36,192 nt of DNA from Acidimicrobiia bacterium (GTDB lineage: Bacteria; Actinomycetota; Acidimicrobiia; IMCC26256; PALSA-610). Below are positions 1 to 36,192 of the stretch, in pieces. The position numbers and the translations under genes were made by a program. Location of the stretch: contig DATBAK010000074.1 of the NCBI GenBank assembly GCA_036271555.1, positions 1 to 36,192 of the forward strand, in the 5' to 3' direction. Every line of letters begins with the position of its first letter. Position 1 is the first letter of the stretch. The notes below the pieces were generated by a model. That model had not been told where the DNA came from, searched no databases, and was given only the letters and a program-made list of their open reading frames with translations.

Positions 1-3000
1 GCGGCCGCCTGACCCACGGTGATGGCGAGCGAATCGCTCTGCACCGTCGGTAGCGAACCGTCGGTCGCGGTGAGCGTGTACGTGCCCTGCAGGTCGATCG
101 CGCAGTCGGAGAACGACGCGACACCCGCGCTCGCGTTCACCGGGTTCGCCGCGCAGTCCAGCAGCGCACCGCCCGGGGTCGTGATCGTGAGCGTCACCGC
201 GCTCGTGTCTCCCGTCACGACGTTGCCACCCGCATCCTCCACGGACACCTCGGGCTGCGTCGCGAACGCGGTCCCACCGGTCGAGCCCGACGGCTGCGCG
301 GTGAACGCGACCTGCGCCGGGTCGCCGACCGAGATCGTGACCGACGAGCTGATGTCCGTGCCCAACGACGCGTCGGACGCGGTGAGCGTGTACGAGCCCG
401 CGAGATCGATCGCGCAACCGGCGAACGTCGCCACACCGGAAACCGCGGTCAACGGGTTCGTCGTGCACGACAAGGTCGCACCACCGGCCGACGTCAACGC
501 GAGCGACACACTGCTCGCATCGGTCGTGACCGTGTTGCCACCCGCGTCCTGCACCGCGACCACCGGCTGCGTCGAGAACGCAGCACCACCGGTCGAGCCC
601 GACGGCTGCGTCGTGAACGCGACCTGCGCCGCGCCACCGACCGTGATGGTGAGCGACGAGCTCACCGCCGACGTCAACGTGCCGTCGGTCGCGGTCAGCG
701 TGTACGTGCCGGTGTGATCGATCGCGCAACCGGCGAACGTCACGACACCGGAAACCGCGGTCTCCGGGTTCGTCGTGCACGACAAGGTCGCACCACCGGC
801 GGAGGTGAGGTTCAGGGTCACGGCACTGTTGTCCGTCGTGACCGTGTTGCCACCCGCGTCCTCGACCGTCACGACCGGTTGCGTCGTGAACGCAGTACCG
901 CCGGTCGCGCTCGACGGCTGGGTCGAGAACACCAGCAGTGCCGGGTCGCCGACGGCGATCGCGACGTCGGTGCTGTCGGTCGTGAGCGAACCGTCGGACG
1001 CGGTCACCGTCCACACACCGGTGTGGTCGATCGAGCAGTTCGCGAACGTCGCGACACCTTCCACCGCGGTCAGCGGGTTCGTGGCACACGACAACGTCCC
1101 ACCGCTCGGCGACGTGACCGCGAGCGTCACATCGCTCGTGTCACTGCGCACGATGTTGCCGAACGCGTCCTCGATCGCAACCTCGGGCTGGTTCGTGAAC
1201 GCGGTGCCACCGGTACCGGCGCCCGGCGCAGTCGTGAACACGACCTGCGACGCGGCCGCCGCGGTGATCGTGAACGTCGAGCTGACGTCGCCGCTCAACA
1301 GCCCGTCGGTCGCGGTCAACGAGAACGTGCCCGACAGGTCGACGTTGCAACCTGCGAACGTCGCGACTCCCTCGGTCGCGGCGAGCGGGCTCGCGGAGCA
1401 CGTCAGGGTCGCGCCGGCCGGGTTGGTGAGCGCCAGCGTGACGCTGCTCGTGTCCGACGTGACCGTGTTGCCACCGGCGTCCTGGATGGTGACGACCGGC
1501 TGGGTCCCGAGCGCCACGCCGGCGGTCGCGCCGCTCGGCTGCGTCGTGAACGTCACCTGCGACGCGGGACCGACCGTGATGACGACGCTCGTGCTCACCG
1601 CGTCGGCGAGCGAGCCGTCGCTCGCGGTCAACGTGTACGTGCCGGGCTGGTCGATGTTGCAGCCCGCGAACGTCGCGACACCCGACGCCGCGTTCTGCGG
1701 GTTGGTGTCGCACGCGAGCGTCGCGCCGGCGGGCGTCGTGATGGCGAGCGTCACCGCGGTGACGTTGCTCGTCACGGTGTTGCCGAGCGAGTCCTCGATC
1801 GAGACGACCGGCTGCGTCGAGAGCGCAGTACCACCGGTGCCGCTGCTGCCCGGCTCGGTCGTGAACGCGAGCTGCGTCGCGGTGCCGGGCGTCACGGCGA
1901 GCGACGAGCTCACCGCGTCGGTGAGCGAGCCGTCGCTGGCGGTCAACGTGTAGTTGCCGGTCCGGTCGATCGTGCAGGCCGCGAACGTCGCGACACCGGC
2001 GATCGCCGCGCGCGGGTTCGCCGTGCAGGTGAGGTTCGCGCCGGCGGGCGTGGTGATCGCGAGCGTCACGTTGCTCGTGTCGGTTGCGACGGTGTTGCCG
2101 CCGGCGTCCTGCACGGTGACGACGGGCTGCGTCGCGAAGGCGGCGCCGCCTGCGGCACCGACCGGCTGCGTCGTGAACGTGAGCTGCGACGCGGCACCGA
2201 CCGCGTTCGTGATCGACGCGCTGACCGCGGAGGTGAGCGAGCCGTCGGTCGCGGTCAGCGTGTACGTGCCTGCGAGGTCGATCGCACACCCGGCAAACGT
2301 CGCGACACCCGCGACGGCAGCGTTCGGGTTCGTCGTGCACGACAACGTCGCACCACCAGCCGACGTGAGCGCGAGCGTCACATTGCTCGTGTCGGACGTG
2401 ATGGTGTTCCCGCCGAGGTCCTGCACGGCGACGACCGGCTGCGACGTGAACGCCGTGCCACCCGTCGCGCCCGCGGGCTGCGTGGTGAAGGCCAGCGTCG
2501 ACGCCGCGCCGACAGTGACCGTGAACGTGTCACTGACGGCCGAGGTGAGACCCGACGACGCCGCGGTCAGCGTGTAGGTGTTGGCGTGGTCGACGTCGCA
2601 TCCCGCGAACGTCGCGACGCCCGACGTCGCGTTGACCGGGTTCGTGGTGCACGTGAGCGTCGCACCGCCGGGAGTCGTGAGCGCGAGCGTCACCGGCGCG
2701 GAGCTGCCCGTGATCGCGTTGCCACCGGCGTCCTCGACCGTGACGACGGGCTGCGTGCCGAGCGCCGTCCCACCGGTCGAGCCCGAAGGCTGCGTCGTGA
2801 AGGCGAGCTGCGACGCGGCGCCGGTCGACACGGTGATCGTCGTGCTGACCGCGGTCGTGAGCGAGCCGTCGGTCGCGGTGAGCGTGTACGTACCGGAGTG
2901 GTCGATCTTGCAGCCCGCGAACGTCGCGACACCTGCGACCGCGCCGACCGGGTTCGTGGTGCACGAGAGCGTCGCACCACCGGCCGATGTGAGCGCGAGG

Positions 3001-3790
3001 GTGACGTTGCTCTCGTCGGCGACGATGCGGTGACCGTTCGTGTCCTCGACCGTCACGACCGGCTGGGTCGCGAATGCCGCGCCGCCGGACGCCGTCGCGC
3101 TGGGCTCGACGGTGAGCGCGAGCTTCGCGGCCGCGCCCGTGATGTCGACGCTGTCACTGACGGCCGACGTCAGCGATCCGTCGGTCGCGGTGAGCGTGTA
3201 CGCGCCCGCGTTGTCGATCGCGCAACCGGCGAACGTCGCGACACCCGCGACCGCGGTCTTCGGGTTCGTGGTACAGGTCAGCGTCGCGCCGGCCGGGGTC
3301 GTCAGCGCGAGTGTGACCGCGCTCGTGTTGCCGGTGACGGTGTTGCCGCCCGCGTCGACGATCCGGACGACAGGCTGGTCTCCGAGCGCGACGCCGTGGA
3401 CGGCACCACTCGGCTCGGAGGAATAGCGCAGCGCGACGGCCTCACCGACGGAGATCGTGTTCGGCTCGCTCACCGCGTGACTGAGCGAGCCATCGGACGC
3501 GCCGAGCGTGAAGCTGCCCGTGTGGTCGATCTCGCAGCCGGAGAACGTCGCGACGCCGTTCACCGCGGCGACCGAAAGGTCGTCGCAGGACAGGGTCGCC
3601 GACGGGCTCGCCGGGCCGAAGCCGGCAAGCGACAGCGTGACGATGCTCGAGTCGCTGCTGACGAGGTTGCCGTGCGCGTCCTGGATCTCGACGACCGGTT
3701 GCGTCGCGAACGGGACGCCGCCCGTCGCGTCGCTCGGCTGCGAGAGGAAGGCGAGCTTCTTGGCCGAGCCGGTCGCGTTCGACGCGGCCA
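1..3790 (-). repeat. Tandem Ig-like domain repeat, period about 309-315 bp
   Basis: The anchor reading gtgtacgtgcc on the plus strand (encoding GTYTL on minus) recurs near 75, 384, 698, 1007, 1321, 1630, 1947, 2265, 2572, 2881, 3191 and 3507. That gives a period of 309-315 bp. Units stay in frame and keep two cysteines. The unit at about 3500-3790, next to the GYW domain, is the most divergent; the units further from it are closer to each other. Confidence 0.85.
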
Positions 3791-4697
3791 TGCCGACGAC
3801 GCTCGTCAGACCCTGGTTGCCCGCGGAACCGAAGAAGTGCGCGTCACCGAACGAGAAGACGCCACCGTCGCGAGCGACGAACCAGTAACCGGCGCCCGAG
3901 CGCGTCGGAGCCATGCCGACGATCGGCTGCGCGAGATGGACTGCGCCGGTCGAGCCGTGGAACGTCGCGTCGCCGAAGCTGAAGACGCCACCGTCGGACG
4001 CGACCATCCAGTAGCCGCTGCCCGAGTGGGACGCGGCCATGCCGACGATCGGCTGGTTGAGGTGCATCGCGCCGGTGGAGCCGTGGAACGTCGCGTCGCC
4101 GAACGAGAAGACGCCGCCGTCGCGGGCGACGAGCCAGTAGCCGTTTCCGGAAGGCGTCGCGGCCATGCCGACGATCGGCTGGTTGAGATGCATCGCGCCG
4201 GTCGAGCCGTGGAACTTCGCGTCGCCGAACGAGAAGATGCCGCCGTCGGACGCGACCATCCAGTAGCCGTGGCCTGACGGCGTCGACGCGATTCCGACGA
4301 TGGGCTGCGCGAGGTGGATGGCACCCGTCGATCCTCGGAACCCGGCGTCGCCGAACGAGAAGATCCCGCCGTCGGATCCGACCATCCAGTAGCCCTGGCC
4401 CGACGGGGTCGGCGCCATGCCGACGATCGGCCGCGCCAGGCTCGCCGCGGATCCGTGGTCGCCGGCGCTGCCGTTCGAGTAGACGCTGCCGTTCGACCCG
4501 ACGAGCCAGTAGCCGAGCGTCGGCAACGGCACGTTCTGCGGGATCGCCGACACCGCGCTCGCGTGCGCCACCGGGTGGGCGACGGCCGGACGGGCGACGT
4601 TTGCACCCGCGGCGGTCGGCGCGACCGCCGGGAGGATCCCGGCGACGGCGGTGACAAAGGAAGCCAGCACCACGAGCGCACGGCGCGCATGCAACAT
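1..4697 (-). CDS. Secreted GYW-repeat / Ig-like repeat giant protein (C-terminus beyond window)
   Basis: The minus frame opens at an ATG ending at 4697 and I see no stop to the window edge, giving about 1565 residues of an incomplete protein. Residues 1-32 look like a signal peptide (basic MLHARR, then a hydrophobic Ala/Val stretch, then APTAAGA). Residues about 60-305 hold six units of about 42 residues with the pattern GYWxVxxDGGxFSFGDAxFxGS followed by QPIVGMAxTPSG. After that come about 12 Ig-like units of 103-105 residues, each with TQPVVxVxDxxGN, LSCTTNP, GVATFxGCxID and GTYTLTATDGSL. Two cysteines per unit suggest disulfides outside the cell. A surface or secreted structural role or adhesin is inference; I recognise no enzyme domain. 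The start has only a weak ribosome-binding site. A BTAD regulator lies 214 bp upstream on the same strand. Confidence 0.85.
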   Translation of the reverse strand, partial: MLHARRALVVLASFVTAVAGILPAVAPTAAGANVARPAVAHPVAHASAVSAIPQNVPLPTLGYWLVGSNGSVYSNGSAGDHGSAASLARPIVGMAPTPSGQGYWMVGSDGGIFSFGDAGFRGSTGAIHLAQPIVGIASTPSGHGYWMVASDGGIFSFGDAKFHGSTGAMHLNQPIVGMAATPSGNGYWLVARDGGVFSFGDATFHGSTGAMHLNQPIVGMAASHSGSGYWMVASDGGVFSFGDATFHGSTGAVHLAQPIVGMAPTRSGAGYWFVARDGGVFSFGDAHFFGSAGNQGLTSVVGMAASNATGSAKKLAFLSQPSDATGGVPFATQPVVEIQDAHGNLVSSDSSIVTLSLAGFGPASPSATLSCDDLSVAAVNGVATFSGCEIDHTGSFTLGASDGSLSHAVSEPNTISVGEAVALRYSSEPSGAVHGVALGDQPVVRIVDAGGNTVTGNTSAVTLALTTPAGATLTCTTNPKTAVAGVATFAGCAIDNAGAYTLTATDGSLTSAVSDSVDITGAAAKLALTVEPSATASGGAAFATQPVVTVEDTNGHRIVADESNVTLALTSAGGATLSCTTNPVGAVAGVATFAGCKIDHSGTYTLTATDGSLTTAVSTTITVSTGAASQLAFTTQPSGSTGGTALGTQPVVTVEDAGGNAITGSSAPVTLALTTPGGATLTCTTNPVNATSGVATFAGCDVDHANTYTLTAASSGLTSAVSDTFTVTVGAASTLAFTTQPAGATGGTAFTSQPVVAVQDLGGNTITSDTSNVTLALTSAGGATLSCTTNPNAAVAGVATFAGCAIDLAGTYTLTATDGSLTSAVSASITNAVGAASQLTFTTQPVGAAGGAAFATQPVVTVQDAGGNTVATDTSNVTLAITTPAGANLTCTANPRAAIAGVATFAACTIDRTGNYTLTASDGSLTDAVSSSLAVTPGTATQLAFTTEPGSSGTGGTALSTQPVVSIEDSLGNTVTSNVTAVTLAITTPAGATLACDTNPQNAASGVATFAGCNIDQPGTYTLTASDGSLADAVSTSVVITVGPASQVTFTTQPSGATAGVALGTQPVVTIQDAGGNTVTSDTSSVTLALTNPAGATLTCSASPLAATEGVATFAGCNVDLSGTFSLTATDGLLSGDVSSTFTITAAAASQVVFTTAPGAGTGGTAFTNQPEVAIEDAFGNIVRSDTSDVTLAVTSPSGGTLSCATNPLTAVEGVATFANCSIDHTGVWTVTASDGSLTTDSTDVAIAVGDPALLVFSTQPSSATGGTAFTTQPVVTVEDAGGNTVTTDNSAVTLNLTSAGGATLSCTTNPETAVSGVVTFAGCAIDHTGTYTLTATDGTLTSAVSSSLTITVGGAAQVAFTTQPSGSTGGAAFSTQPVVAVQDAGGNTVTTDASSVSLALTSAGGATLSCTTNPLTAVSGVATFAGCAIDLAGSYTLTASDASLGTDISSSVTISVGDPAQVAFTAQPSGSTGGTAFATQPEVSVEDAGGNVVTGDTSAVTLTITTPGGALLDCAANPVNASAGVASFSDCAIDLQGTYTLTATDGSLPTVQSDSLAITVGQAA
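3800..4520 (-). repeat. Six tandem 42-residue GYW units (copy 1)
   Basis: Six units of about 126 bp encode the GYW...DGG...FGDA...GS pattern at the N-terminal side of the protein. The first unit (near 4510-4400) is the most divergent, with NGSVYSNGSAGDHGS in place of the usual core. A closed six-unit beta-propeller is a structural inference from unit length and number. Confidence 0.75.
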
Positions 4698-4762
4698 GGA
4701 GATCGTCTTTCGGTCGGCGACGGCCTCGCAGAATCACGAGACGCGTGTCGACCCGGCGTTCG

Positions 4763-4774
4763 AGACCCGGGTCT
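4763..4774. promoter_or_regulatory. 12-bp palindrome upstream of the giant secreted protein gene
   Basis: AGACCCGGGTCT is a perfect palindrome 66-77 bp upstream of the start at 4697, within the 214-bp gap to the BTAD gene. It could be an operator, but GC-rich palindromes this short can occur by chance. Nothing else is recognisable in 4698-4911. Confidence 0.25.
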
Positions 4775-4911
4775 TCACGCAAGGTGCGCCGATCGCCGTG
4801 ACCGGCGCGCCACATCACCGTGACGGGAGGCCGGACGTGCCGCGCTCGAGCGCGATCACGACCCGTCGATCCGCGTGACGGCGGCCACGCGAGGCCGTCG
4901 TCAACGCATGA

Positions 4912-5652
4912 TCAAATGCCGACCAACTCCCGCAGCCGCGGTGTCGGCTCGATGCCGAGCTCCGATTGCAGGAGACTCTGGTACCGATCGAACTGCCGCC
5001 GCGCCTCCGACTGATTGCTCTCCGCGAGGTGCACGCGAATGAGCGCGGCGTGCGCGCTCTCGCGCAGCGGCTCGGCGCGGATCGCGGCCATTGCGGCCGC
5101 GGTCGCGTCGGCGAAGCGGTGGTGCGAGACGAGCTGGTTCGCCAACGCCTCGAGGGCGTGCAGTCGAAGCTGCCGCCACTCCTCGGCCTCGTTCACGACC
5201 CACTCGTCGGTCCAACCGGGCAGCAGGTCGAAGGCGAGCGTCGAGATCGATGCGGTCGCGAGGTCGTTCTCGTTGAGCGCGTTCGGTCCGCCGAGGAGAC
5301 GATGCGCGAGCGTTTGCGCGTCACGGAAGTCGACGGTGATGCCGTCGGAGAGCGTGAGATCGACGTCGGTCACCGCGACCGCGGCGCGCGCCGCGCTCGG
5401 GATACGCAAGAGCGTGGAGCGCAGGCTCGCGAGCGCGTGGCGATCGGAGACCTCGGGCCACAGCGCACCGGCGATCGCGGCGCGATGCACGACCCGGCCC
5501 CGCAACGCAAGCAGCGCGAGGAGCCGCTGGGTGCCGGCCGCGACGGGCATCGGCATCCCCGACCCGTCGGTCAGCTCGAATCGGCCGAGGAGCGAGATGC
5601 GCAATCCGTTCTGGCTCTGGCCGTTGGTCGGACGCGGTTGGTCAAGCTCCAC
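4912..5652 (-). CDS. SARP/BTAD-domain transcriptional regulator 1
   Basis: The protein is 246 residues from the GTG start at 5652. An N-terminal winged-helix-like part (ISLLGRFEL, then RLLALLALRG, HRAAIAGALWPE and ASLRSTLLRI) is followed by a helical bacterial transcriptional activator domain ending LIRVHLAESNQSEARRQFDR and LGIEPTPRLRELVG. This is the SARP/AfsR layout without ATPase or TPR modules. I chose GTG 5652 because AAGGGGAG lies 9 nt upstream and the conserved part begins soon after. The same frame stays open to a GTG at 5808, but that adds 52 Pro/Arg-rich residues with no ribosome-binding site. It is a close paralog of the divergent gene at 5824. It may regulate the giant secreted protein downstream (inference). 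Confidence 0.8.
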   Translation of the reverse strand: MELDQPRPTNGQSQNGLRISLLGRFELTDGSGMPMPVAAGTQRLLALLALRGRVVHRAAIAGALWPEVSDRHALASLRSTLLRIPSAARAAVAVTDVDLTLSDGITVDFRDAQTLAHRLLGGPNALNENDLATASISTLAFDLLPGWTDEWVVNEAEEWRQLRLHALEALANQLVSHHRFADATAAAMAAIRAEPLRESAHAALIRVHLAESNQSEARRQFDRYQSLLQSELGIEPTPRLRELVGI

Positions 5653-5823
5653 GGAGGTGTGCTCCCCTTCGATGATCGGTCTCGGGCCGGCGCTCGGAGC
5701 GGCTCGGTGCGTCCCGTTGCCTGCCGCCGCTGCGTACAGGCGCGTGTTGCGGGGGTACCCGCGGCTTCGCGACGCGAAACGAATCCCGGTCAGCGCATGA
5801 TATTTCACGGAGAGTGGTAGGGC

Positions 5824-6714
5824 ATGCCGATGCAGGTTTCCGTCCTCGGCGGATTCGATTTCGCCGTGGCCGACGGCTCGCGCCCCCCGCTCGCGGCGGG
5901 GGCCCGGCGCCTGCTCGCGTACCTGGCGCTGCGGGTCGAGCCGGTTTCGCGCCGTACCGCCGCCGGCTCGCTGTGGCCCGACGCCGACGACGAGCGCGCC
6001 GCGGCCAGCCTGCGCACCGCGCTCTCACGACTCGACTCGGGCGCGCGCGACGCACTCGCGGTCGAGCACGGCACGCTCGGTCTCGCGTCCGACGTCGTCG
6101 TCGACTTCCGCGCCTCGCAGTCGCTCGCGCGTCGACTGCTCGCCGACGACGAGCGCGCGACCGATCTCGATCCCGACGCGGTCGCGGCGTTGTCGTGCGA
6201 CGTCCTTCCCGACTGGTACGACGAATGGGTCGTGCCCGATGCCGAGGAATGGCGGCAGCTGCGCGTCGCCGCGCTCGAAGCGCTCGCCGCACGGCTGCTC
6301 GCGACGGGTCGCTTCGCGCACGCGATGCTCGCGGCGGTGTCGGCCGTGCACGTCGAACCGTTGCGCGAACGCGCGAACGCGACCGTCATCCGCGTGCACC
6401 TCGCCGAAGGCAATCGCGCCGACGCACTGTGCGAGTTCCGTCGCTACCGCGCGCTCGTGCAGCGCGAGCTCGGTGTCGAGCCGACCGACACGCTCTACGA
6501 GCTCGTCGGCGTCTCCCCCGCGGCGACGCGCCGGCGCGGCGACGGTCACGTGCCGACGCCGAAGTGGGACGAGGTCCGCGACGTTCACGCGCGCGTCGCA
6601 GATCTGCGAGGAACGAGCTCCCGCGGAAAGGAGTCGGCGCGTGAGGCGTCAGGAGCGGCGAGCGCCCGCGAGGCGGGAATCCCGCCTCGCAGCGAGTGCG
6701 ACCAAGAAAGCTGA
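5824..6714 (+). CDS. SARP/BTAD-domain transcriptional regulator 2
   Basis: The protein is 296 residues. Its N-terminal winged-helix-like part (MPMQVSVLGGFDFAV, RRLLAYLALRVEP, ASLRTALSRL) and BTAD half (DEWVVPDAEEWRQLR, VIRVHLAEGNRADAL, LGVEPTDTLYELVG) match the divergent neighbour almost motif for motif. The last 30 or so residues (from about 266) are unlike the paralog and are encoded by repeat copy A, so the C-terminus seems to have been extended by repeat DNA. The stop codon lies inside a palindrome (6709-6728) that precedes the acyl-CoA dehydrogenase gene. The divergent gap 5653-5823 contains an AT-rich patch (5797-5805) that could be a promoter element; the evidence is weak. Confidence 0.8.
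   Translation: MPMQVSVLGGFDFAVADGSRPPLAAGARRLLAYLALRVEPVSRRTAAGSLWPDADDERAAASLRTALSRLDSGARDALAVEHGTLGLASDVVVDFRASQSLARRLLADDERATDLDPDAVAALSCDVLPDWYDEWVVPDAEEWRQLRVAALEALAARLLATGRFAHAMLAAVSAVHVEPLRERANATVIRVHLAEGNRADALCEFRRYRALVQRELGVEPTDTLYELVGVSPAATRRRGDGHVPTPKWDEVRDVHARVADLRGTSSRGKESAREASGAASAREAGIPPRSECDQES
6621..6703 (-). repeat. Dispersed repeat copy A (83 bp, with hairpin)
   Basis: Read on minus it begins GGTCGCACTCGCT and ends TTTCCGCGG. It aligns without gaps to copy B with 11 differences in 83 positions. It contains a perfect inverted repeat at 6668-6690: arms GCGAGGCGGG and CCCGCCTCGC around a 3-nt loop. It lies inside the 3' end of the BTAD gene, with its GGTCGC end facing the acyl-CoA dehydrogenase gene. 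Confidence 0.8.
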
Positions 6715-6728
6715 CGCCGGTGTCAGCT
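6709..6728. promoter_or_regulatory. Palindromic operator candidate before the acyl-CoA dehydrogenase gene
   Basis: AGCTGAC and GTCAGCT form a perfect 7-bp inverted repeat around a 6-nt GCCGGT centre, 40 bp before the ATG at 6768. It overlaps the stop codon of the BTAD gene. Size and symmetry resemble operators of TetR-type regulators of acyl-CoA metabolism, but no such regulator is in the window. Confidence 0.45.
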
Positions 6729-6767
6729 AGCTTCTCCGCGCGCAGCAGCGACGACGCGGAGGACACG

Positions 6768-8066
6768 ATGGGCTGGGACTTCTCGACGGACCCGGAGTAC
6801 CAGGAGCAGCTCGACTGGGTCCGAGAGTTCGTGCACGACGAGATCGAGCCGCTCGACCTCGCGTTCCCGCACCACATCGTCTACGACAAGAGCCACCCCG
6901 TGCACCGCGAGGTGGTGAAGCCGCTCCAGGCGGTCGTGAAGCAGAAGGGCATGTGGGCCTGGCACCTCGACCGCGAGCTCGGCGGGACCGGCGAGGGTCA
7001 GCTCAAGCTCGCGCTGCTCAACGAGATCCTCGGCCGGTCGAGCTGGGCACCGATGGTGTTCGGCGCGCAGGCGCCCGACTCGGGCAACGCCGAGATCCTC
7101 GCGACCTACGGCACCGACGAGCAGAAGGCGAAGTACCTGCAGCCATTGCTCGACGGCGAGATCGTGTCGTGCTTCTCGATGACCGAGCCGCAGGGCGGCG
7201 CGGATCCGGGCGTCTTCGAGTGCCGCGCCGAACGCGACGGCGACGAGTACGTGATCAACGGCGAGAAGTGGTTCTCGTCGAACCTGCGCTACGCCGCGTT
7301 CGCGATCGTGATGTGCGTCACCGACCCCGACGTCCCCATCTACCAGGGTGCGTCGATGATGCTCGTGCCGACCGACTCGCCGGGTGTCAACATCGTGCGC
7401 AACGTCGGCATCGGTGGCGAGCGCCTGGGCGACGGCTCGCACGCGTACGTGCGCTACGAGAACGTGCGCGTGCCCGCCGACCACGTGCTCGGCGGCGAGG
7501 GACAGGCGTTCGTCATCGCGCAGACGCGCCTCGGCGGCGGGCGCATCCACCACGCGATGCGGTCCGTCGGCATGTGCCAGCGCGCGCTCGACATGCTCTG
7601 CGAACGCGCGCTCTCGCGCACGACGCAGGGCTCACTCCTCGCCGAAAAGCAGATGGTGCAGCAGTACGTGTCCGACTCGTGGATCCAGCTCCACCAGTTC
7701 CGGCTCCAGGTGATGCACGCGGCATGGACGTGCGAGAAGGTCGGCGGGCACCGCGCGCGTCTCGAGATCGCGGGCGTGAAGGTCGCGACCGCGAAGGTGC
7801 TCCAGGACATCGTGTGGCGCGCCATGCATCTCCACGGCTCGCTCGGCGTGTCGAACGAGATGCCGCTCATCGGCATGTGGACGATGGCGCCCGTGATGGG
7901 CATCGCCGACGGTCCGACCGAGGTGCACCAGGTGACGATCGCCCGCCAGGTGCTGAAGGGCTACAAGCCGCAGGAAGGGCTCTGGCCCCGCGAGCACCTG
8001 CCCTCGCGGGTGGCCGCGGCGCGCGAGAAGTTCGCGCATCTGCTCGACGAGCAGGCCTTTCTCTGA
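6768..8066 (+). CDS. Acyl-CoA dehydrogenase family protein (ACAD10/11- or LvaC-like)
   Basis: The protein is 432 residues and is predicted to be a cytoplasmic FAD flavoprotein that oxidises acyl-CoA thioesters. Motifs in order are the N-terminal helical domain (VREFVHDEIEPLD), the flavin/substrate stretch CFSMTEPQGGADPGVF, INGEKWFSSN in the middle beta domain, QTRLGGGRIHHAMR, and C-terminal MHLHGSLGVSNE with GIADGPTEVHQVTIARQVL. The DGPTEVH ending and the nearby APH-type kinase resemble the ACAD10/11 branch. I chose ATG 6768 because GGAGGA lies just upstream and the family start fits; an upstream in-frame ATG at 6696 lies inside the previous gene. A palindrome sits in the promoter region. The gene is bracketed by inverted repeat copies A and B. 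Confidence 0.92.
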   Translation: MGWDFSTDPEYQEQLDWVREFVHDEIEPLDLAFPHHIVYDKSHPVHREVVKPLQAVVKQKGMWAWHLDRELGGTGEGQLKLALLNEILGRSSWAPMVFGAQAPDSGNAEILATYGTDEQKAKYLQPLLDGEIVSCFSMTEPQGGADPGVFECRAERDGDEYVINGEKWFSSNLRYAAFAIVMCVTDPDVPIYQGASMMLVPTDSPGVNIVRNVGIGGERLGDGSHAYVRYENVRVPADHVLGGEGQAFVIAQTRLGGGRIHHAMRSVGMCQRALDMLCERALSRTTQGSLLAEKQMVQQYVSDSWIQLHQFRLQVMHAAWTCEKVGGHRARLEIAGVKVATAKVLQDIVWRAMHLHGSLGVSNEMPLIGMWTMAPVMGIADGPTEVHQVTIARQVLKGYKPQEGLWPREHLPSRVAAAREKFAHLLDEQAFL

Positions 8067-8067
8067 T

Positions 8068-8150
8068 GGTCGCCCTCGCTGCGAGGCGGGATACCCGCCT
8101 CGCGGTCGCTCGCCGCTCCAGGCACCTCACGCGAGGAGTCGTTCCCGCGG
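8068..8150 (+). repeat. Dispersed repeat copy B (83 bp, with hairpin)
   Basis: It starts one base after the acyl-CoA dehydrogenase stop codon with GGTCGCCCTCGCT and ends TTCCCGCGG. It contains a perfect 10-bp stem at 8081-8103 (arms GCGAGGCGGG and CCCGCCTCGC, 3-nt loop). It fills most of the convergent gap to the nitroreductase gene, so it may also act as a terminator, though there is no T-tract. Confidence 0.8.
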
Positions 8151-8176
8151 CAAATGGTCCTGCCGAACGTTGGTGC

Positions 8177-8902
8177 TCAGCGACGCGGCGGTCCGGCGGA
8201 GGTGTGCGCGGTGCCCGGCGGATCGATCGCCCACGCGGGCGGCTCGCCCCAGTGGTCGCCGTACACGAGCTCGTCGATCGGACGCCGGCGCACCGGGCCG
8301 TGCTGCCCGGCGGGCTTGCCGATCGTGATCGTCGCGGCCATGAACACGTGCGCGGGGATGCCGAGCCGCGCGCGCAGCTCGTCCTCGACGAGCCCGTGCC
8401 AGAGCGTGAGCACACCGCCGTATCCGAGCGCGCGCGCCGCGAGCAGCAGGTTCTGACACGCGGGGTACACGGACGCGCCCTCGGTCGGCGTCGGCTCGCG
8501 GTAGCGCACGAGACACGGCAGCACGAGCACGGGCGCGCGCTCGAAGTCGTCGACGTACGCCTGCATCGCGCGCGCCATGCGCGCCTTGGGCGAGTCGTCG
8601 ACGAGTCCGGAGCCACGGTCGTAGCCGTCGCGCTCGCGCTTCGCACCCCACGCGCGCCGCGCGGCCGCGCCGATGAGCGCCTTGACGTCGCCCGCGACCT
8701 CGCCGTCGGTGAGCACCACGAAGCGGAACGGCTGACGGTTCGAACCGCTCGGCGCGCGACTCGCCGCGAAGAGCATGGCGCGCAGTGCCGCGTCGGGGAC
8801 CGCCTCGTCGGTGTAGCGGCGGATCGCGCGCGTCGTCGCGATCCCTTCGAGCAGGCCGACCGCGTCGGCGGGCAGCGCGTCGCGCGCGAGATCGTCCGTC
8901 AC
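8177..8902 (-). CDS. Nitroreductase family protein (FMN-dependent)
   Basis: The protein is 241 residues from a GTG start. The N-terminal family signature TTRAIRRYTDEAVP is followed by the FMN-contact segment ASRAPSGSNRQPFRFVVL. The C-terminal half has ACQNLLLAARALGYGGVLTLW and IGKPAGQHGPVRRRPIDELV, typical of nitroreductase-fold oxidoreductases in actinobacteria. Expected activity is NAD(P)H-linked reduction of nitro, quinone or enone substrates; the substrate is unknown. The gene is convergent with the acyl-CoA dehydrogenase gene and divergent from the phosphotransferase gene across 74 bp. No good ribosome-binding site is seen at the GTG, so the start is moderately sure. Confidence 0.85.
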   Translation of the reverse strand: MTDDLARDALPADAVGLLEGIATTRAIRRYTDEAVPDAALRAMLFAASRAPSGSNRQPFRFVVLTDGEVAGDVKALIGAAARRAWGAKRERDGYDRGSGLVDDSPKARMARAMQAYVDDFERAPVLVLPCLVRYREPTPTEGASVYPACQNLLLAARALGYGGVLTLWHGLVEDELRARLGIPAHVFMAATITIGKPAGQHGPVRRRPIDELVYGDHWGEPPAWAIDPPGTAHTSAGPPRR

Positions 8903-8976
8903 GTGCCGATGATCGCACGCACATCCGTGCGCCGACCCCTCCGACCTCTCCGACCGCTTGAACCGAGGAGCACCCG

Positions 8977-10026
8977 ATGAGCGACCTCTCCGACTTCGAC
9001 GGCCTGCTCGACTGGCCGCGGCTCCAGGAGTGGGTCGCCACGCAGCCGTCGTTGCCCGGGAACGGTCCGGTCACGAGCGTCGAGCAGCTCACGGGCGGGT
9101 CGCAGAACAACATCTTCCTGCTCACGCGCGACGGGGGCGGCCGGATGGTGCTGCGACGACCGCCGCGGCACCTGCGCAAGAACAGCAACGACACGATGCT
9201 GCGCGAGGCGCGCGTCCTCGGCGCGATCGCGGGGAGCGATGTTCCGCACCCCGAGATGTACGCGGCGTGCGACGACACCGACGTGATCGGCGTGTGCTTC
9301 TACGTCATGGGCGCGATCGACGGGTTCACGCCGATGGGCGCGATGCCCGGCAAGTACGGCACCGAAGTCGACTGGCGACGCGCGCTCGCGTTCGAGCTCG
9401 TCGACGGCGCCGCGAAGCTCGGCGCGGTCGACGCGAACGCGGTCGGACTCTCCGACTTCGGGAAGTCGGAGAACTGGCTCGAGCGTCAGGTGTCGCGCTG
9501 GCGGTCGCAGCTCGACGGCTACTCGCAGATGGAGGGCTACGGCGATTCGCAGCTGCCGAACGTCGGCCGCGTCGGCGACTGGCTCGAGGCGAACCGCCCG
9601 GCCGACTGTCACATCGGGATCATCCACGGCGACTATCAGTTCGCGAACGTGATGGTCGCGCACGACGCGCCGAAGCTCGCCGCGATCGTCGACTGGGAGC
9701 TGTCGACGCTCGGCGATCCGCTGCTCGACCTCGCGTGGCTCATGACCGCATGGATCGAGCCCGGCGACCCGCCGGGCAAGGCGCCGCAGCTCGAGCCGTG
9801 GGAGGGCATGCCGACGCGCGCCGAGCTCGTCGCGCGCTACGGCGAGGTGAGTGGGCGCGACGTGTCGGCGATGCCGTGGTTCTTCGTGCTCGCCTGCTAC
9901 AAGCTCGGCATCCTGCTCGAGGGCACGCACGCACGTGCGTGCGCGGGGCAGGCGCCGAAGGAGATGGGCGACATGCTCCACACCTACGCGCTGTGGCTCT
10001 TCGAGACCGCGAATCAATCGCTCTGA
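8977..10026 (+). CDS. APH-type phosphotransferase (ACAD10/LvaA-like)
   Basis: The protein is 349 residues with an aminoglycoside-phosphotransferase/choline-kinase fold. Visible motifs are LTGGSQNNIFLL (nucleotide loop), VLRRPP (ATP-binding Lys replaced by Arg at this strand), HGDYQFANVM with catalytic Asp219 and Asn224, and IVDWELSTLGDP with metal-binding Asp239. This subfamily usually sits beside acyl-CoA dehydrogenases; in vertebrate ACAD10/11 the two domains are fused, and LvaA of the Pseudomonas levulinate pathway phosphorylates 4-hydroxyvaleryl-CoA. A hydroxyacyl-CoA kinase role is therefore a reasonable inference. GAGGAG lies 6 nt before the ATG. Repeat copy C follows the stop. Confidence 0.88.
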   Translation: MSDLSDFDGLLDWPRLQEWVATQPSLPGNGPVTSVEQLTGGSQNNIFLLTRDGGGRMVLRRPPRHLRKNSNDTMLREARVLGAIAGSDVPHPEMYAACDDTDVIGVCFYVMGAIDGFTPMGAMPGKYGTEVDWRRALAFELVDGAAKLGAVDANAVGLSDFGKSENWLERQVSRWRSQLDGYSQMEGYGDSQLPNVGRVGDWLEANRPADCHIGIIHGDYQFANVMVAHDAPKLAAIVDWELSTLGDPLLDLAWLMTAWIEPGDPPGKAPQLEPWEGMPTRAELVARYGEVSGRDVSAMPWFFVLACYKLGILLEGTHARACAGQAPKEMGDMLHTYALWLFETANQSL

Positions 10027-10033
10027 GCTTGTT

Positions 10034-10075
10034 GGTCGCCTCGCTGCGCTCGCCGCTCCTGACGCCTCAGTCGCC
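10034..10075 (+). repeat. Dispersed repeat copy C (short form)
   Basis: It begins 7 nt after the phosphotransferase stop. It matches copy A on both flanks (GGTCGC-CTCGCTGCG, then CTCGCCGCTCCTGACG and CCTCAGTCGCC) but lacks the inner hairpin block. The rest of the gap to 10185 shows nothing else I recognise. Confidence 0.7.
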
Positions 10076-10185
10076 AGGTCGGCCGTCCTGATCGACGGCT
10101 CGCGAAGCGACCCGCCCGTGCGTTTGCCTGCACACCGCGGCGCCGGGCAGGCTCCGCGCTTCGGCTCCGACGAAAGGTCGTCTCG

Positions 10186-10473
10186 ATGATCCGGCTCAGC
10201 GTCTTCTACCCGTCGACCGACGGTGCGACGTTCGACCACGACTACTACAAGGCGACCCACGTGCCGCTCGCGGTGAAGGCGTGGAGCCTCGACGGCGCGG
10301 AGATCGACAAGGGCGTCAACGGCCCCTACGTCGCGGCCGTGCACTTCAAGTTCGCGTCGATGGATGCGCTGAATGCGGCGATGGGTTCGCCCGACACCGG
10401 TGCGGTACTGGCCGATGTTGCCAACTTCACGACGATCGCACCGGTTCTCCAAACCAGCGAAGTCGTGCAGTAG
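10186..10473 (+). CDS. EthD family protein
   Basis: The protein is 95 residues, a ferredoxin-like dimeric alpha/beta barrel. Motifs fit the EthD family: MIRLSVFYPSTDGATFDHDYY, then HVPLAVKAW, YVAAVHFKFASMDALNAAM and DVANFTTIAPVLQTSEV. EthD members act as small oxygenase or accessory proteins next to P450 or acyl-CoA catabolic genes; the exact reaction is unknown. GAAAGG lies about 8 nt before the ATG. It is probably co-directional with the phosphotransferase gene but separated by 159 bp containing repeat C. Confidence 0.85.
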   Translation: MIRLSVFYPSTDGATFDHDYYKATHVPLAVKAWSLDGAEIDKGVNGPYVAAVHFKFASMDALNAAMGSPDTGAVLADVANFTTIAPVLQTSEVVQ

Positions 10474-10493
10474 CGCCGCGAACCGGACATCGT

Positions 10494-10511
10494 GCGCGCG
10501 CGAACGCGCGC
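10494..10511 (+). terminator. GC-only hairpin after the EthD gene
   Basis: Arms GCGCGCG and CGCGCGC pair perfectly around a CGAA loop, about 20 nt after the EthD stop. There is no T-tract, so a terminator role is possible rather than shown. Confidence 0.35.
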
Positions 10512-10582
10512 GCCGTCGGAAACCGCGACCTCCGCACTAGCGTCCAAGCCGCGCGCTGGCTCGGTGGGATCTGGAGGTCGTC

Positions 10583-12544
10583 ATGACCGGTCACGTCCAA
10601 CACATGCGGCGCCTCGTCGCCACGATCGCGGGCACGGCGCTCGTGACGCTCGGCGTCGCGGTCGTCAACGTGCCGGCCGCGCACGCGGTCGGCGCGACGC
10701 GCTATGTCGCGACGACGGGATCCGACGCGTCGAACTCGTGCACCGTGCAGGTGTCGCCGTGCAAGACGCTCGGTCACGCGCTCGCGGTCGCCGTCAGCGG
10801 TGACGAGATCTCGATCGCAGCGGGCACGTATCTCGAGTCCGACAATCCGGCCGGCACGAGCAACGTCGTCCCGGCGCGGCTGCACACCCTCGTGATCGAA
10901 GCGCACCACGCGCTCATCGACGCGACCAATGAGGATCACGGGCTCGTCGTCAACGCGACCGGCGTCCAGGTCTTCGACCTCGACGTGACCACCTCGAGTC
11001 AGCAAGGCATCCTCGTGGCACCGCCGAGCGATGCGACCATCCCCGCCGCGATCCTCGACTTCCATCTGTCCGGCAGCACGATCACACGGAGCGGCGGAGC
11101 GGCCGTTCAGTTGATCAGCACGGTCGCCGCGTCCCTCGAGAACAACACGGTGACGAACAACGCCGGCGGCATCCTCCTGACCGACGAGCTCGGCCCGAAC
11201 CACGGCAACGGACTCTCGCACAACATCGCGAACGGCAACGGCGGCGGCGACGGCATCGCGCTCATCGGCAACAACCCGCGCGCGCTGGTGACGAGCGGCG
11301 AGCACGTGGGCATGCGGCAGTCGGCGCTCGGCGGCATCTACTCGAACGAGCTCGCGGACAACACGACGAACGGCAACGGTGGCGCCGGCATCATCATGGA
11401 GGGCGACCCGTCCGGCTCCGCGGTGTATCTGAACCGGCTCGAGGACAACACCGCGAACGACAACGGTCGGGCCGGGATCATGATCCAACGCCACACCGCG
11501 TTGCAGGACCTGAACGACAACACGATCACCGCCAACCACGTGAGCCACGACGCGGTGAGCGGCAACAACGGCGAGCCCGGCGACTTCGCGGCGGGCGACT
11601 TCCAAACCACGGGCATCCTCGTGCTGTCGGAGACCGCGCCGATCACGGGCACCGCGGTGACGCGCAACATCATCACCGACGTCTTCTACGGCGTGTGGCT
11701 CTCGCAGAAGACACCGAGCGCGAACGTCTCGCACAACACGACGACCGTCACCGAGGGTGGGTCGCCGATCTTCCTCGACCGTCCCGTCGTCGCGCCGATC
11801 GTCGGCATGGCGCGCACGCCCTCGGGCAAGGGGTACTGGATCGCGCAGTCCGACGGCGCGGTGTTCGCGTTCGGCGACGCCGCGTACTACGGCTCGCTCG
11901 GCGGCGTGAGCCTCGCGCGACCCATCGTCGGCATCGCGCCGTCGCCGACGGGGCTCGGCTACTGGCTCGTCGCGACCGACGGCGGCGTCTTCGCGTTCGG
12001 CGACGCGCACTTCTACGGATCGACCGGGAACATCCGCCTGAACCAGCCGGTCGTCGGGATGACACCGACGCCGACCGGTCACGGCTACTGGTTCGTCGCG
12101 TCCGACGGCGGTGTCTTCGCGTACGGCGACGCGCACTTCTACGGATCGACCGGCGCGTTGCATCTCGTGAAGCCGGTCGTGGGCATGGCCACGGGTCCGA
12201 ACGGCCAGGGCTACTGGCTCGACGCGTCCGACGGCGGCGTCTTCAGCTTCGGCAGCGCCAAGTTCCACGGTTCGATGGGCGCGGTGGTGCTGAACGAGCC
12301 GGTCGTCGGGATGACGCAGGGACCGGACGGCGCGGGCTACTGGCTCGTCGCGAGCGACGGCGGCATCTTCACGTTCGGCAGCGCGACGTTCCACGGCTCG
12401 ACCGGCGCGCTGCAGCTGCTGCAGCCGATCGTGGCGATGCAGGCGTCACCAACGAACCGCGGCTACTGGCTCGTCGCGCGCGACGGCGGCATCTTCAGCT
12501 TCGGCAACGCGCAGTACCACGGCTCCGTGCCGGCGATCTATTGA
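10583..12544 (+). CDS. Secreted right-handed beta-helix protein with C-terminal GYW-repeat domain
   Basis: The protein is 653 residues. A signal peptide ends near AHA at residues 33-35. YVATTGSDASNSCT, SPCKTLGHAL and GDEISIAAGTYLESD mark the N-terminal cap of a pectate-lyase-like parallel beta-helix. Residues about 60-390 carry Asn-rich coils such as NNTVTNNAGGILL, NELADNTTNGNGGAGIIM and NTITANHV, as in NosD/PbH1 helices. From about residue 400 there are six GYWxVxxDGGxFxFGxAxFxGS units, the same domain as at the N-terminus of the giant protein at 1-4697. No catalytic residues of a lyase are recognisable, so binding of polysaccharide or cell wall is inference. GGAGG lies 5 nt before the ATG. 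Repeat copy D starts one base after the stop. Confidence 0.85.
   Translation: MTGHVQHMRRLVATIAGTALVTLGVAVVNVPAAHAVGATRYVATTGSDASNSCTVQVSPCKTLGHALAVAVSGDEISIAAGTYLESDNPAGTSNVVPARLHTLVIEAHHALIDATNEDHGLVVNATGVQVFDLDVTTSSQQGILVAPPSDATIPAAILDFHLSGSTITRSGGAAVQLISTVAASLENNTVTNNAGGILLTDELGPNHGNGLSHNIANGNGGGDGIALIGNNPRALVTSGEHVGMRQSALGGIYSNELADNTTNGNGGAGIIMEGDPSGSAVYLNRLEDNTANDNGRAGIMIQRHTALQDLNDNTITANHVSHDAVSGNNGEPGDFAAGDFQTTGILVLSETAPITGTAVTRNIITDVFYGVWLSQKTPSANVSHNTTTVTEGGSPIFLDRPVVAPIVGMARTPSGKGYWIAQSDGAVFAFGDAAYYGSLGGVSLARPIVGIAPSPTGLGYWLVATDGGVFAFGDAHFYGSTGNIRLNQPVVGMTPTPTGHGYWFVASDGGVFAYGDAHFYGSTGALHLVKPVVGMATGPNGQGYWLDASDGGVFSFGSAKFHGSMGAVVLNEPVVGMTQGPDGAGYWLVASDGGIFTFGSATFHGSTGALQLLQPIVAMQASPTNRGYWLVARDGGIFSFGNAQYHGSVPAIY
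11790..12541 (+). repeat. Six tandem 42-residue GYW units (copy 2)
   Basis: The array opens with a half unit (APIVGMARTPSGK) and closes with a unit lacking that half (GYWLVARDGGIFSFGN, then QYHGSVPAIY). Together they make six complete units, as expected if the ends join in a closed ring. Two units have the variants FGSAKF and FGSATF in place of FGDA. Confidence 0.8.
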
Positions 12545-12545
12545 C

Positions 12546-12590
12546 GGTCGCGCTCGCTGCGCTCGCCGCTCCGTGACGCGGGATGGAACC
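12546..12590 (+). repeat. Dispersed repeat copy D
   Basis: GGTCGCGCTCGCTGCG, then CTCGCCGCTCC and GTGACGCGGGATGGAACC, starting one base after the beta-helix gene stop. It lies in the convergent gap with the SDR gene. Confidence 0.7.
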
Positions 12591-12640
12591 GAGCAAGACC
12601 GCCCTGCTCGCTCCGCTCGCGGGCTCAGCCACTCACAACC

Positions 12641-13444
12641 TCAACCGACGCTCGCGCTCTGACCGCCGTCGACCGGTAGCACGACGCCGGTGACGAACGC
12701 GGCTTCGTCGGAGGCGAGGTAGAGCGCGGCGTTCGCGATGTCCCACGCGGTGCCCTGGTGACCGAGCGGCACGGTGCGCGCTCGCGCGTCGGCGACGACC
12801 TCGCGCGCAACACCTCTCGCGCGCGCCGACGCGTCCACAGCCATCGGCGTGTCGATGAGACCGGGCATGATCCCGTTCACGCGGATGCCGAAGCGCGCGT
12901 TCGTGACCGCGAGGCTCTGCGTGAGCGCGTTCACGCCCGCCTTCGAGATCTTGTAGGCGGTGAGGTTGCCGACGCCCGCGATCGCGGCAACCGACGAGAT
13001 GTTCACGATCGCACCGGCACCCTGCTCGCGCATCACCGGCACGACGTGCTTGCAGGTGAGCCACATGGCCTTGAGGTTGGTGTCGAGGATGCGGTCCCAT
13101 GCGTCGACGGTGAGCGAGGTTGGTCCGCCGTCGCCCGCGCCGATGCCGACATTGTTGTGCAGCACGTCGATGCGGCCGCCGAGCACCGCGAGCCCGTGCC
13201 GCGCGATCTCGACGCACGCGTCCTCGGCGACGATGTCGGCGACGAGCACCGTCGCCATCCCGGGCGCGCGCTCCTCGACGAGGCGCTGCGTCTCGCGCGC
13301 GGACTCCCCGTCGCGGTCGACGAGCAGTACGCGCGCGCCTTCCTGCGCGAATCGCAGCGCGGTGGCGCGGCCGTTGCCGATCGTCTCGCCCGGCGTCTGC
13401 CCCGCGCCGACGACGATCGCGGTCTTCCCTTCGAGCCGGCCCAC
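12641..13444 (-). CDS. SDR family NAD(P)-dependent oxidoreductase
   Basis: The protein is 267 residues, a classical short-chain dehydrogenase. The cofactor loop is the extended form GAGQTPGETIGNGRA (residues 13-27). NNVG at 97-100 replaces the usual NNAG. The catalytic set is Ser150/Ser151, Tyr164 and Lys168 (YKISK). The C-terminus has SDEAAFVTG, then VVLPVDGGQS. It reduces or oxidises an alcohol/ketone; the substrate is unknown. The GTG start follows the stop of the upstream gene by one base (TGA-G-GTG), so translation is probably coupled to the CMD-like protein. It is the last gene of the minus operon that begins at 16199. Confidence 0.9.
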   Translation of the reverse strand: MGRLEGKTAIVVGAGQTPGETIGNGRATALRFAQEGARVLLVDRDGESARETQRLVEERAPGMATVLVADIVAEDACVEIARHGLAVLGGRIDVLHNNVGIGAGDGGPTSLTVDAWDRILDTNLKAMWLTCKHVVPVMREQGAGAIVNISSVAAIAGVGNLTAYKISKAGVNALTQSLAVTNARFGIRVNGIMPGLIDTPMAVDASARARGVAREVVADARARTVPLGHQGTAWDIANAALYLASDEAAFVTGVVLPVDGGQSASVG

Positions 13445-13445
13445 C

Positions 13446-14003
13446 TCACACCTCGCCGAGCGCGGGCAGGTCCGTCGATTCCGGCTGCACCCCGAGCGAG
13501 TTGAGGACGCCGGCGAGCATCGCGTAGTGGCCCGCGAGCATCGGGATCTCGATGAGTTGACGCGTATCGAACCGCGACGCGAGCGCCGACCAGGTCGCGT
13601 CGCCGATCACGTCGTGGTCGTGCAACTCGTCGACCGCGCGCAGCAGCGCCGCGTCCTCGGCGGTCCAACCCGCAGCATCGGGTCCCGCGGCGACGCGCGC
13701 GATCTCGTCGTCGGCGAGACCCGCGGTGCGCGCGATCGCCACGTGCTGCGCCCACTCGTACCGCGCGCGGCAGCGGAAGGCGGCGCGCAGGATCACGAGC
13801 TCGCGGTCGCGCGGCGAGAGCTTCCCGCCCGCGAGGAGCTTCCCGCCGAAGGGCAGCCACTTGCGGAACAGCCCCGGATGGCGCACGAGCGTGCGGAAGA
13901 TGTTGAGCCGCAGGCCATCGCCCGCGAGGAGGTCGCGCGAGGTCGCGTCGAGCTCCGCGTCGGTGACGGGCAGGATCCGGGGCCGGTCGGGGTGATCGCT
14001 CAT
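13446..14003 (-). CDS. Carboxymuconolactone decarboxylase-like protein 1
   Basis: The protein is 185 residues with the all-helical CMD/AhpD fold: SPRDRELVILRAAFRCRARYEWAQHVAIARTAGL near residues 64-97, then a second helical half ending MLAGHYAMLAGVLNSLGV. The CxxC redox pair of AhpD is absent; the YEWAQH motif is kept, as in many actinobacterial members beside SDR and CoA genes. I chose ATG 14003: the frame stays open upstream but that part is antisense to the molybdopterin gene. It may support ring-opening or peroxide chemistry (inference). Confidence 0.85.
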   Translation of the reverse strand: MSDHPDRPRILPVTDAELDATSRDLLAGDGLRLNIFRTLVRHPGLFRKWLPFGGKLLAGGKLSPRDRELVILRAAFRCRARYEWAQHVAIARTAGLADDEIARVAAGPDAAGWTAEDAALLRAVDELHDHDVIGDATWSALASRFDTRQLIEIPMLAGHYAMLAGVLNSLGVQPESTDLPALGEV

Positions 14004-14065
14004 CGCCGGATTCTGCCCCCGTGTGAACGAGAGGGCCCGGGTGCCTGCCGTCTCTGCTTCACCCG

Positions 14066-15703
14066 TCAGGAGACGCTGACCACGATGGTGTGGTAGCCGG
14101 TGGCACCGTTGGGCGCGGGGTCGGCGTTGACGCCGGTCTGGGTGTGGCCGGTGCCATCGGTCGCGCGCACGCGGATCTCGTGCTGTCCGGCCGGCGCGTC
14201 CCAGCGGTACACCCACTGCCTCCACGTTTCCTTCGTGATCTCGTCGGCAAGCTCGGCTTCCTGCCACGCGCCCCGATCGATCTGCACCTCGACGCGCGCG
14301 ATGCCGCGCGTCGGCGCCCACGCGACGCCCGCGATCGGTACCGTGCCCGCGGCGACCGTGCGACTGTCGCGCGGCGTGTCGATGCGTGACTCCGTCTTGA
14401 TCGGTCCCTGCTGCGACCAGCCGCGCGGCACCCAGTACGCGTCGTAGTCGGCGAAGCTCGTCGCCTCGAGCTCGGTGACCCACTTCGTCGCCGACACGTA
14501 GCCGTACAAGCCCGCGATGATCAGGCGCGCGGGAAAGCCGTGCACGGTCGGCAGCGGCTCACCGTTCATCCCGACCGCGAGCAGCGCGGTGCGGCCGTCG
14601 AGCGCGGTCTTGGTGGGGAAGCCGACGGTGAAGTCGTCGACCGAGCGGCCGACGATCTGGTCGGCGTCCGGGTTCACGTCGGCGCGTTCGAGCAGCGTCG
14701 GCAGCGGTACGCCGAGCCATTTCGCGGTACCGACGAGGGGGCCACCGACGACGTTCGACACGCATTGCAACGTGACGTACTCCTCGACCATCGGCATCTT
14801 CAGCACGTCGTCGAACGTGAGCTCGTACGGATGGTTGACGCGACCGTGAACCTTGAGCGTCCAGTGCTCGGGATCGACCTGCGGCACGTAGAGGACGGTG
14901 TCGATCCGGTAGAAGTCGCGGTTCGGCGTGATGAGCGGCGAGACGTCGCCGATGCCGAGGCTCGCGTCGCGGGGAATGGGGGCGACCGTGCGCCGGGCCT
15001 TCGGCAGGATCACCTTCGCACGCGCCGCGGCGACACTGACCGTGTCGAGCAGCGCGCGTCCGATGAGCGCGGTGAACGCCGAGCCCACCGCGACCGCGCC
15101 GCTCAGCGTGAGGAAGCGGCGGCGCGTCGACATCGGCTGCGGCGCGCGCGCGTTCACGCGCTTCGGTTCCGGTCGGGCCGAGCGCCAGAGCAACGCGCGC
15201 AGACCGAACACACCGATGAGGCCCGCGAAGATCGCGGCGACGGTGACCGCGGCGGCCGACGAGCCCGCGGCATCGAGCGCGGCGAGCCAACCGACCACCG
15301 CGAACGCGACGAACACGACGTCGCCGACGATGCGGCGCCGGCGCGCGAAGACACCGGCGAGTGCGCCGATCAGCAGACTGACGACGACGGTGCCGGTGAC
15401 GAGCGTGGGCTTGTCCTTGTGCCCGAGCTTGTCGATGCCGAAGCGCACGAACGCGCCCGGCGCGCGGTCGATGACCTCTTGCCCGACGCCGGTGACGAGC
15501 GACGGCTGACGGTGGAAGAACCCGGCGATCAGCTCGGCGACCGCGAGCGCGGCCCCCGCGGCGAGCGCGCCCGCGAGCGCGCCGTCGATCTTCCGGTCGC
15601 TGGGCTCGCCGCCGCTCTTACGGTCGCGCTCGCCGCTCCGTGACGCGGAACGGGATCGAGTCCGGGCGCCCTGCGCGCTGCGCCCGCGGGCTTCGCCGGT
15701 CAC
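14066..15703 (-). CDS. Membrane-anchored molybdopterin-dependent oxidoreductase (sulfite-oxidase fold)
   Basis: The protein is 545 residues from a GTG start. Four hydrophobic stretches lie at about 41-63, 98-120, 126-146 and 148-172. A twin-arginine-like motif STRRRFLTL follows at 192-200, with another hydrophobic stretch to about 216. The Moco domain covers about 255-440 with Cys314 in LQCVSN as the probable molybdenum ligand, plus GVPLPTLLERA and VHGFPARLIIAGLYG. A C-terminal dimerisation-type beta domain has GVAWAPTRGIARVEVQID. The active site should face outside. Residues 1-30 are encoded by repeat copy E and are Arg/Ser-rich, so the true start could lie later, but no other start codon is seen before the first hydrophobic stretch. 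The start is 10 nt after the upstream stop. Confidence 0.88.
   Translation of the reverse strand: MTGEARGRSAQGARTRSRSASRSGERDRKSGGEPSDRKIDGALAGALAAGAALAVAELIAGFFHRQPSLVTGVGQEVIDRAPGAFVRFGIDKLGHKDKPTLVTGTVVVSLLIGALAGVFARRRRIVGDVVFVAFAVVGWLAALDAAGSSAAAVTVAAIFAGLIGVFGLRALLWRSARPEPKRVNARAPQPMSTRRRFLTLSGAVAVGSAFTALIGRALLDTVSVAAARAKVILPKARRTVAPIPRDASLGIGDVSPLITPNRDFYRIDTVLYVPQVDPEHWTLKVHGRVNHPYELTFDDVLKMPMVEEYVTLQCVSNVVGGPLVGTAKWLGVPLPTLLERADVNPDADQIVGRSVDDFTVGFPTKTALDGRTALLAVGMNGEPLPTVHGFPARLIIAGLYGYVSATKWVTELEATSFADYDAYWVPRGWSQQGPIKTESRIDTPRDSRTVAAGTVPIAGVAWAPTRGIARVEVQIDRGAWQEAELADEITKETWRQWVYRWDAPAGQHEIRVRATDGTGHTQTGVNADPAPNGATGYHTIVVSVS
15622..15661 (+). repeat. Dispersed repeat copy E (within the 5' end of the Moco gene)
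   Basis: Plus-strand GGTCGCGCTCGCCGCTCC, then GTGACGCGGAACGGGATCG, resembles copies D and H. It lies in codons of the poorly conserved N-terminus of the molybdopterin oxidoreductase. Confidence 0.6.
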
Positions 15704-15713
15704 GCGTGCTCGT

Positions 15714-16199
15714 TCAGACGAGGATGCGTTCGTCGGGTGCGCGCACGCCGATCACCGCGAGCGTGCGGCCCATCCCGAGGAACATGCCGCAGCACATCGT
15801 GAGGTCGGCGATCTCGTCGTCGGCGAAGGCACCGCGCAGGCGGATCCAGAACGCGTCGTCCATCGCGAGGTGGTCGATCGCGAAGCGCTCCGCGAACTCG
15901 GCGGCGAGCCGCTCACGGTCGGTCAGCGCGTCGCTCGTGCGCCAGCTCGCAACCTCGCCGTAGAAGCCTTCGTCGATACCGGCTTCGGCCGCGTTGCGCG
16001 CCCGCGTGTCCTGGCAGACGACGCAGTCGTTGATGAGCGCGATCGTCCAGCGCGCGGCCTCGCGCTCACGGATCGGCAGCTTCGTGTTGCCGTAGACGGC
16101 CTCGGACAGCGCCCCCATCCCCACGGCCATCTTCGGCCGGTAGAGCGACCAGTCGACGTGCTCGCCCATGCCGTGGTCCTTCACCGTGATCCGCGCCAT
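15714..16199 (-). CDS. Carboxymuconolactone decarboxylase-like (AhpD-type) protein 2
   Basis: The protein is 161 residues. It has the CMD helix IREREAARWTIALINDCVVCQDTRA, with the redox-type CVVC pair that the other CMD protein in this operon lacks, and a C-terminal half DDEIADLTMCCGMFLGMGR. A peroxidase-like or gamma-lactone role is possible. I chose ATG 16199 because the conserved family sequence begins there; the open frame upstream is the decayed HNH gene. It is the first gene of the operon CMD2-Moco-CMD1-SDR. Confidence 0.85.
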   Translation of the reverse strand: MARITVKDHGMGEHVDWSLYRPKMAVGMGALSEAVYGNTKLPIREREAARWTIALINDCVVCQDTRARNAAEAGIDEGFYGEVASWRTSDALTDRERLAAEFAERFAIDHLAMDDAFWIRLRGAFADDEIADLTMCCGMFLGMGRTLAVIGVRAPDERILV

Positions 16200-16228
16200 G
16201 GCGTCACGATACCGGCGCGAGCGCGCGG

Positions 16229-16650
16229 TCAGGCCGCGGGCGCAGACAACCGTTCTCGCCGCAGTTCGCGCAGGCGCTCCCGTATCGACTCGATCTCGAG
16301 GCCGGCGCGGGTCGGCAGTGAGGGCGGTCGTCGGCGTGGTCGGCTCCTGCCGACCACGTTTCCGGCGGGATCGTGGAACGTCGGGTCGCCGTTCGGATCG
16401 CCGGCGATGGAGAAGCCGCCATCGTGCACCTTCTGGTGGTGCCCTCTTCCCCCGGCACGCGAGGCAGCCGTTCGCGAGAGCGGTCGGATCGCCGTGCTCG
16501 TAGGTCTTGAGGTGGTGCGCTTCGCAGTCATCGGGGCGGGCGTCGAGCGTGCGGGAGAACTGCACGCCTTGGCGCTCGTGCTCCCCGACGGCTCGCGTCG
16601 AACCGTCGCGATCGAGATGACGGTCGAGCGCGTCCCTCCACTGCTGCCCG
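16229..16650 (-). pseudogene. Decayed C-terminal part of a DUF222/HNH endonuclease
   Basis: Read on minus, one frame gives ALDRHLDRDGS, then RPDDCEAHHLKTYEHGDPTA and LANGCLACR. The next frame continues HHQKVHDGGFSIAGDPNGD, PTFHDPAGNVVG and ends at a TGA at 16229. Together they match the HNH tail of the 13E12/DUF222 family (CEAHH, GGPT, CR.HH..VH). The join near 16445-16455 needs a 1-nt frameshift. The usual upstream Cys-x2-Gly-Cys site is lost and the DUF222 N-terminal domain is absent. It is a remnant between two divergent operons. Confidence 0.7.
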
Positions 16651-16801
16651 ATGCTCGCACCATCCTCGGGCCGACGCGTCGCGCGACGTCGACGAGCCGC
16701 GGCTCCATCACGGCGAACGCGGCATCGGCATCTCCGCTGCGCGGCGCGCGACGGTGCGACGCGACGCGGCCGCTGGCGGCCGCGCGTGTCCTCACGAGAG
16801 A

Positions 16802-19108
16802 ATGCCGACGATGAGCGAACCGAACAACGCGCGTCGCGCGACGAACCGCGACACCCCGCCCGAGCGATTGCGGCTGAACGATCCGCGCCCACCACGAGGG
16901 ACGCCGAACGTCATCACGATCATCCTCGACGACGTCGGCTTCGCGCAGCTCGGCTGCTTCGGCTCCGACATCGCGACGCCGAACATCGACGCGCTCGCCG
17001 CGAACGGTCTGCGCTACAACCGCTTCCACGTCACCGCGATGTGCTCGCCCACGCGTGCGAGCGTGCTCACGGGTCGCAATCATCACGCGGTCGGGTTCGG
17101 CTTCCTCGCCGATCTCCCGATGGCGTACCCGGGCTACACATGCCGCATCCCGAAGTCGGCCGCGCCGCTCCCGCGCGTGCTGCGCGACGCGGGATACAAC
17201 ACGTTCGCGGTCGGCAAGTGGCACCTCGTGCCGCGCGGCGAACGCTCGCACTCCGGTCCCTTCGACCGCTGGCCGCTCGGCATCGGTTTCGAGCGCTACT
17301 ACGGCTTCCTCCAGGGCGACACGAACCAGTGGACGCCGAACCTCGTGCAGGACAACCACTACGTCGACGCGCCGCGCCGGGCCGAAGACGGCTACCACTT
17401 GAGCGAGGACCTCGCCGACACCGCGATCGCGCACGTGCTCGCGCAGCACGAGGCCGCGCCGGGCAAGCCGTTCCAGCTCTACCTCGCGCTCGGCGCGATG
17501 CACGCGCCGCACCACGTCACGCCCGAATGGGTCGAGCCGTATCGCGGTCGGTTCGACGGCGGCTGGGAGCAGTGGCGCGCGGAGACGTTCGCACGTCAAC
17601 AACAGCTCGGCGTCGCCCCGGCCTCGGCGGAGCTCACCGAGCATCCGTCGTGGATCGCACGCTGGAACGACTTGAGCGCCGACGAGCGGCGCCTGCACGC
17701 GCGCACCCAAGAGGTGTTCGCAGGCTTCCTCGCGCACACCGACGCGCAGATCGGGCGGCTGCTCGACCGCCTGCGCGACATCGGCGTGCTCGACAACACC
17801 ATCGTCATGCTGATGTCCGACAACGGCGCGAGCGGTGAGGGCGGCACGCTCGGAACCATCAACGAGCACCGCTTCACGTCGCAGATGTCGGAGACCCTCG
17901 ACGGCAACCTCGCGGTGCTCGACGACTGGGGCGGCTTCCGCTCCTACAACCACTACTCGTGGGGCTGGGCGTGGGCGGGGAACACACCATTCCGTCTGTG
18001 GAAGCGGTACACGTGGCTCGGCGGCACTCGCGCGCCGCTGATCGTCCACTGGCCCGCGGGCATCGACGCGGCGTCGCGCGGCGGTGTGCGCACGCAGCTC
18101 TGCCACGCGATCGACCTCATGCCGACGATCCTCGACGCGTGCGGTGTCGACGCGCCCGTCGTCGTCGACGGCGTCGAGCAACAGCCGTTCGACGGCATGA
18201 GCCTGCGCACGACGTTCGCCGATGCGGACGCGCCCGCGCCGCGCGACACGCAGTACTTCGAGATGCTCGGCTCGCGTTCGATCATCGCCGACGGTTGGAA
18301 GGCGACCACGAACCACGTGTCGCAGGGTGTCGTCGACGAAGAGCGGTTGGTCGAAGGCAGCCGCGACTTCGAGACCGACGAGTGGGCGCTGTTCCGGTTC
18401 GACGACGACTTCTCCGAGGCGCACGATGTTGCCGCCGAGCACCCGGACGTGCTGCGCGCGCTCGACGCGCGCTGGATCGAGGAAGCCGAGCGCAATCACG
18501 TCTTCCCGCTCGTCGACTCGTTGACGCGACGGTTCAACGCGTTCATCGGTCCACCGCACCCGCCCGGTGCGCGCTGCGTGTTCCGGCCCGACGCCAGCCC
18601 TGCGACCGACGAGTCGGTCCCCTATCTCGTCGGCGGCTTCCGCATCACCGCGACGGTCACCGTGCCCGAGCGCGCCGACGGCGTGCTCTGCGCGCTCGGC
18701 GACTGGAACGCCGGGTACGCGTTCTTCGTGCGCGACGGACGCCTCACCTTCGTCGTGAACGCGGCGGGCGACATCTCGCGCGTCGTCGCCGACACGCCGG
18801 TGCCGACCGGACCCGATCCGATCGCGCTCGCGTGCTCCTTCGTGCCCGGCGCCGACGGCGGCGGCTACACGCTGACGCACGACGACACCGTCGTCGGTGG
18901 CGCGCGTTCGCCGCACCCGATGCCGTTGACGTGGCAGCACGGCGGCGCGCGACTCCGCATCGGGCGCGACGACGGCTTCCCCGTGTGCGACGACTACGCA
19001 GTGCCGTTCCCGTGGACGGGCACGATCCGCGAGATCGTGGTCGAGGTTCCGGGACCGACCATCCCCGACCCTGACGTCGAGCTCACCGAGGCGCTGCACC
19101 GTGACTGA
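16802..19108 (+). CDS. Arylsulfatase-type sulfatase with C-terminal lectin-like domain
   Basis: The protein is 768 residues from ATG 16802; ATG 16811 is an equal alternative. The metal site Asp43-Asp44 lies in IILDDVGFAQLGC. The activation motif CSPTRASVLTGR gives Cys81, the residue converted to formylglycine in type I sulfatases. VGKWHL, FQLYLALGAMHAPHH and MLMSDNGASGEGG follow as further active-site strands. From about residue 610, a beta-rich part (GGFRITATVTVPE to GTIREIVVEV) looks like a LamG/concanavalin fold. No signal peptide is seen, so the enzyme appears cytoplasmic unless the start is wrong. It should cleave sulfate esters; no formylglycine-generating enzyme gene is in the window. 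Confidence 0.92.
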   Translation: MPTMSEPNNARRATNRDTPPERLRLNDPRPPRGTPNVITIILDDVGFAQLGCFGSDIATPNIDALAANGLRYNRFHVTAMCSPTRASVLTGRNHHAVGFGFLADLPMAYPGYTCRIPKSAAPLPRVLRDAGYNTFAVGKWHLVPRGERSHSGPFDRWPLGIGFERYYGFLQGDTNQWTPNLVQDNHYVDAPRRAEDGYHLSEDLADTAIAHVLAQHEAAPGKPFQLYLALGAMHAPHHVTPEWVEPYRGRFDGGWEQWRAETFARQQQLGVAPASAELTEHPSWIARWNDLSADERRLHARTQEVFAGFLAHTDAQIGRLLDRLRDIGVLDNTIVMLMSDNGASGEGGTLGTINEHRFTSQMSETLDGNLAVLDDWGGFRSYNHYSWGWAWAGNTPFRLWKRYTWLGGTRAPLIVHWPAGIDAASRGGVRTQLCHAIDLMPTILDACGVDAPVVVDGVEQQPFDGMSLRTTFADADAPAPRDTQYFEMLGSRSIIADGWKATTNHVSQGVVDEERLVEGSRDFETDEWALFRFDDDFSEAHDVAAEHPDVLRALDARWIEEAERNHVFPLVDSLTRRFNAFIGPPHPPGARCVFRPDASPATDESVPYLVGGFRITATVTVPERADGVLCALGDWNAGYAFFVRDGRLTFVVNAAGDISRVVADTPVPTGPDPIALACSFVPGADGGGYTLTHDDTVVGGARSPHPMPLTWQHGGARLRIGRDDGFPVCDDYAVPFPWTGTIREIVVEVPGPTIPDPDVELTEALHRD

Positions 19109-19120
19109 CGAGTGCGGCAC

Positions 19121-19198
19121 GAGCGGCGAGCGGAGCGAGCACGCGACCTCGAACGCTCCCGTCCCGCGGCTCGGAGCGCGAGCAGGGCGAGCGCGACC
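19121..19198 (-). repeat. Dispersed repeat copy F (long form)
   Basis: Read on minus it begins GGTCGCGCTCGC, has GCGGGACGGGAGCG in the middle, then GAGGTCGCGTGCTCGCTC and CGCTCGCCGCTC. The same middle and end occur in copy I. Its GGTCGC end touches the GTG chosen as the start of the next gene. Confidence 0.7.
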
Positions 19199-20434
19199 GT
19201 GAGGTCGGTCGACTTGCGGACGCGCACCGCGGCCGACGTGCGCCCCATCGACGCGCGCGACTTCTTCGAGCACGAGCTGCCCGCGTTGTTCGATGCGCGC
19301 GCCGCGCTGGCAGTGCCGGGCGCGCGCGAGCTCGCACTCGAGTCCGTCGCGCTGGTCGTCGACGGACGCGCGTGGACGATCGCGTTCGACAATGAGCGGT
19401 TCACGATCGACTCCGGCGACGCGCGCGCCGCGACCGTCGTGCGACTCGACGCGACGACGTTCGCCGACATCGTCAACGACCTCGTCACGCCCATGGTCTT
19501 CCTCACCGCCGGCGAGCTCGACCTCCCGCGCGGCCGGTTCGAAGACCTCCTCGACTGGTGGGTCGTCCTGCGATCGGTGCTCGACGACCGGCCCGTGCAC
19601 ACGCGTGGCGCGGTCACGTTCCTCGATCGCGACGGTTCGCCGCTCGACCTCACGCGCGGCTTCACCACCGACGCCGACCCCGATGAGCTCGTGTACTTCC
19701 TCACCGAGGCCGGGTACCTGCACCTCGTCGGCGTGTTCGACGAGCAGGAGATGGCCGCGGTGAGCGCCGACATGGACGCGGCGGAGTCGAGCTACCGCCG
19801 CGACGACGGACGTTCCTGGTGGGCGCGCACGGCCGACGGTCGCGATCGAGTCGTGCGCATGCAGTACTTCCACGAGACGTCGCCCGCGCTCGCACGCCTG
19901 CTCGCCGACGAGCGGCTGTTGCGGTTCACGCGCCTCACCGGCGACGGTCACCGCTTCGGCAAGCCCGGCGGCAACCAGAACCTCGCGGAAGCGCTCGTGA
20001 AGCCGATCGGCGTCGTCGACGGCATCTCCGACGTGCCGTGGCACAAGGACTGCAGCCTCGGGAGTCACTCGTACCGCTGCTGCTCGCTCACCGTCGGCAT
20101 CTCGATCACGGGCGCCGACGCGGAATCGGGTCAGTTGCGCGTCGTCGCCGGTTCGCACCGCGCCCTCACGAGGCCGGCACTGATCCGGCACGACCTCGAC
20201 CTCCCGCAGGTCGACCTGCCGACGCGCACCGGCGACGTCACCATCCACCTCAGTTGCACGCTGCACATGAGCCAGCCACCGGTGGTGCGCGAGCGCCGCG
20301 TCGTGTACACCGACTTCTGCCTGTTCTCCGGGAACGGCGACGACGATCCCGGTGAGGCCCGCATCCGGCGCGTGCGCGAAGGCGCGTACCGCACGGTGTC
20401 GCAACCGCCCGCGGTGGGAGGAGACGGATCGTGA
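19199..20434 (+). CDS. SCP2-like domain fused to phytanoyl-CoA dioxygenase-like (PhyH) domain
   Basis: The protein is 411 residues from GTG 19199. Residues about 30-140 (VALVVDGRAWTIAFDNERF, GDARAATVVRLDATTFADIV and LLDWWVVLRSVLDDRP) resemble an SCP2/sterol-carrier fold. Residues about 150-400 form the non-haem Fe(II)/2-oxoglutarate dioxygenase domain: WHKD gives His282 and Asp284, His356 in LHMSQPP is the likely third iron ligand, and RERRVVYTDF carries the Arg that binds 2-oxoglutarate. It probably hydroxylates a lipid or acyl-CoA. Upstream in-frame codons to 19112 lie in repeat F and are low complexity, so I excluded them. The stop overlaps the next start (GTGA). Confidence 0.8.
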   Translation: MRSVDLRTRTAADVRPIDARDFFEHELPALFDARAALAVPGARELALESVALVVDGRAWTIAFDNERFTIDSGDARAATVVRLDATTFADIVNDLVTPMVFLTAGELDLPRGRFEDLLDWWVVLRSVLDDRPVHTRGAVTFLDRDGSPLDLTRGFTTDADPDELVYFLTEAGYLHLVGVFDEQEMAAVSADMDAAESSYRRDDGRSWWARTADGRDRVVRMQYFHETSPALARLLADERLLRFTRLTGDGHRFGKPGGNQNLAEALVKPIGVVDGISDVPWHKDCSLGSHSYRCCSLTVGISITGADAESGQLRVVAGSHRALTRPALIRHDLDLPQVDLPTRTGDVTIHLSCTLHMSQPPVVRERRVVYTDFCLFSGNGDDDPGEARIRRVREGAYRTVSQPPAVGGDGS

Positions 20435-20994
20435 ACCTGCCCTCGATCCACGAACGTGCACTCGGTGCGACCGGCGCGATCGTCGACCGCATCGCCGGCG
20501 ATCAGCTCGAGCTCCCCACTCCGTGCGACGGCTGGAGCGTGCGCGAGTTGCTGAACCACGTCGTCGGCGGCAACTACTGGGCCGCCGAGCTCGCGAACGG
20601 CACGACCATCGCGGAGGTCGGCGACCGGCTCGACGGCGACACGCTCGGCGCGGATCCGCACGCCGCGTACCGTGAGTCCGCGCGGCTCGCGGGCGCGGCG
20701 TTCGACGCGGCCGGCGCGATGGACGCGCCGTGCGCGGTGTCGTACGGCCCGGTGCCGGGATCGGTGTACTGCGGGCACCGCATCGTCGACGTCGTGATCC
20801 ACGGCTGGGATCTTGCGAGGGCGACCGCTCAGGACACCACGCTCGATCCCGAGCTCGTCGACGCGATCGCGGCGATCGTCGCGCCACAGATCGACATGCT
20901 CAACGGCAGCGGCATGTTCGGAACGACCGTCACCGTCGGCGCGCACGCCGACGCGCAGACGCGCCTCCTCGCGCTCCTCGGTCGTCAATCCTGA
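20431..20994 (+). CDS. TIGR03086 family (DinB-like, maleylpyruvate-isomerase N-domain) protein
   Basis: The protein is 187 residues from a GTG that overlaps the dioxygenase stop by 4 nt (GTGA), so the two are translationally coupled. The four-helix metal-binding fold shows ELPTPCDGWSVRELLNHVVGG with the first His ligand and HRIVDVVIHGWDLARAT with the later ones. The family is typical of mycothiol-producing actinobacteria and may bind a divalent metal and a thiol cofactor. The substrate is unknown. Coupling suggests it acts on the product of the dioxygenase (inference). Confidence 0.85.
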   Translation: MNLPSIHERALGATGAIVDRIAGDQLELPTPCDGWSVRELLNHVVGGNYWAAELANGTTIAEVGDRLDGDTLGADPHAAYRESARLAGAAFDAAGAMDAPCAVSYGPVPGSVYCGHRIVDVVIHGWDLARATAQDTTLDPELVDAIAAIVAPQIDMLNGSGMFGTTVTVGAHADAQTRLLALLGRQS

Positions 20995-20996
20995 CT

Positions 20997-21082
20997 GGTC
21001 GGGCTCGCAAGCTTCGCCCTCTCTGACGCCTCGGCCTCCGGCTGAGGTCGCGCCGCTCGCTTCGCTCGCGCGCCGAGGCGGG
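20997..21082 (+). repeat. Dispersed repeat copy G (divergent)
   Basis: It starts 2 nt after the stop with GGTCGGGCTCGC, has TCTGACGCCTCGGCCTC and then a second block CGCGCCGCTCGCTTCGCTCG. It lies in the convergent gap before the DMT gene. It is the least similar copy. Confidence 0.5.
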
Positions 21083-21093
21083 AACTGCATTCG

Positions 21094-21993
21094 TCAGCTC
21101 GGGGCGACTTCCGGAACCTCGATGGTGACCGCGGCCCCGGGACGGGTCGCGAGATAGCAGCCGCCGATCACGAGCACGAAGCCGCCGACGGTCGCCGCGG
21201 TGATGTGCTCGTCGAGCGCGAGCGCGCCGACGACGACCGCGACCGCGGGGTTCACGAACGTGATGAGCGTCGCGCGCGCGGGACCGATCTCCGCGATCAA
21301 CGCGAAGAACACGACGAACGCGACGCCGGTGCAGAGCGCGGCGAGACCGAGCAGGGCCCAGATCGCCGTCGCGGGTGGGACCGCGCTCGGACGTCCGATC
21401 CACGCGAGCGGCGAGACGACGAGCGCGACCGCGACGAGCGCGATCGCGACAACGCCGATCGACGGGACGTCACCGAGCTTGCGGGCGACGATGAACGGCG
21501 CGGTCGCGTACCCGACGCACACGAGCAGCACCTCGACGACGCTGAGCCACGGGATCCCGCCGTGCCCGCGCAGGTCGCCGTTGACGATCAGCGCGACCCC
21601 GCCGAGGCCGACCGCGATGCCGGCGACGCGCAGGAACCGCAAGGCGCTGTGATCGCCGAGCGCGTACGCCGCGATCGCGCCGACGATCGGCACGCACGAC
21701 ACGAGCAGTCCCGTGACGCCCGACGGCAACCGCTGCTCCGCGTTCGTCAACAGGAGCCACGGTCCGGCCATCTCGAGCGCAGCGAACGCGAGCACCGGCT
21801 TCCAGTGCGCGAGCGCGGGCCGGAGCGCGCCGGCACGCGCCGCGACTGCGAGCAGCGCGACAGCGGCGAGCGACGTGCGCGCGAACACGACGACCGCGGG
21901 CTCCACATGCTCGACCGCGACCTTGATGAGGAGATACGGAACACCCCAGATCACGCTCATGACCGCGAACAGCAGCCAGCCGCGGCGCGTCAT
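21094..21993 (-). CDS. EamA/DMT superfamily transporter
   Basis: The protein is 299 residues with about ten hydrophobic helices in two EamA halves. It begins MTRRGWLLFAVMSVIWGVPY, the usual start of the family. The second half contains ALCTGVAFVVFFALIAEIGP, then ARATLITFVNPAVAVVVGAL. I chose ATG 21993; the 39 upstream in-frame codons are Ser/Arg-rich and overlap the reductase gene. It is an inner-membrane metabolite exporter or importer with unknown substrate. It lies 19 nt after the deazaflavin-dependent reductase gene, probably in the same operon. Confidence 0.9.
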   Translation of the reverse strand: MTRRGWLLFAVMSVIWGVPYLLIKVAVEHVEPAVVVFARTSLAAVALLAVAARAGALRPALAHWKPVLAFAALEMAGPWLLLTNAEQRLPSGVTGLLVSCVPIVGAIAAYALGDHSALRFLRVAGIAVGLGGVALIVNGDLRGHGGIPWLSVVEVLLVCVGYATAPFIVARKLGDVPSIGVVAIALVAVALVVSPLAWIGRPSAVPPATAIWALLGLAALCTGVAFVVFFALIAEIGPARATLITFVNPAVAVVVGALALDEHITAATVGGFVLVIGGCYLATRPGAAVTIEVPEVAPS

Positions 21994-22012
21994 GCGCGCC
22001 GACGCGCCCGGT

Positions 22013-22465
22013 TCACGAGGCGGTAGTGATGGCGAACACCGGGTGGTCGGGCGCGATGCGCGCGAGCTCGCTCTCGGACGAGTCGGGACCGACACCGCCG
22101 AAGAAGACACCGACCTCGCTCTTCCACCGCTTCAGGTACGCGCGGAGGATCGCGGGCTTGTCGGCGTCGGTGAGCTCGGTCGCGGTGAAGGTGTCGACGC
22201 GGCGCCCGACGCGCAGCTCACCGGTGCCCGCCACGCGCAGGTTCCGCACCCACTGCGTGTGGCCGCGCGGCGCGACGAGGTACTTCTGGCCGTCGATCAC
22301 GAGCAGGTTGACGGGAACCGATCGCCACTCGCCGGTCTTGCGGCCGCGCACGCGCAGCTCCCGCGAGCCCAGCACGCTGACGCCCATCTTCGTGAGCCCC
22401 GAGACCATCGGGTTGAACACGTGACGCGTGAACCAGCCCGGTTCTTGGTAGTGCGTGTCGCTCAC
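22013..22465 (-). CDS. Deazaflavin (F420)-dependent nitroreductase-family oxidoreductase (DUF385/Ddn-like)
   Basis: The protein is 150 residues with a split-barrel fold. Family motifs are RGRKTGEWRSVPVNLLVIDG, then YLVAPRGHTQWVRNLRVAG. The enzymes use reduced F420 to reduce quinones or nitro compounds and sit at the membrane side of the cytoplasm. The GTG start overlaps the P450 stop by 4 nt (GTGA), so the two are coupled; an upstream in-frame stretch lies inside the P450 gene. It could supply or consume reducing power linked to the P450 product (inference). Confidence 0.87.
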   Translation of the reverse strand: MSDTHYQEPGWFTRHVFNPMVSGLTKMGVSVLGSRELRVRGRKTGEWRSVPVNLLVIDGQKYLVAPRGHTQWVRNLRVAGTGELRVGRRVDTFTATELTDADKPAILRAYLKRWKSEVGVFFGGVGPDSSESELARIAPDHPVFAITTAS

Positions 22466-23685
22466 GACGGCACCGGCGCGACGACGTCGTCCCATGCGAC
22501 GGGCAGATGCGCGTAGCCGTCGATGAGGTTCGAGTGCACGCGGGGCATCGTGGCGGGGTCGCCCACGATCGCGAGCCCCCGGAAGCGCGTGAGCAACGCT
22601 TCGAACATGATGCGCGCTTCGATGCGCGCGAGGTTCGCACCGAGACAGAAGTGCGGACCACCGGCGCCGAATGCGACGTGCGGGTTCGGCTCGCGGGTCA
22701 CGTCGACACCGTCGGGATCGTGGAAGACGGTGTCGTCGCGGTTCGCCGACGCGTACACCATGAGCACGCGGTCGTCGGCGGCGATCGTCTGACCCGCGAT
22801 CTCCGTGTCGTGCTCGGCGCGGCGGGTGAACTGCATCACCGGGGTCGAGTAGCGCAACAGCTCCTCGATCGCGAGCGGTAGTCGCGAGGGGTCGGCGCGC
22901 ACGATCTCCATCTGATCGGGATGCTCGAGCAGCGCGAGCGTGCCCGTCGTGATGAGGTTGCGCGTCGTCTCGCTCCCCGCGTTCTGGAGGAGCAGGAAGA
23001 AGATGTCGACCTGGAGCTGCGTGAGCCGCTCGCCGTCGATCTCCGCGTGGAGCAGCACACTCAGCAGGTCGTCTCGTGGCTGCGCGCGGCGCTCGTCGCA
23101 GAGGCCGTCGGCGTAGGCGTACATCTCCATCGCCGCGGCACCGCGCTCCGCGGGGGTGACCGCCGGATCGAAGCCGAACGTGATCTCGGTCAGCTCGAAG
23201 ACGTGCGCGCGATCCGCTTCGGGGACACCGACGAGATCGGCGATCACATGGAGCGGGAGCCAGAGCGCGAGGTCGGTGACGAGATCGCAGCCGCCGCGCT
23301 CCGCGACGCCGTCGACGAGGGCGGCGACGCGATCACGGATGCGATCGGTGAGGTCGGCGACCCGTCGAGGCGTGAACCCGGAGCTGATCAGCTTGCGGAG
23401 CCGGGTGTGCTCGGGCGGGTCCTTGCTGATGAGCAGCTCGGTGAGACCCTCGGCGTCGTCGTCGGCCGCGGTCTCGAGCATCGGATGGGGCGAGGTCTTG
23501 AAGTTGGCGTCCCGCGAGACCCGCATCACGTCGGCGTGGCGCACGATCGCCCAGTAGCCGCGGTCCCAGGCGGGATGGTCGTGGTGCGTGATGGGCCGCT
23601 CGCGCCGCAGCTCACGGAACTGCTCGTACGGGAAGCCGTGGTCGTAGGTCGCGGGATCGTGGAGCACGAGGTCACCGGCGGTCAT
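22462..23685 (-). CDS. Cytochrome P450
   Basis: The protein is 407 residues, a soluble bacterial class I type P450. The I-helix has AGSETT (236-241), the K-helix ExxR is Glu275-Arg278, and the haem loop FGAGGPHFCLGANLAR gives Cys347 as thiolate ligand. The N-terminal motif HGFPYEQFRELRRERPITHH and overall look resemble actinobacterial CYP families acting on steroids or fatty chains, but the subfamily cannot be fixed by eye. I chose ATG 23685; an alternative GTG at 23742 lies within a strong inverted repeat. No ferredoxin gene is adjacent. Confidence 0.9.
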   Translation of the reverse strand: MTAGDLVLHDPATYDHGFPYEQFRELRRERPITHHDHPAWDRGYWAIVRHADVMRVSRDANFKTSPHPMLETAADDDAEGLTELLISKDPPEHTRLRKLISSGFTPRRVADLTDRIRDRVAALVDGVAERGGCDLVTDLALWLPLHVIADLVGVPEADRAHVFELTEITFGFDPAVTPAERGAAAMEMYAYADGLCDERRAQPRDDLLSVLLHAEIDGERLTQLQVDIFFLLLQNAGSETTRNLITTGTLALLEHPDQMEIVRADPSRLPLAIEELLRYSTPVMQFTRRAEHDTEIAGQTIAADDRVLMVYASANRDDTVFHDPDGVDVTREPNPHVAFGAGGPHFCLGANLARIEARIMFEALLTRFRGLAIVGDPATMPRVHSNLIDGYAHLPVAWDDVVAPVPS

Positions 23686-23712
23686 CGGTGAATCATGCCC
23701 GGTCGGCTCGAT

Positions 23713-23755
23713 CTGATCGATCCGGGTGACGCGGCGCGTCACCTCGGTCGATCAG
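23713..23755. promoter_or_regulatory. 43-bp interrupted inverted repeat between P450 and addB
   Basis: Outer arms CTGATCGA (23713-23720) and TCGATCAG (23748-23755) and inner arms GGTGACGC (23725-23732) and GCGTCACC (23736-23743) share one centre at 23734. It sits in the 119-bp divergent gap. It could be a shared operator or a transcribed hairpin in the addB leader. Confidence 0.55.
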
Positions 23756-23804
23756 TTCCGCGAAGCTCCAGGTCACTGTCACAGGCCCTGCGTACGATCG
23801 GATC

Positions 23805-26800
23805 ATGGCCGTGCGGGTGCAGTGGGTGGGCTACGGCCGGGAGGCGGCCGAGGCGCTGCGAGCCGAGATCGCGCGGGCCAAGGGCGGGGATCCGCTCGCG
23901 CCGGCGACGGTCGTCGTGCCGTCGAACCACGTCGGCGTGGCCGCCCGCCGGCTGCTCGCGTCGGGAGCGCTCGGGCCGGTCACCGGCACGGCCGCGGGCG
24001 TCGTCGCGGTGTCGTTCGTCACCCCGTTCCGGCTCGCGGAGCTGCTCGCCGCGCCCGTGCTCGCGGGTTCGGGCCGCCGGCCGGTGTCGACGCCGGTCAT
24101 CGCGGCGGGCCTCCGCGCGACCCTGCACGACTCGCCCGGGCTCTTCGCGCCGGTCGCGGAGCATCCCGCAACCGAGACCGCGCTCGTCGCGACCTACCGG
24201 GAGCTGCGCGAGGTGTCGGACGCGGGGCTCGACGCGATCGCGCGCACCGGCCGGCGCGCGTCGGAGGTCGTGCGCGTCCATCGCGCGACGCGCGCCCGGC
24301 TCGAACCCGGCTGGTACGACGAGCAAGACCTCATGCGCGCCGCGGTCGACGCGATCGGCGCGGGCGGGTCGCCGCCGTTGCGCGACCTCGGCACGCCGGT
24401 CCTCTACCTGCCGCAACGATTGACACCGCACATGCTGCGAATGCTCGCGACGCTGGCCGCCGCGCGCGACCTCGCGATCGTCGTGGGCACGACCGGCGTC
24501 GAGCGCGCCGACGCGGAGGTCGCGCGCGCGATCGCAACCTTGACGGATGCCGCGGGCGCGGCAAGCGGGCCCGCGCCCGCGCCGGTCGCGACACGAGAAC
24601 GGACACGAATCGTCATCGCGTCCGACGCCGACGACGAGGTGCGCGCCGCGGTGCGCCGGGTCGTCGAGGCGGTTCGCGCCGGCACGCCCCTCGACCGCAT
24701 CGCGATCCTGCACGCCGCCACCGAGCCCTACGCGCGTCTCGTGCACGAGCACCTCGCGGCCGCGGGCATCCCGAGCAACGGGCCGTCGGTCGTGCCCCTC
24801 GCGGGTCGCGTCGCGGGACGCGCGCTGCTCGGCCTGCTCGCGCTTCCGGAGCGCGATTTCCGCCGCCAGGACGTCTTCGCCTGGCTCGCGACCGCGCCGG
24901 TGCTGCGCCGGGGCGTGTGGGCACCGGTCGTCGCGTGGGAACGGCTGTCGCGCGCGGCCGGCGTCGTGTCGGGGCGCGCGCAATGGGAGACGCGGCTCGG
25001 CCGCTTCGTCGACGAGCTCGACGTGAAGATCGCGGCCGCCGAGAACGACGACACACGCGACACACGCGACCCATCCGACGACTGGCGCGTCGCCCGCGAT
25101 CGTCGCAACGCGACGCGCGCTCGCGAGCTGCGCGACTTCGTCGTCGGCCTCATCGACGACCTCGCGCGCGCGGCCGCGAAGCCGCGCGGCTGGGCCGAGC
25201 ACGCAGCCTGGGCGCGGCGCACGCTCACCGCCGTCGTCGGCAGTCCGGCGTCGCGCGACGACTGGCCGGCCGACGAGCGCAAGGCGGCGGAGCGCGTCGA
25301 CGCCGCGCTCGGCCGCCTCGCCGCGCTCGACGCCGTCGAGGGCGCGGTGCTGCTCGACGTGTTCACCCGCACGCTCGCGCTCGAGCTCGAGAACGACCTC
25401 GGTCGCATCGGCCGGTTCGGCGACGGCGTGCTCGTCGGCCCGATCGCGATGGGAGTGGGGCTCGACCTCGAGCTCGTCGCGGTGCTCGGCCTCGCCGAGG
25501 GCACGTGCCCCGCGCCCGTGCGCGACGACTCGCTCCTCCCCGACCAGGAGCGCGAGGCCGCGGCCGGCGAGCTCCCGCTCCGGCGCGCACGCGTCGACCG
25601 CGAGCACCGCGAGCTCATCGCCGCGCTGGCGAGCGCGCGGCAACAGCTCCTCGGCGTACCGCGCGGCGACCTGCGCCACAGCACCGACCTGGTGCCGTCA
25701 CGCTGGGTGCTCGACCTCGCGTCGGCCCTCTCCGGTGAGTCGTGGTGGAGCGAGGAGCTCTTCACCGCCGACGTCGATTGGATCGAACCGGTCGCGTCGT
25801 TCGACGCCGGTCTCCGCGCGCTCGACTTTCCCGCGACCGAGCAGGAGCACCACCTGCGCACGCTGCTCGCGTCGCCCCCGGCGAACGCGGCGGCGCTCGC
25901 GGGGCGCACCGACGACGCCGTGCTCGCGGGAAACGCAGCCGTGGTCGCGGCCCGTCGCAGCTCGGCGTTCACGCGCTTCGACGGCAACCTGACGGGGCTC
26001 GCGGTGCCGTCGCCGGTCGCGAGCGTCACGTCGGCGACGCGCTTGCAGACCTGGTCGAGCTGCCCGTTCGCGTACTTCGTCGAGTCGATCCTGCGCGTCG
26101 AGCCCGTCGAGAACCCCGAAGAGATCGTGCAGATCGGCGCGCTCGACCGCGGATCGCTCGTGCACGAAGCGCTCGAGAAGTTCGTGCTCGAGATGCTCGC
26201 GGCGCCACCGGCGCCCAACGCACCGTGGACCACGAAGCAACGCGCGCGCATGATCGAGATCGGCGACGCGATCTGCGAGCAGTACGAGGCGCGCGGCGTC
26301 ACCGGCCGTTCGCTGTACTGGGGGCGCGATCGGCGCCGCGTGCTCGCCGACCTCGAGCGCTTCCTCGTCGAGGACGACCGGCTGCGCGCCGCGCTGCGCA
26401 CCACGCCGGTCGCGGCGGAGCTCCCGTTCGGTCTCCGCGACGGCATCGATCCGGTGCCCCTGCGGCTCGCCGACGGACGGTTGCTCCACTTCCGCGGGAT
26501 GGCCGACCGCGTCGACCGCGCCGACGACGGCAGCCTCCTCGTCCTCGACTACAAGACCGGCAAGCGCGATCACTACAAGGGGCTCAGCGCCGAGAACCCC
26601 GACCGCGGCGGCTCGCTCCTCCAGCTTCCCGTGTACGGCGTCGCGGCTCGCATGCATCAACGCACGCCGGACGCGCCGGTGCGCGCGCTGTATTGGTTCG
26701 TCTCGCAGCGCGGCGAGTTCAAGTTCGAGGGCTACGACGTGACCGACGGCGTGCTCGACCTCGTCGGCGCGACCCTCGGCTGGGTCATCGCGGGCATCGA

Positions 26801-26990
26801 AGCCGGGATCTTCGCGTCGCACCCGACGCAGACGAGCACCGCGATCTTCAACGAGTGCCCCTCGTGCAACCCCGACGAGCTCGGTGTCACCGAGCTGCGC
26901 AGCGCGTGGGAGCGCAAACGCGACGACGCCGCACTGGTGCCCTACTCGAAGTTCGCGGAGCCCTACGAGGACGAGGCCGGCGATGCCTGA
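23805..26990 (+). CDS. addB: AddB-like subunit of an AddAB/RecBCD-type helicase-nuclease (PD-(D/E)XK)
   Basis: The protein is 1061 residues. The N-terminal two thirds resemble the inactivated helicase of AddB; no clear Walker A is seen (VGYGREAAEAL in its place). The C-terminal RecB-type nuclease has His787 (LVHEALEKF), Asp in FRGMADRVD, Asp915 and Lys917 in LDYKTGK, and QLPVYG. Cys in TWSSCPFAYF (about 753) and the two in NECPSCNPDEL (about 1017-1020) match three of four ligands of the AddB iron-sulfur cluster; the fourth is missing. With AddA it would process double-strand DNA ends for RecA. It is followed by repeat copy H and then addA. The symbol is given by architecture only. Confidence 0.82.
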   Translation: MAVRVQWVGYGREAAEALRAEIARAKGGDPLAPATVVVPSNHVGVAARRLLASGALGPVTGTAAGVVAVSFVTPFRLAELLAAPVLAGSGRRPVSTPVIAAGLRATLHDSPGLFAPVAEHPATETALVATYRELREVSDAGLDAIARTGRRASEVVRVHRATRARLEPGWYDEQDLMRAAVDAIGAGGSPPLRDLGTPVLYLPQRLTPHMLRMLATLAAARDLAIVVGTTGVERADAEVARAIATLTDAAGAASGPAPAPVATRERTRIVIASDADDEVRAAVRRVVEAVRAGTPLDRIAILHAATEPYARLVHEHLAAAGIPSNGPSVVPLAGRVAGRALLGLLALPERDFRRQDVFAWLATAPVLRRGVWAPVVAWERLSRAAGVVSGRAQWETRLGRFVDELDVKIAAAENDDTRDTRDPSDDWRVARDRRNATRARELRDFVVGLIDDLARAAAKPRGWAEHAAWARRTLTAVVGSPASRDDWPADERKAAERVDAALGRLAALDAVEGAVLLDVFTRTLALELENDLGRIGRFGDGVLVGPIAMGVGLDLELVAVLGLAEGTCPAPVRDDSLLPDQEREAAAGELPLRRARVDREHRELIAALASARQQLLGVPRGDLRHSTDLVPSRWVLDLASALSGESWWSEELFTADVDWIEPVASFDAGLRALDFPATEQEHHLRTLLASPPANAAALAGRTDDAVLAGNAAVVAARRSSAFTRFDGNLTGLAVPSPVASVTSATRLQTWSSCPFAYFVESILRVEPVENPEEIVQIGALDRGSLVHEALEKFVLEMLAAPPAPNAPWTTKQRARMIEIGDAICEQYEARGVTGRSLYWGRDRRRVLADLERFLVEDDRLRAALRTTPVAAELPFGLRDGIDPVPLRLADGRLLHFRGMADRVDRADDGSLLVLDYKTGKRDHYKGLSAENPDRGGSLLQLPVYGVAARMHQRTPDAPVRALYWFVSQRGEFKFEGYDVTDGVLDLVGATLGWVIAGIEAGIFASHPTQTSTAIFNECPSCNPDELGVTELRSAWERKRDDAALVPYSKFAEPYEDEAGDA

Positions 26991-26997
26991 TCCTTCT

Positions 26998-27045
26998 GGT
27001 CGCGCTCGCTTCGCTCGCCGCTCCTCGACGCGGGACGGGATCGAC
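26998..27045 (+). repeat. Dispersed repeat copy H
   Basis: GGTCGCGCTCGCTTCG, then CTCGCCGCTCC and TCGACGCGGGACGGGATCG, begins 7 nt after the addB stop. Just beyond it, GGACGGG (27048-27054) and CCCGTCC (27066-27072) form a 7-bp stem that ends shortly before the addA ribosome-binding site. Confidence 0.7.
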
Positions 27046-27092
27046 TCGGACGGGCCGCAGTGCGACCCGTCCGTTCCGGAAGGAGCGCACCG

Positions 27093-30000
27093 ATGAGCCC
27101 GGATCCGCCGACTCTCGCGGATCAGGTCGCACGCGACCGGATCGCGCGCGATCTCGACGCGACCTTGTTCGTCGAGGCGGGCGCCGGTTCGGGCAAGACG
27201 CGATCGCTCGTCGAGCGCGTGATCGCGCTCGTCGGGTCGGGAGCGGCCGAGCTCCGCGCGATCGCCGCGATCACGTTCACGGAGAAGGCCGGCGCCGAGC
27301 TGCGCGACCGGCTCCGCCGTGAGCTGCAAGCGCGCGTGAGCGACGCGACCGATGCCGACGGCACCCGGCGCTTCCGCGACGCGCTCGACCAGCTCGACAG
27401 CGCCGCGATCGGCACGCTGCACTCGTTCGCGCAACGGATCCTGTCCGAGAACCCGATCGAGGCAGGGCTGCCGCCGCGCGTCGAGGTGCTCGACGCGGTC
27501 AGCTCGGGCGTCGAGTTCGAGCGGCGCTGGGGCACGTTCCGCGACCGGCTGTTCGAGGATCCCGCGGTCGCGCGCGCCCTGCTGATCTTCGACGCCGCGG
27601 GCGTCCGCATCCGGGCGCTCGACGTGCTCGCGGCCGCGTTCGGCGAGAACTGGGACCTCGTCGAGACCCAGGTGCCCGAGACCGCGCCCGCACCGCCCGA
27701 CGCGCGCACCGCGCTCGCGCCGCTCCTCGACGAGCTCGTCGACATCTGCCACGAGCGGCACGGATGCCGTGAGCTCGAAGACAAGCTCAGCGCGCGCCTC
27801 GAGCAGGTGGCGAACCGCCTCGACGGCGTCCGCAGCCTCGACGAGCTCGACCTGCTCGAGGTCGTGTCGAGCGGTGAGCTCAAGGTCGCGAGGAACATCG
27901 GTCAGCAGCGGAACTGGCCCGACGTCGGCGCCGTGCGCGACCGGTTGAAAAGCGCGTTCGAGGCGCTCGAGCAGGCCCGCGTCGACGTGTGCATCGCCGC
28001 GGCGAAGCAGATCGCGAGCGCGATCCGCACGTTCACGCTCGAGGCCGCCGCCGAGCGGCGCGCCGCGGGCCGGCTCGAGTTCCACGACCTCCTCGTGCTC
28101 GCGCGCGCGCTGCTGCGCGACCCGAACCACGGCGCGACCGTGCGGGAGCGCCTCCACGCGCGCTATCAGCGGTTGCTGCTCGACGAGTTCCAGGACGCCG
28201 ACCCGATCCAGATCGAGCTCGCCGTCCGCATCGCGGCGGCGGATCCCGGGAGCGCCGACGCGGGCGAGCGATCGTGGGATCAGGTGGCCGTTGCGCCCGG
28301 GCACCTCTTCGTCGTCGGCGACCCGAAGCAGTCGATCTACCGGTTCCGGCGGGCCGACATCGGCACGTTCCTCGCGGCGCGCGATCGCTTCGCCGACGAG
28401 CGGGGCATGCCCGTCGAGCTGACCGCCAACTTCCGCACCGTCGAGCCCGTCATCGACTTCGTGAACGAGGTCTTCGCGGCGCTCATGACCGAGCCGCCCG
28501 AGAACGAGCTGCCGCTCGTGTCGCGGCCTCCGTACCTCGCGCTCGACCCGCAGCGCGACACACCGCCCGCCGGCGCACCCACCGCGGTCCTCGGGCGCGA
28601 GGAACACCCGGCCGACGTGAGCGCCGACGACCTGCGCGCGGAGGAAGCGAACGAGGTCGCGGCCGCGGTCGCCGGCATCCTCGCGGGCGGATGGTCGGTC
28701 GACGACGGCAACGACGGCTGGCGGCCGGCGCGCCTCGCCGACATCGCGATCCTCCTGCCCGCGCGCACCTCGCTCCCGTTCCTCCAGGACGCGCTCGACG
28801 GTGAAGGCATCGCGTACCGCTCCGAGTCGAGCTCGCTCGTGTACGCGACGCGCACGGTGCGCGACCTCATGATGGTGCTGCGCGCCGTCGACGACCCGAC
28901 GAACGAGCTGCACCTCGTCGCCGCGCTGCGGTCGACACTGATCGGCTGTGGCGACGACGACCTCTTCCGGTTCAAGGTCGAGCGCAAGGGATCGTGGAGC
29001 CTTCGGCACGAGCCGCCGCCGACCGTGCCCGACGACGATCCCGTCCGCCGTGCGCTCGCCTACCTGCGAACGCTGTACGACCGCCGTCACTGGGACGCGC
29101 CGTCGGAGCTGCTCGACCGCATCGCACGCGACCGCCGCGCCTTCGAGCTCGGTTTCGCCGAGGGACGCCCGCGCGACGTGTGGCGGCAGCTGCGCTTCGT
29201 CATCGATCAGGCCCGCCAGTGGAGCGAGGCGACGAACGGCAACCTGCGCGAGTACCTGCGCTGGGTCGAGGTCCAGTCGGCCGAGGGGTCGCGCGTCCAG
29301 GAGTCGGTGCTGCCCGAGACCGACGACGACGCGGTGCGGATCATGACGATCCACGCGGCGAAGGGGCTCGAGTTCCCGATCACGATCGTGTCGGGAATGT
29401 CGACCGCACCGCAACGCCGCTACGCCCCGGCCGAGGTCGTGTTCCTGCCCTCGGGTGAGGTCGGGTACAAGTTCGGCAAGGCGATCCAGACGTCGGAGTA
29501 CCAGGACTGGAAGCCGATCGACGAGCAGATGGACTACGACGAGCGCATCCGCCTGCTCTACGTCGCGTGCACGCGAGCGCGCGACCACCTCGTCGTGTCG
29601 ATGCACCGCAAGGCCCGCAACCCGTCGGCAAACGGGCGCACGAACGCCGAGCTCCTGCACGACGGCGCCGCGGCGCGCCTCGACGCCCTGCCCGATGCAG
29701 TGCAGCCCGAACGGCAGCTCGCGCTCGGCACGGCGCGCGCGGTGACCGCCCCGGCCGCGCCGGTCATGCCGTTCGCGGAGTGGCAACGCGAGCGCGCCGA
29801 CGCGCTCGGGCGCGCGTCGCGCCCGACGGCGGTCGCCGCGACCGCGCTCACCGACGACGGCGACCACGATCCTGCGGGCGACCTCGGCGCGGGGCTGCAG
29901 AAGCGACCGCGCGACCTCGACCTGCCGCCGTGGTTGAAGGGTCGCTACGGCACGGCGGTCGGGCGCGCGGTGCACGGCGTGCTGCAGACGATCGACTTGG

Positions 30001-30497
30001 CGACGGCCGCGGGCATCGACGCCGCGGTTGCCGCGCAGTGCGAGGCCGAGGCGATCCCCGATCGCGCCGAGCAAGTGCGCGCGCTCGTCGACGCCGCGCT
30101 CGGCGCACCCGCGGTGCGCGCCGCGGCCGCGGCCGCGCACTGGCGCGAGGTCTATGCGTGCGCGCCCATCGACGGCCGGTTGCTCGAGGGCTACATCGAC
30201 CTCCTCTACCGCGGGACGGAAGGGCTCGTGGTCGTCGACTACAAGACCGCGGCGACCGACGACCGCGCCGAGCTCGATCGCCGGCGCGCGGGCTACCGCC
30301 TCCAGGGCGCGAGCTACGCGCTCACGATCGCGGCGACGACGGGCGAGCCGGTCGCGCGCGTCACGTTCCTGTTCCTCACACCGCACGGCGCGGTGGAGCT
30401 CGACCTCGAGGATCTCGACGCCGCGGTCGCCGACGTGCGCGCGCTCGTCGCCGCCGGTCAGGAGATCGTGATCGAAGACATGGAAAGATCGGCCTGA
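27093..30497 (+). CDS. addA: AddA-like UvrD-family helicase-nuclease
   Basis: The protein is 1134 residues. The ATP-binding Walker A EAGAGSGKT is at 28-36, ITFTEKAGAELRDRL follows, Walker B LLLDEFQDADPIQ is near 361-373, and VGDPKQSIYRFRRADI is motif III. The helicase C-terminal half has RIMTIHAAKGLEFPIT and LLYVACTRARDHLV. The nuclease domain has GRAVHGVLQ, the acidic residue in GYIDLLY, Asp1049 and Lys1051 in VVDYKTAATDD, and YRLQGASYAL, so it looks active. I chose ATG 27093 with AAGGAG 7 nt upstream; an in-frame ATG at 27060 lies in the leader. It partners the AddB-like subunit in double-strand-break end resection. Confidence 0.9.
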   Translation: MSPDPPTLADQVARDRIARDLDATLFVEAGAGSGKTRSLVERVIALVGSGAAELRAIAAITFTEKAGAELRDRLRRELQARVSDATDADGTRRFRDALDQLDSAAIGTLHSFAQRILSENPIEAGLPPRVEVLDAVSSGVEFERRWGTFRDRLFEDPAVARALLIFDAAGVRIRALDVLAAAFGENWDLVETQVPETAPAPPDARTALAPLLDELVDICHERHGCRELEDKLSARLEQVANRLDGVRSLDELDLLEVVSSGELKVARNIGQQRNWPDVGAVRDRLKSAFEALEQARVDVCIAAAKQIASAIRTFTLEAAAERRAAGRLEFHDLLVLARALLRDPNHGATVRERLHARYQRLLLDEFQDADPIQIELAVRIAAADPGSADAGERSWDQVAVAPGHLFVVGDPKQSIYRFRRADIGTFLAARDRFADERGMPVELTANFRTVEPVIDFVNEVFAALMTEPPENELPLVSRPPYLALDPQRDTPPAGAPTAVLGREEHPADVSADDLRAEEANEVAAAVAGILAGGWSVDDGNDGWRPARLADIAILLPARTSLPFLQDALDGEGIAYRSESSSLVYATRTVRDLMMVLRAVDDPTNELHLVAALRSTLIGCGDDDLFRFKVERKGSWSLRHEPPPTVPDDDPVRRALAYLRTLYDRRHWDAPSELLDRIARDRRAFELGFAEGRPRDVWRQLRFVIDQARQWSEATNGNLREYLRWVEVQSAEGSRVQESVLPETDDDAVRIMTIHAAKGLEFPITIVSGMSTAPQRRYAPAEVVFLPSGEVGYKFGKAIQTSEYQDWKPIDEQMDYDERIRLLYVACTRARDHLVVSMHRKARNPSANGRTNAELLHDGAAARLDALPDAVQPERQLALGTARAVTAPAAPVMPFAEWQRERADALGRASRPTAVAATALTDDGDHDPAGDLGAGLQKRPRDLDLPPWLKGRYGTAVGRAVHGVLQTIDLATAAGIDAAVAAQCEAEAIPDRAEQVRALVDAALGAPAVRAAAAAAHWREVYACAPIDGRLLEGYIDLLYRGTEGLVVVDYKTAATDDRAELDRRRAGYRLQGASYALTIAATTGEPVARVTFLFLTPHGAVELDLEDLDAAVADVRALVAAGQEIVIEDMERSA

Positions 30498-30510
30498 TGA
30501 TCGTGAACCG

Positions 30511-30624
30511 GCAAGCAGCGAGCGGAGCGAGCACGCGACCTCGCGCACTCCCATCCCGCGTCCTGGAGCGTCGAGCGGCGCGACGGGGCACCGGCGGGTC
30601 GCCCGTCGGCGAGCGAGCGCGACC
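30511..30624 (-). repeat. Dispersed repeat copy I (long form)
   Basis: Read on minus it starts GGTCGCGCTCGCTCGC directly at the ATG of the hydrolase gene, then has a spacer, GCGGGATGGGAGTGCG, and the same CGAGGTCGCGTGCTCGCT, CCGCTCGC ending as copy F. It fills the gap from addA. Confidence 0.7.
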
Positions 30625-31491
30625 ATGACAATGCAGACGATCGAACTGGAAGGCCGCGACGGACTGCGGTTGGCCGCCGATGTCGAGGGCGATCCGGACG
30701 CGCCCCCCGTGGTGCTCTTCCACGGCGGCGGGCAGACGCGGCACGCGTGGGGCACGACGCTCGCGGTGCTCGGCCGGAATTGGCGCGCGTACTCGGTCGA
30801 CCTGCGGGGCCACGGCGACAGCGCCTGGGCACCCGACGGCGACTACAGCCTCGACGCGTTCGCGGGCGACGTGCGCGCCGTCGCACGCGCATTGCCGCGC
30901 CCACCGGCGCTCGTCGGCGCGTCGCTCGGCGGCATCGCATCGCTGACCGCGATCGCGGAGACGCCTCCGCCGGCGCTCGCGACCGCGCTCGTGCTCGTCG
31001 ACGTCGCGCCGCGCATCGAAGCCGCGGGCGTCACCCGCATCGGCGACTTCATGAAGGGCAACCTCGACGGATTCGAGTCGCTCGAAGCAGTGGCCGACAC
31101 GATCAGCGCGTACAACCCGCACCGGCCGCGCCCGAAGAACCTCGACGGGCTCAAGAAGAACCTGCGCCAGCGCGCCGACGGCCGGTGGGTCTGGCACTGG
31201 GACCCGCGCTTCGTGAGCGGACGATTCGGCTCACCGGACGAGACGCGCTCGACGCTCGTCGACGGCGACCGGCTCCAACGCGCCGCGCGCACGCTCACGA
31301 TCCCGACGCTCCTCGTGCGCGGCCGCATGAGCGACCTGCTGAGCGAGCAAGGCGCGCGCGAGCTGCTCGAGCTCGTGCCCCATGCGCAGCTCGCCGACGT
31401 CGCGGGGGCCGGGCACATGGTCGCGGGCGACCGGAACGACGCGTTCAACGATGCCGTCGTCGAGTTCCTCGCCTCCGTGCGCCCCACCTGA
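30625..31491 (+). CDS. Alpha/beta hydrolase
   Basis: The protein is 288 residues. The oxyanion loop LFHGGGQ (31-37), VDLRGHGDS (58-66), nucleophile elbow GASLGG with Ser100, and catalytic His264 in GAGHMV are all present; an Asp in the C-terminal strand should complete the triad. It hydrolyses an ester, lactone or C-C bond; the substrate is unknown. The ATG at 30625 directly follows repeat copy I; a second ATG lies at 30631. There is no classical ribosome-binding site, so expression may depend on the repeat-derived leader. Confidence 0.9.
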   Translation: MTMQTIELEGRDGLRLAADVEGDPDAPPVVLFHGGGQTRHAWGTTLAVLGRNWRAYSVDLRGHGDSAWAPDGDYSLDAFAGDVRAVARALPRPPALVGASLGGIASLTAIAETPPPALATALVLVDVAPRIEAAGVTRIGDFMKGNLDGFESLEAVADTISAYNPHRPRPKNLDGLKKNLRQRADGRWVWHWDPRFVSGRFGSPDETRSTLVDGDRLQRAARTLTIPTLLVRGRMSDLLSEQGARELLELVPHAQLADVAGAGHMVAGDRNDAFNDAVVEFLASVRPT

Positions 31492-31533
31492 CAGAAACCA
31501 CCAGTTCGGCGGCCGGCGGGCACCGCTCAGGAA

Positions 31534-31552
31534 ATCGGCGGGGAGCGCCGAT
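31534..31552 (+). terminator. Hairpin followed by ATATTT after the hydrolase gene
   Basis: Arms ATCGGCG and CGCCGAT pair perfectly around a GGGAG loop, followed by the short run ATTT. It fits a weak intrinsic terminator between the hydrolase and the NERD genes. Confidence 0.45.
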
Positions 31553-31561
31553 ATTTCGCGC

Positions 31562-32209
31562 GTGGGAACCTCCGGTGCAGGCGCGTTCGCCTCGCGCGGC
31601 CGCGCGCGCGACTCCGCGTGGGAGCAGGGCGCGAGCGTCGAGCGGATCGTCGGCGCGTGGCTCGACCGCATTCCGGGCATCGAGGTGCTGCACGACCGCC
31701 GCCTCGTCGCCCGCCGCAGCCGGATGAAGGGCGAGACCCAGACCGTCGGCGCGTTCGGCGCCAACCCGACGCGCCACGCTCCCGATCGCGCGCCGAGGGT
31801 CGGAGCCACGCTGAGGATCGACCACCTCGCGATCTCGCCGGGCGGGGTGTTCGTCGTCGACGCCAAGCTGTCGGGCTGGCGGCTCGGACCCGTGGAGCTC
31901 CGGCACTCGACGCGTCCCCGTCCGGCCGAGCGCTCCGAGCGCGCCGAGGAGGAGCACGAGAAGCTCCTCGCCCGCATCGCGACGCAGGCCCGCGCGGTCG
32001 CGCGCCTGCTCGCCGACGCGCCGGTGCCGGTCGCGCCCGCCCTCTGTCTCGTCGACGCCCGGGGTGCCGAGGTCCTTCGCTCGGTCGTGCTCGACGGCGT
32101 GTGGGTGGGCACGCCGCCGGCGCTCCCCGAGCTCCTCGGCCACGCCGGCCTGCTCGACGGCGAGGCGATGCGCACCGTCGCGGCCCGGCTCGACGCCCGG
32201 CTGGCCTGA
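31562..32209 (+). CDS. NERD-domain protein 1 (nuclease-related, catalytic residues present)
   Basis: The protein is 215 residues from GTG 31562; the start is uncertain because no classical ribosome-binding site is near. The nuclease-related domain core is LRIDHLAISPGGVFVVDAKL, giving Asp87, Asp100 and Lys102 (D-x-K). The C-terminal half is ALCLVDARGAEVLR, then VVLDGVWVGTP and RTVAARLDARL. The NERD family belongs to the PD-(D/E)XK superfamily; its biological role is poorly defined. Sixty-four bp downstream lies a smaller paralog with degenerate active site. The AddAB genes lie just upstream. Confidence 0.8.
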   Translation: MGTSGAGAFASRGRARDSAWEQGASVERIVGAWLDRIPGIEVLHDRRLVARRSRMKGETQTVGAFGANPTRHAPDRAPRVGATLRIDHLAISPGGVFVVDAKLSGWRLGPVELRHSTRPRPAERSERAEEEHEKLLARIATQARAVARLLADAPVPVAPALCLVDARGAEVLRSVVLDGVWVGTPPALPELLGHAGLLDGEAMRTVAARLDARLA

Positions 32210-32273
32210 CGGGGCCGCCGAAGTTCCCGGCGATGGCTCAGGTCACCGGCTCGATGTGCCGACAACATTTCGG

Positions 32274-32789
32274 ATGACGAGCACCGATCCGGCCGCGTTC
32301 GTGGCCGCGCCGGTCGCGACCGCCCCGGTCGGCGATCTGCGCTTCGCCGACGAGCTGCGTGCGATCCCCGGCGTCGAGACCCTGCACGCGCGCGACATCC
32401 CCGGGACCCGCGCGCGCGTCGAGCACGTGGCGATCGGACCGAGTGGTGTCTGGGTGATCGAGGCGCACGACGCGCCGGGTCCGGTCGTGCGCCGCGACCG
32501 CCGGTTGTTCGTCGGTGTCCAGGACCGCAGCGATCTGCTCGAGGCGATCAAGGTGCCGGTCGACGCGGTCGCCGCCGCGCTCGGCGCCCTCCGACTGCCG
32601 ATCTCGCGCGCGCTGTGCTTCACGCGCGGAGACTGGGCCGCGCACCACGCACCCTTCATGTTGAACGGGGTGTGGGTCGGTCCGTCGAAGCCCCTCTGCG
32701 CGCTGCTCGCGCAGCCGGGTTCGCTGCAGACGCGCGACATCATGCACGCGGCACAGCTGCTCGACGCGCTGCTTCCCGTCGCCAGCTGA
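32274..32789 (+). CDS. NERD-like protein 2 (degenerate paralog)
   Basis: The protein is 171 residues from ATG 32274. It aligns with NERD protein 1 across both halves: RVEHVAIGPSGVWVIEAHD against the active core, and ALCFTRGDWAAH, MLNGVWVGPSKPLCALL and HAAQLLDALL against the C-terminal half. The three catalytic positions are changed: Asp to Glu50, Asp to Glu63 and Lys to His65. It lacks the ~37 residues ahead of the core that its neighbour has. A non-catalytic partner or regulator is plausible (inference). Confidence 0.75.
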   Translation: MTSTDPAAFVAAPVATAPVGDLRFADELRAIPGVETLHARDIPGTRARVEHVAIGPSGVWVIEAHDAPGPVVRRDRRLFVGVQDRSDLLEAIKVPVDAVAAALGALRLPISRALCFTRGDWAAHHAPFMLNGVWVGPSKPLCALLAQPGSLQTRDIMHAAQLLDALLPVAS

Positions 32790-32820
32790 CGCGCCGACGA
32801 CTGCGGCGTCCGAACGCGAC

Positions 32821-32846
32821 GCGGCCCCCGCCGAAGCGGAGGCCGC
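32821..32846 (-). terminator. Stem-loop with UUCG tetraloop between convergent genes
   Basis: On minus, GCGGCC and GGCCGC pair, then a single mismatch, then CCGC and GCGG around a TTCG loop. It is 25 bp past the stop of the small secreted protein gene and also lies past the NERD2 stop, so it could stop both transcripts. No T-tract is present. Confidence 0.55.
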
Positions 32847-32870
32847 GAACGTTGATGGGAGCGAGCTCGC

Positions 32871-33290
32871 TCAGCTGATCTTGAGGGTGAGCACGTTCGT
32901 CGAGCCCTTCAGGCCCAGGTCACCCGTGGCCTTGCCGGTGCCGTAGACGCACACGCCGAGCTCGAAGTTCGGCTTGATCACCGCGAACTTCTGCTTGCCG
33001 TTCAGGATCGTGACCGACTTCTTCGTCGGGTTCGTGATCGTGAAGCTCACGAGCTTCTTCGTGCACTTCGGCTGGGTCGTCGCCGCCGACCAGTGCACCT
33101 TCAGGGTCGCGGGCTTGAACGCGGCGGTGGCGCCCGCGCCCTTGATGTTCGAGTTCGGCACGGCCGCGGCCGTGACCGTCGTCGTGCTCATGCGCACCGA
33201 ATGCGACGCACCCGCGGGCGCGGCGAGACCCATGAACACCGACGCGACCGCGATCGCTACTGCACTGAAGACCTTTGCGGACTTGGCCAT
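32871..33290 (-). CDS. Small secreted protein, unknown function
   Basis: The protein is 139 residues. It has a clear signal peptide, MAKSAKVFSAVAIAVASVFM to LAAPAGA (about residues 1-27), and a mature part rich in Thr, Lys and Val with two cysteines (QPKCTKKL and LGVCVYG) that could form a disulfide. The pattern VHWSAATTQPKCTKKLVSFT looks like a small beta-sandwich; I do not recognise a family. ATG 33290 has GGAGGGG three bases upstream; a longer in-frame reading to 33416 lacks a ribosome-binding site. The gap 33291-33379 to the next gene holds nothing I recognise. Confidence 0.8.
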   Translation of the reverse strand: MAKSAKVFSAVAIAVASVFMGLAAPAGASHSVRMSTTTVTAAAVPNSNIKGAGATAAFKPATLKVHWSAATTQPKCTKKLVSFTITNPTKKSVTILNGKQKFAVIKPNFELGVCVYGTGKATGDLGLKGSTNVLTLKIS

Positions 33291-33379
33291 ATCCCCTCCG
33301 TGATCGGACTCCCGGTTGGGGCGCGACCCTAAGGTTCCGGACGCCCGCGCGACAAGCCTTCGGAGCCTTTGGAACGAGC

Positions 33380-34165
33380 TCACGCGTCGCTCGCGCGTTG
33401 CTCCACTTCGAGCCACAGCGGCATGCCGAGCGGACGTGCGGCCTCCTCGACCAGGTGGGCGACGAGCCCCGCGGTGCGGGCCACGAGCACGACGCCGCGC
33501 ACCGCGATCGGCGGCACACCGATGTCGACGAGCGCGGCGCCCGCCGCGCCCGCGCCGTTCACGGGCAGGTGGCGGCCGCTCTGCGCCTCGTGCGCGGCGG
33601 CGACGTGACGCAGCAGTCGCAGGTGCGGGCCGAGCAGATCCTCCGCCGCCGCGAGCTCGTAGAGCCGCGGCGTACGCGGGTCGTCGTCCTTGTGAACCGG
33701 ATGTCCCAGACCCGGCACCTTCAGACCCGCGGCCCGGCGGCGCGCGACCGCGTCGTCGGCGAGCGCGCGCAGCGCCTCGTCCTCGACGTCGTGCAGGCCT
33801 GCGAGCGTGTCGGCGAGGAACTGCGCGGTGTCGCCGGTCGGCCCCAGGAACACGCTGCCCGCACCGAGCAACCCGGCTGCGACCGCGCCCTGGATCGCCT
33901 CGGGCGCGCCCGTGTACGTGAGCCGCGCCGCGAGCGCGCTCGGCGTGAGCCCGTGGTCGGCGAGCGACACGAGCACCGCGTCGAGGATGCGGCGCTCACC
34001 CGGCGTCGGCTCGCGCCGCGTCACGAGCAGGTAGGTCAACTCGGTGAGGGTGAGTCGACCCATCACCTCGCTCGGCAGGTCGCGACCCGCGACGGTGATC
34101 GCATCGCGGGTCGCGCCACCGATCCACGTGCGCGCCCAGTCGTGCCCCTCGGCGTCGTTGGGCAC
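33380..34165 (-). CDS. Citryl-CoA lyase / citrate-synthase-family protein
   Basis: The protein is 261 residues, shorter than full citrate synthase (about 370-430), matching the short citryl-CoA-lyase-like branch. Motifs are GRDLPSEVMGRLTLTELTYLL, the GLGHPVHKDDDPRTPRL stretch equivalent to the GHRVYKxxDPR active-site segment, and the C-terminal GMPLWLEVEQ. It would cleave or form a CoA-linked C-C bond in a citrate-like compound; the natural substrate is not known. The GTG start overlaps the stop of the lipoprotein gene by one base (TAGTG), so translation is coupled. Confidence 0.82.
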   Translation of the reverse strand: MPNDAEGHDWARTWIGGATRDAITVAGRDLPSEVMGRLTLTELTYLLVTRREPTPGERRILDAVLVSLADHGLTPSALAARLTYTGAPEAIQGAVAAGLLGAGSVFLGPTGDTAQFLADTLAGLHDVEDEALRALADDAVARRRAAGLKVPGLGHPVHKDDDPRTPRLYELAAAEDLLGPHLRLLRHVAAAHEAQSGRHLPVNGAGAAGAALVDIGVPPIAVRGVVLVARTAGLVAHLVEEAARPLGMPLWLEVEQRASDA

Positions 34166-34860
34166 TACGACTTCTCGAGCCGCGCGCCCACCTTGTCGGC
34201 GAGCGAACGCTCCAGCGTCGAGTCGAACGGAGTGTTGAGGTTCACGAACCCGAGCGTCAGCTCGGCGCGGTTCGCGCCGTAGGCGATGATGTCGTCGTAC
34301 ACGTTCACGGTCGGTGCACCGTTGGGCGTGATCGGCACCGACAGCCGGAAGCCCTCGGTCACGTCCCCGTGCTTCGGTGCGTCGAAGCGCGTGATCGTCA
34401 TCGCACCGACCTGCACTCCGGGGGAGCTCTGCTCGAGCGACTGCTTCAGCTCCGGCGCGAGGATTTGCTGGATGCACGTCTCGTACTTCGAGCCGCGCAG
34501 CGCGTCGACGTCCTGCTGGAACAGATCGTCGGTCTTCGCGAACACGGCTTCGGACGAGATCTCGGCGTCGCCCTTGTCGAAGTCGTCGCCGTTCACGTCG
34601 GCGCTGTGGTCGGTGTCGGTCGACGAGCCGACGCACTGCGACATCTTCTGGTTCGTCGACTTGTCCTGCGCGTCCTCCGTGTCGGCGGATCCCGACCAGC
34701 CCGACGGGAGGTCGGCCTGCGCGACGATCAACTTCTGCGCGGCGGCGCGGTCCTTCGTGGGGTTCGCCTTCGCGCCCTTCGAACCGCTGCTGCCGCATGC
34801 GGCGACGAGCACCACACACGCGATCGCGACGATCGCCGTCCCCACTCGCTCGCCTTGCAT
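34165..34860 (-). CDS. Lipoprotein, unknown function
   Basis: The protein is 231 residues from ATG 34860, with GGAGG 9 nt upstream; a GTG two codons earlier (34866) overlaps the ligase stop and is also possible. A type II signal peptide has lipobox LVAAC with Cys22. The mature part has a Ser/Gly/Lys spacer and then a beta-rich domain (VFAKTDDLFQQDVDALRG, MTITRFDAPKHGDVTEGFRL, NVYDDIIAYGANRAELTLGF). This resembles small actinobacterial lipoproteins of unknown role. It sits tightly between ligase and citryl-CoA lyase genes, which is odd for a lipoprotein. Confidence 0.82.
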   Translation of the reverse strand: MQGERVGTAIVAIACVVLVAACGSSGSKGAKANPTKDRAAAQKLIVAQADLPSGWSGSADTEDAQDKSTNQKMSQCVGSSTDTDHSADVNGDDFDKGDAEISSEAVFAKTDDLFQQDVDALRGSKYETCIQQILAPELKQSLEQSSPGVQVGAMTITRFDAPKHGDVTEGFRLSVPITPNGAPTVNVYDDIIAYGANRAELTLGFVNLNTPFDSTLERSLADKVGARLEKS

Positions 34861-34862
34861 GG

Positions 34863-36192
34863 TCACGAACCTCCACCTTTCGACGACGATGCTTCGAAAT
34901 CCACTTCGGCACTTGTGCGGTCACGCGACAGCAGATGCTTCGCCAGGCGATCGGTCGCCGTGTGCGGCAGCTCGTCGACGACCTCGATGTAACGCGGGAC
35001 CTTGAACCGCGCGAGCTGCTCCGACGCGAGCCGGTGCAGCGCGTGCTCGTCGACGGTCGCGCCCGGCGCGGCGACGACGAAGGCCTTCACGTCTTCTTCC
35101 GACAGGTCGGAGGGCACGCCGATCACGGCCGCTTCCGCGACGGCGGGATGACGTTGCAGGGCCGCCTCGACCTCGGCGGGTGCGAGGTTCTCGCCCCGCC
35201 GCCGGATGACTTCCTTCTTGCGCCCGACGAACGTGTAGACGTCGCCGCCGTCGACGCGCACGAGATCGCCGGTGCGCAGCCACCCGTCCACCTTCACTGC
35301 GGCAGTCTCGTCCGGCATCTCGTAGTAGCCGCGCATGATCGCGGGATTGCGGAGCTCGAGCTCGCCAACGCCTTCGACCGCGACGTCGCGGCCGTCGTCG
35401 TCGCGCACGCGCGCGTCGTTGACGTGACCGAGCACCGGATGCTGGCGCGGCGACCCGAGCGCGCCGTACGGCCGTTGATCGTGCAGCCACACGAGGCCGT
35501 AGGGCGTCTCCGACATCGCGTAGCCGCACGTGACCTCGAACCCGAAGCGCCGTTCGATCTCGAGATGACGTTCGCGATCGGGCGACGGGCCCGTGTAACA
35601 GAGGCGGATCGGGTTGTCGGCGTCGTCGGCGCGCGGCGGTTGGCGCACGAGGATCTCGAGCATGGCACCGATGCTGTTGAACTCGGTCGCGCCGAAGCGG
35701 CGGGCGTCGTCGAGAAAGGTGCTCGCGGAGAATCCGGGGAGCAGCGCGAGACTCGCCCGCGCGCCGATCGATCCGAGCGTGGAATACGCGGGCGCGTTGA
35801 TGTGGAACAACGGCAGCGACGTCATCAACCGGTCGTCGCTCGTGATCCGCATCCAGAACGGGAAGCCCTCCCCCGCCCACACGTACGCGCGGTGCGTCTG
35901 CATCACGAGCTTCGAGCGGCCCGTCGTGCCCGAGGTGGGGATCATCACCGCGACGTCGGTCTCGTCGACGTCGGCCGGGCCCCGCCCGTCGGGCTCGGTG
36001 GCGTAGAGATCGGCGAGATCGGCGACGGGCGCATCGGAGCCGGCCTCGCGCATCGCCTCACCGACCACGGGCATGAGATCCGCGTCGCTCACGAGCAGCG
36101 CAGGCGCCACCTGCTGCACGAAGCCGGCGATCTCCCCGGCCGAGCTCTTCGGGTTGAGCGGCACCTGGATCGCACCCACCTCCATGAGCGCG
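34863..36192 (-). CDS. AMP-dependent acyl-CoA ligase (N-terminus beyond window)
   Basis: The protein is partial, about 443 residues, with the N-terminus missing at the right edge; the frame is still open at 36192. The ANL superfamily motifs are A3 MIPTSGTTGRSKLV, GYAMSETPYGL, WLRTGDLVRVDGG, and RRRGENLAPAEVEAAL. The sequence resembles crotonobetaine/carnitine- and long-chain acyl-CoA ligases of actinobacteria. The A10 motif reads ELPHTATDRLAKHLL, with Arg at the position of the usual catalytic Lys but a Lys three residues later. It activates a carboxylic acid to its CoA thioester. It heads an operon with the lipoprotein and citryl-CoA-lyase-like gene. Confidence 0.9.
   Translation of the reverse strand, partial: ALMEVGAIQVPLNPKSSAGEIAGFVQQVAPALLVSDADLMPVVGEAMREAGSDAPVADLADLYATEPDGRGPADVDETDVAVMIPTSGTTGRSKLVMQTHRAYVWAGEGFPFWMRITSDDRLMTSLPLFHINAPAYSTLGSIGARASLALLPGFSASTFLDDARRFGATEFNSIGAMLEILVRQPPRADDADNPIRLCYTGPSPDRERHLEIERRFGFEVTCGYAMSETPYGLVWLHDQRPYGALGSPRQHPVLGHVNDARVRDDDGRDVAVEGVGELELRNPAIMRGYYEMPDETAAVKVDGWLRTGDLVRVDGGDVYTFVGRKKEVIRRRGENLAPAEVEAALQRHPAVAEAAVIGVPSDLSEEDVKAFVVAAPGATVDEHALHRLASEQLARFKVPRYIEVVDELPHTATDRLAKHLLSRDRTSAEVDFEASSSKGGGS

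Follow-up and report, generated by a model that had tools for sequence, protein, structure and literature searches.

Adjacent NERD-domain genes with an intact and an altered active site in an Acidimicrobiia genome

XPF-ERCC1 and the heteromeric tRNA-splicing endonucleases combine one catalytic with one degenerate paralogue in conserved, proven complexes, and archaeal tRNA-splicing endonucleases include two-gene forms. Such a combination is a possible mode for the two adjacent NERD-domain genes described here; the NERD pair, however, is known from one genome's sequence, and no description of a NERD pair was found in the literature at title and abstract level. NERD proteins are widespread but almost unstudied. 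Although SmdA of Staphylococcus aureus is without several of the residues most conserved among NERD domains, it has a cellular role, and its effects were abolished when other conserved residues were mutated; the authors of that study knew of no earlier functional test of a bacterial NERD domain (PMC9040797). By analogy, SmdA fits a use of the NERD domain that need not be catalytic. It shares with the second gene of the pair a NERD domain short of conserved residues, but it is membrane-anchored, solitary and has a role in cell division, and the NERD domain is the only tie seen between the two.

The window, i.e. the whole stretch of DNA that was analysed (36,192 nucleotides), carries the pair downstream of genes for both AddAB subunits.

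23805..26990, plus strand: AddB-type nuclease subunit (PF12705, 3.9e-32)
27060..30497, plus strand: AddA-type helicase-nuclease (PF00580, PF13361, PF12705)
30625..31491, plus strand: alpha/beta hydrolase, between AddA and the NERD pair (PF12697, 1.1e-18)
31562..32209, plus strand: gene 1, NERD-domain protein of 215 aa with a GTG start (PF08378, GC3 0.94)
32274..32789, plus strand: gene 2, NERD-domain protein of 171 aa with an ATG start (PF08378, GC3 0.91)

With scores of 28.4 bits (gene 1) and 24.0 bits (gene 2), both proteins exceed the Pfam gathering cut-off for NERD (PF08378, 22.1 bits), and in a single comparison they share 32% identity over 134 aligned residues (E 1e-9). Their codon-position GC is like that of the AddB, AddA and hydrolase neighbours, and since their GC3 matches that of AddA/AddB (0.93) both look like real coding genes. 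The longest open reading frame for gene 1 begins at 31382, and by codon-position GC this frame has no coding signal before about 31540. Only 64 nt separate gene 1 from gene 2 on the same strand, and the two may be co-transcribed. The description of the locus in the initial annotation as a tandem NERD pair beside AddAB is thus borne out, both for the pair, which is above the cut-off, co-directional and strongly coding, and for the identity of AddB (PF12705) and AddA (PF00580/PF13361). Neither protein matched any family of the PADLOC anti-phage defence models at E up to 1, and the pair had no match among the named families of NCBIfam. Just downstream, a minus-strand open reading frame (32871-33416) encodes a signal-peptide-like stretch and has no Pfam match.

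The two proteins differ in their active sites, which were located by alignment to the family consensus IDHxxVAPSGVWVIDAK.

31817..31867, plus strand: active-site segment of gene 1, IDHLAISPGGVFVVDAK
32418..32468, plus strand: active-site segment of gene 2, VEHVAIGPSGVWVIEAH

The conserved E...D...(D/E)xK residues are complete in gene 1, where E27, D87, D100 and K102 form an intact E-D-D-K, and incomplete in gene 2, which has D21, E50, E63 and H65 at these positions. The contrast drawn earlier between D-D-K in gene 1 and E-E-H in gene 2 is literally correct, but not all three substitutions carry the same weight. The real departures are Glu for Asp at the first core acid and His for Lys, whereas at the second acid Glu is one of the canonical residues of the PD-(D/E)XK superfamily, and 6 of the 81 aligned family members read D-E-K. 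Gene 2 is therefore off consensus at two core positions only, with a conservative change of Glu to Asp in the first helix as well. His at the Lys position occurs in none of the other aligned members (81 including gene 2). As a separate variant, Asn at the second acid (D-N-K, as in VINAKK) was seen in at least five NERD proteins (L095, L099, L160, L161 and L162).

Loss of the catalytic Lys is not peculiar to gene 2. With gene 2, 13 of the 81 aligned members are without it, a count in which some weaker rows are unsurely aligned at the catalytic columns and from which an 8-row alignment subset used in the scan of public genomes was excluded because it favours intact motifs. Of the other twelve, nine (in G001, G073, G084, G097, G200, G343, G347, G385 and G590) come from genomes in which no family member besides the Lys-less protein was found; the remaining three are in G079, G202 and G309. 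As natural Lys-less members are this common, the E...D...(D/E)xK residues are a mark of activity and not of NERD membership. That roughly one sixth of the detected members lack the catalytic Lys, mostly as the sole copy in their genome, suggests a recurring non-catalytic role, of which the window pair is a handy example with the intact and the Lys-less states side by side.

Structure prediction places gene 2 within the same fold as known nucleases. In its AlphaFold2 model (pLDDT 92.6), a helix at residues 19-29 bears D21, a strand at 48-55 bears E50 and a strand at 58-65 bears both E63 and H65, and this modelled order of helix and strands is the one expected for a PD-(D/E)XK site. A Foldseek search with the model returned nothing under E 0.001, and comparison of the family profile with PDB sequences gave nothing useful. 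When the model was realigned, most of the top structures were PD-(D/E)XK proteins, with Z 9.6 for Upx, 8.8 for an McrBC chain, 7.7 for Can2, 7.5 for a Pyrococcus abyssi repair endonuclease and 6.9 for Hjc, and with EndoMS also high in the list. Upx, the McrBC nuclease subunit, Can2/Card1, EndoMS and Hjc thus have the same fold as the gene 2 model (Z about 6 to 9.6) but show no significant sequence match to gene 2 and are distinct families. The gene 1 model is less certain (mean pLDDT 80), its confidence being low around residues 51-80 and 107-120. About 30 extra low-confidence residues lie between its first two strands, and both this insertion and the region of a lost hairpin are poorly defined; strands 69-74 and 77-80 of gene 2 have no counterpart in the gene 1 model.

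Both genes descend from a widespread, mostly single-copy actinobacterial NERD family. Typical members have a four-Cys ribbon, an AGxSAxxxYERR linker, a NERD core of the form KGAxGER...NIDHxxVxPSGVxVIDAK, the hairpin RLYVGGRDRTKL and a conserved C-terminal half. In 395 genomes of the class, searched with a profile of gene 1, gene 2 and the relative in G001, the open frames of the family span roughly 200-310 residues. A scan of public genomes yielded 407 relatives, and the 80 that were kept come from Acidimicrobiia, Cellulomonas, Nocardioides, Cryobacterium, Microbacterium and other actinobacteria, and from some Chloroflexi MAGs. Used as a single-protein query of the genome contigs, gene 2 found no relative; by tblastn against the intact member in G144, gene 2 aligns at 42% over 160 aa (1e-30) and gene 1 at 31% over 207 aa (3e-19). 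With this ribbon-NERD subfamily (PF08378) the pair shares the core fold, the E-D-D-K site in gene 1, and in gene 2 the hairpin (RRDRRLFVGVQDRSDLLEA) and the C-terminal half. It differs in that the genes lie side by side, gene 1 has neither the ribbon nor the RLYVGGRDRTKL hairpin, and gene 2 has lost the ribbon, the catalytic Lys and the first core Asp. In the alignment the N-terminal CxxC...CxxC ribbon is missing from gene 1, gene 2 and several other diverged members, which makes the two genes relatives of the ribbon-NERD subfamily and not typical members of it. At the other extreme, a member in G282 (L080:8748-10109) has two tandem four-Cys ribbons at its N-terminus. Short PF08378 matches, including a third in the window genome (C2 in G000), were considered as extra copies and rejected, as they cover profile positions 2-64 only; across the order their frames are mostly about 120-130 aa, and we take them to resemble UPF0102/YraN-type proteins.

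The family is found in a minority of the genomes searched, and the pair in a single one. A 40-row profile, which includes both window genes among its rows and matches them at 4.8e-50 and 8.3e-47, had a match in 73 of the 395 class genomes (E up to 0.001) and in 81 of 396 genomes of the phylum (E up to 1e-6). Across these two samples, which overlap somewhat and together cover about 750 distinct genomes, two full-length members within 5 kb were seen in the window genome only; the 14 sampled genomes of its taxonomic family include no other species of its genus. The proposal in the initial annotation of a functional pair is not supported here, with the pair seen in none of the other genomes searched and active-site-less members living alone in nine of them. 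A finding named there as a refutation, the second gene alone in close relatives, was nearly made: G001, of the same taxonomic family as the window genome, has a lone active-site-less member, which may or may not be orthologous to gene 2. Adjacent NERD genes of other kinds do occur, in other orientations and with a partner from another subfamily. For example, two different NERD genes are divergent in a Marmoricola MAG (L244:3024-4855), the second with NIDH and DSK intact. In an HGW-Actinobacteria-5 MAG (L262:3776-5774), an intact ribbon-NERD gene and a NERD gene from another subfamily are convergent; the site of the latter, IDH...INAGRH, has no lysine, and intact and degenerate genes are again neighbours in a different arrangement.

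As to the origin of the pair, a careful tree placed gene 2 with the intact class member in G144 (94/86), apart from gene 1; the AU test did not reject sisterhood of the two window genes (p 0.42), and with the other long rows removed they came out as sisters with support of 70. With branches as long as those of the two genes (1.96 and 1.69 changes per column), the trees do not settle between duplication and separate gain. In G144 a decaying duplicate fragment lies about 4 kb from the intact copy, which shows that local duplication does occur in the family. Tandem duplication followed by fast divergence would be the simplest reading, and the two fast-evolving genes have been eroded differently, gene 1 in its ribbon and hairpin and gene 2 in its ribbon and active site.

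Taken together, these results are best explained, with a probability of about 0.6, by a lineage-specific tandem pair, probably a product of duplication, of a putative nuclease (gene 1) and a pseudo-nuclease (gene 2) within a widespread NERD family in which the active site is recurrently lost. Duplication and rapid divergence of a NERD gene would have given rise to the pair in one lineage. Judging by its intact site, gene 1 probably hydrolyses nucleic acid as a metal-dependent PD-(D/E)XK phosphodiesterase. Gene 2, with its predicted fold and acidic metal-site residues kept and His in place of Lys, most likely would bind nucleic acid or metal without cutting. It probably has some function, because it retains full coding signal and an open frame despite its fast divergence.

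A closer partnership, as a heterodimer or a regulator and its effector, was envisaged for the pair in the initial annotation; this is possible but of low probability, and conservation lends it no support. In the heterodimer version, catalysis would fall to gene 1 and a structural, DNA-binding role to gene 2, the two having lost complementary parts. The tandem arrangement on one strand with a 64-nt gap, the coding signal of both genes and the complementary erosion seen in the alignment and in both models (no hairpin in gene 1, no active site in gene 2) would agree with it. It is nevertheless unlikely, given that the pair does not recur in about 750 genomes, that Lys-less members live alone elsewhere, and that fast evolution can by chance strip two proteins of different parts. 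Of similarly low probability is that duplication and complementary loss recently gave rise to a two-gene NERD nuclease, with a catalytic gene 1 and a non-catalytic gene 2 that would function only together.

Gene 2 could also still be a nuclease with an altered metal site. Its D-E-E-H keeps all acidic groups, in the confident model the three acids lie on the expected helix and strands, and residual activity may persist; moreover, the Lys is not universal in PD-(D/E)XK enzymes: BamHI and BglII, for example, are active restriction enzymes in which it is replaced. On the other hand, gene 2 has also lost the first core Asp, which most members retain, and no other of the 81 members has His at the Lys position, which makes an active gene 2 improbable. 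It is more doubtful still that both genes are drifting remnants on their way to loss; their long branches, the missing ribbon and other parts, and the absence of the family from most relatives would suit such decay, but both frames are open with GC3 of 0.94 and 0.91, and gene 2 is predicted to fold confidently.

AddA is present in 12 of the 14 genomes of the window genome's family, and in none of nine such relatives was a NERD gene found downstream of it, with only about 0.7-3 kb available for three of the nine. Among 60 family loci with flanks, many of which end at contig ends, AddAB was near one (G343), a rate not far from chance. The linkage is not conserved in these samples and lends no support to joint work of the pair with AddAB; that the pair lies downstream of AddAB is most likely a coincidence. 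A role for the pair in AddAB-dependent recombination, as a modulator or in the processing of ends, is very improbable, since its position on the same strand 1 kb downstream of AddA and the similarly placed Lys-less member of G343 are outweighed by the nine relatives, the single locus among 60 and the intervening alpha/beta hydrolase. G343 belongs to another taxonomic family; at its locus (L106:9680-17174) a distance of 3.4 kb separates AddAB from the Lys-less NERD gene, which is downstream on the same strand with other genes between, and a hydrolase-like gene adjoins it, recalling the order AddAB, hydrolase, NERD of the window.
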